Of a stretch of DNA of 64,000 nt, positions 1 through 64,000 are shown one piece after another. The notes under the pieces were generated by a model. It did not search any database and was not told where the DNA came from. It worked only from the letters and a program-made list of their open reading frames with translations. The position numbers and the translations under genes were made by a program. How positions within the stretch are numbered: position 1 is the first letter of the stretch; every line of letters starts with the position of its first letter. The stretch is taken from NCBI GenBank assembly GCA_009838525.1, contig VXRJ01000038.1, forward strand, positions 136,654 through 200,653, given 5' to 3'. Source of the stretch: Acidobacteriota bacterium (GTDB lineage: Bacteria; Acidobacteriota; Vicinamibacteria; Vicinamibacterales; UBA8438).

Positions 1-271
1 GATCGACGCCGCGGGCAGCCTGCCGGGCGGGGAAGACTTCGATGGCGTCGCCGGCCTTCGCGCCGCGCTGCTCGAGCGCCCCGAGCTCTTTGCCAGCGTT
101 GCGGTGGAGAAGCTGCTCACGTATGCGCTCGGCCGTTCCGTCGATCCCGGCGACCAGCCGGCCGTCCGGGCCATCGTCCGATCGGCGGAGGCGGACGGTT
201 ATCGCCTTTCGTCCCTGATTCTTGGTATTGTTGACAGTCCTGCGTTCCAGATGAGGAGAGCCCAGTCATGA
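1..271 (+). CDS. C-terminal end of a DUF1592/DUF1585 (planctomycete-type cytochrome) protein, partial
   Basis: The window opens inside a reading frame (codons from base 2) that runs 89 codons to a TGA at 269-271. The end reads VEKLLTYALGR, then AVRAIVRSA, YRLSSLILGIV and SPAFQMRRAQS. This is the typical DUF1585 tail of the large exported proteins that combine a PSD1-like cytochrome with DUF1587/1592/1588/1585 domains. The next gene starts inside its stop codon (ATGA overlap at 268-271), so the two are translationally coupled. The pairing with DUF1552 matches a cassette common in Acidobacteria and Planctomycetes. Domain order upstream cannot be seen. The biochemical role of the family is not established. 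Confidence 0.85.
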   Translation, partial: IDAAGSLPGGEDFDGVAGLRAALLERPELFASVAVEKLLTYALGRSVDPGDQPAVRAIVRSAEADGYRLSSLILGIVDSPAFQMRRAQS

Positions 272-1614
272 TGATCACGAAGATGGCGCTTCCCCGGCGG
301 ACGTTCCTGCGCGGCGTTGGCGCCACCCTGGCCCTGCCGCTGCTCGACGCGATGGTCCCGGCCGCCTCCGCGATGACCAGGACCGCCGCTGCCGCGCCCC
401 GGCGTTTCGGCGTGGTCTACATGCCGATGGGGAAGCATCCGGATCCGTGGATCCCAGCCGAAGTGGGACGGATGACCGGACTCTCCGAGTCGCTCGCGCC
501 GCTGGCGCCGCACATCGATGACATCACGGTAGTGACGAATCTGGAGATCAGCGAGGCGCACACCACGGGGAACCACGCGTCGGCGAACTCGTCGTTCCTG
601 ACCTGCGTGAAGCCGAAGCGGACCGAGGGCAGCGACTACGTCAACAGCATCTCGGTCGACCAGGTCGCAGCCAAGCAGATTGGTGGCGACACGCCGCTCC
701 CGTCGCTCGAAATCGGCACCGACCTCATTGCGCAGGTGGGCAACTGCGACAACGGCTACGCCTGCGTCTACATGAACAGCCTGTCGTGGGCGTCGCCCAC
801 CGCGCCGAATCCGACCGAAGCGGACCCGCGGATCGTCTTCGAGCGGCTGTTCGGGGACGGCGGGACGCCGGAGCAGCGCAAGGCCCAGCTTCGGCAGAAC
901 CGGAGCATTCTCGACTGGGTGCTCGACGACATGGCGAGCCTGCAGAAGCAGCTCGGCGGAGGCGACAAGCTTCGCGTCGACGAGTATCTCGACACCGTGC
1001 GTGAAGTGGAGCGTCGCATCCAGCGCGCGGAGACGGCGGCGGCGCAGTCTCCGCTCAGCGACCTGAACCGGCCGACGAGCGTCCCCGACGAGTGGGAAGA
1101 GCACGTCAAGCTGATGTACGACCTGCAGGTGCTGGCGCTGCGCGCCGACCTGACCCGCGTGATCACGTTCCAGATGGCGCGCGAGGCGAGCACGCGGACC
1201 TACCCGCAGATCGGCGTGCCGGAGCCGCACCACCCGGTGTCCCATCACACGGACGATCCGGAGAAGCTGGCCAAGCTGGCAAAGATCAACCAGTACCACG
1301 TCTCGCTCTTCGCCTACCTGGTGGATCAGCTGAAGTCGACCGAGGACGGCGACGGGACGCTGCTCGACCACACGACGTACCTGCTCGGCAGCGGCCTGGG
1401 CAACCCGAACGTCCACGATCACCGCGACCTGCCGATCGTGATCGCGCGTGGCGCCGGGTCGAAGATCGCGGGCGGGCAGCACGTCAAGTACGACGAGATG
1501 ACGCCGCTGGCGAACCTCCACCTGACGCTGCTCGACGACGTGGGCGTCCGGCTCGAGGAGTTTGCCGACAGCACCGGCCACGCCGGCGAGGTGTTGGAGC
1601 CGCTCTCGCTCTGA
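268..1614 (+). CDS. DUF1552 family Tat-exported protein
   Basis: A 448-residue protein beginning with a Tat leader (LPRRTFLRG near residues 9-16, then an Ala/Leu hydrophobic stretch ending about residue 36). The body matches DUF1552: RRFGVVYMPMGKH after the leader, NLEISEAHTTGNHA, the DYVNSISVDQVAA segment, and a C-terminal half with LLGSGLGNPNVHDHRDLP. The start ATG overlaps the TGA of the upstream DUF1592/1585 gene, and AGGAGA at 254-259 gives a well-spaced ribosome site. DUF1552 has an alkaline-phosphatase-like or sulfatase-like feel but no proven activity. It is nearly always next to a DUF1592-type cytochrome, which suggests a joint periplasmic function. Confident in the family, not in the function. 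Confidence 0.93.
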   Translation: MMITKMALPRRTFLRGVGATLALPLLDAMVPAASAMTRTAAAAPRRFGVVYMPMGKHPDPWIPAEVGRMTGLSESLAPLAPHIDDITVVTNLEISEAHTTGNHASANSSFLTCVKPKRTEGSDYVNSISVDQVAAKQIGGDTPLPSLEIGTDLIAQVGNCDNGYACVYMNSLSWASPTAPNPTEADPRIVFERLFGDGGTPEQRKAQLRQNRSILDWVLDDMASLQKQLGGGDKLRVDEYLDTVREVERRIQRAETAAAQSPLSDLNRPTSVPDEWEEHVKLMYDLQVLALRADLTRVITFQMAREASTRTYPQIGVPEPHHPVSHHTDDPEKLAKLAKINQYHVSLFAYLVDQLKSTEDGDGTLLDHTTYLLGSGLGNPNVHDHRDLPIVIARGAGSKIAGGQHVKYDEMTPLANLHLTLLDDVGVRLEEFADSTGHAGEVLEPLSL

Positions 1615-1688
1615 TCACCTGGTCGCGCGACGGTTCGGATGTCGCTCGCAACGGGGGCGTGCGCGGTGCTCGCCCCGGGGAGTCACCG

Positions 1689-3188
1689 ATGCAGACCCTG
1701 CGTGAAGTGATCAGATGGTCCGCCGCGGGCTTGGCGGCGGTTGCCTGTCTGGCTGCGCTTCCGGGCGCCGGACAGGCGGCGGAAGCGGACGCTGGCCTGA
1801 TCGACGCCATCAAGGCGGTCGATGTCGATGGCGTCCGCGCGGCGCTCGCGCGCGGCGCCGACGTCACGGCGGCGGAGGCGGACGGTACGACGCCGCTCCA
1901 TTGGGCCGCCTACACCAACGAGTCGGCGATCGTGGAGTCGCTGCTCGAGGCCGGAGCCGATGCGTCGGCCGTCAACCGCTACGGCGTGCGCCCCATTTCA
2001 CTTGCCAGCATCAACGGCAACGCGGTGATCGCGGAGCAGTTGCTCGACGCGGGCGCTGACCCGAACACCGCCGCGGCGGAAGGCGAGACGGCGCTGATGA
2101 CCGCGGCGCGGACTGGTTCGCACGAGCTCGTGGAACTGCTCCTGGACCGGGGCGCGGACGTCAACGCGACCGAGACGTGGCGGGGGCAGACGGCGCTGAT
2201 GTGGGCCGCGGCCGAGGGGCATTCGCGGCTCATCCCGACGATGCTGTCGTACGGCGCCGACGTGAGCGCGCGCTCCGAGAAGGGCTGGACGCCGCTGCTG
2301 TTCGCCGTGCGGCAGGGGCACATCGGCGTGGTTCAGACGTTGCTCGAAGCGGGCGTCGACGTCGAGGAGTCACTGCCGGTCCGGGAGGAGACGCGCCGCG
2401 GCGGCACCAGCGCGGAACGCGCCGCCACCGGCCTCAACGCGTTCCTGCTCGCGGCCGCGAACGCGCACTACGAGCTGGCTGCGCTGTTGATCGATCGCGG
2501 CGCGGACGTGAACGTCGCGCCGCGCGGCTGGACCGCCCTGCACCAGGTGTCGTGGGTGCGCAAGGCGGGCGTCGCCGGCAGCAACAACCCGGCGCCGAAG
2601 GGCTCCGGAGACACAACGAGCCTGGACTTCGTCCGGAAGCTGGTGGAAGAGGGTGCGGACGTGAACGCGCTCGTCACGAGGCGTCCGCCGGCCGGCATCA
2701 CGCGGCTCAACTTCATCGGCGGTACGCCGTTCCTGCTCGCCGCGCGGACCGGCGACGCGGACCTGATGCGGCTGCTCGCCGAACTGGGCGCCGATCCCCT
2801 CCTGCCGAACGAGGACAATACGACCCCGATCATGGTGGCGTCCGGTGTCGGCACGTCGGCTCCCGGTGAGGATCCCGGCACGGAGCCGGAGGTGTACGAA
2901 GCGGTCCAGGTGGCGCTGGAGCTGGGCGGCAACGTGAACGACGTCGATGACAACGGCGAGACCGTCATGCACGGGGCCGCCTACAAGCACCTGCCGTCGG
3001 TCGTCGAGCTGCTCGCCGAGTCGGGCGCCGACGTCAACGTCTGGAATCAGCCGAACGCCAAGGGCTGGACGCCGCTCGACATCGTCCGTGGCGTCCACAT
3101 CGGCATGAACATCCAGAGCAGCCCGGTCACCGCCGACGCCATCCGCGGCGTCATGCTCGCGGCCGGCGTCGAGCCGGCGGAAGAATAG
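1689..3188 (+). CDS. Exported ankyrin-repeat protein
   Basis: A 499-residue protein with a Sec signal peptide (hydrophobic core at residues 11-29, cleavage likely after GQA) followed by roughly ten ankyrin repeats. Repeats show the classic TPLHWAA, LLEAGAD and GADVN signatures spaced about 33 residues apart (for example DGTTPLHWAA, GQTALMWAA, GWTALHQVS, GWTPLDIV). Two longer insertions interrupt the array (around residues 225-245 and 285-315). An in-frame extension to 1092 exists, but the ATG at 1689 is preceded by GGGGAG at 1677-1682 and starts exactly at the signal peptide. It follows the DUF1552 gene by 74 bp on the same strand. The likely role is protein-protein contact in the periplasm with the upstream cytochrome/DUF1552 products; that partner is an inference. 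Confidence 0.92.
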   Translation: MQTLREVIRWSAAGLAAVACLAALPGAGQAAEADAGLIDAIKAVDVDGVRAALARGADVTAAEADGTTPLHWAAYTNESAIVESLLEAGADASAVNRYGVRPISLASINGNAVIAEQLLDAGADPNTAAAEGETALMTAARTGSHELVELLLDRGADVNATETWRGQTALMWAAAEGHSRLIPTMLSYGADVSARSEKGWTPLLFAVRQGHIGVVQTLLEAGVDVEESLPVREETRRGGTSAERAATGLNAFLLAAANAHYELAALLIDRGADVNVAPRGWTALHQVSWVRKAGVAGSNNPAPKGSGDTTSLDFVRKLVEEGADVNALVTRRPPAGITRLNFIGGTPFLLAARTGDADLMRLLAELGADPLLPNEDNTTPIMVASGVGTSAPGEDPGTEPEVYEAVQVALELGGNVNDVDDNGETVMHGAAYKHLPSVVELLAESGADVNVWNQPNAKGWTPLDIVRGVHIGMNIQSSPVTADAIRGVMLAAGVEPAEE

Positions 3189-3215
3189 CGCTCGCGCTCC
3201 CGGACCGGCGTGCTG

Positions 3216-3239
3216 GAAGTTCCGCTGGCGCGGAACTTC
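3216..3239. repeat. Dispersed palindromic repeat (family P1), copy 1
   Basis: A perfect 10-bp inverted repeat, GAAGTTCCGC / GCGGAACTTC, around a TGGC loop. It lies between the convergent ankyrin and lipoprotein genes. The bases just after it (CTA on this strand) form the TAG stop of the minus-strand lipoprotein gene, so the repeat edge supplies that stop codon. Likely acts as a bidirectional terminator or mRNA end hairpin (inference). Confidence 0.85.
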
Positions 3240-4228
3240 TACGGTAGCCGCGCCCAGCGGAATGCCGTGATGACCTCGCGCCCCTCTTCGTCCATGTGTC
3301 GGGGCGGCCGCAGCGTGAGATCGGTGTCGGTCAGCTCGTAGTAGCGCCGCACCTCAGCCGGGGGCGTCTGGGAAGATCCTGCACTTCCGGCGGGATGATG
3401 GATCAGGTAGCCCTGGTCGCGCGGGCCGGGACAGGTTATGCATCCCGCAACCTCATTCAGCACGAACGGGCCGAAGTAGTGCGTGGTCCGGAGAAGGGTC
3501 TCGTCGACCGCCGGCTGATCGGCGTCGTACGGCGCACGGCCCGGCGCCAGCAGATGCACCGACATTTGCCCGGAGGGTGTGTAGAAAAGGTAGCCGTCGT
3601 CGTACTGATCGATGTCCACTTCGTAGGCGTCGGTGGTGTGACGGGAGACCGACTCGATCCGGTACGCCCCGAACAGTTGCCGGTGGGCGTCGCTCAGGTT
3701 CTCGGCCGGAAGATCGGGCTCTCGCACCCAGGTCAGCGATGCCGTCGATCCGTCCGGTGCGGGAGGCCACCGCAGCGTCAGGCTGTCCTCGCTCAACGTG
3801 TAGGGATGCCGGTATTCGGCGGCGGCCCCAACGCCCGGTTGCAGGTTCCCCGCCACGTGATGCGTGACGACTCCCGCGGCCTCGTCCACGGTGAACCGCC
3901 CGAAGTACGAGAGGTGACCGATAGACGGAGTGGACGCCTCATCGGCGTCGTCGTCGGCCGGCGCGACGGCCTCGTCCGGTCCCAGGATCGTGAGGCCCAG
4001 GTAGCCGGTTGCGTCGTAGACGAGGGATCCGAGACGGCCTTCGACCGGGGCCGCCACCGGCTCGCCGCCCGCACCGAGTTGCTCGATTCGAGCCAGCGAC
4101 CACGCCCCTGCCAGCGCTTGCTGCGCGGGCGGTATGGACGCCTCGTCGGTAGGGGACGAACCCTCGGGACCGGAGGATCCGCCGCAGGCAAGGGTAGCGG
4201 CCAGTCCGACGGCGCCGAGGAGAACCAC
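3239..4228 (-). CDS. Lipoprotein with two lipocalin-like domains
   Basis: Read from a GTG at 4228 this is a 329-residue lipoprotein: VVLLGAVGLAATLACGG has a hydrophobic core and the lipobox LACG. An in-frame ATG at 4372 would put more than 40 basic residues before the leader and overlap the upstream cytochrome gene, so it is less likely. Two related halves follow: ALAGAWSLARIEQ...LVYDATGYLGLTIL...YFGRFTVDEAAGVVTHHV, and LFGAYRIESV...FYTPSGQMSVHLL...YFGPFVLNEVAGCITCPG. Both resemble the lipocalin-like domain typified by a G.W.L opening and an H-containing FGxFxVDE strand (PF13924 type). The second half ends LTLRPPR, as these domains do. Ligand unknown. Lies downstream of the cytochrome c and cupin genes on the same strand. 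Confidence 0.75.
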   Translation of the reverse strand: MVLLGAVGLAATLACGGSSGPEGSSPTDEASIPPAQQALAGAWSLARIEQLGAGGEPVAAPVEGRLGSLVYDATGYLGLTILGPDEAVAPADDDADEASTPSIGHLSYFGRFTVDEAAGVVTHHVAGNLQPGVGAAAEYRHPYTLSEDSLTLRWPPAPDGSTASLTWVREPDLPAENLSDAHRQLFGAYRIESVSRHTTDAYEVDIDQYDDGYLFYTPSGQMSVHLLAPGRAPYDADQPAVDETLLRTTHYFGPFVLNEVAGCITCPGPRDQGYLIHHPAGSAGSSQTPPAEVRRYYELTDTDLTLRPPRHMDEEGREVITAFRWARLP

Positions 4229-4250
4229 GCCGCCGCGTTCCGACGAGCAC

Positions 4251-4270
4251 GCGTGCCCCGACGGGCACGC
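4251..4270 (-). terminator. GC-rich hairpin between cytochrome c and lipoprotein genes
   Basis: Perfect 8-bp stem GCGTGCCC / GGGCACGC with a CGAC loop, 28 bp past the stop of the cytochrome c gene and just before the probable GTG start of the lipoprotein gene. There is no T-tract. It could be an attenuator, an mRNA processing hairpin or a weak terminator. Confidence 0.4.
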
Positions 4271-4298
4271 GCGCCCCGATAGGCGTGCGAGCAGGCGC

Positions 4299-5078
4299 CT
4301 ACGGCTGGCAGGTTGCGTCCAGGCTCGCCACCACGGTGACGTTGAGGGCGTCGACGGCACCTGGTTCCTCACGGCGGATCAGGAATCCCTTCGCCTCGAC
4401 CCGGTGGCCGCGGTACGAGGCCGGATCGGGAAAGACGTACATCAATTCAAACGAATTGTCGCCAAGCGGTGTCGCCTGCGTGATCATGAGCAGGTCGTCC
4501 TTGGAGGCTTCCGGGTCGCGCGTCCGGATCGGCTCGCTCGCGCTGGTGACAATCCACCCGCGGTCTTCAGCATCCCGGGCAAGGCAGCCGACCACCTGCA
4601 CCAGGGCAAAGTTGGGGACGGCGTCCGGACCGTCCGGGCCGTGGACCAGAACGTCCGCGGCGTGCGCCATCGTCAGATCCCCGGCGCCCACGGGGAAGGC
4701 GTTCACTTCGAGGATGTAGGCCATGATCGCGAGGTAGCCTTCTTCGCCGAGGCTGCCGGCCCCGCCCGGCGGCATCGTGCGGGCGCGCGTGAGGACGCTG
4801 TCGAGGGTCAGGCCGCCCCAGTCGCGGATGAATGCCTCGCCCGCCAGCGGCCGCGCATTGGCGCCGGAAAGATCCTCGCCGTGACAGCGGGCGCAGCTCT
4901 CGCGGTACAACGCCTGTCCCCGCTTCGCCTGGTCGGCGGAATAGACGCCGTCCCAGACCGAGGGGGCGGCGTCGTCCTGCGCACTGGCGACGGTGGAGCC
5001 GGCCGCCACGACGAGGGCCGCGACCGCGCACGCGCCGACGGCGGCCGTAACTCTACCGGCCCAGGTAGTCGTCGTCAC
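4299..5078 (-). CDS. Exported c-type cytochrome, monohaem
   Basis: A 259-residue protein read from GTG 5078, which has GGGAGG about 9 bases upstream; an ATG at 5108 in frame lacks such a site. A Sec signal peptide (hydrophobic residues about 10-33, ending ASA) precedes a cytochrome c domain with haem motif CARCH (C62, C65, H66), the usual GxxLyxxsC approach, and M102 in TMPPGG as probable axial ligand. The C-terminal 110 residues (after YILEVNAFP) form an uncharacterised beta-rich extension. It overlaps the upstream cupin gene by 26 bp, suggesting coupled translation. Likely a periplasmic electron carrier working with one of the quinoproteins nearby; the partner is inferred. Confidence 0.88.
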   Translation of the reverse strand: MTTTTWAGRVTAAVGACAVAALVVAAGSTVASAQDDAAPSVWDGVYSADQAKRGQALYRESCARCHGEDLSGANARPLAGEAFIRDWGGLTLDSVLTRARTMPPGGAGSLGEEGYLAIMAYILEVNAFPVGAGDLTMAHAADVLVHGPDGPDAVPNFALVQVVGCLARDAEDRGWIVTSASEPIRTRDPEASKDDLLMITQATPLGDNSFELMYVFPDPASYRGHRVEAKGFLIRREEPGAVDALNVTVVASLDATCQP

Positions 5079-5490
5079 TAACGGGACCCTCCCAGTCCGT
5101 CTGGCCACTGACGAACGTGAGCTGCACCATGTACTGATCCGGCGCGGCGCCGTGCCAGTGGACCACGCCGGGTCCGGCGTAGACGGGGGTTCCCGGGGTC
5201 AACTCCTGCAGCGCCTCACCGCGGACCTGGGTCCGTCCGCGTCCTTCCTCGGCCATGATGATCTGCCAGTTCGAATGGCTGTGCCAGTTCGAACGCGCGC
5301 CCGCCTCGAAGCGGAGCCGCACGGCCCGGATGTCGGACGAGTCGGGCCGGGTCGGGTCGCCGCCGACGAAGTTGCTCTGGGCCGCCGTAGCGTCGGGCTG
5401 ATAGCTGACCGCCACCCCCGCGACGGTGACTGCCGTCACTACCGCCAGTGCCAACCGGATTCCTGATCGCGTGCGTTGCGTCATCACCAT
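5053..5490 (-). CDS. Exported cupin-domain protein
   Basis: A 145-residue protein with a signal peptide (hydrophobic stretch residues 11-30) and a single small cupin barrel. The first cupin motif reads WHSHSNWQIIMAEEGRG (His-x-His plus a downstream Glu) and the second PGTPVYAGPGVVHWHGA. The metal-binding HxH, E and H pattern is therefore kept, so this is probably a metal-binding periplasmic cupin of the (R)-mandelonitrile lyase/CucA-like type. No specific substrate can be assigned. It overlaps the following cytochrome c gene (stop at 5053 lies inside it), so the two form an operon. Confidence 0.88.
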   Translation of the reverse strand: MVMTQRTRSGIRLALAVVTAVTVAGVAVSYQPDATAAQSNFVGGDPTRPDSSDIRAVRLRFEAGARSNWHSHSNWQIIMAEEGRGRTQVRGEALQELTPGTPVYAGPGVVHWHGAAPDQYMVQLTFVSGQTDWEGPVSDDDYLGR

Positions 5491-5551
5491 GTCCTCCCAG
5501 CTTGCGCCGCGGCGCCCCCCAAGGGCTTAGGGCGTCCAGGTTACGAACCGG

Positions 5552-6784
5552 TCAGTCGAGCGTCCAGAGCGTGAGCGTCGAGACGTCCTTGACGAAGAGG
5601 CGGTTGCCCGACAGCGTCGGCGCCGTCCATGTCTCGCTTTCCGCCACCTCGTAGCGCTGCACCGGGTTGAACCGCGTCCGGTCGTGGTCAATCACCACCA
5701 GCTCGGCGTCGTCCTCGAGCGAGAGGATCGTGCTGCCCGACCGCGCGATCGATGCATGGTCCGCCTGGCGCGGATCGCTCGTCCAGAGCACCTCGCCGGT
5801 GTCGAGATCGAGGCCGAAGTACTGTCCGCTGTTGAGGTGCGAAAGACCGATCAGGACGTCGCCGTCCACTACGCCGTTCACCATGTGGAGCGACACGTCG
5901 TCGGTGTGCCAGACATCCTCGGTCGTCCACGCTCCGCCGCTCTCCGCAACCCGGAACGCGGTAACGCCGTTGCCGCGGCCGAGCTGAATCACCATGTCGT
6001 TGTAGAGGATCGGCGTCTGCGACGTGGTGTCGGACGACGTGGTGAACGGCCGGCTCCAGAGCAGCGCTCCGGTCTCGAGGGAAACGCCGACGAAATGGCG
6101 GTGCGTGAAGACGACCACCTGCCGCGTGCCGCCCAGATCGAACAGCATCGGCGAGCCGTACGCCGGGCCGTCCCCGTCCCATGTCCAGCGGACGTCGCCG
6201 CTGGCGACGTCGAAGGCGTTCAGCCGGCCGTTGTTGTCTCCGCCGACGTGCAGGATCACGAGATCGTCGACGACCAGTGCCGACTGCGACGTGTGGAAGG
6301 CGGGTGCGCCGGTGTCGGGGACCTGCCACAACTGCCGTCCGTCGGAGGCATCGAACGCGGTGACGGTCCCGGTCATGCCCAGCGTGAAGAGGCGGCCGTC
6401 GGCGTACGTCGGCGTCGACTTCGGACCCGCACGGTGGCGCGCCGTCGACGGATTCATGTTGAACGGAGCGGGATAGGCGGTTCGCCAGAGGGTTTCCCCC
6501 GTGCCGGCGTCGAGGGCGGCCATCACCTCGTCGTCTCCCTGGCGGCTGAACTGGTAGATACGGTCGCCGATCAGCACCGGCGTGGCGTAGCCCAACCCCA
6601 CCTCGACCGACCATTGCTGGTTCAGCGCGCTCGGCCATTGCGACGGAACGTCGAACCCGCTGGCTACGCCGTCCCTCGCCGGGCCGCGCCATTGGGGCCA
6701 GTCCTGGGCGGCCGTGTCGGCGACGCCCAACGGGATCATTGCGATGGCCATCGCGGCCACCCACAGTCGCTGCTGATTGGTCAT
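5552..6784 (-). CDS. Exported PQQ-type beta-propeller protein (quinoprotein/BamB-like fold)
   Basis: A 410-residue protein. Start at ATG 6784 (MTNQQR) chosen because GGAG lies upstream and the signal peptide begins directly; an in-frame ATG at 6817 would add 11 residues. After the leader comes WPQWRGPARDG, the standard opening of this pyrrolo-quinoline quinone-like propeller family. Repeated blade motifs follow such as ALDAGTGETLWR, AFDASDGRQLW, AFDVASGDVRWTW and LDLDTGEVLW. The repeats are of the AxDxxTGexLW type seen in BamB and quinoproteins. No catalytic Asp/Glu set or haem motif is visible, so a structural or sensing role is as likely as dehydrogenase activity. It is followed 61 bp downstream by the cupin gene. 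Confidence 0.88.
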   Translation of the reverse strand: MTNQQRLWVAAMAIAMIPLGVADTAAQDWPQWRGPARDGVASGFDVPSQWPSALNQQWSVEVGLGYATPVLIGDRIYQFSRQGDDEVMAALDAGTGETLWRTAYPAPFNMNPSTARHRAGPKSTPTYADGRLFTLGMTGTVTAFDASDGRQLWQVPDTGAPAFHTSQSALVVDDLVILHVGGDNNGRLNAFDVASGDVRWTWDGDGPAYGSPMLFDLGGTRQVVVFTHRHFVGVSLETGALLWSRPFTTSSDTTSQTPILYNDMVIQLGRGNGVTAFRVAESGGAWTTEDVWHTDDVSLHMVNGVVDGDVLIGLSHLNSGQYFGLDLDTGEVLWTSDPRQADHASIARSGSTILSLEDDAELVVIDHDRTRFNPVQRYEVAESETWTAPTLSGNRLFVKDVSTLTLWTLD

Positions 6785-6922
6785 GATTCTTGCTCCGGGT
6801 CGCGGTGGCGGCCCCATTCGGCCCCCCGTACGGTCGCGACTCTATTCTACGGCGATTCCCGCGGCCCGCAACTGGCAGTCCGTGCTTGGATCAGGCGGCG
6901 CAGTCGTTGCAGAATGGCGCAA

Positions 6923-6968
6923 GCGCGCCCTTGCGGGCGCGCTGGAAGTTCCGCTGGCGCGGAACTTC
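6923..6968. repeat. Dispersed palindromic repeat (family P1), copy 2, two-hairpin form
   Basis: Two adjacent perfect palindromes: GCGCGCCC / GGGCGCGC around TTGC (6923-6942), then GAAGTTCCGC / GCGGAACTTC around TGGC (6945-6968). This is the longest form of the repeat in the window and defines the full unit. It lies in the divergent gap between the propeller gene (start 6784) and the next plus-strand gene (start 7035). Confidence 0.88.
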
Positions 6969-7034
6969 TGCGGCGAGAGCTCAGCGAGGTACGGCAGAAG
7001 CGCGCAGTGGAGCGACGCCCGGAGGGGGAAACAG

Positions 7035-9233
7035 ATGAGGCGCCAGAAGAGGATCGGACGGTTCATGGTTGGTGGATTGGGAGCGGCTGCCGCTGCCGTC
7101 CTAGCCTTTGCCGCCACGCCCGGCGCGGTCCAGCCGCCGGACCTGACGGCCGACGGTGAAGACCTGGCTGGTGTCGTGCAGAGCCCCGCCGGTCCGGAGG
7201 CGGGCATCTGGGTGATCGCCGAGACCGACGACCTCGACACCCGGTTCCGCAAGATCGTCGTGACCGGCGACGACGGTCGGTTTCTCGTTCCCGACCTGCC
7301 GGCCGCGTCCTACCGCGTCTGGGTGCGGGGCTACGGTCTGGTCGACTCCGAGCCGGTGACCGCCCAGCCCGGCGAGACGCTCACGCTGCAGGCGACACCC
7401 GCGGCGACGCCGGCGGAAGCGGCGCAGGTCTATCCCGCGAACTACTGGTACTCGTTGCTCGAGCCGCCGCCGCCGAGCGAGTTCCCCGGAACCGGCCCGG
7501 AAGGGAACGGCATCGCGGAGAATCTCCGCAGCCAGGCCGCGTGGGTCGACCTCACGAAGCAGGGGTGCCAGCTCTGCCACCAGATGGGCAATCGCTTCAC
7601 GTTCGACACCAGCCACCTGACGGACTTCGATTCGACCGTCGCGGCATGGGATCACCGGTTGCTGTTCGGCCAGCGCGGCCGGCAGATGAGCGCGGTGATG
7701 AACCGGTTCGGCCGCCAGCGCGGCCTGGAGATGTATGCGGACTGGAGCGACCGGATCGCCGCCGGCGAGGTGCCCCCGGCCCCGCCGCGTCCGCGGGGTG
7801 TCGAGCGCAACCTGGTGCTCACGATGTGGGAGTGGGGCGGCGAGACGTCCTACATCCATGACGAGATTACGACCGACAAGCGCGATCCGACCGTCAACGG
7901 CAACGGCTTGCTGTATGGCGTGTCGATCACGCACGACACGCTCGTGGTCACCGATCCGGCCCGCCACCAGTCGATGGAGCTGAAGATCCCGCTGCGCGAG
8001 CCCGAGGCAATGGTCCCGTCGTTCTTCCCGACCGAGCCGGGCTTCGAGCCGTCGCCGACGTGGGCGGACGAGGTGATCTTCAATGCTCCGGCCAACCCGC
8101 ACAACCCGATGATGGACGCCGACGGAAGGGTCTGGATGACCTCGACGGTGCGCCGGCGCGACAATCCGGACTGGTGCAAGCAGGGGTCGATGCACCCCTC
8201 GGCGCAGTATTTCCCGGTCGACCGGAGCGGGCGGCAGATCTCGTACTACGATCCGTCCTCCGAGTCGTTCACGCTTATCGACAGTTGCTACGGCACCCAC
8301 CACCTGCAGTTCGGCGAGGACGAGCAGGATACGCTCTGGCTGAGTGGCGACCCGAACGTCGTCGGATGGCTCGACACCAAACTGTACGACGAGACGGGTG
8401 ACGAGCGCGCGTCCCAGGGCTGGTGTCCGACCGTGATCGACACCAACGGCGACGGCCGGATTACGCGTCCCTGGAACGAACCCAACGAGCCGGTCGACGC
8501 CTCGCGCGACACGCGCATCGCCGGATTCGCCTATGGGATCATTGCCAGTCCCGTGGACGATTCCGCCTGGATCGCGCGGACGGGTCCATTCCCGGGCCGC
8601 CTCGTCCGCCTCGACCGGGGCGATAATCCTCCCGAGACCTGCATCGCGGAGGTATTCGAGCCGCCGTCGATCGAGAACCCGGCGGTCGATCCGGCCCAGA
8701 CCGGGCACGCGCCACGCGGCGTCGACGTCGACCGGAACGGTCTCATCTGGACGGCGCTCTCGGGCAGCGGCCACATGGCCAGCTTCGACCGCGGCAAGTG
8801 CGCGGTGCTGAACGGTCCGGAGGCGACCGGCCAGCACTGTCCGGAGGGTTGGACGCTCTACCCGTCGCCCGGTCCCCAGATGAAGGGGGTGGCCGATCCG
8901 GGGAGCGCGGACTACCACTACTACAACTGGGTCGATCAGTTCGACACGCTGGGCCTCGGCCCGAACGTGCCGATGGCGCCCGGATCCGGGTCGGATTCGG
9001 TTCTGGCGTTGCTGCCCGAGACGGGGGAGTGGGTAGTGCTGCGCGTACCCTACCCGCTGGGGTTCTACTCGCGTGGTCTCGACGGGCGGATTGACGATCC
9101 GGACGCCGGCTGGAAGGGCCGCGGCCTCTGGGCCAACTACGGCTCGAACCTGAACTGGCACATCGAGGGCGGCAAGGGCACGCGGAGCTCGATTATTCAC
9201 TTCCAGCTCCGGCCCCACCCGCTCGCGGAGTAG
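7035..9233 (+). CDS. Exported haem protein with N-terminal carboxypeptidase-regulatory-like domain and C-terminal lyase-like propeller
   Basis: A 732-residue protein. ATG 7035 has GGAGGGGG at 7021-7028 and begins a signal peptide (hydrophobic residues about 10-31). Residues about 45-110 form a Cna-B/carboxypeptidase-regulatory-like beta sandwich (VTGDDGRFLVPDLPAASYRVWVRGYG). A single haem motif CQLCH follows at C178-C181-H182. The rest is a large propeller-like domain with NGNGLLYGVSITHD, YGTHHLQFGEDEQDTLWLSG and DRNGLIWTALSGSGHMASFD, which recalls virginiamycin B lyase/NHL folds. Such fusions are common in Acidobacteria but lack an assigned reaction. A member of the two-cysteine exported family follows 32 bp downstream, probably in one transcript. 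Confidence 0.85.
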   Translation: MRRQKRIGRFMVGGLGAAAAAVLAFAATPGAVQPPDLTADGEDLAGVVQSPAGPEAGIWVIAETDDLDTRFRKIVVTGDDGRFLVPDLPAASYRVWVRGYGLVDSEPVTAQPGETLTLQATPAATPAEAAQVYPANYWYSLLEPPPPSEFPGTGPEGNGIAENLRSQAAWVDLTKQGCQLCHQMGNRFTFDTSHLTDFDSTVAAWDHRLLFGQRGRQMSAVMNRFGRQRGLEMYADWSDRIAAGEVPPAPPRPRGVERNLVLTMWEWGGETSYIHDEITTDKRDPTVNGNGLLYGVSITHDTLVVTDPARHQSMELKIPLREPEAMVPSFFPTEPGFEPSPTWADEVIFNAPANPHNPMMDADGRVWMTSTVRRRDNPDWCKQGSMHPSAQYFPVDRSGRQISYYDPSSESFTLIDSCYGTHHLQFGEDEQDTLWLSGDPNVVGWLDTKLYDETGDERASQGWCPTVIDTNGDGRITRPWNEPNEPVDASRDTRIAGFAYGIIASPVDDSAWIARTGPFPGRLVRLDRGDNPPETCIAEVFEPPSIENPAVDPAQTGHAPRGVDVDRNGLIWTALSGSGHMASFDRGKCAVLNGPEATGQHCPEGWTLYPSPGPQMKGVADPGSADYHYYNWVDQFDTLGLGPNVPMAPGSGSDSVLALLPETGEWVVLRVPYPLGFYSRGLDGRIDDPDAGWKGRGLWANYGSNLNWHIEGGKGTRSSIIHFQLRPHPLAE

Positions 9234-9265
9234 CCGCTGGACATCGTGGAAGAGGAGGCGAAGCC

Positions 9266-10255
9266 ATGACGACCTATCGACTGACGGCGTTGGCGGTTGC
9301 GATCGGTGTGGCGTTGATCGCCGCGCCCGTCGCCGCGCAGGACGACGTGCCCCGAACGGCCTGGGGCCAGCCGGACCTGACCGGCGTCTGGGACTACCGC
9401 AGCATCACGCGCATGGAGCGTCCCGAGCAGTTCGCTGACCAGGAGTTCCTGACCGAAGAGGAGGTGGCCGACCTCGAGCAGCAGGCGCTCGACCGGCTGA
9501 ACAACTTCCTGAACCTGCCGGCGCAGCGGACGGTGGCGGGCGAGAACGTCGACCGCCGGCCGGACGGCGGCAACGGTTCCTACAACCACACTTGGCTCGA
9601 TCAGGGACTCGAAGCGGTGACTACGGGGCGGACGTCGCTGATCGTCGATCCGCCGACCGGACGCTACCCGCCGCGCACGGCGGAGGGACAGGCGCGGGCG
9701 GAGGCCTATTCCGAACACCGGCGCAACCAGCCGGCCGATTCCTGGCTCGATTTCAGCACCTACGACCGCTGCATCCTCGGCTTCAACGCCGGACCGCCGA
9801 TGACGCCGAGCGCCTACAACAACAACATGCAGTTGTTCCAGACACCCGACACGGTGGCCCTCGTCACCGAGATGGTCAACACGGTGCGGGTCGTCCCGCT
9901 CGACGGGCGGCCCATGCACGACCTGCTGCAGTGGTCCGGTGAATCGCGCGGGCACTGGGACGGGGACACGCTCGTCATCGAGACCGCGAACTTCGATGCG
10001 CGCCGGCAGTGGCGTACGACCAGCGGCGCGATGCGCCTTACCGAGCGCCTCACGCGCGTCGACGCGGAGACACTGCTCTACGAGGCGACCATCGACGACC
10101 CGGAGACCTGGACCGCCCCGTGGACCTTCGAGGTTCCGATGAAGTTCCTCGACGGCGAAAAGTGGGAGTACGCCTGCCACGAGGGACACGTCTCGATGCC
10201 CATCATGCTGGGCGGCGCACGCGTCCTTGAAGCGGCAGCCGGCGGCGGGCAGTAG
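9266..10255 (+). CDS. Two-cysteine exported family, member A
   Basis: A 329-residue Sec-exported protein (leader to about residue 25) and the first of ten homologues in the window. Family landmarks: an opening VPRTAWGQPDLTGVWDYRS ending in a RPEQF turn; RTSLIVDPPTGRYPP; a cysteine in YDRCILGF (C169) followed by GPP and YNNNMQLFQT; EMV and RVVPLDGR; SRGHWDGDTLVIETANF; LTERLTRVD; DPETWTAPW; and a second cysteine in YACHEG (C304). The two cysteines probably form a disulfide in the periplasm. GAGGAGG gives a clear ribosome site. Members are common but unnamed in Acidobacteria and marine bacteria; no reaction is known to me. An amidohydrolase pair follows 6 bp downstream. Confidence 0.88.
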   Translation: MTTYRLTALAVAIGVALIAAPVAAQDDVPRTAWGQPDLTGVWDYRSITRMERPEQFADQEFLTEEEVADLEQQALDRLNNFLNLPAQRTVAGENVDRRPDGGNGSYNHTWLDQGLEAVTTGRTSLIVDPPTGRYPPRTAEGQARAEAYSEHRRNQPADSWLDFSTYDRCILGFNAGPPMTPSAYNNNMQLFQTPDTVALVTEMVNTVRVVPLDGRPMHDLLQWSGESRGHWDGDTLVIETANFDARRQWRTTSGAMRLTERLTRVDAETLLYEATIDDPETWTAPWTFEVPMKFLDGEKWEYACHEGHVSMPIMLGGARVLEAAAGGGQ

Positions 10256-10261
10256 CCCGCC

Positions 10262-11605
10262 ATGCAGCAACGCTTCCCTACGCGCGTCCTGGCCCTGGCC
10301 CTGGCCCTGGCGCTGGTCGTCCTGGCGCTGCCGCCGCCCGCGGCGGCGCAGGACGAGGTGCAGGTCTTCCGTGGGGCCTACGTCGTTCCGATTGCGGTTC
10401 CGCCCATCGAATCGGGAGTCGTGGTCGTCCGCGACGGGTCCATTGTCGAGGTCGGCGGGCCGGAAGTGGCGACGCCGGCAGGGGCGGTAGAGCACGACCT
10501 GTCGGGCCAGTGGCTGATGCCCGGCATCGTCGACAGCCATTCCCACGTCGGTTCCGCGTCGGGCGGCGACCGATCATCGCCGCTGCACCCCGACGTACGG
10601 TCGCTGGACTCCATCGACATCGCCTCCGACGGTTTCTGGCGCGCCCGGGCCGGCGGCATCACGACCGTGAACGTGATGCCCGGCTCGGGTCACCTGATGT
10701 CAGGCCAAACGACTTATCTCAAGCTCCGTGACGGAGGCCGCACGATAGAGGACTGGCTGTTCTGCGACGACCCGGCGACCGACGTGTGCGGCGGCATGAA
10801 GATGGCGAACGGCACGAACTCGATGAGCGGACCGCCGTTTCCGGGCACACGGGCGAGGTCCGCGGCGCTCGTGCGTGGCCTCTACCACGAGGCCCAGGCC
10901 TGGCTGGAACGGGAGGGCGCCGGAGCGGATCGCGACGAGCCGGACTCGCGCGACCTGCGCATGGAGGGACTGGCCGAGGTGCTGGCCGGCGAGCGCATCG
11001 TCCAGCACCATACGCACCGCCACAACGACATCGCCACGGTGTTGCGCCTGCGGGAGGAGTTCGGCTTCCGCGTCGTGATCCAGCATGGCACCGAGTCGTG
11101 GAAGCTGGCTGACGAGATCGCCGCGGCCGGCGTGCCGGTTTCGATCACCTTCATCGACGCGCCGGGCGGCAAGGAGGAGACGCTCGACTGGTCGTTGGAG
11201 ATCGGTGCGATCCTGGAGCAGGCCGGCGTCGACGTGGCGTTCAACACGGACGACTTCATTACCGACTCCCGGCTCCTCCTGCGCGGCGCGGCCATCGCGG
11301 TTCGCAACGGCATGTCGCGTGACGCGGCTCTGGAGGCATTGACCCTGGCGCCGGCGCGCATGCTCGGCCTCGAGGACCGCATCGGCTCCCTCGAAGCGGG
11401 CAAGGACGCCGACTTGGTGGTGCTGTCGGGCGATCCGTTCAGCGTCTATACCAAGGTGGAGCAGACCTGGGTCGAGGGCCGGCAGATCTTCGACCGGTCG
11501 AATCCGGAGCATCGCCGCTACGCGGTGGGCGGGCACAACGTCTACCGCCTGTCGGCGGAAGAAGAAGCAGCGCTTCGGGAGCTGCTGGCGGGAGAGGGGT
11601 TGTGA
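10262..11605 (+). CDS. Exported metal-dependent amidohydrolase (imidazolonepropionase-like), probably active
   Basis: A 447-residue protein with a very Leu/Ala-rich signal peptide (cleavage near AAAQ, residue 30). It has the amidohydrolase-superfamily frame: a small beta domain, then the metal motif VDSHSHVG (H93, H95), the HHTHRHNDI strand carrying further His ligands, IQHGTES (His), and NTDD (N328 to D331) carrying the catalytic Asp. The end reads IGSLEAGKDADLVVLSGDPF, the standard closing strand of hydantoinase/imidazolonase-like enzymes. All expected metal ligands are visible. The substrate is unknown, probably a cyclic amide or peptide in the periplasm. Its stop overlaps the GTG start of a paralogue (GTGA at 11602-11605). 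Confidence 0.9.
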   Translation: MQQRFPTRVLALALALALVVLALPPPAAAQDEVQVFRGAYVVPIAVPPIESGVVVVRDGSIVEVGGPEVATPAGAVEHDLSGQWLMPGIVDSHSHVGSASGGDRSSPLHPDVRSLDSIDIASDGFWRARAGGITTVNVMPGSGHLMSGQTTYLKLRDGGRTIEDWLFCDDPATDVCGGMKMANGTNSMSGPPFPGTRARSAALVRGLYHEAQAWLEREGAGADRDEPDSRDLRMEGLAEVLAGERIVQHHTHRHNDIATVLRLREEFGFRVVIQHGTESWKLADEIAAAGVPVSITFIDAPGGKEETLDWSLEIGAILEQAGVDVAFNTDDFITDSRLLLRGAAIAVRNGMSRDAALEALTLAPARMLGLEDRIGSLEAGKDADLVVLSGDPFSVYTKVEQTWVEGRQIFDRSNPEHRRYAVGGHNVYRLSAEEEAALRELLAGEGL

Positions 11606-12870
11606 GCCGCCGGCGGACGCGACAGGCGCGCGCGCCGCTGCCGGCTCTGGTCGTGGCGTTGGCCGTGGCCCTCGTGGGCAGCCTCGCGCCGGCGGCATCC
11701 GGCCAGGTGGCGGTCCGGGCCGAGACGCTGCACACGGTCTCCGGGCCGGTGATGGAGGACGCCGTCGTCATTGCCGGCGCCGACGGCGCCATCGACTGGG
11801 TGGGCCCGGCCGCCGACGCGGATATTCCGGCCGGGGTCGAAGTGCTGGAAGCCGCGGTCGTAACCCCCGGCCTGGTCGACGCCCACTCCGTGGTCGGCCT
11901 GGCCGGCGCCCTGAACAGCAACGTCGGGCCGGTGCGCGACCAGGATCAACTGGATCGGTCGGCGCCGATTCAGCCCGAGCTGCGCGCCATCGACGCGTAC
12001 GACGCGGCCGAGACCCTGGTCGAGTGGGTGCGGTCTTACGGCGTCACGACGCTCCATACCGGCCATGGCCCCGGAGCCCTGATCAGCGGGCAGACGATGA
12101 TCGTCAAGCCCCGCGGCAGCAACACGGATGAGGCGGTCATCGTGCCGGCGCGCATGCTGGCGGCGACCCTGGGCAACGCGGTGACGTCGAACTTCGACTC
12201 GCCGGGGACTTCCTCCAAGGGGGTGGCCATGCTGCGCGGCGCCCTGATCGGCGCCCAGGCCTACCAGGAACAGGCCCGCCGGGCGGCGTCGGGCGGGCCG
12301 GACGACCCGCAGCCGCCGGCTCCCGATCTGGCCAAGGAGGCCCTGGTTCGCGTGCTCGACGGCGAGTTGTCCCTGCTCGTCACCGCCAACACCGCCACCG
12401 AGATCGCGGCGGCGCTCCGCCTGCAGCGCGAGTTCGGCTTCGATCTCGTGCTCGACGGGGCCGCCGAGTCGTACCTGCTGCTGGACGAGATCCGCGAGGC
12501 GGGCGTGCCGGTCGTGGTCCACCCGCCGATGAGCCGCGTCCGCAACGCGTCGTTCGAGACGGCCGGCATGCTCGCCGAGGCCGGCATCCCGTTCGCGATC
12601 CAGACCGGCTTCGAGGACTACGTGCCCAAGACCCGCGTGCTGCTCTGGGAAGCCGCCATCGCCGCCGCCAACGGCCTGGGCCGGGAAGGGGCGCTGGAGG
12701 CGGTCACTCTGGGAGCCGCCCGAATCCTCGGAATCGACGACCGGGTCGGCTCCATCGAAGTGGGCAAGGACGCCGATCTCGTTCTCTACGACGGCGATCC
12801 GTTCGAGTACACCAGCCACGTCTGCGGGGTGGTGATCGAGTCTGAGGTGTTCTCCCGCGAGTGTCGCTAA
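11602..12870 (+). CDS. Exported amidohydrolase paralogue lacking metal ligands (probable pseudoenzyme)
   Basis: A 422-residue paralogue of the preceding gene, started by GTG inside that gene's stop codon. It keeps the fold markers (signal peptide to about residue 34, VVTPGLVDAHSVVG, GVTTLHTG, ISGQTMIVKPRG, IGSIEVGKDADLVLYDGDPF) but has lost the metal site. The second His of HxH is V97, the HHTHRHNDI strand is replaced by LLVTANTATEI, the HGTE strand by LDGAAES, and the catalytic NTDD by QTGF (Q334 to F337). It therefore probably cannot hydrolyse anything by the usual mechanism. Tight coupling suggests it forms a heteromer with, or regulates, its active neighbour. This is an inference from paired loss of ligands with preserved fold. 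Confidence 0.88.
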   Translation: MSRRRTRQARAPLPALVVALAVALVGSLAPAASGQVAVRAETLHTVSGPVMEDAVVIAGADGAIDWVGPAADADIPAGVEVLEAAVVTPGLVDAHSVVGLAGALNSNVGPVRDQDQLDRSAPIQPELRAIDAYDAAETLVEWVRSYGVTTLHTGHGPGALISGQTMIVKPRGSNTDEAVIVPARMLAATLGNAVTSNFDSPGTSSKGVAMLRGALIGAQAYQEQARRAASGGPDDPQPPAPDLAKEALVRVLDGELSLLVTANTATEIAAALRLQREFGFDLVLDGAAESYLLLDEIREAGVPVVVHPPMSRVRNASFETAGMLAEAGIPFAIQTGFEDYVPKTRVLLWEAAIAAANGLGREGALEAVTLGAARILGIDDRVGSIEVGKDADLVLYDGDPFEYTSHVCGVVIESEVFSRECR

Positions 12871-12903
12871 CCCGCTATCATCGAAGAACCGGAGAACACC
12901 GAC

Positions 12904-13458
12904 TTGGCCACCGCACAACCCGTCGCCAGGTTCACGTACGAGGACTACCGCGCCACACCGGAGGACGAGCGCTACGAGCTCCTCGGCGGGGATCTGATCA
13001 TGGTTCCAGCCCCGAACATCAGGCACCAGGAGGTGCAAGGGCGGTTGTACTACAAGCTGACCCAGTTCATCCTCGACCACGAACTGGGGAAGCTCTTGCT
13101 CGCTCCCTGCGATGTTGTGCTGTCCGACACCGACGTCGTACAGCCGGATCTGCTGTTCGTTTCCCGGGAACGCGAGCATCTCCTGAGCGGGGGCGAAAAC
13201 GTGCAGGGTGCGCCTGACCTCTTGATCGAGATTCTGTCGCCGTCGACCGCCGACAGGGACCGGGGAGTCAAGCGCGAGCTCTACGACCGACACGGCGTGA
13301 CGGAGTACTGGCTGGTCGACCCGATGGCCGAGATCGTCTCCATCCATCACCGAAAGGCGGGCCGGCTGGCGCTCAGCCGGACCTTCGGCCGGCGAGACAC
13401 ACTCCGGTCGCCGCTGCTCGTCGGCCTCGAGCTCCACCTCGACGACGTGTTTCGGTAG
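12904..13458 (+). CDS. Uma2 family (DUF820) endonuclease-like protein
   Basis: A 184-residue Uma2-type protein with the restriction-endonuclease-like fold. It shows YEDYRATPEDERYELLGGDL, then VVQPDLLFVSRER (the conserved PD), DLLIEILSPSTADRDRGVKR (E in the core strand followed by a conserved Lys region) and YGVxEYWLVDP as HGVTEYWLVDP. The start is TTG 12904, since no ATG or GTG lies upstream in frame before the intergenic region; a GGAG sits about nine bases before it. Uma2 genes are abundant in Cyanobacteria and Acidobacteria and move readily. The biological role is unknown. It stands alone, convergent with the quinoprotein gene downstream. Confidence 0.9.
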   Translation: MATAQPVARFTYEDYRATPEDERYELLGGDLIMVPAPNIRHQEVQGRLYYKLTQFILDHELGKLLLAPCDVVLSDTDVVQPDLLFVSREREHLLSGGENVQGAPDLLIEILSPSTADRDRGVKRELYDRHGVTEYWLVDPMAEIVSIHHRKAGRLALSRTFGRRDTLRSPLLVGLELHLDDVFR

Positions 13459-13511
13459 ATCGCCTGACAGACCGCGCCGATCGACGCTGCGACGTCGGGG
13501 TAGGTGGAGAT

Positions 13512-13527
13512 GCGCCCGATGGGGCGC
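13512..13527. terminator. Short hairpin between convergent genes
   Basis: GCGCCC / GGGCGC stem with a GATG loop in the 72-bp gap between the Uma2 gene and the convergent quinoprotein gene. There is no T-tract. A weak bidirectional terminator is possible. Confidence 0.3.
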
Positions 13528-13530
13528 CGA

Positions 13531-15519
13531 TCAGGCCTCGGGCAGACGCAGGGCGACCAGCGAGCCGGGATATCGATCCGGCCCGCCGGCGATCGGGATG
13601 ACGATGTACTGGCGCCCCTCGTGCATGTAGCTCATCGGGATGCTGGTGGCCGGCGCCGGGATCCCGACGGCGCCGAGCTGGTCGCCGGTCCGCTTGTCGA
13701 CCGCGTAGAGCAGCGGGCGGCCGCCCCTTCCCTCCGAGTACATCAACAATGACCGGGTGACGATCGAGAGCGACTGGCTCCGCACGCCGGTGTTCGGCAG
13801 GTCCACGCCGGCAAGCGCCGGGTGATTCCGGATCGCGTCGGGCGTATCGCCGTTGGGGATCATCCACAGCGTCTCCCCGGTGTTCATGTCGATGGCGGTG
13901 ATCCGGCCGTAGGGCGGCTTGAAGAGGGGCAGGCCCTGCGGCCCCTGCAGGAACCCGTTGTCGGTCGCGTACTTCGCGATGGTCCGGCCGACGGGATTCG
14001 GATCCGCCGCGTCACCCTCTTCGCCGGGCGTCAGGATGGGGGCCGCGCACAAGGTCATCGACGAGGCGTAAAGGACGCCGGTCTCCGGGTCGGCCGACGT
14101 GCCACCGGTGATGTTGGTTCCCCCGCCCGGACCGGGGCAGTGGATCGCGCCGCGCTTCCCGAGGTCGTTGTCGGGATGGAGCGGCGGCATGAACATCGAC
14201 CCGTACTGGTACTGGTTCAGGATCTCGAGCGCCTGCTGCCGCAGCTCCGGCGTGAAGTCGATCAGATCGTCCTCGGTCACCTCCTGCAGGTCGTAGGCGG
14301 GCGGCTTGGTCGGAAACGGCTGGGTCGGCGAATACCACTCCCCCGGTACATGGCCGCGCGGCACCGGGCGCTCCTCGATGGGCCAGATCGGCTCGCCCGT
14401 CTCCCGGTTGAACGTGTAGGCGAACGCCTGTTTCGTCGTCTGCACGAGGATCGGCGTCCGCCGGCCGTCGATGGTGACGTCGAGCAGGTTCGGCGCGGTC
14501 GGATTGTCCCGGTTCCAGATATCGTGATGCACCGTCTGGAAGTGCCACTGCCGCTCGCCGGTCCGGACGTCGAGGGCCAGGATGCTGGTGGCGAACAGGT
14601 TGTCGCCCGGATGGAACCCGCCCCAGTAGTCGTTGGTCGGCGGGTCGGTCACGACGTAGACCAGCCCGAGCTCCGAGTCGGCCGACAGCGGCGCCCACGC
14701 CGACACGTTGCCGGTCCACTGCCACGCGTCGTTCTCCCACGTGTCGAAGCCGAACTCGCTCTCCGACTGCGGGATCACGTTGAACTTCCACAGGTGCTCT
14801 CCGGTCGCCGCGTCGTACGCCAGCACGTGTCCCGGAACGTTCTCGTGGCGCGTCTGGCGGTAGCCCTGTTCGTGCGAGTTCCCCACCACGACGACGCCGT
14901 TCACGACGATGGGTGGTGACGAATTGGTGATGTAGCCCACCTCGGACGGCAGGCCGTTCGTCGGGTGGTACTCGTAGCCGAAGTCGGCGAGCAGATCGAC
15001 GGTCCCGTTGTTGCCGAAGCCGGAGATCAGCTTACCGGTGTCGGGATCGAGCGCGTGCAGGAAGAAGCCGGGGGTGACGACGTAGATGCGCCCCTCCCCG
15101 TTCACCTGATCGTAGGCGACGCCCTTGCCGTAGTTCTTGCGCATCGAATCCGCCCAGCGCTTCGTCGGCGGCTCGCGGAAGGTCCAGAGGGTCTCGCCCG
15201 TCTCCGGGTCCATGGCGATCACCTGGCGCCGGTAGCCGGCGACGCCGAACAGCTTGCCTTCGGCGTAGATCGGCGTCGAACGCATGACGTTGTCGACCTG
15301 CGGGCCGTAGTTGTCGCCACGCCAGACCCACGCCACCTCGAGGTCCTCGAAGTTCCCCGCGTTGATCTGATCGAACGGCGCGTAGCGCGAGCTCCCTTCG
15401 TCGCCGCCCCAGTGGGTCCAGCCGCCGTCGCCCTGCGCGGACAGCGTGCCCGTGGCCAACAGGGCCAGCACGCCCAACGCTCCGAGGAGCTTGGTTCCCG
15501 CCAATCGCCGTCGTGTCAT
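13531..15519 (-). CDS. Exported PQQ-dependent dehydrogenase (quinoprotein)
   Basis: A 662-residue quinoprotein. Start ATG 15519 chosen for its GGGAG site and the signal peptide that follows immediately (RRRLAG, hydrophobic core to residue 29); the frame is open further upstream without a good site. The mature end opens GGWTHWGGDEGSSRYAPFDQ and shows the eight-bladed propeller repeats (MDPETGETLWTF, ALDPDTGKLISGFG, YDAATGEHLWKF, ALDVRTGERQWHFQ, FNRETGEPIWPIEE, IDMNTGETLWMIP). HHDIWNRDNPTAPNL and HCPGPGGGTN are typical of membrane-type glucose or alcohol quinoproteins. No haem motif is present, so electrons must pass to a separate cytochrome. Substrate not assignable. Divergent from the cyclase gene across a 107-bp gap. 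Confidence 0.92.
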   Translation of the reverse strand: MTRRRLAGTKLLGALGVLALLATGTLSAQGDGGWTHWGGDEGSSRYAPFDQINAGNFEDLEVAWVWRGDNYGPQVDNVMRSTPIYAEGKLFGVAGYRRQVIAMDPETGETLWTFREPPTKRWADSMRKNYGKGVAYDQVNGEGRIYVVTPGFFLHALDPDTGKLISGFGNNGTVDLLADFGYEYHPTNGLPSEVGYITNSSPPIVVNGVVVVGNSHEQGYRQTRHENVPGHVLAYDAATGEHLWKFNVIPQSESEFGFDTWENDAWQWTGNVSAWAPLSADSELGLVYVVTDPPTNDYWGGFHPGDNLFATSILALDVRTGERQWHFQTVHHDIWNRDNPTAPNLLDVTIDGRRTPILVQTTKQAFAYTFNRETGEPIWPIEERPVPRGHVPGEWYSPTQPFPTKPPAYDLQEVTEDDLIDFTPELRQQALEILNQYQYGSMFMPPLHPDNDLGKRGAIHCPGPGGGTNITGGTSADPETGVLYASSMTLCAAPILTPGEEGDAADPNPVGRTIAKYATDNGFLQGPQGLPLFKPPYGRITAIDMNTGETLWMIPNGDTPDAIRNHPALAGVDLPNTGVRSQSLSIVTRSLLMYSEGRGGRPLLYAVDKRTGDQLGAVGIPAPATSIPMSYMHEGRQYIVIPIAGGPDRYPGSLVALRLPEA

Positions 15520-15626
15520 GGTGTCGATCTCCCTCAGCCGAGTCGCGTGATTATGTCCGATCCGGCCCGTTGACGCCGTCGCCGCCGCGTGGCAGAGTCG
15601 GAACCCACGTCTCCAGGAGGAACGCC

Positions 15627-16598
15627 GTGCGACTTCACCTTGCCCCGATCGCCTTCTTGCCACTGCTCACCCTGTTCGCCGGCGCACTCGCTCTCGCGCC
15701 GGCCGCGCATGCGCAGTCGTGGTCGCTGCCCTCCGAGGCGGAACGCTGCCCGTCGAAGTGGGGCGCCAACGACACGCGCGGCGCCGCCAACCATATGGGC
15801 CCCGAGTCGGTGCTGCGCGCGGCGGGCCTGATCCGGGAGGGGCGTGTGATCGAGTTGGGACAGGTGCTGCATAGTGGGATGCCGCTCGGCGCCCGGCATT
15901 TCGACGTCTACATGAAACCGACGACGATGAACCCGCAAAGCAACCGGCGCGGATCGAACGAGGAGCTGGTGGTGGCGGAAATGGGTCAGGTCGGGACGCA
16001 GTTCGACGCCTTCCCACACCAGACCATCGGCGACAGCCTCTACAACTGCGTCGACATGAACGAGGTGATTACCCGGACCGGCTTCACGCGGCTCGGCGTC
16101 GAGGGCGTCGGCACATTGATGACGCGAGGCGTCCTGATCGACGTCGCCGCGCTCAAGGGCGTCGACATGCTGCCGGACACCTACGAGATCACGGTCGACG
16201 ACCTGCAGCAGGCGCTGGACCGCCAGGGCGTGTCGCTGGAAACAGGTGACGCAGTGCTGATTCACACCGGATGGGGCGTGCTCTGGGAGACCGACGGCGA
16301 GCGTTTCATGGCGACGAACCCCGGCATTGGAGTCGCTGCGGCCGAATGGCTCATCGAGCACGACCCGATGATCCTCGGCGCCGACAATCAGCCGGTGGAG
16401 GTCTCTCCCAACCCCGACCCGAACCTGTCGCTACCGATCCATCAACTGGCCCTGGTCGTCCACGGCATCCACCTCGTCGAGCGGATGAAGCTGGACGAGC
16501 TGGCCGCCGCCGGCGTCTACGAGTTCGCCTTCGTCGTCCAGCCCCTCAAGCTTCAGGGCGCAACCGGATCGACCGTCGTCCCGGTCGCCATCTACTGA
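15627..16598 (+). CDS. Exported cyclase family protein (PF04199, kynurenine formamidase-like)
   Basis: A 323-residue protein starting at GTG 15627 with a perfect AGGAGG at 15615-15620 and a signal peptide (cleavage after AHAQ). The fold is that of the Mn/Zn-dependent cyclase/formamidase family: RVIELGQVLHSGMPL, then the metal motif GTQFDAFPH (residues 123-131), LIDVAALKGV, VLIHTGWG, and EVSPNPDPNLSLPIHQLALVVHGI. The usual first histidine in HxGTHxD is Gln125, while Asp127 and His131 are kept. This Q variant occurs in a sub-branch and may keep activity. The likely reaction is hydrolysis of an amide, formamide or lactone in the periplasm; substrate unknown. Confidence 0.88.
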   Translation: MRLHLAPIAFLPLLTLFAGALALAPAAHAQSWSLPSEAERCPSKWGANDTRGAANHMGPESVLRAAGLIREGRVIELGQVLHSGMPLGARHFDVYMKPTTMNPQSNRRGSNEELVVAEMGQVGTQFDAFPHQTIGDSLYNCVDMNEVITRTGFTRLGVEGVGTLMTRGVLIDVAALKGVDMLPDTYEITVDDLQQALDRQGVSLETGDAVLIHTGWGVLWETDGERFMATNPGIGVAAAEWLIEHDPMILGADNQPVEVSPNPDPNLSLPIHQLALVVHGIHLVERMKLDELAAAGVYEFAFVVQPLKLQGATGSTVVPVAIY

Positions 16599-16604
16599 CG
16601 GACC

Positions 16605-16648
16605 CAGGGTAGCCCCTGTTTCCCGCGCATTGACGCTGTCCTAGCGTC
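16605..16648. terminator. Two hairpins between convergent cyclase and AhpD-like genes
   Basis: CAGGG / CCCTG around TAGC (16605-16618, followed by TTT), then GACGCT / AGCGTC around GTCCT (16632-16648), directly after the cyclase stop. The first has a short T-run, so plus-strand termination is plausible. The remaining bases to 16736 hold nothing I recognise. Confidence 0.45.
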
Positions 16649-16736
16649 ATGGATGCACGCGTTCGCGACATCCGGCACGCGGTGCGCACGCTCGCAAGCA
16701 GCGAGCCTTCACGCTTGTTACGAGCGGACTCGAACG

Positions 16737-17393
16737 CTAGCGCGGGAACGCCGGCAGCGGCGGCTCCACTCCCTCGGGGAGCGGGGTCCGGGCGGTGTTC
16801 ATCACCATCGCGAGGAGCTGGTAGTAGCCCATGATGCCGATGGTGTCGATGACGCCGCGCTCGCCCAGATGGTCGACGAGCCGGGCGTAGGTGGGATCGC
16901 TCACACCCTGGGTGCGGAACAGCTCCCGCACGAAGTCGTAGACCGCCGCTTCGTCATCCGCCATGTCGATGGGGCGGCGTCCGTCGGCGACAGCGTCGAT
17001 GATGGCGCGGTCGAGTCCCTCGCGCTCGGCGATCGGCGCGTGGACGTACCATTCGTACTGCTGCGTCCAGTGACGCGCGGTCAGCAGGATGACGAACTCG
17101 CTCAGCCGGGGCGGGAGCGCCGTCTGGTAGCGGGCGTAGTCGCCCACGTTGCGGGCGCGGCTCATCACCTCGGGGCTCCGCAACAGGGGAACGAACGGAC
17201 CGCCGACGCTGGTGCGGTTGCGGACGGTCTTGAACTCCTCGACGGCGGCACGCTGGGCCTCGGTCATCTCCGCTTCCGGAATCGGCGGCATGCGGTCCTG
17301 TGCGGTGACGGTCATGGCGTACGTCGGCGCCAGAATGATGATGGCCGCGAGCCTCCCGGCAACCGCGGTGGGGAAGTGACGATTCGTTCTCAT
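16737..17393 (-). CDS. Exported carboxymuconolactone decarboxylase/AhpD-like protein
   Basis: A 218-residue all-helical protein of the carboxymuconolactone decarboxylase superfamily with an N-terminal leader (residues about 8-31, ending VTAQ), which is unusual for a mostly cytosolic fold. The core shows FVPLLRSPEVMSRA, LPPRLSEFVILLTARHW and YEWYVHAPIA. The E-x-x-x-L-x-x-ARxW...H arrangement is that of the non-redox branch; the CxxC of true AhpD is absent. The start ATG has GGAGGGG upstream. It may act on a lactone or hydroperoxide-like substrate in the periplasm; no specific reaction can be assigned. Convergent with the cyclase gene, downstream of the M20 gene. Confidence 0.85.
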   Translation of the reverse strand: MRTNRHFPTAVAGRLAAIIILAPTYAMTVTAQDRMPPIPEAEMTEAQRAAVEEFKTVRNRTSVGGPFVPLLRSPEVMSRARNVGDYARYQTALPPRLSEFVILLTARHWTQQYEWYVHAPIAEREGLDRAIIDAVADGRRPIDMADDEAAVYDFVRELFRTQGVSDPTYARLVDHLGERGVIDTIGIMGYYQLLAMVMNTARTPLPEGVEPPLPAFPR

Positions 17394-17433
17394 CTGACGC
17401 CCCTCCTCGCGGCGGATCCTAGCAGGCAGCTCT

Positions 17434-17480
17434 GGGATGCATCGCCGCTCGAACGTAGCCGGGATTTCACCACGGGCTGC
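17434..17480 (-). repeat. Second dispersed repeat (family P2), copy 1
   Basis: A 47-bp segment whose reverse complement matches 31273-31319 at 41 of 47 positions by eye, including an identical 18-base block TTCGAGCGGCGATGCATC. It begins at the TAG stop of the M20 gene and fills most of the gap to the AhpD-like gene. Both copies lie outside protein-coding sequence. Confidence 0.8.
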
Positions 17481-18775
17481 TACGGGCCGCTCCGCTCGTG
17501 CAGATAGTCCCAGAGCAAGTAGGCCATCGACCGCATGCCCATCGGCAGGGCGCTGTCGTCGGCGCGGAACGTGGGTGAGTGGTGATCGCCGGACGTCGTG
17601 CCCGGCGCGAGCGTTCCCAGCAGGTAGAAGAAGCCCGGCACCTCGTTCGCGAACAGTGAGAAGTCCTCCCCTGCCATCCAGGGGTCGGCCACGGCGACGT
17701 TGTCCGCGCCCAGGGCATCCCGGAGACTCGGCACGGACCGTTCGGTCAGCGTCAGGTCGTTGATCGTCACCGGCGTAATGCGGTCGTAGTCGAGCTCGAA
17801 CGATCCGCCGCCGGCGCGGGTAACGCCATCCAGGATCTCCCGCATCCGGCGCTCCACGGTGTTCTGAACCTCGGGGTCATAGGTGCGCACCGTCCCCTCG
17901 AGGCGGACTTCGCCCGGGATGATGTTGAAACGGGTGCCGCCCCGGATCATTCCGACAGTCACCACACTCGGCGCCAGCGGCGGCAGGTTGCGTGACCGAA
18001 TCGTCTGCAGCGTGGAGACCGCCTGGGCCGCCATCACCACCGGGTCGACGCCCAGGTGGGGCGCCGCGCCATGCGACTGGCGGCCCCGGATGGTGACCCG
18101 GAAGTGGTCGACCGCCGCCAGCGCGCCGCCCGGCGTGTAGACCGCCTTGCCGACATCGAGATGGGCGCTGGCGTGCAGCCCGAAGATCGCCTCCGGGCGA
18201 AGTTCGTCGAAGACCCCTTCCTCGAGCATCAGCGCCGCGCCGCCCTTTTCGCCCGGCGGGGGCCCTTCCTCGGCCGGCTGAAAGATGAACATCACCGTGC
18301 CCGGCAGGTCGTCCTGAAGCGCCTTGAGGATCGAGGCCACGCCCAACTGCACCGCGGTATGGACGTCGTGGCCACAGGCATGCATGACCCCCACTTCCTG
18401 TCCGAGATAGGTCGTGCGGCGGGTCGACCGGAACGGCAGATCGGTCTCCTCGGTAACCGGGAGGGCATCCATGTCGGCGCGGACCGCGATGACCGGCCCG
18501 GGCCTGCCCCCGCGCAGGATCCCCACCACGCCGGTGTGCGCGATCCCGGTCCGCACGTCGTCGAACCCCAGCTCTCGCAGGTGGTCGGCCACCAGCGCCG
18601 CCGTTTCCACTTCGCGGTTGCCGAGCTCGGGATGCTCGTGAATGTGGTGCCGAATCTCGGTGATCTGCGGTACGAGACGCTCCACTTCCCGGTCGATGTC
18701 GGGATGCTGCGCGCCGGCCGGACCCGCGGCCCCAAGGAGCAGACAGGATGCGGTGATGACGGGTGCGATACGCAT
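17480..18775 (-). CDS. Exported M20 family metallopeptidase/amidohydrolase
   Basis: A 431-residue M20D-type enzyme (IAA-amino acid hydrolase/hippuricase group). ATG 18775 begins a signal peptide (MRIAPVITASCLLLGAAG, cleavage near GAQ); the frame is open upstream but without a leader. Metal and catalytic markers are intact: RHHIHEHPELGN, VRADMDALPV, MHACGHDVHTA, FQPAEEG, and the dimerisation-domain segment GRQSHGAAPHLGVDPV, with the late MAGEDFSLF carrying the bridging residues. It probably removes acyl or amino-acid groups from amides in the periplasm. The stop codon abuts repeat P2. Confidence 0.93.
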   Translation of the reverse strand: MRIAPVITASCLLLGAAGPAGAQHPDIDREVERLVPQITEIRHHIHEHPELGNREVETAALVADHLRELGFDDVRTGIAHTGVVGILRGGRPGPVIAVRADMDALPVTEETDLPFRSTRRTTYLGQEVGVMHACGHDVHTAVQLGVASILKALQDDLPGTVMFIFQPAEEGPPPGEKGGAALMLEEGVFDELRPEAIFGLHASAHLDVGKAVYTPGGALAAVDHFRVTIRGRQSHGAAPHLGVDPVVMAAQAVSTLQTIRSRNLPPLAPSVVTVGMIRGGTRFNIIPGEVRLEGTVRTYDPEVQNTVERRMREILDGVTRAGGGSFELDYDRITPVTINDLTLTERSVPSLRDALGADNVAVADPWMAGEDFSLFANEVPGFFYLLGTLAPGTTSGDHHSPTFRADDSALPMGMRSMAYLLWDYLHERSGP

Positions 18776-18840
18776 AGGCAATTCTACGACGGCAAGGGAT
18801 TGCGCCAAGGAACCGGCGGCCTCGCGCGGTTCCGATGGCA

Positions 18841-21800
18841 TCACGGGGCGGAGGGCGTCGAACCGCGGCCGCCGGGACTGGCGTCCATCACGCAAACCGC
18901 GATCTTGCGCTTCTCGTCCCGCGTGAGCGTGGCCTCCAGGCGTTCCTTCAGCTCACTTGGACTTCGCGGGCTAGTACCGGATGGCGGTGGCGGCGTTCGT
19001 AGTCGCCCGCGCTCGTCGTCGCCAAAACAGAGCACCAGATAGATGCCGTAGCCGTCCGTCTCGGGATCGCGTACGTAATGTGCGACCAACTGATCGCGAA
19101 GGGCACTCCACAACGTGGGATGCGCGTCTTTCTTTATCTCCACCGGCACCTGGTAGCCCCCGCACGAGATGCGGATGTCCGCCCGCTTGTCGTTCGCGTA
19201 GTGCCCCTCGGGCTGGGCGTCCACATCCTCCGGCAGGCGCTGCCGCAGGTCCGATAGCAGCGCATCGCGGCACGAGTTCTCGGGTTTCGGTTCTGTGGGC
19301 CGACCGTGCGGATCTTCGTTCCAGTACTGCCGCCAGTCGTCGGTGTTGCCGTTCCTGATCTGCACACCGATTTCCTCCAGTCGGTCCGCGACGAGCGCCG
19401 CCAGGTCACCGGCGTTCGCCGGCGACGCGTCGTTCAACGTGCGGCAGATCTGCCCGATGTCCGGATGCCGGTAGGCGGCGTCCCTGTAGACCACGTGCTG
19501 TTCGTCGCATGCCCGGATCAGCGCTGGACGCCAGCGCGACAGAGCCGGATCGGACGCCAGCGCGTCCAGGGCCGCGCCTGCCTCCGGGCCGGACCGTGTG
19601 GCCAATTCTCCAATGAAACTGCCTACACCGCGAGATGCATCCATGACAGGTGTGACAAAGCCGGCGCCAGACCGATCTTCAGGGCCGCACCAACTTCCAA
19701 GAAGACTCACCAGGAGTTGCAACGCCGACGTGCCCAGGCCACCATCCGAGAATCGTCCGGGATGATCCGGACACATGAAGGCGGCCACCTGTCGGATTCT
19801 CCGCTCTCGCCCATGTGCATAGTCCCACAACTGTTGCTCGTACCTGCCCGGCACAACAATGACACCACACATCAACCAACGGGCGCGCTGAGCGGCGTTC
19901 ATGCTCTTGCGGGCCAGTTTCTCCACAATCAGATCCTGCAGACTTCGTCCGTCAGCGTGCTGAATTGCCGCCCACAGCAGCTCGTCCAGCGCGTCGAGCT
20001 GCTTGAGGGTGCAGCGCGTCGGGAATGCGCGCAGTAGCGGCAAGCAAGCGATTCTGGCGACATCTGCGTGCCGGACATCGTGTGCGAGCTCGTAAGCGCC
20101 TGGAACATGCTTGCCGCCGTTCCGAATCCTCGCTGACGCACATTTCACCAGCACGTCGGCCACCACATCGGGCCGCGTGGCCAGGAAACGCCGGTACCAC
20201 ATGGATGCGCCGTCGGACACGCCGAAGGTGCGGAACGCCAGCGCTATCCCGACCTGCCTGTCGTTCAGATTCGAGAGGGCCTCGGTCGCCGCGCGGTCCG
20301 TTTCCGCAAGGCCGGCAAGGACCGGCAGCGCCAGGTAGTGCAGCTTGCCCTGAGCATCCAGACGAATGATCTCGGCAACGTCTGGCAGATCATCGCGGTG
20401 TATTGCCCGTCGGAAAGCCGACAGCGCCACTTCAATCAGGCGCCGGTCATTGCCAAGGCAGCCGGCCAGCCGCGCCATCGGATCGTCGCCGATTGCGTCC
20501 ACTGCGATTCCGAAGTAGGCGAGCGCGATTCCATGAAGCAGCGCCGGGGAACCCCGATTTGCGCGCAATGCGGCTTCCTGGGAGCGAAAGTGCTCGATCC
20601 ACTCCCGGCGTTCACGTTCGACCTTTTCCTGGTCCGGCTGCTTGTCGCGGATGCGGGCCACTAGCTCAAGATGCCCGTCGAGTGGCCACGTCCCCAACTT
20701 GTTGACGATGTCTGCCAGATCTAGACGGCCTTTCGTACGTTCGAACAGGACTTCCAAAGAAAGTCCCTCATCGCCGGTCCGGTCGGCCAGGGCGGCAAGG
20801 GAACGCTCAAGGTACATTCTCGAGACGCGCTCGTCAGTCGCTGCAATCGCCTGGTCCAGGCACCACGCGCCGAAGTCTGCCGGAAGCGTCGCGCCATACA
20901 GGTGGCGCAACACCCCGTGCAACGCGACCGCCCATTCACGGTTGTCCGTTGCGGCGTACCGCTTGACACCTTCGGCAAACACGGCCTTCTGGATTTCGGC
21001 GTGCTGCTCGAACCAGACCCGAATCTGCCGCGCCCCTTTACTCGTACTCGGACAGCCAAGTTCTGTGGCAGGCAGTCCGACTCCGAGCCAATCGTACAGA
21101 CGCCTCGTTGCGATCCGAGAGCCGTGCGCGTGCAGTGCACGCGCCAGAAGCGCCAGGGGTGTCTCTCCCAACACCCGGTGCTGCATATCCGGCCGCAGCT
21201 CGTCAAGCTTCGCCGCCAGCGTGTCGAGATGCTCTGCAGCCTCGGTGTCCGAACACTTGTCCAGAAGGTCCCAGCACCAGAACGACCTGTACGCGCCAAA
21301 GAGTTCCTGTTCCGAAGGTGTGAAGAAATGGTCCCAGACTTCCGACGGCGGCAAATCGTCGGGGTAGAGCCGCCCGAGGAGGGTTCCGAGAAGCTCGTCG
21401 TCAGGGTCTCTCACGCGGCCCGACCGCACGTCGACGAGAAGCTCCTTGAGCGCGGCGGTCTTCCCTCGCTCGTCCGCCTGGCTACGGATGAATGCATCGA
21501 GACCTGCCTCGTTGACTCCGGGCCATCGTGTCTCGTCGCGGACAACGTCGACGAGAATCCCGGAGAGTCCGGGCATGGATTTGCCCTTGGCTAGAATCCG
21601 CAATACGAAATACACGAATTCCTGGTGATCGTCGGATCGACTGGGATCCGTCAAGATCTCGCGGAAGACTGGCTCCATGCCGGTGCCGGCGAGCGTACTG
21701 AAGGACCCGGTTGCGTCGAAAACCGAAGTCAGACGGGACGCTTGGACCCGCAGGGATTCCAGAAGCGCGCGTTTCTCTTCTGCTGAGAATCGGTGCAGGT

Positions 21801-23028
21801 CCCCGTACAGCCCGACGCCAATGGGATCCCGCTCGATGAGATCGCTGCGGGCGAACCGCGAGTGCGCCGCGATCCACGCGGACAGACCTCTGAGCTCCGT
21901 CACGACGACGCCGTCGTGGCCCGTCAACAACGAAAGGACACGCCCGCACGGGAGGCCGCCTCCGACGTTTCGTCGGTCGGCACTGCTTCCACCGATCAAC
22001 CGCGCGAGGTACCGGGCGCCGAGAAACTCGGCGACGTGACGGTGTACCGGACGGAAGTGCCCGGATGCGTGCGCGCTGAACAACTTCGTCGCGAGCACGC
22101 GCCGCAGCTCCCCCAGGCGGCAGCCGACATCGTGAACGGGGGCGCTCGTACCGTCCCGTTCAGGAGTGCATTCGTCGACTGCGGGATAGTCGACGTCCGC
22201 CGCTACTGGCGTCACCGCATAACCCGCGATGCCGGCAATGAGCTGAACCGCGCACAGACGTCCCGCGGCGTCGAGCAGGGCCTCCTCCGTCGGCTGCGGC
22301 GTGGCAACCTGCGCGCCCGGACTGGACTGCGTCGCGGCGAGGTGTTCATCGTTGTGTTCGCGAACCAACTTACGGCAGGCAGCCTCGAATAGATCCAGAC
22401 GGCTCGCGGGCCAGCCCCTCCCGTCCCCGACCACCTCTGCAAACATGGCCAGGCACTGAGGATTCCTGAGCAGTCCATCGACTCCCTTCTCGCGCGCCAC
22501 TGCCATGAATTCCCCGGCATCGTCCACCAGAGATTCCAGAATCAGCTCGATGTCGTCGTCCGTGAGCGGATCGAGGCGCAGTACCGTCACGTGGGTGTCG
22601 GGAGATACCGTGCTCAGGTTGGCCCGATCGTTCGCACCGAGCCAGTCCGCCTCGCGGCAGGACAGGCGGAAGCGGGGTGTCCCCAGCCTGTCCAACTTCC
22701 TACGGATCGCGTCGAATGGCGTACGTACGTCATGTGCGCCGGTCCGCACCTCATCAAGTCCGTCGATGAAGAGGATCTTTCCTCCCCATTCGGGATGGTC
22801 AGACAGGTCGAAGGTCAGAAAATCGCGCGCCGTCACCAAGCAGGCCTGACTACCGTGGGCCGCGCACTCGGTCTCGAACGCTACGCTCTTGCCTGCCCCG
22901 GGATCTCCAAGCAACACGTAGGCTGCGTTCTCTCGGTAGGACTCCAGAAGCCGGGACGCACGGCCGTCACTCCGCTGGCTCTCGTCGTCAGTAATCTCCG
23001 TGCAGGAGCGGGGAACAACCACGGTCAT
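18841..23028 (-). CDS. NACHT/STAND-type ATPase with C-terminal PD-(D/E)XK nuclease, candidate defence protein
   Basis: A 1395-residue protein. ATG 23028 is chosen because it overlaps the TGA of the DUF4143 gene (ATGA); an ATG five codons earlier also exists. Residues 41-48 are the P-loop GDPGAGKS and 86-93 the Walker B LFIDGLDE, in the NACHT style, followed by a sensor-like RFRLSCREADWLG and LRLDPLTDDDI. Residues about 230-1200 look like long helical repeats. The C terminus is a PD-(D/E)XK nuclease: D1284, 12 residues, then E1297-I-K1299, with Q1313 and Y1318 in the following helix. The family recurs, unnamed, in other bacteria as far as I recall. Regulation is probably through the upstream operator. 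The region is less GC-extreme than its neighbours, suggesting transfer. Confidence 0.85.
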   Translation of the reverse strand: MTVVVPRSCTEITDDESQRSDGRASRLLESYRENAAYVLLGDPGAGKSVAFETECAAHGSQACLVTARDFLTFDLSDHPEWGGKILFIDGLDEVRTGAHDVRTPFDAIRRKLDRLGTPRFRLSCREADWLGANDRANLSTVSPDTHVTVLRLDPLTDDDIELILESLVDDAGEFMAVAREKGVDGLLRNPQCLAMFAEVVGDGRGWPASRLDLFEAACRKLVREHNDEHLAATQSSPGAQVATPQPTEEALLDAAGRLCAVQLIAGIAGYAVTPVAADVDYPAVDECTPERDGTSAPVHDVGCRLGELRRVLATKLFSAHASGHFRPVHRHVAEFLGARYLARLIGGSSADRRNVGGGLPCGRVLSLLTGHDGVVVTELRGLSAWIAAHSRFARSDLIERDPIGVGLYGDLHRFSAEEKRALLESLRVQASRLTSVFDATGSFSTLAGTGMEPVFREILTDPSRSDDHQEFVYFVLRILAKGKSMPGLSGILVDVVRDETRWPGVNEAGLDAFIRSQADERGKTAALKELLVDVRSGRVRDPDDELLGTLLGRLYPDDLPPSEVWDHFFTPSEQELFGAYRSFWCWDLLDKCSDTEAAEHLDTLAAKLDELRPDMQHRVLGETPLALLARALHAHGSRIATRRLYDWLGVGLPATELGCPSTSKGARQIRVWFEQHAEIQKAVFAEGVKRYAATDNREWAVALHGVLRHLYGATLPADFGAWCLDQAIAATDERVSRMYLERSLAALADRTGDEGLSLEVLFERTKGRLDLADIVNKLGTWPLDGHLELVARIRDKQPDQEKVERERREWIEHFRSQEAALRANRGSPALLHGIALAYFGIAVDAIGDDPMARLAGCLGNDRRLIEVALSAFRRAIHRDDLPDVAEIIRLDAQGKLHYLALPVLAGLAETDRAATEALSNLNDRQVGIALAFRTFGVSDGASMWYRRFLATRPDVVADVLVKCASARIRNGGKHVPGAYELAHDVRHADVARIACLPLLRAFPTRCTLKQLDALDELLWAAIQHADGRSLQDLIVEKLARKSMNAAQRARWLMCGVIVVPGRYEQQLWDYAHGRERRIRQVAAFMCPDHPGRFSDGGLGTSALQLLVSLLGSWCGPEDRSGAGFVTPVMDASRGVGSFIGELATRSGPEAGAALDALASDPALSRWRPALIRACDEQHVVYRDAAYRHPDIGQICRTLNDASPANAGDLAALVADRLEEIGVQIRNGNTDDWRQYWNEDPHGRPTEPKPENSCRDALLSDLRQRLPEDVDAQPEGHYANDKRADIRISCGGYQVPVEIKKDAHPTLWSALRDQLVAHYVRDPETDGYGIYLVLCFGDDERGRLRTPPPPSGTSPRSPSELKERLEATLTRDEKRKIAVCVMDASPGGRGSTPSAP

Positions 23029-24275
23029 GGCTCTTCCAGCCAACTGGCGGCAGGTGCTGCCAGGAACTCATTGAGCGGTATGCCGCCTACGCCCACCACC
23101 AGGATCCGCTGGGGCTCGAAGCGTTCCTCGAACATCGCCAGTCCGCGCGGTGCTGCCCGGTGCGGCCCGCTCTTCACCTCGATGGCCACAAGGCGCGGTC
23201 CACGCTTGAGCACAAAGTCGACCTCGTGGAGACCGTCCCGCCAGTAGTAGACGTCCATGTCCGGCGTGGCCGTGTTGCATAGGTGCGCACCCGCCGCGCT
23301 CTCGACTATGCGCCCCCAGAAGGTGCGGTCGGCCCTGGCCTCGTTGAACTCGTAGCCCGAGCCGGCCGTCATCAACGCGGTGTTGAGCACGTTCAGCTTC
23401 GGGCTCGATCCGCGCCTGTGCGGTCGGCTGGCGTACTTGGGCAGACCGGCGAGAAGCCCGGCGCTGGCGAGCAGGTCGATGTAGCGCGCCAGGGTGGTCG
23501 TGTTGCCGGCGTCCTGAAGCTGCCCCAGCAGCTTCGTGTACGACAGGATCTGTCCAGAAGCCGCCGCGCCTACCTCGAACAGCCGCTTCAATAGGGCCGG
23601 CTTGTCCACGCGCGTCATGGAGAGCAGGTCGCGCTCGATATTCGGTTCGACGAGTGCGCGCAGAATGTACTCGCGCCACCGCGGCGGGTCCCGGACCATA
23701 GCGGCCCCGCCGGGGTAGCCTCCGAAGTAGAGGTACGAGGGCAGGTCGAAGCCGAACGCGTCGGCCATTTCCGGAAATGACCAGTGCGTGACCGGGATAG
23801 GCTCGAAGCGTCCGGCCAGGCTCTCGGTCAGTCCGGACTGCATCAGTAGCGGCGACGATCCCAGGATGACAACGTGCAGAAAGCGGCCTCTCGCGCGGTC
23901 CGCATCCCACAGTCCCTTGACCGTGTCGGACCAGCGTGGCACCTTCTGGACCTCATCCAGAACGAGAACGAATCCATTGGGAGAACGCTCCGCGGCGCGG
24001 CGGGCTTCCTGCCAGGTGCGCACAAGCCACTCCGAATCTCGCGCTTCCGGGTATCGGATAGCCGTTTGCGATGCAGGTGGAGGGAGGCGGAACGTGGGTG
24101 AATCCGGCTCGTCGACGGCGACGTAGTGGCCAAGCCGCTCAGTCTGCCGCAGCGCCTGACGGACGATGGTCGTCTTGCCCGTTTGGCGCGGGCCGAACAG
24201 CGCGATGATACGGCTGGGCTCCTCGGCCAGCCGACGGACGAGCGTGGCGACCTGGGCACGCTGGAAGGTAGCCAT
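23025..24275 (-). CDS. AAA ATPase with DUF4143 nuclease-like domain
   Basis: A 416-residue protein of the AAA_14/DUF4143 group. The N-terminal ATPase has Walker A FGPRQTGKTT (residues about 28-37) and Walker B VLVLDEVQKVP. The middle is a winged-helix-like part (SMTRVDKPALLKRLFEVGAAASG). The C-terminal DUF4143 part carries a PD-(D/E)XK pattern: D353 in EVDF, then E366-V-K368. The family is widespread with no settled function; it resembles archaeal ATPase/nuclease fusions. GGAAGG sits immediately before the ATG, an unusually short spacing. Its stop codon overlaps the start of the NACHT-nuclease gene, so both are made together. Confidence 0.9.
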   Translation of the reverse strand: MATFQRAQVATLVRRLAEEPSRIIALFGPRQTGKTTIVRQALRQTERLGHYVAVDEPDSPTFRLPPPASQTAIRYPEARDSEWLVRTWQEARRAAERSPNGFVLVLDEVQKVPRWSDTVKGLWDADRARGRFLHVVILGSSPLLMQSGLTESLAGRFEPIPVTHWSFPEMADAFGFDLPSYLYFGGYPGGAAMVRDPPRWREYILRALVEPNIERDLLSMTRVDKPALLKRLFEVGAAASGQILSYTKLLGQLQDAGNTTTLARYIDLLASAGLLAGLPKYASRPHRRGSSPKLNVLNTALMTAGSGYEFNEARADRTFWGRIVESAAGAHLCNTATPDMDVYYWRDGLHEVDFVLKRGPRLVAIEVKSGPHRAAPRGLAMFEERFEPQRILVVGVGGIPLNEFLAAPAASWLEEP

Positions 24276-24284
24276 CCTTCCAAC

Positions 24285-24315
24285 TTTACTCTATTGAGTA
24301 AAACTACTCATTATA
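24285..24315 (-). promoter_or_regulatory. AT-rich promoter with palindromic operator for the DUF4143-NACHT operon
   Basis: On the minus strand a perfect -10 TATAAT (24315-24310) is followed by the palindrome TTTACTC-TATT-GAGTAAA (24285-24302, written on the plus strand). The palindrome covers the expected transcription start and leader, 10 bp before the ATG. This strip is strikingly AT-rich in a GC-rich window. A repressor binding here would control the operon. The -35 is weak. Confidence 0.6.
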
Positions 24316-24345
24316 GTAATACGCTGTTCGTTTCCTGCCTGGGTG

Positions 24346-25197
24346 CTAGCGCCCCGCGCGGGTTACGGTCCAAACGGCCTGCCTTCCGCCGGTCGTCGCC
24401 GTGCCCGTGATCGTGTCTCCGTCCGCGACGCCCCGGTAAAGGGCGTCACCGGCGCGGAACGTCAGCACGTCGCCGGTGAGGGCAACGTCGTCCAGCGTCA
24501 ACGGGTTGCCGTTCTGCCGGCGGAGCGTGCCGGTCGCCACCTGGAACTGCTGATCGAATCTGAACGTGTCCTCACCGTCCTCCGTCGTCCACGCCCCGGC
24601 AATCCGGGCGGGGACGACCCACAGGAGCGCCGTGCAGAAGCCCGGGCAGGGGTCGAGCTGAATCGTCTCGTCCGCCGTCCAGTCCCCCATGTCCCACGTG
24701 TTCGAGACGATGCGCGTGCCCGGGGCCAGATCGAGGAGCGTCGGGCGGAGCCGCAGATTCAGATCCGGCAGCAGGAAGAGCGTGATGACAGTGGCCTCGG
24801 TGAGATCGATCTGAAACAGGTCGGCCTGCAGGAACGTGACCTGCCCGGACAACCCGGCGTCGGCGGCCCGCTCGCGCGACAGTGCGACGAGTCGGGCGTC
24901 GTACTCCACGCCGATGGCGCGCGCGCCCCGCCTTGCCGCCTCGATAACCAGGCGCCCGTCGCCGGAGCCGAGGTCCATCAGGACGTCGTCCGGTCCGAGC
25001 GCCGCCATGTCGAGCATCGTTTCGATCAGCGCTTCCGCCGTCGGCACCCACTCGACGTCCTTGCCGTCCTGGCCGACCGCGGGCGGATCCTGGGCGGTGC
25101 GTCCGGCGTGGTTCGCGCCGTACAACACGACAGCCCCGGCCGCCGCGGCAACCAGCAGGGCTGCGACGGCGGCGCGGGGCCGCGAAACTAGAGGCAT
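24346..25197 (-). CDS. Membrane-anchored or exported SAM-dependent methyltransferase-like protein
   Basis: A 283-residue protein beginning with a 25-residue hydrophobic leader (AVAALLVAAAAGAVVLYGANHA). Residues about 60-180 are a class I methyltransferase: DVLMDLGSGDGRLVIEAAR is motif I, GVEYDARLVALSRERA the acidic end of strand 2, and LQADLFQIDL motif III. It ends with a beta-rich domain (LTGDVLTFRAGDALYRGV). The leader would place a SAM-using fold at the outer face of the membrane or in the periplasm, where SAM is not expected, so either the leader is an uncleaved anchor with reverse topology or SAM is bound before export. Similar leader-bearing methyltransferases occur in other bacteria. 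The substrate is unknown. Confidence 0.85.
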   Translation of the reverse strand: MPLVSRPRAAVAALLVAAAAGAVVLYGANHAGRTAQDPPAVGQDGKDVEWVPTAEALIETMLDMAALGPDDVLMDLGSGDGRLVIEAARRGARAIGVEYDARLVALSRERAADAGLSGQVTFLQADLFQIDLTEATVITLFLLPDLNLRLRPTLLDLAPGTRIVSNTWDMGDWTADETIQLDPCPGFCTALLWVVPARIAGAWTTEDGEDTFRFDQQFQVATGTLRRQNGNPLTLDDVALTGDVLTFRAGDALYRGVADGDTITGTATTGGRQAVWTVTRAGR

Positions 25198-25260
25198 CGT
25201 CAGCCGAGGCGTGGAACGGCGCGGGAGCGCAATCCTGCGCCGGCCTGGACTGTCTAATGT

Positions 25261-26250
25261 CTAGCGGCTCTCGACGTGACGGGCGCCGCTGAGGGTCCCT
25301 TCCATGCCGTAGTTGCCCTCGTGGCAGGCGTACTCGAAGATCGGCAGGTCACTGCGCCGCATCGGCAGTTCCACCGTCCAGGGCGCCGTCCACGTCGTCG
25401 GATCCTCCACCGTGAAGCCGTAGACCAGCGTGTCGTCGTCAAGCCGCCGGAATCGTTCGGTCAGCATCAGGTTCTGGCTCGAGTCTCGGAAGCTCGTCTC
25501 CCGGAGGAAGTTCTTCGTCTCCACCACGAGCGTGTCGCCCTCCCAGCGGCCGGTCGACATGCCGGTCCAGAGCGGCACGTCATGCGTCGATCCGTCGAGG
25601 GGGATGATCCGGGCGTTGTGCACCATCTCGTTCAGCAGCACGACATGGTCTTTCGTCTGGAAGATCTGCACGTTCATGTTGTAGGCGGCCGGCAACATCG
25701 GCGGGCCCGAATTGAATCCGGTGATGCACCGCTCGGCGAGCGACCGGTCTTCAGGGCCTTCCGACGGCCGCTGGCTGATGCGGACCCGCTCGTCGCGGCG
25801 GGCTTGCGCCGCCTCGGTCAACGATGGGATCCGGCCGTTTGGGGGATCGACGACGAGGGACGTGCGGCGTGTCTCGACCGCGGTGGTTCCGCGGTCCCAC
25901 CAGAAGTCGTTGTAGGCCAGTCGAAGGTCGGCGCTCTCCCGCGTGCCGTTCACGACGGCGCGGTCGGTGGTCGTGTCTTCCCGGTTCAGGTCGGCGTTGT
26001 TCGCGAGGACGCGTTCCTGCTCGTAGGCGGCCGCCTCCTCCTCGGTCAGGAACTCCTTGTCGGCGAACTGTTCGGGCCGCTCCAGGGGCGTGACCGTCCG
26101 GAAGTCCCAGACGCCGCTGATGTCAGGATGGCCGTCCGGGGTCCGGGGGGTTTCGCCACCGTTGCCCGACTGGGCCAGGGCAGCCGGAGCCAGCGCCAGC
26201 AGCAACGCGGCGCAGACGATGGGGCCGTGCCAGGAAAAACGCATTGTCAT
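25261..26250 (-). CDS. Two-cysteine exported family, member B
   Basis: A 329-residue homologue of the protein at 9266-10255, with the same landmarks: PRTPDGHPDISGVWDFRT, LERPEQFADKEFLTEEEA, RTSLVVDPPNGRIP, AERCITGFNSGPP (C175), EMVHNARIIPLDG, GRWEGDTLVVETKNF, LTERFRRLD, and EYACHEGNYGM (C309). The signal peptide ends near residue 27. C175 and C309 are 134 residues apart, the shortest spacing in the set. It lies 63 bp before the methyltransferase gene and 115 bp after a DUF6152 gene on the same strand. Confidence 0.88.
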   Translation of the reverse strand: MTMRFSWHGPIVCAALLLALAPAALAQSGNGGETPRTPDGHPDISGVWDFRTVTPLERPEQFADKEFLTEEEAAAYEQERVLANNADLNREDTTTDRAVVNGTRESADLRLAYNDFWWDRGTTAVETRRTSLVVDPPNGRIPSLTEAAQARRDERVRISQRPSEGPEDRSLAERCITGFNSGPPMLPAAYNMNVQIFQTKDHVVLLNEMVHNARIIPLDGSTHDVPLWTGMSTGRWEGDTLVVETKNFLRETSFRDSSQNLMLTERFRRLDDDTLVYGFTVEDPTTWTAPWTVELPMRRSDLPIFEYACHEGNYGMEGTLSGARHVESR

Positions 26251-26365
26251 TGGATCACCTCGTCGGAATCAGGATCCCCTGACTCTAGCACGAACCCGAG
26301 GCGGCGGCCGGGCGCTAGCGGGCCCGTGCGACCTGATGGTCGCGGGCCGGTCCCGGTCTAACCGG

Positions 26366-26830
26366 TCAGCGGTTCCGGTTCTGCGGGTTGTCGTACGGCG
26401 CGCCGGTGCCGGACGACCCCATGAAGAACTTCCGGCCGTCCTCGAACGTGACGTCGCGGCCGTTGGCGCGAGCGGTCCGGTCCTTGCTCTGGTAGCCATC
26501 CACCACGATGACCGTGCCGGGCTGGATGTAGTCGCGCCGCAGGCCGCGCCGCAGCAGCGTGTTGGGCGTGCCGCCCTCGACCATCCACACTTCCGTGGTG
26601 CCGTCCTCGTTGGTCACCTCCATGTGGATCCAGGTGTGGGGGTTGACCCACTCCACCCTTACCACCGGCCCGCGCAGGAGCACCGGGCGGTTCGGATCGA
26701 ATTCCGCGCCGAAGGCGTGGTGGGCATCCACCGGCGTGCCGGGCGCGACTAGCGCGATCAGACCGGCGGCGGCCAGCAGGCCAAGCAGGAAGGGCGCGAC
26801 GCGCCGCGAATCGTGTGACAGTTTGTGCAT
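26366..26830 (-). CDS. DUF6152 family exported protein, copy 1
   Basis: A 154-residue exported protein. ATG 26830 follows GGGGAA and begins the signal peptide (hydrophobic residues about 11-30). The mature protein opens AHHAFGAEFD, the hallmark of the DUF6152 beta-barrel-like family. VVRVEWVNPHTWIHMEV and GGTPNTLLRRGLRRDYIQPG are the second and third conserved blocks. The HH and NPH histidines suggest a metal or small-molecule site, but no ligand has been shown to my knowledge. It sits between family members C (72 bp upstream) and B (115 bp downstream). A second DUF6152 gene at 47312-47707 also follows a family member, so the association is not accidental here. Confidence 0.88.
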   Translation of the reverse strand: MHKLSHDSRRVAPFLLGLLAAAGLIALVAPGTPVDAHHAFGAEFDPNRPVLLRGPVVRVEWVNPHTWIHMEVTNEDGTTEVWMVEGGTPNTLLRRGLRRDYIQPGTVIVVDGYQSKDRTARANGRDVTFEDGRKFFMGSSGTGAPYDNPQNRNR

Positions 26831-26901
26831 TGCGGTTCCCCTGTGGCTTCTCTCTGCAGTTTCCCTGCTGCGTCGTATGGCAGCTCCCGCCAGCATCCAG
26901 C

Positions 26902-27978
26902 CTACTGTGGCGGATCCGGCACCCGGCCCTCGCGAACGTCCTGTTCCAGGATGCGCGCCCCGCCGAGGATGCCGCGGAAGGAGTAGTTCGCTTCGTGGCA
27001 GGCATACTCGTAGACACGCGTGTCGCTGGTCGGCCAGATGTACTCTCCGCTCCACGGCGCGGTCCAGACGTTCGGATCCTCCACCGTGAACTGATAGAGC
27101 AGGTTGTCGGCATCTATCCGCGTGAAACGCTCCACTACGTGGAGGTCGCGCGTTGCGCCGCGCAAGGCCGGCGTGTCGTTGAAGTTCGTCGTGTCGATGA
27201 CCAGCGTGTCGCCCTCCCAGTGCCCGACCGAGTCACCCAGCCAGTTCCGGATCTCGGGCGGGGCATGGTCCTGGTTCATCCGGACGATGCGGGCATCGTG
27301 AACCATCTCGACCAGGATCATCACGTAATCGTCGGTCTGAATGATGCGCTTCAGGTTGTTGTAGAGGACCGGGAGCATCGGCGGCCCGGCCGTCGAGCCG
27401 AAGCCGAGCAGGCAGCGCTCCGCGAGCGGGCGGATCTCCGGGTCGTCGTAGGGGCCAGGAGCGTCGAGGCCGTTCTCGATCATCCACCACGCGGTTCCGG
27501 TGTTCGGCCTGAAGGATGCGGCCCGCTCCGCCGCCCGCGCCCGCGCTTCCGCCGTTCGCGGCGGCTGCCGGCCGTTGGGCGGGTCGGTGATGATTGACGT
27601 GCGCCACTGGCCGTCGATCTGGAAGGCGCCCGCGCCCCGATCGATCCAGAAGGTGTTGTAGCCCCCGACGTTGCCGGCCGCGCCAGGCGATCCGTCGCCG
27701 CCGACGGGCGGCGCCTCGCGGTTCGGATCGCTCGCCTCGTTGCGCTGAGCGTTGCGCTCGAACTCCTGCCGCGCGACGGCCGCCGCCTCTTCGTCCGACA
27801 GCTCCAGGGTGTCGCCGAAGCGCTCCGGCCGCTGCAGCGGGGTCAACGTGGCGATGTCGTAGGTGCCCGAGAGATCGGGCCGCCCGCTCGGCGTCCGCGG
27901 GATCTCCTGCGCCTGGATAAGCGCGGATGTCCCGAGAGCCAGCACCGCCGTCGCTACGATCGCTCGGGCTGCCAGCAT
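26902..27978 (-). CDS. Two-cysteine exported family, member C
   Basis: A 358-residue homologue. ATG 27978 is favoured because GGAGG lies 5 bases before it; two further in-frame ATGs (27981, 27990) give 1-4 more residues. The N-terminal half carries a family-specific insertion rich in Gly/Pro (APPVGGDGSPGAAG), then AFQIDGQWRTSIITDPP, AERCLLGFGSTAGPP (C189), EMVHDARIVRMNQ, VGHWEGDTLVIDTTNF and EYACHEANYSF (C327, 138 apart). The usual CHEGN is CHEAN, shared only with member D. Together they are a recent tandem duplicate pair. Confidence 0.88.
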   Translation of the reverse strand: MLAARAIVATAVLALGTSALIQAQEIPRTPSGRPDLSGTYDIATLTPLQRPERFGDTLELSDEEAAAVARQEFERNAQRNEASDPNREAPPVGGDGSPGAAGNVGGYNTFWIDRGAGAFQIDGQWRTSIITDPPNGRQPPRTAEARARAAERAASFRPNTGTAWWMIENGLDAPGPYDDPEIRPLAERCLLGFGSTAGPPMLPVLYNNLKRIIQTDDYVMILVEMVHDARIVRMNQDHAPPEIRNWLGDSVGHWEGDTLVIDTTNFNDTPALRGATRDLHVVERFTRIDADNLLYQFTVEDPNVWTAPWSGEYIWPTSDTRVYEYACHEANYSFRGILGGARILEQDVREGRVPDPPQ

Positions 27979-28032
27979 CATCACCTCCATGCCCCGGCAA
28001 TACGACGTCTTCCGGGCGCCGCCACTAGCCGT

Positions 28033-29121
28033 CTACCGACCTTCGCGCACGTCCTGTTCCAGGATGCGCGCTCCGCCCAGAATACCCCGGAAAGAGTAGT
28101 TCGCTTCGTGGCAGGCGTACTCGTAGACCCGGTCGTTCGTGGCCGGCCAGACGTACTCGCCGCTCCAGGGCGCAGTCCAGATGGTCGGGTCATTCACCGT
28201 GAACTGGTAGAGCAGGTTGTCGGCGTCGATTCGCGTGAAACGCTCCACCACGTGGAGGTTGCGCGAGGCCCCGCTGAGGGCCGGCTGGTCGGTGAAGTTG
28301 GTGGTGTCCACCACCAGCGTGTCGCCTTCCCAGTGCCCCACCGAGTCGCCCAGCCAGTTCCGGATCTCGGGCGGCGCATGCTCCTGATTCATGCGGACGA
28401 CGCGCGCATCGTGGACCATCTCGACCAGGATCATCACGTAATCATCCGTCTGCACGATCCGCTTCAGGTTGTTGTAGAGGACCGGAAGCATGGGCGGCCC
28501 GGCGGTCGAGCCGAAGCCAAGCAGGCAGCGCTCGGCGAGCGGGCGGATCTCCGGATCGTCATACGGGCCAGGGGCGTCGAGGCCGTTCTCGACAAGCCAC
28601 CAGGCGGTGCCGGTATTGGGCCGGAAGAAGGCAGCCAACTGAGCGGCGCCGGCCCGGGCCTCGGGCGTAAGGGGCGGCCGCCGGCCGTTGGGCGGATCGG
28701 TGATGATCGACGTGCGCCACTGGCCGTCGATCTGAAACGCCGAGGTTCCGCGGTCCATCCAGAAGGTGTTGTAACCGCCGACTCCGCCGGCCGCGCCGGT
28801 TGATCCGTCGCCTCCGACGGGCGGCGCCGCGGTCGGCGGAGCCGATTCGATGTTGCGCTCGGCCGGGATGCCGAACGCCGCGGCCAGGGCCACCGGCTCG
28901 CCTGACGCTATCGCGGCAGCCTCTTCTTCGCTCAGCGTCAGCCGGTCGCCGAATTCTTCGGGCCGCTGCAGCGGTGTCAGCGTCGCCGTGTCATAGGTGC
29001 CCGACAGGTCGGGACGTCCGCTCGCGGTTCGGGGGACGTCCTGTCCCGCCGCAGCAACGACCGCCGCGCACGCGATGCCGAGGGCGATCGCGATCCGAAG
29101 CGCGTTGTTCATGCCTGCCAT
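28033..29121 (-). CDS. Two-cysteine exported family, member D (tandem duplicate of C)
   Basis: A 362-residue homologue directly upstream of member C. From the AERC cysteine (C199) to the common end there are 17 differences by eye over about 167 residues, so the two arose by recent duplication. The N-terminal third differs more: D has EPVALAAAFGIPAERNIESA where C has a shorter acidic segment. C199 and C337 are again 138 residues apart. The start ATG 29121 has AGGAGG about 8 bases upstream. Confidence 0.88.
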   Translation of the reverse strand: MAGMNNALRIAIALGIACAAVVAAAGQDVPRTASGRPDLSGTYDTATLTPLQRPEEFGDRLTLSEEEAAAIASGEPVALAAAFGIPAERNIESAPPTAAPPVGGDGSTGAAGGVGGYNTFWMDRGTSAFQIDGQWRTSIITDPPNGRRPPLTPEARAGAAQLAAFFRPNTGTAWWLVENGLDAPGPYDDPEIRPLAERCLLGFGSTAGPPMLPVLYNNLKRIVQTDDYVMILVEMVHDARVVRMNQEHAPPEIRNWLGDSVGHWEGDTLVVDTTNFTDQPALSGASRNLHVVERFTRIDADNLLYQFTVNDPTIWTAPWSGEYVWPATNDRVYEYACHEANYSFRGILGGARILEQDVREGR

Positions 29122-29149
29122 GTTGCCTACCTCCTGCGGAGGCCGGTTG

Positions 29150-30016
29150 CTATCGGGGCAACGGCGTCCGGCGAAACTCGCCATAGATCAGTTCCTCGAC
29201 GAACTCCACGCACTTGAAGTCCATCAGGCGCGCCCCTTCCTCGATCCGGCGGTAGAGCGGCATTCGGATCGTCCACGGGCGGGTGAAGACGTTCGGGTCT
29301 TCCATCGTCGCTTCGTACTGGATGTGGTTCGGACTGATGAGGGTGAAGCGTTCGGTCACGACGAGCTGATTGGTGTGATGGCTGCCGGCCCGGTCGAACC
29401 AGGTCTGGTCACTCTGGCCCGTCACCTCCACGACCAGCGTGTCGCCCTCCCACCGTCCGACCGACTGCCCCATCCAGGAATCGGTTTCCGCCGGACCGAC
29501 ATCCTCCAGGTAGACTTCGCGGACCGCCCCGGCGAATTCGTAGGCGATCAGGATGTTGCCCTCGTTCTGGAAGATCTGGAACGGAAAGGGCATGTACGTG
29601 GCGCGCGGGATGCCCGGCATGTAGCACTTGATCTCCGGGTCCCGGTCGAGCCAGTTCGCGCGATTCTCCTCCTTCAGCGCGCGGGCCTCGTCGGTATACG
29701 GAATCTGGCCGCCGCCGACCAGGAACCCCATGCTCCCGGGGACGGCGCCGACCGCGCCGAGGCGCAGCACCGGCACGTCCGGCAACGGGCCTTGCGGCCC
29801 TTCCCGCAGCTGCATCGCATGGCGCGCGTTGTGCGGCTCGAGGTCGTAGTGCGCGGCGTTCAGCGCTTGCCAGATGCCGTTGAGGTCCGGGTTGCCGTTG
29901 GAAAGCCGGGGCGGTTCGAAGTCCGCCGGTTGAGCCGCCGCGGGAGTCGCCACCAGCACGGCGGCGATGGCCAGCGCGGCGGCAATCCAGGGGGGCGAGC
30001 GTCGTATCGTCAGCAT
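29150..30016 (-). CDS. Two-cysteine exported family, divergent member E
   Basis: A 288-residue exported protein (leader to about residue 29) that keeps only part of the family pattern: an opening LSNGNPDLNGIWQALN instead of PRTP...PLERP, a cysteine in PEIKCYMPG (C131) instead of ERC, FQIFQNEGNILIAYEF, VGRWEGDTLVVEVTG, VVTERFTLIS, EDPNVFTRPW, and a second cysteine in MDFKCVEF (C269) instead of ACHEG. The 138-residue cysteine spacing and the GRWEGDTLVV core show it belongs to the set. It has lost the HEG residues, so it may differ in function. It is 28 bp upstream of member D. Confidence 0.75.
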   Translation of the reverse strand: MLTIRRSPPWIAAALAIAAVLVATPAAAQPADFEPPRLSNGNPDLNGIWQALNAAHYDLEPHNARHAMQLREGPQGPLPDVPVLRLGAVGAVPGSMGFLVGGGQIPYTDEARALKEENRANWLDRDPEIKCYMPGIPRATYMPFPFQIFQNEGNILIAYEFAGAVREVYLEDVGPAETDSWMGQSVGRWEGDTLVVEVTGQSDQTWFDRAGSHHTNQLVVTERFTLISPNHIQYEATMEDPNVFTRPWTIRMPLYRRIEEGARLMDFKCVEFVEELIYGEFRRTPLPR

Positions 30017-30056
30017 ACGCGAATCATAGCAGGGCGCCGCCCGGCAGCTTGCGCCG

Positions 30057-30102
30057 CAGACGTTCCGCGCCAGCGAGACTCTCCAACGCGCCCGCGGGGG
30101 GG
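30057..30102. repeat. Degenerate P1 palindromic repeat, copy 3
   Basis: GCAGACGTTCCGCGCCAGCG followed by a second block CCAACGCGCCCGC. Aligned with the copy at 59901-59950 it is the same repeat with decayed arms. It fills the gap between the NHL gene stop (30105) and the start of member E (30016). Confidence 0.7.
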
Positions 30103-30104
30103 CA

Positions 30105-31253
30105 CTACCGGCGGACGAAACGTTGCACCCGCTTCCCCTCGAGTGTTTCGCCGACGTAGATATTCCCGCTCGAGTCGACGGCCAGACTGTGCGCCGCCGT
30201 GAAGCCGCCCGCCTGGTGGCCGCCGAAGCCGAACGAGTCGACGATCGAGAGATCCGCGCGCGAGATGACCCAAATCTTCGCGTTCATGCCGTCGATGTTG
30301 TAGAGGAACTCCTGATCCGGGTCGGGGGAGAAGTCCACATCGAACGCCGAGCCGAAATCGAGCGTTCGCGGCGCCATGACGACTTCGTCGATGTACGTGC
30401 CGTCCCTATCGAATACCTGGATCCGGTTGTTCACGCGGTCGCAGACGTAGAGGCGGCCGTCGTCCGAAAGGGTGGCGCAGTGCACCGGACGTCCGAACTG
30501 CGGTGACGGCGGCGCGTCCGGATCGTAGGTGTAGGGATCGTCCGTCGGCACGTTGCCGTAGGCGCCCCAGTGCCTCACGTAGTCGCCCGTGTCGCCGTCG
30601 AAGACCGCGACGCGCCGGTTGCCGTAGCCGTCGGCGACGAACACCTCGTTCGTTTCGGGGTCGACGTCGATCTCCGCCGGTTGCCCGAAGTTGGCGGTGT
30701 CGTTGCTTCCCTGGCCCTCGCCCAGCGCGCCGATCTGCAGCAGGAACTGGCCGTCGCGCGTGAACTTCAGGATGTGCGCGTCGTCGCCGCCGTTGCCGCC
30801 CAGCCAGACGTTGTCCATGTGATCGATGAAGATCCCGTGCTCCGACTGCGGCCATTCGTAGCCGTCGCCCGGCCCACCCCAGGCTTCGACCAGGTCGCCC
30901 TCCTGGTTGAAGACGACCACCGGCGGGGCCGGCCGGCAGCATTCGGCGAGCGGCGGATCGTCGTCCGCTCCGCCCTCCTGCTGCGACAGGCTGCCGGGGC
31001 GGTGAAGGACCCAGATGAAGTCGCGCGAGTCGACGGCGACGCCGACGACGTTGCCCAGCGTCTGATTGTCGGGCAGCGGCTTCGGCCAGGTGGGATCGAA
31101 GACGAATCCGGCCCCGCCCGGCAGCCCCGCGAAGGGATCCGGCGGCGGGTCGGCATCCGGGGAGTCGCTCGTTGCCGGACCCGATCCGCCGCAGGCGAGC
31201 GTCATCGCGACGGTGACAAGGAACAGCCCGTATCCGAGGTGTCGACAGCTCAT
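30105..31253 (-). CDS. NHL-repeat/peptidyl-alpha-hydroxyglycine lyase-like lipoprotein
   Basis: A 382-residue lipoprotein: GYGLFLVTVAMTLACGG gives the lipobox LACG at about residues 19-22. The remainder is a six-bladed NHL propeller with repeats VVGVAVDSRDFIWVLHR, SEHGIFIDHMDNVWLGGNG, PAEIDVDPETNEVFVADGYGNRRVAVFD, HCATLSDDGRLYVCDRVNNRIQVFD and AHSLAVDSSGNIYVGETLEG, matching the peptidyl-alpha-hydroxyglycine alpha-amidating lyase-like group. Start ATG 31253 follows GGAGGAG. It may bind or cleave a peptide or other ligand at the outer membrane; without the conserved lyase residues aligned I keep the fold call only. Confidence 0.85.
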   Translation of the reverse strand: MSCRHLGYGLFLVTVAMTLACGGSGPATSDSPDADPPPDPFAGLPGGAGFVFDPTWPKPLPDNQTLGNVVGVAVDSRDFIWVLHRPGSLSQQEGGADDDPPLAECCRPAPPVVVFNQEGDLVEAWGGPGDGYEWPQSEHGIFIDHMDNVWLGGNGGDDAHILKFTRDGQFLLQIGALGEGQGSNDTANFGQPAEIDVDPETNEVFVADGYGNRRVAVFDGDTGDYVRHWGAYGNVPTDDPYTYDPDAPPSPQFGRPVHCATLSDDGRLYVCDRVNNRIQVFDRDGTYIDEVVMAPRTLDFGSAFDVDFSPDPDQEFLYNIDGMNAKIWVISRADLSIVDSFGFGGHQAGGFTAAHSLAVDSSGNIYVGETLEGKRVQRFVRR

Positions 31254-31272
31254 CGTTCTCCTCCCTGCCCTG

Positions 31273-31319
31273 GCAGCGCGTGGTGAAACGCCCGTTACAT
31301 TCGAGCGGCGATGCATCCC
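31273..31319 (+). repeat. Second dispersed repeat (family P2), copy 2
   Basis: A 47-bp segment matching the reverse complement of 17434-17480 at 41 of 47 positions by eye, including the shared block TTCGAGCGGCGATGCATC with its GATGCATC palindrome. Here it lies upstream of the NHL gene (leader region), whereas copy 1 is past a stop codon. Confidence 0.8.
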
Positions 31320-31419
31320 GTCTGAACGGCGTCGCTCCCATTCTAGGGCAGTTCGGTGGCTGCACCGCCGGTCATGTACGCTCACGCGAGAGTTCCCCGA
31401 ACTGCGGAAGGAGCATCGC

Positions 31420-32313
31420 ATGCGCGTTGGATTCATCGGCCTGGGCGTGATGGGGCGCCCGATGGCGCTCAACCTGCTGCACGCCCGCCACGACGTGACC
31501 GTCTGGGCGCGCCGGCCGGAGACGGCGGAACCGCTCGTCGAGCGGGGTGCGGCGGCCGCCGCGTCACCCGCCGCGCTGGCGGCGCGGTGCGATGTCGTCT
31601 TCACGATGCTGACCGGGACGGCCGACGTCGAGCAGGTGCTGCTAGGGGACGACGGTGTCGCTGGCGGCGCGGAGGCGGGCTTGGTCGTCATTGACACCAG
31701 CACGATCGATCCGTTGGCCACCCGGAAGCTCGCCGCCGCCCTGGCCGAACGGCGGATCGACATGCTCGACGCGCCCGTCTCGGGCGGCCCGCACGGCGCG
31801 CGCGATGCGACGCTGTCGATCATGGTGGGGGGCGATGCGGCGGTACTGGAGCGCGTCCGCCCCCTGCTCGACGTCGTCGGCGCGAAGGTGCGCCACATGG
31901 GCGGTCACGGTGCGGGGCAGGCGACGAAGGCCTGCCACCAGTTGTTGCTTCTCGTGACCGCGCAGGGCGTGGCGGAATCGCTCGCTCTGGCACGGCGCGC
32001 GGGCCTTGACGTCGGGCAGGTGCGCGAGGCGATGCTGGACGGGATGGCCTCGAGCCGGGTCCTCGATTTCTTCGGCGACCGCATGGCGCGGCGCGACTTC
32101 GCGGCCGGCATCGAGAGCCGCCTCTATCACAAGGACCTCGACATCGTGCTGGGCCTGGCGCACACCCTGGGGGTGTCGCTGCCGGCCGGCGCCGTGACGA
32201 TGCAGTTCATCAACGGCCTGCACGGCCGGGGGCTCGGCCGCGACGATCTCTCTTCGCTGCTTCGGCTGGTGGAGGAGCAGGGAGGGGGCGCCGCCCAGGA
32301 ACACGCGCCGTAG
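31420..32313 (+). CDS. NAD(P)-dependent beta-hydroxyacid dehydrogenase (3-hydroxyisobutyrate dehydrogenase family)
   Basis: A 297-residue cytosolic enzyme. Rossmann motif GFIGLGVMGRPMALNL at residues 4-19, then FTMLTGTADVEQV, the substrate motif DAPVSGGPHGA, and catalytic Lys in GAGQATKACHQL. The helix normally reads K-x-x-N-Q/N; here the first Asn is His, a mild deviation. R30-R31 of WARRPE at the end of strand 2 favours NADPH over NADH. ATG 31420 has GGAAGGAG before it. The family oxidises or reduces short hydroxyacids or semialdehydes (3-hydroxyisobutyrate, tartronate or succinate semialdehyde); which one cannot be read. The stop lies at the edge of repeat P1. Confidence 0.92.
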   Translation: MRVGFIGLGVMGRPMALNLLHARHDVTVWARRPETAEPLVERGAAAAASPAALAARCDVVFTMLTGTADVEQVLLGDDGVAGGAEAGLVVIDTSTIDPLATRKLAAALAERRIDMLDAPVSGGPHGARDATLSIMVGGDAAVLERVRPLLDVVGAKVRHMGGHGAGQATKACHQLLLLVTAQGVAESLALARRAGLDVGQVREAMLDGMASSRVLDFFGDRMARRDFAAGIESRLYHKDLDIVLGLAHTLGVSLPAGAVTMQFINGLHGRGLGRDDLSSLLRLVEEQGGGAAQEHAP

Positions 32314-32339
32314 AAGTTCTGCGCCAGCGGTGCGCCGGC
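32309..32339. repeat. P1 palindromic repeat, hybrid copy 4
   Basis: CGTAGAAGTTCTGCGCCAGC continues into GGTGCGCCGGC. The left half is the P1 unit, the right half is the GGTGCGCCGGC arm seen at 43393 and 56417. Its TAG is the stop codon of the dehydrogenase gene, and it lies between convergent genes. Confidence 0.75.
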
Positions 32340-32349
32340 TGTTACGTTC

Positions 32350-33408
32350 CTACTGTCCTTCGGCTTCCTCCGCCCGCGACCCGGCCATCATGTTGAACAT
32401 GCCGTAGTTGCCCTCGTGGCAGGCGAACTCGAATATCGGCCCGTCGGTCCGGGTCATCGGCAGGGCGCCCTCCCACGGCTCCACCCACGTGCCGGGATCC
32501 TCGACCGTGAAGGTGACGTCCAGCGTGTCAGGACCCACCCGGGTGAACCGTTCGACGACGCGGGTCGCGTCGGTCATGTCACCGCGCGAGAGCGAGTGCT
32601 CCGGGCGGGCCCACCGCCGGATGAAGGGCTGCCGCAGATTGGTCGTCTCCACCACCAGGGTGTCTCCCTCCCAGTGGCCGCGCGAGCTGCCGGCGAACTG
32701 CCGGATCGCCTCCGGCAGGTGCGGGCGGCCGTCGAGGGCGATGATCCGCAGGTCGTGGATGTGCTCCTGCAGGATGATGACCATCTCCGGCGTCTGGAAG
32801 AAGTGGAAGTTGTTGTTGTAGCCGGTCGGGATCGTCGGGATCCCGCGGTACCAGAGGCAGCGCTCGCTCAGGCCCATGTCTTCCGGTCCGTCCGCGGGGA
32901 CGCGGCCGTCGCGCGCGTCGGCCAGGCGCCGCGTCTCGGCTGACGCGATCCGCTCGCGCGCCGCGTCCGTCAGCACCGGCAGCCGGCCATTCTCGGGGTA
33001 GGTGATGATGGAAGTCCGCTGTGTGCCGACGACCGATGTCCGCTGGTCGGTCCAGAAGCTGTTGTAGGCGCCCACATTACCGCCAACCGGCAACGGCTCG
33101 GTGCGCACTTCGCTGGGGGCGTTCGCCTGGTTCACCCGCTCGACGGCGAGCCGCTCCAGCTCCGCCGCTTCCTCGTCGCTCAGGAACGCCTGGTCCGCCA
33201 GCGCTCCCGGCCGTTCCAGCGGCGTGATGGTGGCGTTGTTCCAGATCGCCCGCAGGTCCGGGTCGCCCCAGGGCGTCCGAGGGACCGTCCAGCCATCGGG
33301 CGCCTCCTGCTGCGCCCGGGCCACGGCCGGGGCGAGCGAAGCGGTGACGGCCAGGGCCGCAAATCCAATTGCCACCGCGCGCAGCCATCCGGAATTCCGC
33401 TGGTGCAT
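32350..33408 (-). CDS. Two-cysteine exported family, member F
   Basis: A 352-residue homologue with a signal peptide ending near residue 33 (ARAQ) and the landmarks VPRTPWGDPDLRAIWNNAT, ITPLERPGALADQAFLSDEEA, RTSIITYPENGRLP, LSERCLWYRG (C184), YNNNFHFFQTPEMVIILQEH, SRGHWEGDTLVVETTNL and EFACHEGNYGM (C330). It lacks the GFNSGPP stretch after the first cysteine and has a longer gap between the cysteines (146). A strong AGGAGGAAG site precedes the ATG. Divergent from the FAH gene. Confidence 0.88.
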   Translation of the reverse strand: MHQRNSGWLRAVAIGFAALAVTASLAPAVARAQQEAPDGWTVPRTPWGDPDLRAIWNNATITPLERPGALADQAFLSDEEAAELERLAVERVNQANAPSEVRTEPLPVGGNVGAYNSFWTDQRTSVVGTQRTSIITYPENGRLPVLTDAARERIASAETRRLADARDGRVPADGPEDMGLSERCLWYRGIPTIPTGYNNNFHFFQTPEMVIILQEHIHDLRIIALDGRPHLPEAIRQFAGSSRGHWEGDTLVVETTNLRQPFIRRWARPEHSLSRGDMTDATRVVERFTRVGPDTLDVTFTVEDPGTWVEPWEGALPMTRTDGPIFEFACHEGNYGMFNMMAGSRAEEAEGQ

Positions 33409-33475
33409 CGTCTTCCTCCTGGGTCGGCGCCTCGTTGCAGGATACACCCGCAGGGCGTCCGGAGCGGGTTGTTTC

Positions 33476-33504
33476 TTGACAGCCCTACGGGGCGGGAGTA
33501 CAAC
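33476..33504 (+). promoter_or_regulatory. Sigma-70-type promoter for the exported FAH gene
   Basis: TTGACA at 33476-33481, a 17-bp spacer, then TACAAC at 33499-33504. This is the best -35/-10 pair seen in the window and points at the FAH gene starting at 33575, giving an untranslated leader of about 64 bases. Confidence 0.6.
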
Positions 33505-33574
33505 CGCACTGCGCCGCGTGACGGCGCCCATGTACAGTAGCGTTATGATTCGGATCCCGCTACAGAGGAGCATC

Positions 33575-34729
33575 ATGCGACGCATTCTGACCATCGCGAC
33601 ACTCTTGGCCCTGGCGGCCCCCGGCGCGGCGCTCGCGCAGGGGCCCGAGGTCGAACCGGTCGAGCCGTTCCACGTGGGAACGTTCGACATCCACGGGGTA
33701 CCCCATGTCGTTCTCGTCCTTCGCGACAGCCTCATTATTGACATCGAGGTGGCCGCCATGGCGCTCGAGGCGGATCCCGCCTACAGCCATGTGCCGATGC
33801 CGGAGGACATGCTCGAGCTGATCGGGCGCTGGGACTACGGCCTGAAGTACCGCCTGTTCGAGATCGTGAACCACGTCGTCGGCAACGACCTGCTGACCGG
33901 TGCCAACCAGGCCGACTACGTGTACGCCGTGACGGACCTTCGGGCCCGCCCGCCGATCATGTATCCGGGCAAGATCCTGAACGCCGCAGTCAACTTCTAC
34001 AGCCACGTCAGCGAGGGCGCCACCCCCGAGGAGCGGGCGGCGGAGCAGCGCCGGCGGCGCGAGGAGCGCGGCGTGCCGTATCTCTTCCTGAAGCCGAGCC
34101 GCGGCGCGGTCATCGGCAACGGCGATCCGATCGTGATTCCCTACGGGCGCGACCGGACCGACTGGGAAGTGGAGCTGGGCGCGGTCATCGGCCGCACCGC
34201 GAAGTACGTCTCGGCCACCAGCGCGCAGGACCACGTCTTCGGCTACATCGTGTCGATCGACGTCTCCGACCGCGGGGGCCGTCCGCCGGGCGGCAACGCG
34301 ACCCGCTCCGACTGGTTCGTCGGCAAGGGACATGACACCTTCGCGCCGCAGGGCCCGTGGATCGCGCCGAAGGAGTTCTACGGCGACCCGATGGCGAATC
34401 TCCGCCAGACGCTGACGGTCGGGGGCCAGGTGCTTCAGGACGCCCAGGCCGGCGACATGATCCACTCCCTCTGGGAGATCATCGAGTACGCCTCGTCGAT
34501 CATCACGCTCTACCCGGGCGATGTGATCAACAACGGAACGTCGGGGGGCACGGCGGCAGGCGCCGCGGACACCCGCGGCCCGGAGGATCGCTACCTCAAG
34601 CCGGGCGAGGTGGTCGAGGCCAGCATCGACGGCATCGGCACCCTTCGCATGCCGGTGGTGGCGGGCGAGGAGCCGCCGGCCGATCTGACCGGCGCGCAGT
34701 TGCCGCCGGTCAGCAACTACCGCGACTGA
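33575..34729 (+). CDS. Exported fumarylacetoacetate hydrolase family protein
   Basis: A 384-residue protein. ATG 33575 follows GAGGAG and starts a signal peptide (hydrophobic residues about 5-20, ALAQ cleavage). The C-terminal two-thirds match the FAH domain: NFYSHVSEG, FLKPSRGAVIGNGDPIVIP, DWEVELGAVIGR (metal Glu), and GYIVSIDVSDRGGR (metal Asp), then DWFVGKGHDTFAPQGPWI. All canonical metal positions appear present. The family hydrolyses or isomerises acylpyruvates and related diketo acids, normally in the cytosol. Export suggests a periplasmic step in aromatic or lignin-like breakdown; this is an inference. Confidence 0.9.
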   Translation: MRRILTIATLLALAAPGAALAQGPEVEPVEPFHVGTFDIHGVPHVVLVLRDSLIIDIEVAAMALEADPAYSHVPMPEDMLELIGRWDYGLKYRLFEIVNHVVGNDLLTGANQADYVYAVTDLRARPPIMYPGKILNAAVNFYSHVSEGATPEERAAEQRRRREERGVPYLFLKPSRGAVIGNGDPIVIPYGRDRTDWEVELGAVIGRTAKYVSATSAQDHVFGYIVSIDVSDRGGRPPGGNATRSDWFVGKGHDTFAPQGPWIAPKEFYGDPMANLRQTLTVGGQVLQDAQAGDMIHSLWEIIEYASSIITLYPGDVINNGTSGGTAAGAADTRGPEDRYLKPGEVVEASIDGIGTLRMPVVAGEEPPADLTGAQLPPVSNYRD

Positions 34730-34755
34730 GCATCAAGTCGCATCGTGCGTTCGGG

Positions 34756-34788
34756 ACGGGCGGGGTTTGCACGAGCAGCCCCGCCCGT
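34756..34788. terminator. Strong bidirectional hairpin terminator
   Basis: ACGGGCGGGG (34756-34765) pairs perfectly with CCCCGCCCGT (34779-34788), with a 13-base loop, between the convergent FAH (+) and CBM9-DUF5916 (-) genes. It is followed by TT only, so it is a hairpin terminator without a long U-tract. Confidence 0.6.
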
Positions 34789-34795
34789 TCGTCCG

Positions 34796-37345
34796 TCAGA
34801 ACCGGAACAGCCGCGTGAACTTGATGACGAACGCGCGGTTCTCGAGAAGCGGCCACCGCGCGTCACGGAACGAGAAGTCCGCGACGTCCCGCTGATCGTT
34901 GTACACGATGAACATCTCGCTGCCGGGCTGGTATTCCCAGCGCAGCCGGAGGTTGGCGCTGAGCGAGTTGGACACCGAGTTGTACTGCACGAGTCCCCCG
35001 AAGAACATCCGCGGCGTGAACGTGTAGGTGATGCGGCTCGTGACGAGCGGCGCGGTGTAGTCCTTCTCGTCGAGGCGGATCATGTTGACGGAGATGCTCG
35101 GCTCGAGGGAGAACTGCGGCGTCAGTTCGACCCGGCCCCGCGAGTACCCGATCGCGGTGATGTCGCCGTTGTAGTAGCCGCCCTTCCAGAGTGAAAGCGT
35201 GCCCGCGACACGTCGCTGCTGCCCCATGGCGTACGACATGAAGACGCTCCGGTAGTCGTAGTTGCCCACCGGAATGGGCACGACGCCGGCCGCATTGAAC
35301 TCGTACGGGACGTAGTCGTAGCGTTGCTCCATGTCGATCCCGATGACGTCGCTGTTCTCCAACTGGGTCGAGAAGGCGCCGAGGTGGATGCGTGTCTCGA
35401 CCAGGCCGGCGGGATTCTCGATGTAGTCCACGCTCCCTTCCCACCGGAACTGCCGGACGGCCCGGATCGACCTGGGCCGCGGGCTGAAGCGGGCCAGCGC
35501 GTACGTGCGCTGGAAGCCCTCGTCGCGCCGCTTGAAGCCTACCTCCGGATTGAAGTTGTCCCCCACGAACAGCCGGTCCACCTGCAGGCCGAAAAGATCG
35601 CCGGTGTAGTTGAACGCCGCCTGGTAGCTCTGGTCGTCGCCCACCATGTCGGGCGTGCGGGTCTGCGCCCAGTACCCGTAGAAGTTGACGTTGTCGAAGA
35701 ACGAGAATGCGGCGTCCAGCCCGTAGGCTTCGTTGGAGCCATTGCCGTCGATGGCAATCGATCGGCCGGTGAAGATGCCCCCGATCCGGCTGCGGCGCAG
35801 AATGTCACGCTTGACGCGGAGCACGGTGAAATTGGTGGAGACCGCGCCGTCCGAGATGTCGGAATCGTCAGTCTGGATGTTCAGGGCGCCGATAGTGAAG
35901 GCGCCCGCCTTGCCGGTCAATCGCCCGCCGCCCAGGATGGGTTCGGTCAGTCCGATCCGCCGGCTGAAGAAGATCTGCGGCGTGTCCCCCCTGCCGAAGG
36001 GCCCTCCCGTCCCGAGCCGCGAGGCGCGGAATACTCCGCCAGTCAGGCCGGCCGAGCGTCCGAAGTCGAAGATTCCCCGTCCCTCCAGAAAGAACTCGCG
36101 CTTCTCGGGGAAGAAGAGGTTGAAGCGCGACAGGTTCACCTGCGCCTCGTCCGCCTCGACCTGGGCGAAGTCGGTGTTGTAGGTAAAGTCGGCGGTCAGG
36201 TTCTGCGTTATGCCGACCTTGACGTCGAGCCCGCCGGTGCCGTCCCCCCGGTTCGTGAACGGCGTGTCACTAGTCAGGTTGGTCTCCAGGGAACCGATCC
36301 CGTAAGGCTTCAGCTCGAACACCCGGTTGCCGGAAGGCGCTTCGAGCCCCGTCATCGTCGCCGCCGCCGACAGGCGGAACATCCCCGGCCCGACGGAGAT
36401 GGGGACCGGCGTCAGATAGACGCTCTCGTTCTTCCATCGGATGTTTCGCCCGAGCTGCACGCCCCAGAGCTGCTGCTGACCGCCCCCGAACCGCAACGAC
36501 TTGAACGGGATCTCCGCTTCGACCGTCCACCCGCCGTCGAAGCGGCCCGTCCGCGAATCCCAGATGGGGTTCCAGTCGTTGTTCGGGTTGCCCTCGTCGG
36601 TGATCTGGTAATCGAAGAAGCCGCCGATCGGATTGACCATGAAGGCGACGCCATTACGACGGTCGTAGAACGTGTCGAATGCGAAGCTGAAGCTCTCGTT
36701 GTTGATCAACTGGAACGAGTCGCGCTGCATCTCGTTGGCGACCCACCGGGATTCCGGTGAAGAGTCCCACAGGCGCGCGGCCACGTAGACATTGGTGTCG
36801 TCGTAGAAGAGCCATGCCTCGGTGCGCTCCGTTGCGGGCGCTCCTTCCGCCGGGACCTGTTGCAGAAAGCCGCTCATCGACGGGGTCGTCTCGTAGGCTC
36901 CCTCGTCGAGGACCCCGTCCAGCCGGAGCGGTTCTCCGATCCGGACTGCCCGTACAGTGGCTCGGCCGCCAGCGTCTCGGGCGATGACTTCCGGCGCTGC
37001 GGGGGGCGGCGGGCCGTCGATGGCGCCTGGCGCGGCCCTGGCAAAGCCGCCGGCGGCTCCGCGGTCCGCGGGTGAGACCCCTCCGGTCGGCGGCCCGCCT
37101 CTCCCGGGCGGCCCTCCGCGCGCTCCCGGGGGGCGGGCACCCGGTGGCGGCGCCGACGGTGGAGAATCCGCCTCTGGCGGCGCCGTTTCACTTGACGGCG
37201 GCGTCTCGCGCTGCGGCGCGTATTCGGGGTTGATGGTGATCGTGACCGGGGCGCAGGCCGTGCCGGCCACCATCAGCAGGAGGGCCAGGAGTTCGGGGAC
37301 TCCGGGGCGGCGGATTGCTCGCGGCGGGGCGTCAGTCATGAACAT
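34796..37345 (-). CDS. CBM9 domain plus DUF5916 outer-membrane barrel protein
   Basis: An 849-residue protein starting at ATG 37345 or 37339. The leader (VPELLALLLMVAGTACAP) has a lipobox-like GTAC, then a 100-residue low-complexity linker rich in Pro/Gly/Ala. Residues from about 135 form a carbohydrate-binding module 9-like domain (RIGEPLRLDGVLDEGAYETT, DDTNVYVAARLWDS, GWTVEAEIPFKSLRF). The rest is a DUF5916 beta-barrel: FFPEKREFFLEGRGIFDFG, FFSRRIGL, and the last residues VIKFTRLFRF end in an aromatic, as expected of outer-membrane barrels. Such proteins are common in Acidobacteria and Bacteroidetes and probably bind or admit glycans or peptides. No catalytic residues are apparent. Confidence 0.9.
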   Translation of the reverse strand: MFMTDAPPRAIRRPGVPELLALLLMVAGTACAPVTITINPEYAPQRETPPSSETAPPEADSPPSAPPPGARPPGARGGPPGRGGPPTGGVSPADRGAAGGFARAAPGAIDGPPPPAAPEVIARDAGGRATVRAVRIGEPLRLDGVLDEGAYETTPSMSGFLQQVPAEGAPATERTEAWLFYDDTNVYVAARLWDSSPESRWVANEMQRDSFQLINNESFSFAFDTFYDRRNGVAFMVNPIGGFFDYQITDEGNPNNDWNPIWDSRTGRFDGGWTVEAEIPFKSLRFGGGQQQLWGVQLGRNIRWKNESVYLTPVPISVGPGMFRLSAAATMTGLEAPSGNRVFELKPYGIGSLETNLTSDTPFTNRGDGTGGLDVKVGITQNLTADFTYNTDFAQVEADEAQVNLSRFNLFFPEKREFFLEGRGIFDFGRSAGLTGGVFRASRLGTGGPFGRGDTPQIFFSRRIGLTEPILGGGRLTGKAGAFTIGALNIQTDDSDISDGAVSTNFTVLRVKRDILRRSRIGGIFTGRSIAIDGNGSNEAYGLDAAFSFFDNVNFYGYWAQTRTPDMVGDDQSYQAAFNYTGDLFGLQVDRLFVGDNFNPEVGFKRRDEGFQRTYALARFSPRPRSIRAVRQFRWEGSVDYIENPAGLVETRIHLGAFSTQLENSDVIGIDMEQRYDYVPYEFNAAGVVPIPVGNYDYRSVFMSYAMGQQRRVAGTLSLWKGGYYNGDITAIGYSRGRVELTPQFSLEPSISVNMIRLDEKDYTAPLVTSRITYTFTPRMFFGGLVQYNSVSNSLSANLRLRWEYQPGSEMFIVYNDQRDVADFSFRDARWPLLENRAFVIKFTRLFRF

Positions 37346-37419
37346 CCGATCCCGTCCACGCCGACAGCGCCGGCGCAAAGATCCTATGCCGGGTACGACA
37401 GTACTTGAACTGCGGGCGT

Positions 37420-38934
37420 TTACTGCGACCGCGCCGGAACCTGCAACTCCGGCATCGGCTCCGCGGTAAAGAGCCGCTTCAGGGGAATCGCGAGCCACCG
37501 CGCCCAGGTTGCCGCCCGGGAGACGCGCGCGCTGTCGGTGGCGATGCCGGTGTTGCCGTACATCTGGCGGTACAGCTTCGATACCAGCATGAACGCGAGG
37601 CGTGACTTGAGCGAGCGTACGCAGCGCGACCGCCGCCAGACCGCGCCGAGCCGGTAGAACCGGTCCCAGGCCCGTTGCGTTCCCATGCGGATCTCCTCGG
37701 CCGTCATCGCCGGGTGGGGCGAGAAGATCTTCGGCCGCTTAATCGGCGGAATCAGCCAGTACCGGCTGACCGGCACGCCGTCGACATCCGGCACTCCCTT
37801 CGCCTCGTTCTCTTCCCACTTCAGGAAGTCTAGGGTGCCGGGGAAGGGGGTGAGCGTCAGGAACTGCGCGAAATCTATGTCGGCGGCATTCGCAAGCGCC
37901 GCCGTCGCGTCGAACGTCGACGGTTTGTCGCTGGGCAGGCCGAAGATGAACGACCCGAGCACGTGCACGCCGTGCTCGCGGAACTGCCGGAGTTGTTGCA
38001 CCAGGTCATCGCCCGCCAGGTTGAAGCCCTTGTAGACGTCCTTCAGCCCCTCCTCGGTAACCGCCTCCACGCCGATCAGCGCGCCCTTGATGCGCGCCGC
38101 GCGCATGGCATCGAGGAACGCCGGATCCTCGGCCGCCTCCATGGTGATCTGCGTAAAGAAGATGGTGTCTTCCGGCAACTGCGCGAGCATTTCCATCAGT
38201 TCGAACCGTTCGGCCCGCAGGGCCTCGAGCTCGCGCAACCGCGAGGGATCCTTACGCCGCTTGGCCATCGCCAGATCCTCGAGCGTTACCGGGTAGAAGT
38301 TGTCGTCCGCCAGCGCGATGAAGCGGAATCCCATCCGCCGCAGCTGCACGATCTCCTCGATGACCGCGTCAACCGTCCGCTGGCGCGGCTCCTGTCCGTC
38401 GGTCCGCCAGACCGAGCAGAACGAGCAGTGCTTGGGACAGCCCCGCACGGTCTGGACCGAGGCCCACATGTAGCGTTCGCGCGGCATCAGGTCCCATCGC
38501 GCCTTCTGCAGAGACGCGCCGGGAACACGGCCGCCGTCATAAATCCGTTCGTGCCGCCCCGCCGCGACGTCCTCGATCACGTGCGGCCACGCGCCGTCTC
38601 CGTCCCCCTTCACGACCGCGTCGGCGTGGCCGCGCTCCAGGGCTTCCTCGGGGTAGAGGGTGGCATGGATGCCGCCGTAGATCACCCGCGCGCCACGTTC
38701 CCTCGCAATGCGTCCCACCTCGTACCCGCGCAGCGCGTTGCCGGTATGGACGCCGATGCCGACGATGTCTCCCTCCTCGATCGTCTCTGGGTCGAGCGGT
38801 TCGAGAGTCTCGTCGACGATGACCGGATCGCCGTACTGCCGGGGTGTCGCGTGCGCCAGCACATAGAGCCAGCGCGGCGTGATGACCGCGAGACCAAAGG
38901 CAATATGGCTGGGGTTGATGAGATGTATGCGCAT
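37420..38934 (-). CDS. B12-binding domain radical SAM protein
   Basis: A 504-residue cytosolic enzyme. Residues 1-140 form a cobalamin-binding-like Rossmann domain (VGIGVHTGNALRGYEVGRIA, then VIYGGIHATLYPEEALE); the DxHxxG motif is absent, so binding would be base-off without a His lower ligand, as in many radical SAM methylases. The radical SAM cluster motif is C166-P-K-H-C170-S-F-C173, with following conserved FIALADDNFYP and GFIFGLPSDKP-like blocks. C-terminal residues from about 400 form a helical tail. The usual reactions are methyl transfer to unactivated carbon or ring rearrangement, on hopanoids, lipids or peptides. The substrate cannot be assigned. Confidence 0.9.
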   Translation of the reverse strand: MRIHLINPSHIAFGLAVITPRWLYVLAHATPRQYGDPVIVDETLEPLDPETIEEGDIVGIGVHTGNALRGYEVGRIARERGARVIYGGIHATLYPEEALERGHADAVVKGDGDGAWPHVIEDVAAGRHERIYDGGRVPGASLQKARWDLMPRERYMWASVQTVRGCPKHCSFCSVWRTDGQEPRQRTVDAVIEEIVQLRRMGFRFIALADDNFYPVTLEDLAMAKRRKDPSRLRELEALRAERFELMEMLAQLPEDTIFFTQITMEAAEDPAFLDAMRAARIKGALIGVEAVTEEGLKDVYKGFNLAGDDLVQQLRQFREHGVHVLGSFIFGLPSDKPSTFDATAALANAADIDFAQFLTLTPFPGTLDFLKWEENEAKGVPDVDGVPVSRYWLIPPIKRPKIFSPHPAMTAEEIRMGTQRAWDRFYRLGAVWRRSRCVRSLKSRLAFMLVSKLYRQMYGNTGIATDSARVSRAATWARWLAIPLKRLFTAEPMPELQVPARSQ

Positions 38935-38989
38935 GTAAGGCGCGACCTCCGGGCTTCTTTGACCGTGCAGGTAGCACGCAAGCTTACTA

Positions 38990-39020
38990 CAAGGGAGACG
39001 AAATCGGGACGCCTCCCTTG
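38990..39020. promoter_or_regulatory. Inverted repeat in divergent gap
   Basis: CAAGGGAG (38990-38997) pairs with CTCCCTTG (39013-39020) across 15 bases, between the divergent radical SAM gene and family member G. It may be an operator or a 5' leader hairpin of member G. Confidence 0.35.
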
Positions 39021-39088
39021 CGCCGGACGCGCGCCTGGGCGATCATCCGGCGAACCGCGATGGTCCGGTCGAGTCGGGGAGGACGCTC

Positions 39089-40066
39089 ATGAGATGGTTC
39101 GTTCTTGCGCTCACCGTATCCGCAATCATCGCCGGTGCGGAGCCGCCGGCCGCGGCGGCCCAGGCCCCGGAACCGGGCGAGGAGCCGGCGGTTCCCCGCA
39201 CGCCATGGGGCGATCCCGATCTGCAGGGGTTATGGAACCATGGCACCATCACGCCGCTCGAGCGGCCGCCCGAGCACGCCGGCCGCGAATGGCTTACCGA
39301 GGAAGAAATAGCGGCCGCCAACCTCGCTTCGGAGACGCGGGCTACCTCCGAACGGAGGAGCGAGTTGACTCGCGAGCAGGATGTCGCGCTCGCCTACAAC
39401 CAGTTCTGGTGGGACCGCGGCATTTCGGTGGGCCGGACCTCGCTCATTACGGATCCGGCGGACGGCCGGCTGCCTCCGCGGACACCCGAACGACTGGAGT
39501 ACGAGGCGACTGCCGAAGCGCAGCGGCTGGCTGCCGCCAAGCGCGGCCGGGTACCCGCGCACGGGCCGGAAGACATGGATCTGGGCGACCGCTGTCTCGT
39601 CTATCGCCACGTGCCGATCACGTCGAGCGGTTACAACAACCACGTCCACATCCTGCAATCCCCGGGATACGTCGCCATCTTCCAGGAGCAGATTCACGAC
39701 TTTCGCCTGATCCCGGTCTTCGATCAGCCCAAGCTGGCTGACCAGGTCCGACTGTGGCTGGGCGTGTCGCGGGGCCATTGGGAAGGCGATACGCTCGTCG
39801 TCGAGACGACGAACTTCCATGCGCAGACCGACTATCTCGGATCGGGTCCGAATCGCAGCGTCGTGGAGCGGTTCACCCGGCGGGGCGAGAACGCCATCGA
39901 GTACTCGTTCACGGTGACCGACCCGAGCGTCTGGACCCGGCCGTGGAGCGGCATGGTGCCGTGGCGGCCGGCGGAGGGACCGACGTTCGAGTACGCCTGC
40001 CACGAGGGCAACTACGGCATGACCAATCTCCTCACATCGTCGCGGGCGGTGGAAGCGCGTCGGTGA
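39089..40066 (+). CDS. Two-cysteine exported family, member G
   Basis: A 325-residue homologue, leader to about residue 26. Key segments are VPRTPWGDPDLQGLWNHGT, EHAGREWLTEEEIAAAN, LGDRCLVYRH (C169), YNNHVHILQSPGYVAIFQEQ, SRGHWEGDTLVVETTNF and EYACHEGNYGM (C304). The cysteine positions are the same as in member A. It lacks the GFNSGPP and IIPLDG segments and resembles member F most. Member H follows 46 bp downstream, so G and H form an operon. Confidence 0.88.
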   Translation: MRWFVLALTVSAIIAGAEPPAAAAQAPEPGEEPAVPRTPWGDPDLQGLWNHGTITPLERPPEHAGREWLTEEEIAAANLASETRATSERRSELTREQDVALAYNQFWWDRGISVGRTSLITDPADGRLPPRTPERLEYEATAEAQRLAAAKRGRVPAHGPEDMDLGDRCLVYRHVPITSSGYNNHVHILQSPGYVAIFQEQIHDFRLIPVFDQPKLADQVRLWLGVSRGHWEGDTLVVETTNFHAQTDYLGSGPNRSVVERFTRRGENAIEYSFTVTDPSVWTRPWSGMVPWRPAEGPTFEYACHEGNYGMTNLLTSSRAVEARR

Positions 40067-40112
40067 GGAGGCGACCCGTCGTCGTAGAATGACGTTGGCA
40101 AGGAGGTTCAAC

Positions 40113-41150
40113 ATGACGGTTCGCGGTTTCGTCGTCGCTTGCATGCTGATCGGATTGACGGTGGGCGCGTCCACCGCGACGGCGCAGGGCGGGTACGAGC
40201 CGCCGCGGCTGCCGGACGGAAAGCCGGACCTGCAGGGGGTCTGGGACTTTCGCACACTGACGCCGCTGCAGCGGCCGCAAGACCAGGAGAGCGCGATCCT
40301 CACGGAGGAAGAGGCGGCCGAGATAGAAGCGCGGTCCGCCGAGCGCAGCGCCGAGCTGAACGCGCCGACCGAACGGACGGGCGAGCTCCTGCCCGTTGGC
40401 GGCAACGTGGGCGGCTACAACCACTATTGGGTGGACCAGGGTGCGAGCGTCGTGGGCGATCAGCGGACGTCGCTCATCATGGATCCGCCGTCCGGCCGCT
40501 TGCCGGAGCTTCAGCCCGGTTTCGAGCTGGTGGAGTTGTCGCTTGCCGAGGATCGGCCGGGCACTCGCCCCGTGCGGGTCCGCGCCGCCGGCATCGGGGC
40601 GGACAGCTATGAGGACCGCGGCCTGGCGGAGCGCTGCCTGCTCGGCTTCAACTCCGGTCCGCCGATAGTGCCGGCCGGCTACAACCAGAACCTGCAGATT
40701 TTCCAGACGCCCGACCACGTCGTCATCCTGCACGAGATGGTGCACGACGCCCGCATCGTGCCGCTCGATGGACGCGACCACCTGCCGGAGGGCGTCCGCC
40801 AGTGGATGGGCGACTCGCGCGGCTACTGGGATGGAGACACCCTGGTGGTCGAATCGAGGAACTTCACCGAGAAGGTCGCGAGCTTCAATCCGTCGGTCGC
40901 GACTTCCATCGGCGAGGGCGACACGCTGCATCTGACGGAGCGCTTCAGCCTTGTCGGGGACGACACGCTGCTCTATGAATTCACGGTGAACGACCCGACG
41001 ACGTTCACCGCCCCCTTCACCGCGGCGCTGCCGATGAAGCGTGGCGAGGGCATGTTCGAGTACGCCTGCCACGAAGGGAACTACGGGCTCTTCAACATCC
41101 TGTCGGGCGCCCGCGCGGCGGAAGAAGTCGCGGCGGATTCACAGCCGTAG
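40113..41150 (+). CDS. Two-cysteine exported family, member H
   Basis: A 345-residue homologue. ATG 40113 has AGGAGG at 40101-40106; an upstream in-frame ATG at 40089 lacks a site. The leader ends at TAQGG. Segments: RLPDGKPDLQGVWDFRT, TPLQRPQDQESAILTEEEA, RTSLIMDPPSGRLP, AERCLLGFNSGPP (C175), YNQNLQIFQTPDHVVILHEM, SRGYWDGDTLVVESRNF and EYACHEGNYGL (C319, 144 apart). It is the member closest to the consensus. Its last 12 bases overlap the convergent methyltransferase gene. Confidence 0.88.
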   Translation: MTVRGFVVACMLIGLTVGASTATAQGGYEPPRLPDGKPDLQGVWDFRTLTPLQRPQDQESAILTEEEAAEIEARSAERSAELNAPTERTGELLPVGGNVGGYNHYWVDQGASVVGDQRTSLIMDPPSGRLPELQPGFELVELSLAEDRPGTRPVRVRAAGIGADSYEDRGLAERCLLGFNSGPPIVPAGYNQNLQIFQTPDHVVILHEMVHDARIVPLDGRDHLPEGVRQWMGDSRGYWDGDTLVVESRNFTEKVASFNPSVATSIGEGDTLHLTERFSLVGDDTLLYEFTVNDPTTFTAPFTAALPMKRGEGMFEYACHEGNYGLFNILSGARAAEEVAADSQP

Positions 41151-41750
41151 CCCGGGCTGCCGGGTGGGGCGGCGGGCGATGATTTCGGCGACGCCGAGAT
41201 CGTCGCCTGCCGAGGGCCTAGCCGCCCGCTCCGTGCTGTGGAGGATGTCCCACCGCCAGGCCTTCACCTCGCGCTCCAGTTCGCCGGGCTGCAGCACGTA
41301 GCGGTGTCCCCTCCCGCCGGCGGGAGCCGGCAGGTGCAGGGCGGCGACGAACAGGCCGCCGGGGCGCGTTCCCGCCCGGACCGCCGCGAACAGCGGCCGG
41401 TGGATGAAGTAGCAGTCCACGATCAGGTCGTACGCCTCGCGCGCTATCACGAACCCCGGCGGTTCGGACTCTAGGTCGGCGGCATGCGCCGTGACGCGAT
41501 CCTCGCAGCCCGCCCTTTCGGCACCGGCGAGCAGCAGGTCCAGGGCGGTCTCGGCGCCGTCAACCGCGTCGACCCGCCAGCCCCGCCGGGCGAGCCAGAT
41601 GGCATTGCGGCCGGTCCCGCAGGCAAGATCGAGGGCACGCCCCGGATTCACGCCATCCACCGCCGGCGGCAGCAGGGAAGCCGGCGACTCGTCGAAGCCC
41701 GGTTCCCGCCCGGCGTAGCGCGCGTTCCACTTCGCGATCTGCCTGTTCAC
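41139..41750 (-). CDS. Class I SAM-dependent methyltransferase (TehB/thiopurine-type)
   Basis: A 203-residue cytosolic methyltransferase. RALDLACGTGRNAIWLARRG is motif I, VDAVDGAETALDLLL the strand-2 acid loop, and LESEPPG...YDLIVDCYFIHRPLF the motif II/III region. There is no export leader, in contrast to the methyltransferase at 24346. The nearest named groups are tellurite-resistance TehB and thiopurine-type methylases; the substrate is not known. The 3' end overlaps the convergent family member H by 12 bp. Confidence 0.9.
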   Translation of the reverse strand: MNRQIAKWNARYAGREPGFDESPASLLPPAVDGVNPGRALDLACGTGRNAIWLARRGWRVDAVDGAETALDLLLAGAERAGCEDRVTAHAADLESEPPGFVIAREAYDLIVDCYFIHRPLFAAVRAGTRPGGLFVAALHLPAPAGGRGHRYVLQPGELEREVKAWRWDILHSTERAARPSAGDDLGVAEIIARRPTRQPGLRL

Positions 41751-41808
41751 TTGCCGTCCGTCGTCCTGCTGCCGTGCCGCAGATTCGAGCCGCGTGGCGC
41801 CGGTGGGG

Positions 41809-42957
41809 TTACGGATGGGTGCCCCAGACCAATTCGGCCAGGAAGCCGGCCGGGATGCCTACGACGAGAAGGGCCAGGCTGACCAGAAGGAAGCGCGAAT
41901 AGATGGGGACCTTCAGCGCGCGGTGGGTCAGCGGAACGGCGACCGTCTCGCGCTCGTCGATCGCCGAGTAGGCTTCCTGCAGCCCGTTCTCGGTGGAAAC
42001 GTCGAAATAGTCGCCGCCGAAATCGCGGATCCGGTCAATCAGCAACACCCGGTCGGAATCCTCCTGCGTAGAGGTCTCGGCCGTCGTGTTGATGTAGATG
42101 ATGTAGGGGATCACGTCGCGGGCGTTCAGGGCGGCGAGCTCCGCCTCGGGAATCTCGTCGACGTCGGCGTCGGTAATGATGAGCAGGGCGCGGCTTTCCG
42201 GCGCCCCCCGGTTGACCACGGAGGCGTCGCGGTCGAAGTGCCGGATGATCGACTGCAGGGCGCGCGTGATGTTCGTGGTTCCCTCGGAGTCGATGATCCG
42301 CACCTTGTCCTGGGGGACGAAGAAGCGGTCGCGCGGCGCGCCCGGCTCGCTCGCCAGGATCTTCACCGTCACCCAGGGCGCTCCCATTACCTGGAAGTAG
42401 TAGAGCTCGTCGTCGAGAACGAAGTCGTCCACCATGTAGGGGTACGACGAGAAGAGCCAGAGCGAGACCCGGTCGTTCTTCTGCTGTCGCATCTCGAGAA
42501 ACGCGAGGTGCGCCTCGCGCGCCACTTCAGCGCGCGAACGGTCGCTGTTCGCGAACTCCCATGCCATCGAGAGCGACGTGTCGACCAGGTCGATCCGAAC
42601 GCGCGACTCCACGTTTCCGGTGACCCGCTCGCTCGAGGTGAGAAACGGATCGGAGAGCGCCACGAGGATCATCACGAGCGCGAGGCCGAGGGCGACCTTG
42701 GGTATGGAATGCAGGACGCGGCTGGGCCAGCCTCGATGGAACCGCCGCGGAACCACGTGGCCCGAGTGGCGGCGCGCATGCCGTCGGCGAAGGAAGGCGA
42801 GGCGTCCTGCCGTCAGGAGGGCCGCGGTAAAGACCGCCATCGCGACCAGCACGGCGGTGCCGGTGTCGCCGTAGCGGACCTGCGCCAGGTCCGTGGCGAG
42901 CAGATCCTGCAGCTCTCCGCTCAGGAACTGCGAGAACGCGGTCCAGTTCGTGAGCAC
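41809..42957 (-). CDS. Membrane protein with VWA domain (BatA/aerotolerance-type)
   Basis: A 382-residue protein from GTG 42957. An ATG at 42996 is in frame but would overlap the divergent DUF423 start. Two N-terminal membrane segments (about residues 35-55 and 85-105) precede a von Willebrand A domain with metal site DTSLS (MIDAS) and ALLIITDADVDE, and one C-terminal segment (FLLVSLALLVVGIPAGFLAEL). This resembles BatA/BatB proteins that work with MoxR ATPases. No MoxR or other partners lie in the window, so the gene appears alone here. Confidence 0.85.
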   Translation of the reverse strand: MLTNWTAFSQFLSGELQDLLATDLAQVRYGDTGTAVLVAMAVFTAALLTAGRLAFLRRRHARRHSGHVVPRRFHRGWPSRVLHSIPKVALGLALVMILVALSDPFLTSSERVTGNVESRVRIDLVDTSLSMAWEFANSDRSRAEVAREAHLAFLEMRQQKNDRVSLWLFSSYPYMVDDFVLDDELYYFQVMGAPWVTVKILASEPGAPRDRFFVPQDKVRIIDSEGTTNITRALQSIIRHFDRDASVVNRGAPESRALLIITDADVDEIPEAELAALNARDVIPYIIYINTTAETSTQEDSDRVLLIDRIRDFGGDYFDVSTENGLQEAYSAIDERETVAVPLTHRALKVPIYSRFLLVSLALLVVGIPAGFLAELVWGTHP

Positions 42958-42962
42958 GGCGG

Positions 42963-42968
42963 TATCAT
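42963..42968 (+). promoter_or_regulatory. -10 element, possible leaderless start of DUF423 gene
   Basis: TATCAT lies only 6 bases before the ATG of the DUF423 gene, and no ribosome-binding site is visible. Transcription would then begin at or near the start codon, so the mRNA may be leaderless. Confidence 0.35.
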
Positions 42969-42974
42969 AGACGC

Positions 42975-43346
42975 ATGGTCGCAGGATGGTTCGCAACCGG
43001 CGCCGCGTTGTGCGGGGTCGGCGTCATGCTCGGAGCGTTCGGCGCCCACACGCTGCGCGATCGTCTGGGGACGGACATGCTTGCGATCTTCGAGACCGGT
43101 GTCCGGTACCACTTCATCCATGCGCTCGCCCTCTTTGTCGTGGCGTGGGCGGCGTCGCGCTGGCCTGGCCCGTTCGTCAATGCCGCCGGGTGGTTGTTCG
43201 TCGCGGGCATCGTGATCTTCTCCGGCAGTCTGTACATCCTCTCCATCTCCGGTATCCGCTGGCTGGGGGCCATTACCCCGATCGGCGGCCTCTGCATGAT
43301 TGCTGGATGGGCGCTACTCGCGGTGGCTGCCTTGCGCGCTTCCTGA
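42975..43346 (+). CDS. DUF423 family small membrane protein
   Basis: A 123-residue membrane protein with four predicted helices. GAFGAHTLRDRL and YHFIHALALF are the family signatures, and the last helices contain GSLYILSISGIRWLGAITPIGG, where the ITPIGG turn is typical. Length and layout match the family exactly. The role is unknown, though it is broadly conserved (YgdD/YwdK-like). The start lies 18 bp from the divergent VWA gene start, so the two share a control region. Confidence 0.93.
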   Translation: MVAGWFATGAALCGVGVMLGAFGAHTLRDRLGTDMLAIFETGVRYHFIHALALFVVAWAASRWPGPFVNAAGWLFVAGIVIFSGSLYILSISGIRWLGAITPIGGLCMIAGWALLAVAALRAS

Positions 43347-43392
43347 GGCGATCCGTCTCCAGCCCGCGCGGCCTTGCCGAACGCGCGCGGGC

Positions 43393-43420
43393 GCCACGGT
43401 GCGCCGGCCTCCAGGCCGGC
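43393..43420. repeat. Palindromic repeat with GCCGGC arms, copy 5
   Basis: GCCACGGTGC leads into a perfect hairpin GCCGGCCT-CC-AGGCCGGC (43403-43420), between convergent DUF423 and threonine-aldolase genes. The same arms recur at 56423-56470, and the GGTGCGCCGGC lead occurs at 32329 and 56418. Probably a bidirectional terminator. Confidence 0.8.
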
Positions 43421-43457
43421 ATCCGTTCAACGCCGCGACCCGCGCCGTAACGGGCTC

Positions 43458-44633
43458 CTATAGTGAGGCCACGAACAAATCCGCCAGCTCCTCGGCCGGC
43501 CGGCGATTCCAGGTTTCGTTGACGCCGACCAGGATGCGTCCGTTCCGCGCTGCTCCGACCGCCACATCCGCGTCGCGCAACCGGCGTCTGAACGCGGCGA
43601 TGTCGCGGGCCCCTACCGTCAGCCAGGAAAGGTTGGTTCCGCTCGCGACCGGTTCGATCGAGAAGGCGTCGTGCCGGCCGATCCTCTCGGACCAGGCGCG
43701 CGAGACGTCAATGGCCCGGCGGTAGCGGCCGACGAAGCCGGGCAGGTAGTGGTGCGCCATGGCGGCGAACGGCCACGCCGCCGGCAGGCCCGCCCCGAAC
43801 ATCCGCCGCGTGTGGTACATGCCGTCGAGCAGGGCACGGGGGCCGGCGAGGATCGCCCCGGACGGTGCGTTGAAGTACTTGTAGAGCGATACGTAGACGG
43901 TGTCGAAGGGCGCCGCGTACTCCGCGACGTCGCGGTCCTCGTAGGCCGCCTGCAGGAAGATGCGCGCCCCGTCGAGATGGAGGCGGATACCCTCGCGCTG
44001 CGCCAGCGAGACTATGCGGCTCAGCTCGCGCGGGTCGAAGGTGGCTCCGAAGTGCCGGCGGACCGGCGTTTCGATCGAGATGACCCGGATCGGCGCGCTG
44101 ACCCGTCCGCTGGCCGTGCGGTCCAGGGTCGCTTCCACGTCCTCGGCCGTGAAATCCGGACGCCCGGCGCCGAGCGGGATGAGGGTGATGCCGCTGAGCG
44201 TCTGCACGCAGTCGCCCGAGTCGTTGTACAGGTGGCTGTCTGCCTGCACGATGGCGCGTCCGGCGCCACCGGCCAGCGCGCGCACCGCGAGATGGTTGGC
44301 GAGCGTCCCGGTGGGCATGAAGACGGCCCGTTCCTTGCCGAGCAGCTCCGCGAACACGTTCTCGAGCCGCTCGACGGCGCCGCCGTTCGAGTAGGAGTCG
44401 CGCGCCACGTCGCCACCGGCGGTCAGCTCGGCCAGGAGCTGCGCCGACTCCGCCGGGGTCAGGCCGAGGCCGTCGCCCGACATGCGCACCTCCCGCGTAT
44501 CTTCCAGCGCCGTGGCCGCTGGCTTGGCCGCCGCCGATCCACGCCGCGCCTCCACCGGGCTCGCCCCGGCGAGGCCGTAGCCGACGCCGAGCGTGCCGAC
44601 TTCCAGGAAACGCCGCCTGTCGATGGTCGTCAT
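43458..44633 (-). CDS. Tat-exported threonine aldolase-like PLP protein
   Basis: A 391-residue protein with a Tat leader (IDRRRFLEVGTLG, residues 4-16) followed by a complete low-specificity threonine aldolase fold: VARDSYSNGGAVERLENVFA, FMPTGTLANHLAVRAL, ETPVRRHFGATF, LHLDGARIF (cofactor Asp/Arg) and SLYKYFNAPSGAIL with PLP lysine K252. Catalytic residues appear intact, so it could cleave beta-hydroxy amino acids to glycine and an aldehyde. PLP enzymes usually fold in the cytosol, and Tat export would carry the folded, cofactor-loaded enzyme out. The start is set by the leader. Confidence 0.9.
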   Translation of the reverse strand: MTTIDRRRFLEVGTLGVGYGLAGASPVEARRGSAAAKPAATALEDTREVRMSGDGLGLTPAESAQLLAELTAGGDVARDSYSNGGAVERLENVFAELLGKERAVFMPTGTLANHLAVRALAGGAGRAIVQADSHLYNDSGDCVQTLSGITLIPLGAGRPDFTAEDVEATLDRTASGRVSAPIRVISIETPVRRHFGATFDPRELSRIVSLAQREGIRLHLDGARIFLQAAYEDRDVAEYAAPFDTVYVSLYKYFNAPSGAILAGPRALLDGMYHTRRMFGAGLPAAWPFAAMAHHYLPGFVGRYRRAIDVSRAWSERIGRHDAFSIEPVASGTNLSWLTVGARDIAAFRRRLRDADVAVGAARNGRILVGVNETWNRRPAEELADLFVASL

Positions 44634-44746
44634 GGCTTGCCGCTCCCTCCCCGATCACTGCACCTTACGCCGCTGGGCGGCAGAAGACAACGGCGCGTCG
44701 CCCCTTCCGGGTGATTCGACTATGCTTTCCGGCTGGAGGTCGATTG

Positions 44747-46489
44747 ATGACGCATAGGCACGGATTTACGGCGGGTTCGGGCGTGGTGGCGGCTGTGGCC
44801 GCGGTCGTGGTGCTGTTCCTCGGCGCGACTTCCCCGGCCGCGGGGCAGAACGTCGACTGGCGCCTGCACAATCTCGACCTGCACGGGAGCCGATACGCCG
44901 AGATCGATCAGATCACGCCCGAGAACGCCCACCGGCTGGAGCCGCGCTGGCTGTTTCAGCATGGCGTCATCGACGGCGTGAGCAACCAGACGACGCCGAT
45001 CGTCATCGATGGCGTCATGTACCTGACCGACTCGCGGGGCAGCGTCTACGCCGTCGACGCTCACAACGGCCATCACCTCTGGACCTACGACGTGACCAAC
45101 CAGCTCGGCGGGGGCCGGGAGGAGGGCTACATCTTCCGCCACCGCGGTCCCACCTACGAGGACGGCGTCGTGTACAGCGCCGCCGGGTCGTTCATTTTCG
45201 CGCTCGATGCCGAGACGGGGGAGCCGATCGAGACCTTCGGCGACAACGGCCAGGCGTCGGTCATCCTCGATGTGCTGCGCCTCCGCTATCCCGATGTCGA
45301 AACCGCCATTTCGATGGGCTACTGGTTCACGACGGCGCCGCAGATCCACGACGGCGTCATCTACGTCGGATCGACGCGGAGCGAGAGCCTGATTCCGGGG
45401 GGGCACGTTCTGGCCGTCGATGCGAGGACGGGCGAAGTGCTCTGGCACTTCAACACGATCCCGCAGGACGAGAACGATCAGGGTTGGGACATAGCCGGTC
45501 CGACCTGGGTTGGCGGCGGTCGAGAGGGCGGCGGCATCTGGGAGACGCCGTCGATCGACCCGGAGCTGGGCCTGCTCTACGTCGCCGTAGGCAACCCGTT
45601 CGGCGACAGCACGAAGCGGTCCGGCCTGAATCTCTTCACCGACTCGGTCCTGGCCCTCAGTCTCGACACGGGCGAGTTGCGCTGGTACTACCAGCTCGTC
45701 CACCACGATGTCTGGGACTACGACAACGGCAGCCAGCCGATCCTGTTCGACATCGAAGTGGACGGCGAGCGGGTGCCCGCGCTGGCGCAGGCGAACAAGA
45801 ACAGCTTCGTGTATCTGCTGAACCGGGAGACCGGCGAGCCGATTCACTCGATAGTCGAGACCCCGGTGCCGACCGAGACCGATCGGGAAGGGGAGGAGCC
45901 GTGGCCGACACAGCCGATCCCGCACACCGCGGCCGGCGAGCCGATGCTGCCGGCCTCGCCGATCTTCCCGGAGGCCATCCCCGCCGATCATGCGGAGGGC
46001 AAGACCCTCGTGCCGATTTTCACGCCGATGGCGCCGGATCAGATTTTCGCTCCCGGCTACGGCGGCGGTCCGAGCTACGGGCCCCTCGCCTTCAGCAAGG
46101 AGACGGGTCTGCTTTACGTCAACGCGATCGATCAGCCCTTCAATTCGGGACGCGGTCCCCGGATGTTCTTCACGGCCTACGATCCCACGACCGGCGAGAT
46201 GGTCTGGCGGCGGATCTACGAGGGGTACGGCCAGGCGGGGCCGGTGGTCACTTCCGGCGGCGTCGTGTTCGTCGGAACCGGGAGCAACCTCGCCGGCTAT
46301 TTCTTCGCGATCGACGCGCGGACGGGCGAGGAGCTCTACCGCTTCAACACCGGCGCCGGGGTCTTCTCGTCTCCCTCGGTCTACATGGTGAACGGCGAGC
46401 AGTTCGTCACCGTCGCGTCGGGTGGGGGCGACCGGGGCCGGCGGGGCGGCGCCCTGATCCTCGCCTTCGCCCTGCCGAAGGAGGATTGA
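44747..46489 (+). CDS. Exported PQQ-type quinoprotein
   Basis: A 580-residue quinoprotein. ATG 44747 with GGAGGT upstream begins the leader (residues about 10-33, PAAGQ). An ATG at 44711 adds 12 residues and is less likely. The mature protein opens WRLHNLDLHGSRYAEIDQIT, followed by propeller repeats (AVDAHNGHHLWTYD, ALDAETGEPIETFG, AVDARTGEVLWHFN, SLDTGELRWYYQ, LNRETGEPI, AYDPTTGEMVWRR, AIDARTGEELYRF). HHDVWDYDNGSQPILFD matches the alcohol quinoprotein pattern. No haem is present. It differs from the quinoprotein at 13531 in length and blades. Substrate unknown. A family member follows 55 bp downstream. Confidence 0.9.
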   Translation: MTHRHGFTAGSGVVAAVAAVVVLFLGATSPAAGQNVDWRLHNLDLHGSRYAEIDQITPENAHRLEPRWLFQHGVIDGVSNQTTPIVIDGVMYLTDSRGSVYAVDAHNGHHLWTYDVTNQLGGGREEGYIFRHRGPTYEDGVVYSAAGSFIFALDAETGEPIETFGDNGQASVILDVLRLRYPDVETAISMGYWFTTAPQIHDGVIYVGSTRSESLIPGGHVLAVDARTGEVLWHFNTIPQDENDQGWDIAGPTWVGGGREGGGIWETPSIDPELGLLYVAVGNPFGDSTKRSGLNLFTDSVLALSLDTGELRWYYQLVHHDVWDYDNGSQPILFDIEVDGERVPALAQANKNSFVYLLNRETGEPIHSIVETPVPTETDREGEEPWPTQPIPHTAAGEPMLPASPIFPEAIPADHAEGKTLVPIFTPMAPDQIFAPGYGGGPSYGPLAFSKETGLLYVNAIDQPFNSGRGPRMFFTAYDPTTGEMVWRRIYEGYGQAGPVVTSGGVVFVGTGSNLAGYFFAIDARTGEELYRFNTGAGVFSSPSVYMVNGEQFVTVASGGGDRGRRGGALILAFALPKED

Positions 46490-46544
46490 CCGCCGGCCGG
46501 TGTAGAATCGCGGCAGGACGACGCAAGCGAGAGGTTCAGCGACC

Positions 46545-47279
46545 ATGCCGAGATGGGTGGATGTACGGCGGACGCGGGTGATCATCGTGGCGGCCCTGCT
46601 GTTGTGGGGCGCGCCGGGAGTCGGGTTTGCACAGGACGCTGTGGAGATCCCGGATCTGGAAGGCACCTGGGACGGCGGGCCGGGTTCGCGGCCGATCAAC
46701 GGCCCGAACATGCCATGGGTGCCGGGAGAGAACTTCCCGGTGCTCAACGAACGGGGCCTGGCGTACCAGGAGGCGTTCGACGAGGCGATCGCGGCGAAGT
46801 ACGACTGCGTGCCGTCGACGCCGCCGGCGCTGATCTACGACCCCTACATGATGGAAGTGGTGCAGTGGCCCGATCGCGTGCTGCTCCGCTACGAGAAGGA
46901 CGACCAGTTGCGCACCGTCTGGCTGGACGGCCGTGAGCCGACGGCGATGGACTACAGCCTGCAGGGCGTGTCGGTCGGTCACTACGAGGATGGCGCGCTG
47001 CTGGTGACGACCACGCACTTCACGTTCGACATCAGCGGCTTCGACGACTACAACGGCATCCCGTCGTCGCAGCTCAAGAAGGTGACGGAGCGCTACTGGC
47101 GTGAAGGGGAGCAGTTGAAGGTGACGGTCACGGTGGAGGACGAGCTGTTCCTGCGCGAGCCGGCGGCCTTCACGACGCAGTGGAACCCGGCGCCGGAGGA
47201 CTACAAGCTGCAGTCCTACGAGTGCGACCCCGAGATTGCGCGCCTGCCGGTGAAGTTCATGGTCCCGAAGTATCGGTAG
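46545..47279 (+). CDS. Two-cysteine exported family, short divergent member I
   Basis: A 244-residue exported protein (leader to about residue 29, GFAQ) that seems to be a short relative of the family. Matching parts are LEGTWDGGPGS near the start, KYDCVPS with C88, VGHYEDGALLVTTTHF (compare GHWEGDTLVVETTNF), and VTERYWREGEQL. The second cysteine is C227 in YECDPE. The pair is 139 residues apart, in the same range as the full members, even though the N-terminal third and HEG are lost. A DUF6152 gene follows, as it does near member C, supporting a functional link. Confidence is moderate because overall identity is low. Confidence 0.7.
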   Translation: MPRWVDVRRTRVIIVAALLLWGAPGVGFAQDAVEIPDLEGTWDGGPGSRPINGPNMPWVPGENFPVLNERGLAYQEAFDEAIAAKYDCVPSTPPALIYDPYMMEVVQWPDRVLLRYEKDDQLRTVWLDGREPTAMDYSLQGVSVGHYEDGALLVTTTHFTFDISGFDDYNGIPSSQLKKVTERYWREGEQLKVTVTVEDELFLREPAAFTTQWNPAPEDYKLQSYECDPEIARLPVKFMVPKYR

Positions 47280-47311
47280 CGGCGCCGGTAACGATGAAGG
47301 AGGGTAGATCG

Positions 47312-47707
47312 GTGAGAATCCTGCTTTGGACAGCGGCAGCCGCGGGAGCGGTGGCCATCGCGTTCGTCCTGACCGGCGCGCCCGCGACGGCGCACCACGC
47401 GAGCGCCCCGTTCTACGACAACACGAAGAGCGTGGAGGCGGTCGGCACGGTTACCCGCTTCCTGTTCCGGAATCCCCACTCGTTCCTCTTTCTCGACGGC
47501 GAGGATGAGAACGGCGAGACGATCCACTGGGAGATCGAGATGGGCACCGCCGTCTCCATGAGCCGCCGCGGCTGGAGCCCCGAGACCATCAAGGTGGGCG
47601 ACACCGTCCGCGCCGTCGGGCAGCCGTCCCGCGCTCCGGGAACGCACGGCATGTGCTGCGCCGAGCTGACGAGGGCGGACGGCGGTCCGATCCGTCCGGC
47701 GGACTGA
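47312..47707 (+). CDS. DUF6152 family exported protein, copy 2
   Basis: A 131-residue exported protein from GTG 47312, preceded by AAGGAGG; an ATG six codons earlier has no site. A signal peptide (hydrophobic about residues 3-25) leads to AHHASAPFYD, then VTRFLFRNPHSFLFLDG and GWSPETIKVGDTVRAVGQPSRAP, the conserved DUF6152 blocks. It follows the short family member I by 32 bp, repeating the arrangement seen at 26366-27978. The HH and NPH histidines are kept in both copies. Confidence 0.88.
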   Translation: MRILLWTAAAAGAVAIAFVLTGAPATAHHASAPFYDNTKSVEAVGTVTRFLFRNPHSFLFLDGEDENGETIHWEIEMGTAVSMSRRGWSPETIKVGDTVRAVGQPSRAPGTHGMCCAELTRADGGPIRPAD

Positions 47708-47758
47708 CGATCCCTCCCTGCCTTCCCGCCGCGGTTCGGTGGGACGCCCGTTCAGTTC

Positions 47759-48454
47759 ATGGAGAGACAGCGATTTCTGATCACGGGCGCGAGCCAGGGA
47801 ATCGGCGAGGCGCTCGTGCGTCTGGCTCGCGAGCGCGGGCATGACGTGGTCTTTACGGGCCGGGACGAGGCGCGGATTGCCGCTGTTGCGACCGCGACGG
47901 GCGCGCACGGAATCCGGGCGGACGTGGCCGTCGCCGAGGACAACCAGCGTACGGTCGACGCGTGCGTCGAACGCATGGGCGGACTGGACATTCTCGTCAA
48001 CAACGCCGGCGTCGGCTACGCCAACCCGCTCGGCTCGATTGACATGGACCGGATGCGGGCCCTGTTCGACATCAACGTGTTCGGCCTGGTCGACCTGACG
48101 AACCGCGTCGCGCCGATGCTGAAGGCGCAGCAGAGCGGCGCCATCATCAACGTCGCGTCGACCTCCGGCATGAAGGGCGCGGCGGGCGGGACGGTGTATG
48201 CCGCCAGCAAGTGGGCGGTGCGCGGCATCAGCCAGTGCTGGCAGGCGGAGCTGCGGCCGCACGGCGTTCACGTCATCTCCGTGCTGCCGTCGGAAGTGCA
48301 GACCAACTGGATGGGGAAGACCGGCCGCAACAACCCGAACAAGTTGTACGCGGTCGACATCGCCCGGACGATCATGTCGGCGCTGGAGATGCATCCGCGC
48401 GCGTTGTGGCCGGAACTCGCCATCTTCGCCAACAACCCGTGGAAAGAGGACTGA
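47759..48454 (+). CDS. Short-chain dehydrogenase/reductase
   Basis: A 231-residue classical SDR. Cofactor motif ITGASQGIGEALV at residues 8-20, NNAGVG, catalytic Ser in INVASTSGMKG and Tyr/Lys in YAASKWAV. The residue after strand 2 (FTGRDEARIA) suggests NADP. The C-terminal tail IMSALEMHPRALWPELAIFANN is typical. There is no clear ribosome site before the ATG. Substrate unknown. The AcuI-type reductase gene follows 105 bp downstream, so a shared pathway of alcohol/acyl-CoA reduction is possible. Confidence 0.9.
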   Translation: MERQRFLITGASQGIGEALVRLARERGHDVVFTGRDEARIAAVATATGAHGIRADVAVAEDNQRTVDACVERMGGLDILVNNAGVGYANPLGSIDMDRMRALFDINVFGLVDLTNRVAPMLKAQQSGAIINVASTSGMKGAAGGTVYAASKWAVRGISQCWQAELRPHGVHVISVLPSEVQTNWMGKTGRNNPNKLYAVDIARTIMSALEMHPRALWPELAIFANNPWKED

Positions 48455-48458
48455 GGGT

Positions 48459-48548
48459 ATGGACCTGGCGGAAGTGGACTATCTGGCGGTGGGGTTGGAG
48501 CCTGCCTCGATCGTGGTCATGGCCGTGGTTCTGGAGTTGTGGAGCTAG
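48459..48548 (+). CDS. Possible 29-residue hydrophobic small protein
   Basis: The reading frame MDLAEVDYLAVGLEP continues with a hydrophobic end (IVVMAVVLELW) from ATG 48459 to TAG at 48546-48548, lying between the SDR and AcuI genes with no clear ribosome site. It could be a membrane microprotein, but a random open frame in GC-rich DNA is at least as likely. It fills the only sizeable gap in this part of the window. Confidence 0.2.
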   Translation: MDLAEVDYLAVGLEPASIVVMAVVLELWS

Positions 48549-48559
48549 CGCCCCCTCAG

Positions 48560-49549
48560 ATGCCGTTTCGCGCGTTCCGGGTTGAGAAGACGGAAGACGG
48601 CCGGTTCGTCCGGAGCATCGTCGAACGGGAAGTGGTCGATCTGCCCGAAGGCGACTTGCTGATCGATGTCACGTGGTCGTCGCTCAACTACAAGGATGCG
48701 CTCTCGGCCATCGGCAACCCGGGGGTGACGCGCAGTTTCCCGCATACGCCCGGTATCGACGCCGCGGGCACGGTCGTCGAATCCGCCTCGCCCGACTTCT
48801 CACCCGGCGACGCGGTCATCGTCTGCGGCTTCGATCTCGGCATGGGCACGCCGGGCGGGTTCGGGCAACGGATCCGCGTGCCGGCGGGCTGGGCCGTCGC
48901 GATGCCGCACGGTCTGGATGCGCGCAGCAGCATGATCCTCGGGACCGCCGGGTTCACGGCGGCGCTCTCGGTCGACAAGCTGGAAGCGGCCGGCATGACG
49001 CCGGACGGCGGTCCCGTAGTGGTGACCGGCGCGACGGGCGGCGTGGGATCGGTTGCCGTCATGCTGCTGGCGAAGCTGGGCTACGACGTTCACGCGGTCA
49101 CCGGCAAGGCGTCGCGCCATGACTTTCTTCGCAGCCTCGGCGCGAGCACGATCCTCTCGCGCGAAGAGGCGCTGGAAGGCGCGAACAAGCCGCTGCTGTG
49201 GCCGAAGTGGGGCGGCGCCGTCGATACGGTCGGCGGGCCTATTCTCTTCAACGTGATCAAGGCGCTCCGCTACGACGCGAGCGTCGCCGCCTGCGGCCTG
49301 GTGGCGTCGCCGGAGGTCCCCGCAACGGTCTTCCCGTTCATTCTGCGGGGCGTCAACCTGCTGGGAATCGACTCCGTCGTGCCGCCGCTGGAGCGGAAGC
49401 GTGAGATCTGGAACCGGCTGGCCGGACCGTGGATGCTCGACCTCGAGGCGCTGGTCGTGCCGCTGACCCTCGACACGCTGTCGGAGGCAATCGACCGGAT
49501 CCTGGCCGGCGAAATGGCGGGCCGGGGCGTGGTCGACCTGAACGGATAA
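48560..49549 (+). CDS. acuI: AcuI/YhdH-type acrylyl-CoA reductase (MDR family)
   Basis: A 329-residue medium-chain reductase of the YhdH/AcuI group. ATG 48560 (MPFRAFRVEK) gives the usual length; a GTG at 48539 would add seven residues. Signatures: WSSLNYKDALSAIGNPGV, FPHTPGIDAAGTVVES, FGQRIRVPAGWAVAMP, LGTAGFTAALSV, VTGATGGVGSVAVMLLAKLGY (NADPH Rossmann), GGAVDTVGG, and VPPLERKREIWNRL. AcuI reduces acryloyl-CoA to propionyl-CoA with NADPH, in 3-hydroxypropionate and DMSP metabolism or detoxification. The enzyme here may do the same; no partner CoA ligase is in the window. The stop overlaps the next start (TAATG). Confidence 0.85.
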   Translation: MPFRAFRVEKTEDGRFVRSIVEREVVDLPEGDLLIDVTWSSLNYKDALSAIGNPGVTRSFPHTPGIDAAGTVVESASPDFSPGDAVIVCGFDLGMGTPGGFGQRIRVPAGWAVAMPHGLDARSSMILGTAGFTAALSVDKLEAAGMTPDGGPVVVTGATGGVGSVAVMLLAKLGYDVHAVTGKASRHDFLRSLGASTILSREEALEGANKPLLWPKWGGAVDTVGGPILFNVIKALRYDASVAACGLVASPEVPATVFPFILRGVNLLGIDSVVPPLERKREIWNRLAGPWMLDLEALVVPLTLDTLSEAIDRILAGEMAGRGVVDLNG

Positions 49550-50121
49550 TGCAGCGGTGCATCTCCGCGTCCTCGGCGGCGGCGTTCGCGCTGCTGCTCG
49601 GTCTCCCGGGCTGCGCGGCGGAAGTGGAGCCGCCGCCGTTCCGGCCGACCGCGACGGTCGAGGAACTGATGCGCACGATGATCGATCCGGCCGCCGACGC
49701 GGTCTGGGATGCGGTCGTCGTTGACGCCACCCCCGATGGGATCATCGAGATCGTGCCGGAGTCCGAGGGTGACTGGATCCGGCTGCGGCGCCAGGCCGTG
49801 ACGCTCGCCGAGTCCGCCAACCTGCTGCTCGTGGAGGGACGCCGGATCGCGGCGCCGACGTCACGCTCGGAGCTGCCCGGGATCGACCTCCACCCGGACG
49901 CGATTCAGACCCTGGTCGATGAGGACTGGCAGACGTGGGTCGAGGTGTCGCAGGAGTTCACCGCGGCCAGCCTGACCGTCCTCGAGGCGGTCGACGCGCG
50001 TGACGTCGACGCGCTGCTCAACGCCGGCACCGAGCTGGATCTCGCGTGCGAGGCGTGTCACGCGGTCTACTGGTATCCCGGGTTCTCCGATCCGCGGCCC
50101 GCGGACGACACTCAGGACTGA
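49549..50121 (+). CDS. Lipoprotein with cytochrome c'-like monohaem domain
   Basis: A 190-residue lipoprotein starting inside the AcuI stop codon. The leader has the lipobox LPGCAAE. The body is helical (VEELMRTMIDPAADAVWDAV, LRRQAVTLAESANLLLVEGR), with a single haem motif CEACH near the C-terminal end (LDLACEACHAVYWYPG). A C-terminal CxxCH in a helical protein is the cytochrome c'/c-556 (class II) layout. It might bind NO, CO or act as an electron carrier. It is coupled to the cytosolic AcuI gene, an unexpected pairing. Confidence 0.8.
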   Translation: MQRCISASSAAAFALLLGLPGCAAEVEPPPFRPTATVEELMRTMIDPAADAVWDAVVVDATPDGIIEIVPESEGDWIRLRRQAVTLAESANLLLVEGRRIAAPTSRSELPGIDLHPDAIQTLVDEDWQTWVEVSQEFTAASLTVLEAVDARDVDALLNAGTELDLACEACHAVYWYPGFSDPRPADDTQD

Positions 50122-50127
50122 GGTCCG

Positions 50128-50721
50128 TCACCAGGCGCGGGACCAGTTCGGTCCGGGCCGATCGTCAGTCCGGAGGGAAGCGTCGAGGCCCGCCTGGTGT
50201 TCCAGGAGACGGCCGCACAGCCAAAGCAGGTCCGAGAGCCGGTTGAGATAGGCGAGCACGGGCGGCCGCACTTCCGCTCCCGCTTCCATCAGGCGGACCG
50301 CATCCCGTTCGGCGCGGCGGCAGACGGTGCGGGCGACGTCGAGGGCTGACGCGACCGGATCTTCACCCGGCAGCGACCAGTCGCCCAGGACCCCCTCGAT
50401 TCCCTCGATGCGATGCACCTCGCCGGTGAGACGCTCGACCATGGCGTCGGTCACGCGGCTGAGCGGGCGTCCGCTCCGCGTCTCGGGCGCGTTCGCCGGT
50501 GTGACGAGCTCGCCCCCGACGACGAACAGCTCGCGCTGGATCTCCTTCAGCAGGGCGCCCACCGGCTCGTCCCGGCAGATGGATCGGGCCAGGCCGATCT
50601 GCGCGTTCAGTTCGTCCACCGCGCCGCACGCCTCGATGTGAGGCGACGACTTGCGGACGCGGGTCCCGCCCAGAAGACCGGTCTCGCCGCCGTCGCCGCG
50701 CGTCGTGGCAATACTGCTCAT
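50128..50721 (-). CDS. pduO: PduO-type cob(I)alamin adenosyltransferase
   Basis: A 197-residue ATP:cob(I)alamin adenosyltransferase of the PduO (MMAB) type. Signatures: TTRGDGGETGLLGGTRV, RKSSPHIEACGAVDELNAQI, EIQRELFVVGGELV and, near the end, CRRAERDAVRLMEAG and YLNRLSDLLWLCGRLLE. These are the ATP- and cobalamin-site residues of the trimeric enzyme. It makes adenosylcobalamin from salvaged corrinoids in the cytosol. It follows the BtuB-like gene by 33 bp in the same transcript, so it falls under the same riboswitch. A GAGGAGAGG site precedes the ATG. Confidence 0.92.
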   Translation of the reverse strand: MSSIATTRGDGGETGLLGGTRVRKSSPHIEACGAVDELNAQIGLARSICRDEPVGALLKEIQRELFVVGGELVTPANAPETRSGRPLSRVTDAMVERLTGEVHRIEGIEGVLGDWSLPGEDPVASALDVARTVCRRAERDAVRLMEAGAEVRPPVLAYLNRLSDLLWLCGRLLEHQAGLDASLRTDDRPGPNWSRAW

Positions 50722-50754
50722 GGTTTCCCTCTCCTCTTGTGTCCGGGGCGTTGA

Positions 50755-53199
50755 TCAGTCGCCGCCCAGCGTGACCGACACCCCGGAGCGGAAGGCCGCC
50801 CCGAGCGACGGGAAGCCGGTTGCCGCCGCGTAGTCCTGGTCCAGCAGGTTCTCGATGCTCGCGAACCAGCGTACACGCGGGTGGAGTCGCCAGGACGTGC
50901 TCAGGTCGATCTTCTGGTAGGCCTGACCCAGGTCGCGGTTGGGTAGCAGCATCGACGGGCCGAAGAACGGATCGGCCAGGAACGTGCTGCCGTCCGACTT
51001 TCCGGAGAAGAAGCCGGCGAGCGTCACTTGACCCGAGCCGAGCAGGTACGACACGCGCAGGTTCGCGACATGCCGGGGCCGGCGGAACGGGCGTTCGCCC
51101 ACCAGCGGGGAGTACTGGCCGATGGCGATGTCGGGCCACGCGGGATTGAAGACCGGGGCGAGGGCGCTGCTGCTGAACGATGCCGTCACCTCCGCGTCGA
51201 CGTACGCGTACGACCCGAACATCTCGATGTTGCCGGCGCGCAGGTCGGCGGAGGTCTCCAGGCCGCGCGCCCGGAATGACGAGGCGTTGACGTTGGCCCC
51301 GAACGGCACTGCCGCGGCGGCGTCGGTCGCCACGCCCAACTGGGGCAGCACCGACTTGTTGACGTACTCAACCTGGTCGGTGAACACGTTGTCGAACCAG
51401 GCGGCCCGCAGTTGCAGGTGTCCTCCGGCGAGGGTCTGCTCGACGCCGACGTCGAACGTCCGGCTCCGTTCGGGCCCGATCGGCGCGATGCCGAACCGGG
51501 AAACGACCTCCGCGCCGCCGTCGAGCGACTCGAGGAGCGTGAAGAGCGACTGTGTCTGGTTGAAGACGGACGGCGCCTTGATGCCGCGGCCGGCGTTGAC
51601 GGTCAGCTTTGTAGCGCCCACGCTGCCGCCGTCGGCCGCCGGCGTGCGGGCGTAGAACGCCAGCGAGACACGCGGCGTGACTGCCCGGCCGAACAGGCCG
51701 TTCCGTTCCACGCCGAGGCCGCCGGTGGCGAACAACCGGTTGCCGCCGCTGGCCTGGGCTTCCACGAAGGCTCCGCTGTTGACCCGCTGGATCTCGCCGC
51801 TGCTGCCGGAGCGGCCTTGCTCCCGCTCGATCCGGGCTCCCCCGGTCAGGTCGAGTGCGCCGGTCACCCGGTACGTCGCCCGCCCTGACACGAAGCGGCG
51901 GGTCGTGTCGGACTCGAAGACGGACGGATAGGCGCCGCCGTAGTCGAGGATGGCGCGCCCGGTGACGCTGTAGCCGTTCGCGCCGGTCACCGTCACCGTG
52001 TCGCCGAGGTAGTTGGCGCCGAAGCCGAACGGATCGAACGCCTCGCCGGTCGGTGCGGGATTGGAGAAGACGTAGTCGCGCTCCATGGATCCGAACTGCA
52101 ACGCCGTCTGCAGGCGGCTGGTCACCTGGGAGTAGGCGGTCACTCCCACGAGCGTCAGCAACTGGGTCTGCGACGCGTCGTCCGGCCGGCCGTAGTAGAG
52201 GATGCCGTTGGGCGCCTCGTAGTCCGCGTCCATGCGGCGGACGGTGATGCTGATGTCCGTCGACGTGCCGAGCCGGATTCCCAAGCGGCCGGCGCCGGTC
52301 ACGTTGGCATAGGCGTTGTTGGGCACCTCGTTGCCGGTCCGGAATCGCGAGACGTCGGCGAAGTAGTCGATCCGCCCGTTCAGACCGCCGAGCGACAGGG
52401 CGTGGCGTGACGTGCCGAAGTTGCCCCCATCGGCCGTGTAGGCGACGGTTGGCGTCTGCGTCGAACCGCGCGGCGTCGTCAGGCTGATGACGCCGTTCAG
52501 CGCGTCGGCGCCGTAGGTCACGCTGTTCGCGGCGCGCAGCACCTCGACCCGCTCGACGCCGGTTGCGGCGACGGTGGCCCACGCGAACGCCCCGCCGATA
52601 TCGTTGGCCGGCACGCCGTCGATCAACACCTTGTTGAAGTCGGAGTCGCCGCCCCGAATGAAGACCGACGTCGTGCCGCCGCGTCCCGCCGTCTGCACGA
52701 TGTTGGCGGACGGGGTCAGGCGGAGCGCTTCGAGAATGTCGACTTTCTCCAGGCGGTCGAGCGTCTCGGACGTCACCACCATGGCCGGCGCGCCGCTCCG
52801 CGCCTGCGGCAGGTCCGCCGCGGCGGCGGTCACTACGACGTGCTGCGCGATCGGCCCGATGGTCAGCGCGAGCGTGATCGTCGCCGTCGAACCGGCGCTC
52901 ACGAACACGTGCGCCGCCAGCGGCTCGAATCCGCCGGCGCGCGCGGTGACGACGTAGCGTCCCGGGGCGAGGTGGTCGAACGTGAAGCCGCCGTTCGCCG
53001 CGACGGACGTCTCGGCCACTGGACTGCCGTCGCGCAGGACCGTGACGACGCCGCCCACCCCGCCGCCCAGTTGGTCGGTGACGACGCCCTCGATCCGGCC
53101 GGAAGTCTGCTGCGCGTGCGCAGGTGCGCTGAACAGACCGGGAACGGGGGAGAAGAAAAGAAGCAGCGCCGCGGCCGCGGCGCCCCCGATGGACCGCAT
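50755..53199 (-). CDS. btuB: BtuB-like TonB-dependent corrinoid receptor
   Basis: An 814-residue outer-membrane receptor. ATG 53199 is set by TGGAGG about 5 bases upstream; an ATG at 53247 lacks a site. The leader (residues 5-30) is followed by a carboxypeptidase-regulatory-like N-domain (SGRIEGVVTDQLGGGVGG) and a plug (VDILEALRLTPSANI, FIRGGDSDFNKVLIDGVPAND), then the barrel ending in VSVTLGG. Position directly downstream of a cobalamin riboswitch, together with a PduO gene, identifies it as a corrinoid transporter rather than a siderophore receptor. No TonB, BtuF or BtuCD genes are in the window. Its start is 86 bp past the riboswitch end. Confidence 0.9.
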   Translation of the reverse strand: MRSIGGAAAAALLLFFSPVPGLFSAPAHAQQTSGRIEGVVTDQLGGGVGGVVTVLRDGSPVAETSVAANGGFTFDHLAPGRYVVTARAGGFEPLAAHVFVSAGSTATITLALTIGPIAQHVVVTAAAADLPQARSGAPAMVVTSETLDRLEKVDILEALRLTPSANIVQTAGRGGTTSVFIRGGDSDFNKVLIDGVPANDIGGAFAWATVAATGVERVEVLRAANSVTYGADALNGVISLTTPRGSTQTPTVAYTADGGNFGTSRHALSLGGLNGRIDYFADVSRFRTGNEVPNNAYANVTGAGRLGIRLGTSTDISITVRRMDADYEAPNGILYYGRPDDASQTQLLTLVGVTAYSQVTSRLQTALQFGSMERDYVFSNPAPTGEAFDPFGFGANYLGDTVTVTGANGYSVTGRAILDYGGAYPSVFESDTTRRFVSGRATYRVTGALDLTGGARIEREQGRSGSSGEIQRVNSGAFVEAQASGGNRLFATGGLGVERNGLFGRAVTPRVSLAFYARTPAADGGSVGATKLTVNAGRGIKAPSVFNQTQSLFTLLESLDGGAEVVSRFGIAPIGPERSRTFDVGVEQTLAGGHLQLRAAWFDNVFTDQVEYVNKSVLPQLGVATDAAAAVPFGANVNASSFRARGLETSADLRAGNIEMFGSYAYVDAEVTASFSSSALAPVFNPAWPDIAIGQYSPLVGERPFRRPRHVANLRVSYLLGSGQVTLAGFFSGKSDGSTFLADPFFGPSMLLPNRDLGQAYQKIDLSTSWRLHPRVRWFASIENLLDQDYAAATGFPSLGAAFRSGVSVTLGGD

Positions 53200-53284
53200 C
53201 CGAACCTCCAGTCGGCGTCTCCACGCGCCGAGCATGCGGTGCGGCATCGGTCACGCCGCGCCCGCAGGTTTACCGATTCCCCGA

Positions 53285-53450
53285 CGCCTGGTCTCCTGAC
53301 TCGTGGATCGACACGGTGCGGCAACGCCTTCCCATGCCCGCGGCACAGTGGCTGACGCTGAAGCGTCGCTTGCCGCCCGCTCCCCACTTACAGTGGCGGG
53401 ACCGTGTGGGTTTCTCACCCACTTCCCAACTCGTCGGGGCGCGAACAGTG
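53285..53450 (-). ncRNA. Cobalamin riboswitch controlling the BtuB-PduO operon
   Basis: On the minus strand the order is GGGAAGTGGGTGAGAAACCC, the conserved core CCGCCACTGT (53399-53390), an SL with GACGCTTCAGCGTC, GCCACTGTGCCGC, GGGAAGGC, and the 3' B12 box GTCAGGAGACC (53300-53290). These match the cobalamin-riboswitch consensus closely. It lies 86 bp upstream of the BtuB start and probably represses initiation or transcription when adenosylcobalamin is abundant. The regulator covers both receptor and adenosyltransferase genes. Confidence 0.92.
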
Positions 53451-53456
53451 GCCGAG

Positions 53457-53462
53457 AGTGTA
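53457..53462 (-). promoter_or_regulatory. -10 element of the riboswitch transcript
   Basis: TACACT on the minus strand (53462-53457), preceded by an extended TGC. It would start transcription near 53450, just where the riboswitch begins. The -35 would fall inside the divergent cbiZ start region, so the two promoters overlap. The -35 match is weak. Confidence 0.4.
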
Positions 53463-53478
53463 GCATGCCGCCGACGCG

Positions 53479-54651
53479 ATGAACCCGAAGACCCCGGAAG
53501 CGACGGCGGCGATAGGAGACGCGGCGGACGTGTTGCACGGCGACGGTCAATTCATCGCGCGGCGCAGCGGCAGGTTCCTGGTGGTCGAACTGCTGATGCC
53601 GCACCGGGTAGTCAGCACGTCGGCGCACCAGGGTGGTGAGCAGGAAGACCTGCGCTACCTCGTGAACCATCAGAGCTGTGAGGCGAGCGGCGATACGGCG
53701 CGCCACGAACTGATCAGCCGGCTCGGGCTTCCGGCGTACCACCGCGACGTTTGTGGCGAGATTGGCATCGATCCGGACCGGGCGGCGGTGATGGGAACCG
53801 CCGCCAACATGGCGTGCGCCGCCCACCGGTCCGCCGGGTTCGAGGAACTGCGGGCCGACGCGTTCGTGACGGCGGGGGTAGCCGGCAACGCCACGCGGGC
53901 CGGTGAGCCGGCATCCTGGCATGAGACGGACGATGGCAGTTGGCGCCGTGTCAACCCCATGGCCGGCACGATCAACACGCTCCTGCTGATCAACGTCCCG
54001 ATCACGTCCGCCGCGCAGGCGCGCGCGGTGGTGACGATGACGGAGGCGAAGTCGGCCGCACTGGCGGACCTCGCGGTCCCTAGCCGCCGGTCGCCGGCGA
54101 TCGCCACCGGCACCGGGACGGATCAGTTCTGTATTGCCGCGCCGCTCGATCCCTCGCGCCGGTCGCGCGAGTCGACCGGCCCGCACGCCAAGCTGGGCGA
54201 GCTGATCGGCGTCGCCGTCAAGGAGGCGACGGCGGAGGCGTTGCGGTGGCAGAACGGACTGGAGCCTTCGTATACCCGCGGCCTCGCGCACGCTCTGGGA
54301 CGCTTCGGCTTTGCCGAGGCGGAGGCGCTCGAACGGCTTGCCGAGCTGCTCCCGGAGTCACAGCATGCGTTGCTCGAGCGCAACCAGCGGGCGCTGTTCT
54401 ACGACCCGGGCGTCGCTGCATCGGCCTACGCGATCGCTGCCGTGCTCGATCGCATCGCCGCCGGGACCCTGCCGGCCGGTTACGCCGCCGAGGCGCTCCG
54501 CCACCAGGCGGCCTCGCTCGCCTGCGCGGTGTCGGCGCGGCCATTGGACTGGGTTTCGTTCCATGCCGCGCTGGGAGACGCGCGTGATGACAGTCCGGTG
54601 GATCTGGTGTTGCGCGCCATAGCCGTCGGCTGGGCCGCGAAGTGGACCTGA
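53479..54651 (+). CDS. cbiZ: CbiZ-type adenosylcobinamide amidohydrolase
   Basis: A 390-residue protein whose central and C-terminal parts match CbiZ: RRSGRFLVVELLMPHRVVS, LVNHQSCEASGDTARHE, AVMGTAANMACAAH, AFVTAGVAGNATRAGEPASW, NPMAGTINTLLLINVPI, MTEAKSAALADLAVPS, IATGTGTDQFCIAAPL and HAKLGELIGVAVKEA. CbiZ cleaves the aminopropanol/nucleotide-loop side of cobinamide or pseudocobalamins to cobyric acid, allowing corrinoid remodelling. It is longer than most CbiZ proteins (about 240 residues) by a helical C-terminal extension. It overlaps the following cobD gene by 10 bp, showing a shared operon. Confidence 0.9.
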   Translation: MNPKTPEATAAIGDAADVLHGDGQFIARRSGRFLVVELLMPHRVVSTSAHQGGEQEDLRYLVNHQSCEASGDTARHELISRLGLPAYHRDVCGEIGIDPDRAAVMGTAANMACAAHRSAGFEELRADAFVTAGVAGNATRAGEPASWHETDDGSWRRVNPMAGTINTLLLINVPITSAAQARAVVTMTEAKSAALADLAVPSRRSPAIATGTGTDQFCIAAPLDPSRRSRESTGPHAKLGELIGVAVKEATAEALRWQNGLEPSYTRGLAHALGRFGFAEAEALERLAELLPESQHALLERNQRALFYDPGVAASAYAIAAVLDRIAAGTLPAGYAAEALRHQAASLACAVSARPLDWVSFHAALGDARDDSPVDLVLRAIAVGWAAKWT

Positions 54652-55604
54652 CCTTCCTCGCACCCCGCGCCGATCTGCTGGTCGCCGCGGCCCTGGCGGA
54701 TCTCGTGTTGGGCGATCCGCGCTACCGGTTTCATCCGGTCCGTCTCATTGGCCAGGCACTCGTCTTCCTCGAGGCGCGCCTGCGCGCCGTCGGTTGCGAC
54801 GGCTATGTGGGGGGCTGCGTTCTGTTCGTGCTCCTTGTCGCCGCGAGCGGCGGCGCCGCGGGGATGGTCCTGGTTGTTCTCCAGGGTCTTCATCCCGTCG
54901 CCGCGCTGGCGGGACATGGCTTTCTGCTGTACAGCCTGCTTGCCCTGGGGGACCTGTTCGCGCACGGCCGTGCGATCGACGCGGCGGCCAACGCCGGGGA
55001 TCTCGACGGCGCGCGCCGCGCCGCGGCGCGACTCGTCGGCCGCGACGTCGAGCGGCTGGATGCCGCGGGCTGCCGCCGCTGCGCGATCGAGAGTTTCGGG
55101 GAGAGCCTGGTGGACGGCTTCGTCTCGCCGATCGCGTGGTATGCAGTGGCGGGACTGCCCGGTCTGGTGATCTTCAAGCTGGTAAGCACCATGGATTCGA
55201 TGGTCGGCTACCGGACCGAGCGCTACGCCCGCTTCGGTTGGTGCGGGGCTCGACTGGACGACGCGATGAACCTGCTGCCGGCGCGGGCGGGGTGGCTCCT
55301 GATCGCCGTGGCGGGAGCAGTGGTCCCGGGGGCATCGGGCGTTGCGGCGGCGCGCGTTGGCTGGTCCCAGCACGCCGTCGTGCCGGGGCCGAACGCCGGC
55401 TGGAGCGAGACGGCCCTGGCGGGCGCCATCCGCCGGCGCCTCGCGGGCCCAATCCACTTTCAGGGGCGACTGGTCACCGATCGCTGGATCGGGGAACCTG
55501 ACGATCCTCCGGGCGGGAGCTCGACCGACTATCGACTGGCCGGCCGCGTGGTCGCGGTGGCGGCTCTCCTGACCGTCGTTGCCGCCGCCACCTGGCTGGC
55601 GTAG
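54642..55604 (+). CDS. cobD: CobD/CbiB adenosylcobinamide-phosphate synthase
   Basis: A 320-residue integral membrane protein started at GTG 54642 inside the cbiZ end. DPRYRFHPVRLIGQALVFLE is the canonical N-terminal block, and VERLDAAGCRRCAIESFGESLVDGF, IFKLVSTMDSMVGYRTERY and WCGARLDDAMNLLPARAGW the conserved middle. CbiB joins adenosylcobyric acid to aminopropanol phosphate. Directly after CbiZ this closes the loop: remove the foreign side chain, then rebuild it. The remaining steps (CobU, CobS, CobT) are not in the window. Confidence 0.93.
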   Translation: MDLTFLAPRADLLVAAALADLVLGDPRYRFHPVRLIGQALVFLEARLRAVGCDGYVGGCVLFVLLVAASGGAAGMVLVVLQGLHPVAALAGHGFLLYSLLALGDLFAHGRAIDAAANAGDLDGARRAAARLVGRDVERLDAAGCRRCAIESFGESLVDGFVSPIAWYAVAGLPGLVIFKLVSTMDSMVGYRTERYARFGWCGARLDDAMNLLPARAGWLLIAVAGAVVPGASGVAAARVGWSQHAVVPGPNAGWSETALAGAIRRRLAGPIHFQGRLVTDRWIGEPDDPPGGSSTDYRLAGRVVAVAALLTVVAAATWLA

Positions 55605-55612
55605 CTGCTAGG

Positions 55613-56410
55613 ATGGCGGACATGTCCCGACTGCCTTTCGCCGTTACCGTCGTTGCCGCGCTCGTCTGCGTTGCCGCCCCGGCGGCGTCGCAGGAACCGC
55701 ATCGAATCGCCGCCGATGGCGGCGACATCGTGATCACCCCGATACTGCACGCGTCGGTGCAGGTGGAACACAACGGGACGGTCGTTCACGTCGATCCGTG
55801 GAGCGCCGGCGATCTCTCGCGGGCGAAGCAGGCCGACCTGATCCTGGTGACCGACGATCCGTCTCATCATCTGGACCCGGACGCCATCACGCAGCTCCGG
55901 AAGCCGGGCGCGCCGGTCGTCCTGACGGCGGCGGCGGCCGAGCGGTTCGACGGGGGAGACGTGCTCGCGAACGGTGAGCAGGGCGTGTTCGCCGGCATTC
56001 CCGTCGAGGCGGTTCCCGCCTACGACATGACGCCGGGCCAGCCCTGGCATCCCAAGGGGGAGGCGAACGGCTATGTCGTCACGCTGGGCGGCCAGCGCAT
56101 CTTCTTTTCCGGCGTCGGCGAGTGCGTGCCGGAAATCCAGGCGCTGCGCGACATAGACGTCGCCTTCATGCCGATGAACCTGCCCGTCGATCGAATGCGC
56201 CCGCGGCCCGTCGCCGAATGCGTCAAGACGTTCGGACCGTCGGTCGTCTACGTGTACCACTACGACAACGCGTCGGCAGGCTGGTTCGGCGACCGGAGCC
56301 GGCAACGCCCGGACAATGCGTCCCAGGTCGCCGCGACTATTCAGGCGTTGCGGGACGCGCTGGACGGAGAGCCGATCGAAGTGCGCGACGCCGAATGGTA
56401 TCCCCGTTAG
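55613..56410 (+). CDS. Exported metallo-beta-lactamase-fold protein with degenerate metal site
   Basis: A 265-residue exported protein (leader about residues 5-25) with the metallo-beta-lactamase fold of the UlaG-like branch: ILHASVQVEHNGTVVHVDPW and LILVTDDPSHHLDPDAI. In active relatives the second segment reads T-H-x-H-x-D-H; here TDDPSHHLD keeps only one His in register. GVGECVPEI stands where GDTG would carry an Asp. It therefore probably cannot bind two zincs in the normal way. The start is at 55613; a second in-frame ATG at 55622 is possible. It is 8 bp after cobD, but shows no link to cobalamin. Confidence 0.8.
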   Translation: MADMSRLPFAVTVVAALVCVAAPAASQEPHRIAADGGDIVITPILHASVQVEHNGTVVHVDPWSAGDLSRAKQADLILVTDDPSHHLDPDAITQLRKPGAPVVLTAAAAERFDGGDVLANGEQGVFAGIPVEAVPAYDMTPGQPWHPKGEANGYVVTLGGQRIFFSGVGECVPEIQALRDIDVAFMPMNLPVDRMRPRPVAECVKTFGPSVVYVYHYDNASAGWFGDRSRQRPDNASQVAATIQALRDALDGEPIEVRDAEWYPR

Positions 56411-56476
56411 CGCCAGCGGTGCGCCGGCGTCCACGCCGGCTTTGATTCTCTTGCCGGCCTGGAGGCCGGCGCACCG
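56408..56476. repeat. Composite palindromic repeat with GCCGGC arms, copy 6
   Basis: After TAGCGCCAGCGGTGCGCC come two hairpins, GCCGGCGT-CC-ACGCCGGC (56423-56440) and GCCGGCCT-GG-AGGCCGGC (56453-56470). An outer inverted repeat, CGGTGCGCCGGC / GCCGGCGCACCG (56417-56428 and 56465-56476), encloses both. The TAG at 56408-56410 is the stop of the metallo-beta-lactamase-fold gene. It lies between convergent genes. Confidence 0.85.
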
Positions 56477-56512
56477 TAGTGAAGCCAGCGCGCTCGCCGC
56501 GTAACCGGCGCG

Positions 56513-57868
56513 TCAGTAGGTTCCCGGCAGGCGGGAGTCGAGCACCATCTCCTCCGTCAGCGTCGACCCGAATCCCGGCGCGGTGGTCGCGACCGCATCG
56601 CCGTTCTCGAAGGGCGGCGACATCGCCTCCAGGATGGGCGAGCCGGCCGGAAAGCTCTCCGCCATCGTGCAGCTCGCGGCGGTAAGGGCGATCGGCAGGC
56701 CCCAGACGCTGCCGCCGCGGTGCGGAATGAGCTCCAGGCCCGCCCCTTCCACCAGATCGCGGATTCGCCGCCCCGCCGTCAGGCCGCCGCACCAGGTGAT
56801 GTCGGGCTGCAGGATCTCCGCCGCACCCGTGCGAACCAGGACGTCGAAGCCATGCTCGGTGTACTCGTGCTCGCCGCAGGCGACGCGCGTCCATCCGGGC
56901 CCGCCGCCCCCGATTCGCTGAACCAGCTCGGCGTAGCCGAAGACGTCGTCCGGCGAGAGCAACTCCTCCATGAAGTAGAGGTTCGCGTCGCGTAGCTGTT
57001 CGGCGAAGCCGACCGCCCACTCGACGGTGCCGTTGCGGGACACGCAGTCGGTCATCAGGTTGCCGTCGGGACCCACCGCATCGCGCGCCTCCAGCACGGA
57101 CTCCACCAGGCGCGCCTGATCCGCGGGGGTCGTGTGCGGCCCGACCGGGGCCGATCGCTTGAAGTGGCGGATCCCCCGCGCGCGGCCCTGGGCGACGTCG
57201 CCCCCGGTCTGATAGATGGCGAGCCGGTCGCGCGAGACGCCGCCGATCATCTCGTGAACCGGACGCCCCGCGTGCTTGCCGGCGATATCCCAGAGCGCGT
57301 TGTCGACCGCGCTCAGCGCCATGACGAAGAGGCCGCGCCGACCGTAGAAGAGCGCCGAGCTGTACATCTGGTCCCAGAGCTGCTCGGCGTTCAGCGGATT
57401 CGCGCCGACGACGAGGTGTTGCAGGTGGCCGTCGATGACTTCGACCGCCGCGGTGCCGCCCGCCCCCATCCCGAAGCCGGTGATGCCCTGGTCGGTCTTG
57501 ATGACGGCGATGATCGCTGACGGCAACTGCTCGAACGGGCCGCCCCAGCGCCAGCGCCGCCTGTCGTCGTCGCCGGAGAACGTGGGTGGGTCGAGGAGGC
57601 CTTCCGATCGCTGGTTGATGTAGATGGGGTACGCGTTTACCTCTTCAACCGTGATCGGCGGTCCCTGGGTGCGCCACGCCTCGGCCTCCGTGGCGCGACT
57701 TGCGCCCGCCGCCGCCGCGAGCGCCGCGAAGCTCGTCATGCGTTGCAGGAAATGCCGGCGACTGGGGTGAGCGGGCCCTGGCGGGCGCGTTGGAAGTTCC
57801 GCTGGCGCGGAACTTCTACGGAGCAAGCTCCTGCCGGACGGGACGCCGCGGTAGTTCGTGCATGCCAT
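56513..57868 (-). CDS. Tat-exported enolase-superfamily protein (rhamnonate dehydratase-like)
   Basis: A 451-residue protein. ATG 57868 has AGGAG nine bases upstream. The leader holds SRRHFLQRMTSFAALAAAAG, a Tat signal, but about 37 residues lie before the RR, and most of those are encoded by repeat P1. The body is an enolase-superfamily barrel most like L-rhamnonate dehydratase: NLMTDCVSRNGTVEWAVG (metal Asp), FMEELLSPDDVFGYAEL (metal Glu), RVACGEHEYTEHGFDVL (Glu), ILQPDITWCGG and ELIPHRGGSVWG (His). Metal residues look complete. If exported it would dehydrate a sugar acid in the periplasm; the substrate is uncertain. Confidence 0.85.
   Translation of the reverse strand: MACTNYRGVPSGRSLLRRSSAPAELPTRPPGPAHPSRRHFLQRMTSFAALAAAAGASRATEAEAWRTQGPPITVEEVNAYPIYINQRSEGLLDPPTFSGDDDRRRWRWGGPFEQLPSAIIAVIKTDQGITGFGMGAGGTAAVEVIDGHLQHLVVGANPLNAEQLWDQMYSSALFYGRRGLFVMALSAVDNALWDIAGKHAGRPVHEMIGGVSRDRLAIYQTGGDVAQGRARGIRHFKRSAPVGPHTTPADQARLVESVLEARDAVGPDGNLMTDCVSRNGTVEWAVGFAEQLRDANLYFMEELLSPDDVFGYAELVQRIGGGGPGWTRVACGEHEYTEHGFDVLVRTGAAEILQPDITWCGGLTAGRRIRDLVEGAGLELIPHRGGSVWGLPIALTAASCTMAESFPAGSPILEAMSPPFENGDAVATTAPGFGSTLTEEMVLDSRLPGTY
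57781..57820. repeat. P1 palindromic repeat translated inside a gene, copy 7
   Basis: Perfect GAAGTTCCGC / GCGGAACTTC hairpin around TGGC at 57793-57816, flanked by the GCGGGCGCGT part of the second P1 hairpin. It is read in frame on the minus strand as part of LRRSSAPAELPTRPPG in the leader of the rhamnonate dehydratase-like gene. Confidence 0.85.
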
Positions 57869-57894
57869 GACTCGTCGCTCCTGTCGACGCCTGA

Positions 57895-59847
57895 CTAACT
57901 GCCGGGGGGTGTCCAGAGCCGGGGCTTTCCCTCGCCCGCCATCTCGAGCAGCAGCCGATTCAGCCGCTTGACGAACGTCGCGGGGTCCGCCAGGTGACCG
58001 CCTTCCGCCAGCATCGACTGGTCGAACAGAACGTGGCTCCAGTCGCGAAAGCGATCGTCGTCGGTCTCGTCCTTGAGGCGAGTCACGATGGGATGCGTCG
58101 GGTTGATCTCCAGAACCAGCGGGATGTTCGGCACCGTCTGCCCTGACGCCTGGAGTATCCGCTGGAGATTGGCGCTGAGGCCGGGCGCGTCGCTCACCAG
58201 GCAGGCGGGGGACTCGGTCAGCCGATGCGTCAGGCGGACGCCCGACGCGCGGTCGCCGAGCGCCTGCTGCATCCGTTCCGTCAGCGGCTTGAGGTCCGTG
58301 TCCGTCGGTTCCTGCGGCTGCGTCTCCTCGTCGGTTTCGGCCAGCTCGCCCAGGTCGAGGTCGCCCTGCGCCACCGACTGCAGCGGCTTGTCGTCGAACT
58401 GCGGGAGGTGCGCGACCACCCATTCGTCCACCCGGTCGTGCAGCAGCAGCACTTCGACGTCCTTCTTCCGGAACACTTCGAGGTGTGGGCTCTGGCGCGC
58501 CGCGTCGAAGCTGTCGGCCGTCACGTAGTAGATCGCCTTCTGGCCGTCCCGCATCCGGCCCACGTAGTCGGCGAGCGAGACCGACTGCTCCGGCGTGTCG
58601 GTATGCGTCGACGCGAAGCGGAGCAGCGGGGCGATCCGATCCTGATTGCCCGAGTCCTCGCCGATCCCTTCCTTCAGGACGCGGCCGAACTCCGCCCAGA
58701 CGGTCCTGTAGGTCTCCGGCTGCTTGTCGGCCAGTTCCTCGAGGCGCGCCAGCGTCCGTTTGACCGCCGTGTTCCGGATGGCCTCGACGTCGCTCGAGTG
58801 CTGCAGGATCTCGCGCGAGACGTTGAGGGGCAGGTCGTTCGAGTCGATCACGCCCCGAATGAACCGGAGGTAGCCGGGCAGCAGCTCCTTGGCGCCGTCC
58901 ATGATGAACACCCGGCGCACGTACAGCTTGACGCCATGGCGTCGCTCGCGGTCCCAGAGGTCGAACGGCGCGTGCCGCGGGACATAGAGCAGCAGCGTGT
59001 AGTCCTGCCGCCCCTCGATGTGGACATGGGTGTGCGCGAGCGGCGCTTCGATGTCGTGCGCGATCGACTGGTAGAACTCGTCGTACTGCTCCGCCGTGAT
59101 CTCCGACTTCGGCCGCGTCCAGAGGGCCGAGGCGGTGTTTACCTGCTCGGCCACGTCGGTGTCGCCGGTGTCGAGCGGTTTTCCGGCCGGCCGCGCCTTC
59201 GGCATCCGGATCGGGATGCTGATGTGGTTGGAGTACTTCAGGACGATGGACTGCAGGTGCGCCGCGTCGAGCAGCTCGTCCTCACCCTCCCGCAGGTGCA
59301 GGGTCACGTCCGTGCCGCACGCCGCCCTCGAGGCGGCTTCCAGCGTGTAGTCACCCTCGCCGGAGCTCTCCCAGCGCACGGCCGCCTCTTCCTCGGAAGA
59401 CCCGGCCCGGCGCGTCGTCAGCGTCACCCAGTCGGCCACGATGAACGACGAATAGAAGCCGACGCCGAACTGGCCGATGAGCTGCGCGTCGTGCGCCTGA
59501 TCGCCGGTGAGCTGCTGGACGAACTCGCGTGTGCCGGAGCGGGCGATCGTCCCGATATTGTCGATCACCTCCTCGCGCGACATGCCGATCCCGTTGTCCG
59601 AGACGGTAATCGTGCGGTCCCCGGCGTCGATCGTCACCTCGATCACGAGCTCGTCGTCGGATCCGAGGAGAGCCGGGTCTGTCAACGCCTCGAAACGGAG
59701 CTTGTCGCAGGCGTCCGAAGCGTTCGAGATCAACTCGCGGAGGAAGATCTCCTTGTTGGAATAAAGCGAATGAACCATCAGGTCGAGAAGCTGTCTTGCC
59801 TCGGCCTGGAAGGCGTGAGTGGTCTTGGCGGCGTCAATCTCCGGCAC
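57895..59847 (-). CDS. htpG: HtpG (Hsp90) chaperone
   Basis: A 650-residue Hsp90. GTG 59847 ([21 protein letters not shown]) has GGAG about 8 bases upstream and gives the usual N terminus; an ATG at 59883 adds 12 residues. GHKL ATPase motifs: [29 protein letters not shown], and [14 protein letters not shown]. The middle and C-terminal regions ([49 protein letters not shown]) are complete. It assists folding of a subset of proteins under stress. It is not visibly linked to its neighbours; it is the one clear housekeeping gene here. Confidence 0.96.
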
Positions 59848-59900
59848 GGTAGTACTCCTGTTCAGCCCTGCCCATCGGACCAATCCGACAATCTATCACG

Positions 59901-59950
59901 GCAGAAGTTGCGCGACAGCGGAACTTCCAACGCGCCCGCAAGGGCGCGCG
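59901..59950. repeat. P1 palindromic repeat, reverse orientation, copy 8
   Basis: GAAGTTGCGC-GACA-GCGGAACTTC (one mismatch) at 59903-59926, followed by CGCGCCC-GCAA-GGGCGCG at 59931-59948. This is the two-hairpin unit of 6923-6968 inverted, in the divergent gap between htpG and the next gene. Confidence 0.85.
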
Positions 59951-60025
59951 ACCGCCCCATTGACAACGCTGCGTGATCGGCGCAAAGTTACCTAGATCGG
60001 CTGTTGATTCAGGAGGCAAGGCCCC

Positions 60026-61330
60026 ATGAGAGCCCACGCGAGAATCCGTTCGGCCGGACCGTTCGGCGTCGCCGTTGCTGCCTTGTTCGCCCTGTCGGCC
60101 GCCCTGCCCGTCAGCGCCGCCGCACAGGCCGATTCGGACATCACCTTCACGAAGGACGTGCTCCCGATCCTGCAGGATTCCTGCCAGACCTGCCACCGGG
60201 AGGGCGCCATCGCCCCGATGTCGCTGATGACCTACGAGGAGACCCGTCCCTGGGCGCGGTCCATCCGCGAGAAGGTGACGACCCGCGCCATGCCCCCGTG
60301 GTTCATCGACAAGACGATTGGCGTGCAGGGCTTCAAGTACGACCGGTCGCTCAACGACGATCAGATTGCCACGATCGCCAGTTGGGTCGACGCGGGCGCG
60401 CCGCGCGGCAACCCGGCCGACGCGCCGCCGCCGCGCGAGTTCGCCGACCGCGACATCTGGCATATCGGAGAGCCCGACTGGATCGTGCCGATCCCGGAGC
60501 CGTTCGTCGTACCGGCGGACGGCGCCAACTGGTGGGGCGACCTCTTCTCGGATTCGGGCCTGACCGAGGACCGCTGGATCAGCGCCGTCGAGACGAAGCC
60601 GTCGGCCGAGGGCTTCCCGGTCGTGCACCACGCGGTGACGCGGCTGCAGGAGTCGGAGGATGCCGACGAGGGGGACTTCCTGAACGAATATGCCCAGGGA
60701 AAGAACGGCGACATTTTCCCGCCCGGCACGGGCCGCCTGGTGAAGGCGGGATCGGTCATCCGTTTCAACATGCACTACGCCTCGATCGGCGAGGAGCGGA
60801 CGGACCGGACCAGTGTCGGCCTCACCTTCTATCCGGAGGGGGAGGAGCCGGAGCACGAGCTGTTCTCCCGCGCGCTCGCGCAGAACTACGACCTCGACAT
60901 CCCCTCGGGGGAAGAGGACATCCGGCACGACAGCTACCACCGCTTCGAGAACAACGTCCGGCTGACCGGATTCCAGCCGCATCTGCACAACCGGGGCAAG
61001 CGGCAGTGCATCGAGGCGATCTATCCGACCGGTCAGACCGAGATGCTCAGTTGCGCCAACTGGGACTTCGGCTGGCACATCGTCTACAACTACGCTGACG
61101 ATGTGCAGCCGCTGCTGCCGGCGGGCACGATGATGCACACCATCACCTGGCACGACAACTCGCGCGCCAACCGGTGGAATCCCGACTCGCGGAACTGGGC
61201 GGGGTTCGGCCAGCGGTCGAGCGACGACATGAGCTTCACGTGGACCAGCTACTACGAGCTGGATGACGACGAGTACGCCGCCGCGGTCGAGGAGCGGAAG
61301 GCCGCCGCCGCCAACAACAACGACAATTGA
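60026..61330 (+). CDS. Exported cytochrome c / copper type II monooxygenase-like protein
   Basis: A 434-residue exported protein (leader about residues 12-35, AAAQ). An N-terminal monohaem domain (DVLPILQDSCQTCHREGAIAP; CQTCH) leads into a domain resembling peptidylglycine alpha-hydroxylating monooxygenase: VVHHAVTRL, RFNMHYASIG, GFQPHLHNRGKRQ and CANWDFGWHIVYNY give the HH, MHY and HLH copper ligand patterns. The start follows AGGAGG. Such haem-plus-copper fusions occur in Acidobacteria and marine bacteria; the reaction is probably C-H hydroxylation of an unknown substrate, with electrons entering through the haem. It begins a three-gene plus-strand run. Confidence 0.85.
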   Translation: MRAHARIRSAGPFGVAVAALFALSAALPVSAAAQADSDITFTKDVLPILQDSCQTCHREGAIAPMSLMTYEETRPWARSIREKVTTRAMPPWFIDKTIGVQGFKYDRSLNDDQIATIASWVDAGAPRGNPADAPPPREFADRDIWHIGEPDWIVPIPEPFVVPADGANWWGDLFSDSGLTEDRWISAVETKPSAEGFPVVHHAVTRLQESEDADEGDFLNEYAQGKNGDIFPPGTGRLVKAGSVIRFNMHYASIGEERTDRTSVGLTFYPEGEEPEHELFSRALAQNYDLDIPSGEEDIRHDSYHRFENNVRLTGFQPHLHNRGKRQCIEAIYPTGQTEMLSCANWDFGWHIVYNYADDVQPLLPAGTMMHTITWHDNSRANRWNPDSRNWAGFGQRSSDDMSFTWTSYYELDDDEYAAAVEERKAAAANNNDN

Positions 61331-61343
61331 CGGAGGCGGGACG

Positions 61344-62222
61344 ATGCGGCTGCTGAGACTTACGGCCGCGCCGGTGGCGGCGGTTGCGGGACTGCTGCTC
61401 GCCGTGCCCGTTACCGCCGGCGCGCAGATGCGGTACGACCGGGGCCAGACCGTGGCGCCGGTCTTCGAGGGTTGGGAGCGGAACCCGGACGGTACCTACA
61501 CGATGGTGTTCGGGTACATGAACCGCAACTACGAGGAGATGCCGGACGTCCCGGTCGGCCCGGACAACCGGTTCGAACCGGGTCCCGCCGACCGCGGCCA
61601 GCCGACCCGCTTCTACCCCCGCCGCCAGCAGTTCGTCTTCCGGGTGCAGGTGCCGGCCGACTGGGGCGAGCAGGACCTGATCTGGAACCTGACCGTTCAG
61701 GGCAAAACGGAGCAGGCGTTCGGGTCGCTCTGGCCGAGCTGGGAGATCGACGACGGCGTGGTCAAGGCGAACCGCGGCATGGGGATCCAGGGCGCGCCGG
61801 CGGACAATCAGCGTCCGGAGATCGCGGTCCGGGGCGGCGCCGAGTTGCGGGTGGCGGTGGGCGAGCCGCTGACGATCACGGTGGACGTGAGCGACGACGG
61901 AATTCCCGGACCGCGTCCGGCGCCAGCGAACGACGAGCAGCGGGCGGCCCGGGAGCGGCGCCGGCAGCTCGCGCATCCGATGAACCAGGCCGTGGTGAAT
62001 GCCTTCGACGCGGGGGAGACCGGCCTGGCCGTTACGTGGATCCACTATCGCGGTCCGGGCGAAGTGACCTTCGATCCCAGGGTGATTTCGATCGAAGGGG
62101 GACGCGGCGGGGAAGCGACCACCACGGTTCGCTTCTCGGAGCCGGGAACGCATCTGCTGCGCGTCCACGGAGACGATTCCATCAACGCCACGCCGTTTGA
62201 CGTCACGGTCACCGTGCGGTGA
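61344..62222 (+). CDS. Exported beta-sandwich protein, unrecognised
   Basis: A 292-residue exported protein. ATG 61344 has GGAGGCGGG upstream; the leader ends near TAGAQ. I do not recognise the family. The N-terminal half starts WERNPDGTYTMVFGYMNRNYEE and contains FVFRVQVPADWGEQDLIWNLT. The C-terminal half (VGEPLTITVDVSDDG, GEATTTVRFSEPGTHLLRVHGDD) reads like an Ig-like or cadherin-like beta-sandwich. A low-complexity RPAPANDEQRAARERRRQLA stretch separates the halves. It sits 13 bp after the copper monooxygenase-like gene and shares its transcript, so a partner or accessory role is likely. Confidence 0.75.
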   Translation: MRLLRLTAAPVAAVAGLLLAVPVTAGAQMRYDRGQTVAPVFEGWERNPDGTYTMVFGYMNRNYEEMPDVPVGPDNRFEPGPADRGQPTRFYPRRQQFVFRVQVPADWGEQDLIWNLTVQGKTEQAFGSLWPSWEIDDGVVKANRGMGIQGAPADNQRPEIAVRGGAELRVAVGEPLTITVDVSDDGIPGPRPAPANDEQRAARERRRQLAHPMNQAVVNAFDAGETGLAVTWIHYRGPGEVTFDPRVISIEGGRGGEATTTVRFSEPGTHLLRVHGDDSINATPFDVTVTVR

Positions 62223-62269
62223 TGGCCGGAAATGGCGACGTCACGGGCAGCAGTGAAGGAGACGACGTG

Positions 62270-63295
62270 ATGCACCGGTATACGGGACGGCAAGGGATGA
62301 CGGCGGGCGCGGGTAGCGTGGCCTGCGCCGCCCTGGCGCTGATGATTTTCGGATTCGCGGCGCCCGCGGGCGCCCAGGGCGCGCCGGACGGCTGGGAGCC
62401 CGAGCGCCTGGCCGATGGCCAGCCGAACATCCAGGGGATGTGGAACAACACGCGCGCCATGTTCACGCCGCTCGAGCTGCCCGAGGAGCTGGCGGGCCGC
62501 GACGACATCACCACCGACGAGCTGCGCGAGCGGGCGTCGGAGCGGGGCAGCGGCCGGATCGAGCGGAGCGAGTGGCGCGGCCACGAGAACAACCGGGGCG
62601 GCGTCGGCGGCTATGGCCTCTACTGGTTCGACTGGTACTTCGACGAGCCGACCGACATCGGCCAGGCGTCCATCATTGTCGACCCGCCGAACGGACGCGT
62701 TCCGGAGCGGACGGCGGATGCGCGGGAGCGGATTGCGCTGAACATGGCGCAGTTGCACGACTCCTACGCCAACATGGAAACCGGCGACCGCTGCATCTCG
62801 CGCGGCGTGCTCGGCATGATGATGCCGACCGAGTACAACAACGGCACGCTGATCCTGCAGCCGCCGGGCTATGTCGTCTTCCACAGCGAGATGATTCACA
62901 ACGCGCGGATCATCCCGATCGACGACACCCCGCACGTGGATGACGGCATTCGGCAGTGGGAAGGCGATCCGCGCGGCCGCTGGGAAGGGAACACGCTGGT
63001 CATCGAGTCGACCAATTTCCGCGCGGTGCGGAACATGCGGGGCCCGACGGCGGGGACGCGCTCACGCCAGTCCGAGGCGCAGCGGATCGTCGAGCGGATC
63101 ACGATTGTCGGCCCGGATGCCCTCCGGTACTCCGTGACCATGGATGATCCGGAGACCTACACCGGGCCGTGGACGGCGTCCTTCCCCTACGACCGGGACG
63201 ACAACTACCTCCAGTTCGAGTACGCCTGCCACGAGGGGAACTACTCGGTTCCCAACGCGCTGGCGGGCGCCCGCGTGGAAGAGGCGGAACCGTAG
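62270..63295 (+). CDS. Two-cysteine exported family, member J
   Basis: A 341-residue homologue, start ATG 62270 with AAGGAGA eight bases upstream. The leader ends near GAQGA. Segments: RLADGQPNIQGMWNNTRAM, ASIIVDPPNGRVPERTADARE, TGDRCISRGV (C175), YNNGTLILQPPGYVVFHSEM, IHNARIIPIDD, PRGRWEGNTLVIESTNF, EDPETYTGPW-like DPETYTGPWTA, and EYACHEGNYSV (C320, 145 apart). It is unusual in lacking the LERP-type turn, having FTPLELPEELAG instead. It closes the three-gene run with the copper monooxygenase-like gene. Confidence 0.88.
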   Translation: MHRYTGRQGMTAGAGSVACAALALMIFGFAAPAGAQGAPDGWEPERLADGQPNIQGMWNNTRAMFTPLELPEELAGRDDITTDELRERASERGSGRIERSEWRGHENNRGGVGGYGLYWFDWYFDEPTDIGQASIIVDPPNGRVPERTADARERIALNMAQLHDSYANMETGDRCISRGVLGMMMPTEYNNGTLILQPPGYVVFHSEMIHNARIIPIDDTPHVDDGIRQWEGDPRGRWEGNTLVIESTNFRAVRNMRGPTAGTRSRQSEAQRIVERITIVGPDALRYSVTMDDPETYTGPWTASFPYDRDDNYLQFEYACHEGNYSVPNALAGARVEEAEP

Positions 63296-63384
63296 GCTGA
63301 GGGAGACGACGCCAGCCTGTTCCGTCGGACGTGCCGTCGAGGCAATCCTCCGTCGCTCGGGAGCGATGCTGACGGCCCCGATCT

Positions 63385-64000
<616 letters not shown>

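Follow-up and report, generated by a model that had tools for sequence, protein, structure and literature searches.

The locus described here appears to serve corrinoid salvage in a cobamide auxotroph, with an archaeal-style CbiZ-CbiB branch that would feed a nucleotide-loop step our searches did not detect. We give this reading a probability of roughly 45%. It concerns one region of the window, by which we mean the whole 64,000-nucleotide stretch of an Acidobacteriota contig that was analyzed. In the proposed scheme, low corrinoid would cause a riboswitch to permit synthesis of a TonB-dependent receptor and the adenosyltransferase PduO. BtuFCD, controlled by a second riboswitch, would bring corrinoids into the cell, where PduO would adenosylate them. 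Acting on cobinamide or on cobamides of little use to the cell, CbiZ would hydrolyze the f-side-chain amide to give adenosylcobyric acid, and CbiB would re-add aminopropanol phosphate to form adenosylcobinamide phosphate (AdoCbi-P), an archaeal-type detour standing in for the CobU kinase. AdoCbi-P would most likely pass to a nucleotide-loop-assembly step beyond the reach of known family models, and MetH and methylmalonyl-CoA mutase (MCM) would be the likely cofactor users.

Layout and riboswitch control of the locus

The original prediction had placed a cobalamin riboswitch ahead of btuB-pduO on the minus strand and overlapping, divergent cbiZ-cobD genes on the plus strand, and every one of these elements was located as claimed (Table 1). 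Its gene labels fared unevenly. PduO, CbiZ, and CbiB all had strong Pfam matches, whereas the best NCBIfam match of the receptor, the B12 receptor model TIGR01779, scored 107.6 bits, far under its cut-off of 599.7, so the name btuB comes only from the riboswitch context. The gene labeled cobD is cbiB according to its PF03186 match and does not encode threonine-phosphate decarboxylase. The two plus-strand genes overlap by 10 nt. While the longest open reading frame of the receptor begins at 53247, a GGAGG Shine-Dalgarno sequence precedes an ATG at 53199, and the latter is likely the true start. Judged from sequence, this is a real locus for corrinoid uptake and partial remodeling.

Table 1. Features of the corrinoid salvage locus, with window positions, strands, and supporting matches.
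Feature	Position	Strand	Evidence
PduO-type ATP:corrinoid adenosyltransferase	50128..50721	-	PF01923 166 bits, 9.6e-49; TIGR00636 147.9 bits, above cut-off 108.45
BtuB-like TonB-dependent receptor	50755..53247	-	Plug 4e-21; CarboxypepD_reg 2.8e-12
Cobalamin riboswitch aptamer	53269..53467	-	RF00174 84.2 bits, E 2.7e-19; gathering score 31.5 bits
Two-domain CbiZ	53479..54651	+	PF01955 179.3 bits, 1.1e-52; cut-off 27 bits
CbiB, adenosylcobinamide-phosphate synthase family, divergent clade	54642..55604	+	PF03186 259.5 bits, 4.7e-77, over cut-off 34.4; TIGR00380 164.5, just under cut-off 165.9

A covariance-model check bore out the riboswitch, with a full-length match above the gathering score that was also the sole Rfam match within the window. 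The aptamer lies in cis of the receptor-pduO operon and not of the divergent cbiZ-cbiB pair, although only 11 nt separate its 5' edge from the start codon of cbiZ. A second cobalamin riboswitch (93.4 bits; L008:11525-11696, equivalent to G000 C18:647524-647695) lies ahead of btuF-btuC-btuD in the same genome, BtuF corresponding to PF01497. With regard to the expression platform, the fold of the riboswitch region was no better than that of shuffled sequences (z = -0.87), and a search there for a sigma-70 promoter-like site found none. Terminator-like sites were located inside the receptor coding region.

Loop-assembly enzymes in the genome and its relatives

We searched the genome to which the window belongs (4.29 Mb) for the loop-assembly enzymes CobU, CobS, and CobT and for one corrin-ring enzyme, CbiC. 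Family searches that were positive for between 6 and 10 of the 14 controls returned no CobS, CobT, or CobU anywhere in this genome, which extends the earlier observation that the three are missing at the locus. The de novo marker CbiC/CobH (PF02570) also had no match in the genome (7 of 14 controls were positive). The absence of this ring enzyme supports dependence on corrinoids from other producers, as had been proposed. The further claim that the bacterium can remodel corrinoids was left unsupported. Complete remodeling calls for CobU, CobS, and the base-activating CobT, and with all three missing from the genome the pathway stops at AdoCbi-P if only known enzymes are considered. Hence, the predicted route of import, CbiZ, CbiB, and adenosylation holds in its gene assignments, to which the second riboswitch with btuFCD can be added, but not in the completion of a rebuilt cobamide.

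Since the known enzymes that are encoded stop at AdoCbi-P, this compound (or cobyric acid) might be the real end product, acting as a cofactor or a store or being released to CobS-bearing neighbors. We consider this unlikely. The genome encodes MetH as well as an MCM small subunit adjoining the large chain, and a reading of their sequences indicates that the B12-binding domains of both retain DxHxxG, SxL, and GG. Retention of these nucleotide-tail pocket motifs implies that complete cobamides are probably still needed. Release without benefit to the cell would also leave the purifying selection on the two genes (see below) unexplained. Elsewhere in the window, a radical SAM protein with a weak B12-binding domain (37420-38934, minus strand) is a possible further corrinoid user, and two PQQ-type beta-propeller dehydrogenases are encoded at 13531-15663 (minus strand) and 44711-46489 (plus strand).

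The genome is in 38 contigs and 96.85% complete, and a gap in the assembly could therefore hide CobS, CobU, and CobT in missing sequence, leaving an ordinary case of CbiZ remodeling. We rejected this explanation and consider its chance to be very slight. CobS was found in none of 60 genomes, counting that of the window along with 59 relatives, nor was CobT, apart from one borderline match in another family. In addition, three single-chromosome genomes of 6.2 to 6.5 Mb (G061, G075, and G090) carry the cbiZ-cbiB pair while CobS, CobU, and CbiC are all missing from them. Among the 60 genomes, CbiZ occurred in 12, every one from the window's family, of which another 16 genomes are CbiZ-negative, and CbiB occurred exclusively in 11 of these 12. 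The cbiZ of the twelfth sits on a contig of 3,051 bases. Where relatives have the pair, btuFCD and/or the adenosyltransferase gene pduO are nearby and a riboswitch is close.

Distribution, selection, and phylogeny of the CbiZ-CbiB pair

The two-domain type of CbiZ was present at 80 loci from Acidobacteriota, Latescibacterota, Gemmatimonadota, Fibrobacterota, Verrucomicrobiota, Tectimicrobiota, and a few other groups, judging by record titles. It spanned at least six phyla among 41 genomes, five of which (G060, G062, G063, G065, and G066) are assemblies already counted as family members. CbiB was detected at 72 of the 80 loci and followed cbiZ on the same strand at 71. At the exception, L120, cbiB is divergent from cbiZ and its protein is only 37% identical. 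CobS was lacking in 28 of the 41 genomes, including the three single chromosomes, with another five having a CobS-like protein and eight an intact CobS. CobU scored above its cut-off in 7 of 45 genomes, each with intact CobS, and CbiC was found in 1 of 44. Clustering of neighbors in search of a conserved extra partner yielded only transport, adenosyltransferase, and CbiP genes, and nothing in the cbiZ-cbiB neighborhoods emerged as a candidate for the final step. The cobyric acid synthase-like gene cbiP was near cbiZ-cbiB in 14 loci, mostly of CobS-less genomes (e.g., L065, L070, L092, L106, L110, L112, and L121). The gene adjoining cbiB at L029:8678-9469 encodes a membrane protein whose N-terminal domain is of the urate-oxidase type (PF06181), and the arrangement recurs at L028 and L030.

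In Salmonella CobS, residues D82, D86, and D89 of the HxDxxxDxxD motif are each required (PMC8092220). This motif is intact in the eight CobS proteins of the 41-genome set. In the five CobS-like proteins (L141:5617-6366, L136, L137, L138, and L139), it reads HLSGLATTMD, HISGLAATMD, HLRAVAELMD, HLRAFAELID, and HLRAVAELLD. These proteins come from Entotheonella and Fibrobacterota, where they are encoded outside any B12 cluster. We rejected them as divergent CobS given the loss of D82 and D86 and the lack of a surrounding B12 cluster; perhaps they have been repurposed.

Such proteins in pair-bearing genomes would be consistent with cbiZ-cbiB as the remnant of a lost salvage pathway, on its way out. 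This possibility is disfavored, and we regard it as very improbable, because the pair is intact across phyla and conserved at the protein level. Specifically, among the closest pairs within the CobS-less family of the window, cbiZ gave Nei-Gojobori dN/dS of 0.09-0.21, the part of it encoding the C-terminal domain 0.09-0.28, and cbiB 0.15-0.26. Both genes are under purifying selection in this family. Selection on the pair, together with cofactor users that keep the tail pocket, implies that AdoCbi-P has a further fate, and the absence of CobU, CobS, and CobT makes a loop step missed by known models its most likely destination.

The CbiB proteins beside two-domain CbiZ formed a single clade (support 100/99) with a branch length of 1.07 from five CbiB of other types, a placement that carries long-branch and composition warnings. 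Residues S182 and G249 were specific to the type in a comparison with only five canonical sequences. A long, well-supported branch with distinctive residues would be consistent with CobS-independent remodeling, in which cleavage of the amide by CbiZ removes the nucleotide loop in one piece and the divergent CbiB joins another intact loop, aminopropanol-phospho-alpha-nucleoside, in its place. Lower ligands would then be swapped without CobU, CobS, or CobT, with binding or reading of the alpha-ribazole phosphate portion falling to the CobZ-like domain of CbiZ. Retention of the pair without loop-assembly enzymes across many phyla and the extra conserved domain in every CbiZ of the set also agree with such an exchange. 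However, we know of no precedent for it, and two genomes argue against it. G085 encodes CbiC, CobT, CobS, and CobU, and the one CbiB detected there is of this type and lies beside cbiZ. The sole CbiB found in G092, where CobS and CobU are present, belongs to the same clade. Being the only CbiB in either genome, it probably catalyzes the ordinary AdoCbi-P synthase reaction, and the sequences indicate that the type can serve the ordinary pathway.

We rank an undetected loop-assembly step first and AdoCbi-P as an end product second, with whole-loop exchange being the boldest of the three and somewhat less probable still. A more general claim, which we advance only tentatively, is that two-domain CbiZ and its dedicated CbiB clade make up a widespread module for cobamide remodeling that dispenses with CobU, CobS, and CobT, either by a whole-loop swap or together with an as yet undescribed loop synthase. 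The pair has probably also moved between lineages, as two single-contig Entotheonella chromosomes (L057 and L059) have cbiZ-cbiB that are 65-67% identical to those of the window and nested among Acidobacteriota, a pattern suggestive of horizontal transfer.

The two-domain CbiZ and comparison with known salvage systems

CbiZ consists of an adenosylcobinamide amidohydrolase domain (about 40-251) and a conserved helical C-terminal domain (about 252-390). Every CbiZ of the set carries this additional domain of ~140 residues (WQNGLE-S-TR...HALGRFG...). AlphaFold pLDDT was 90.1 for the whole protein and 91.8 for the C-terminal domain alone. Searched by sequence, the CbiZ family had no match among PDB chains. 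The predicted structure of the core (window 53479-54234) has a fold like that of NylC/DmpA hydrolases (Z = 14.8, rmsd 4.1, 191 aligned), resembling NylC, DmpA-type amidases, and ornithine acetyltransferase at Z of 12 to 14.8. This predicted fold offers a route to mapping the catalytic residues of CbiZ.

The top folds for the C-terminal domain were 1rfz, 1y9i, and 1tlq (Z of 7.0-7.4, rmsd 3.9-4.5, 124-133 aligned; next chain Z = 4.1), where Z below 13 is weak evidence for a helical domain. We take all three to be PgpA/YutG-family proteins, to which archaeal CobZ presumably also belongs; 1tlq is labeled DUF64. Foldseek gave E-values of about 2 or more, and there was no sequence match to Pfam or, by profile comparison, to E. 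coli PgpA. Sequence comparison of the domain with CbiS likewise gave no support, the one signal being 1 of 57 members at E = 0.012. The CbiS model NF038002 was matched by all 60 CbiZ proteins, but the score at this locus, 63.7 bits, is under the equivalog cut-off of 250. The CbiS-like architecture suggested by these models is a lead and not a claim of membership.

Archaeal cobinamide salvage employs CbiZ, CbiB, CobY, CobS, and CobZ, and CbiS of Methanopyrus kandleri is CbiZ fused to CobZ. The locus shares with these systems a CbiZ-CbiB detour without CobU and a second domain after CbiZ. It differs in falling short of the NF038002 cut-off, in having a C-terminal domain that is not recognized by sequence as CobZ or PgpA, and in the lack of CobS. 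As in the remodeling system of Rhodobacter sphaeroides, CbiZ is found with cobamide salvage and transport genes, and cleavage to cobyric acid would be followed by CbiB. In Rhodobacter, other gene products go on to complete the cobamide (PMC7733943), whereas here CobU, CobS, and CobT are absent and CbiZ bears its extra domain. Akkermansia likewise depends on salvage alone and combines import genes with an enzyme that cleaves corrinoids, although its CbiR is a TIM-barrel enzyme unrelated to CbiZ and its locus includes cobT, cobS, and cobU (PMC7733943). The available part of PMC3541065 describes cbiB amid B12 transport genes in DUF71-B12/cbiB clusters, reports CbiZ or DUF71-B12 in the genomes that encode CbiB, and describes the route from CbiZ through cobyric acid to CbiB, which makes the CobU kinase dispensable. 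In our case it is CbiZ that is present, and clusters without CobS are not discussed in that part of the source.

CbiZ, CbiB, the riboswitch, and the transport genes are all of already-known kinds. CobS has been described as present in all sequenced cobamide producers (PMC8092220), and pathway predictions take CbiZ as a mark of remodeling (PMC6461909). A literature search covering few subscription papers found no report of CbiZ-CbiB pairs without CobS. That selection maintains such a pair, with no functional CobS, in members of at least six phyla implies either an undiscovered nucleotide-loop branch or an unexpected corrinoid, and either outcome would alter predictions of who uses whose B12. 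Judged by their names, many of the CbiZ-CbiB genomes without functional CobS are apparently sponge-derived.
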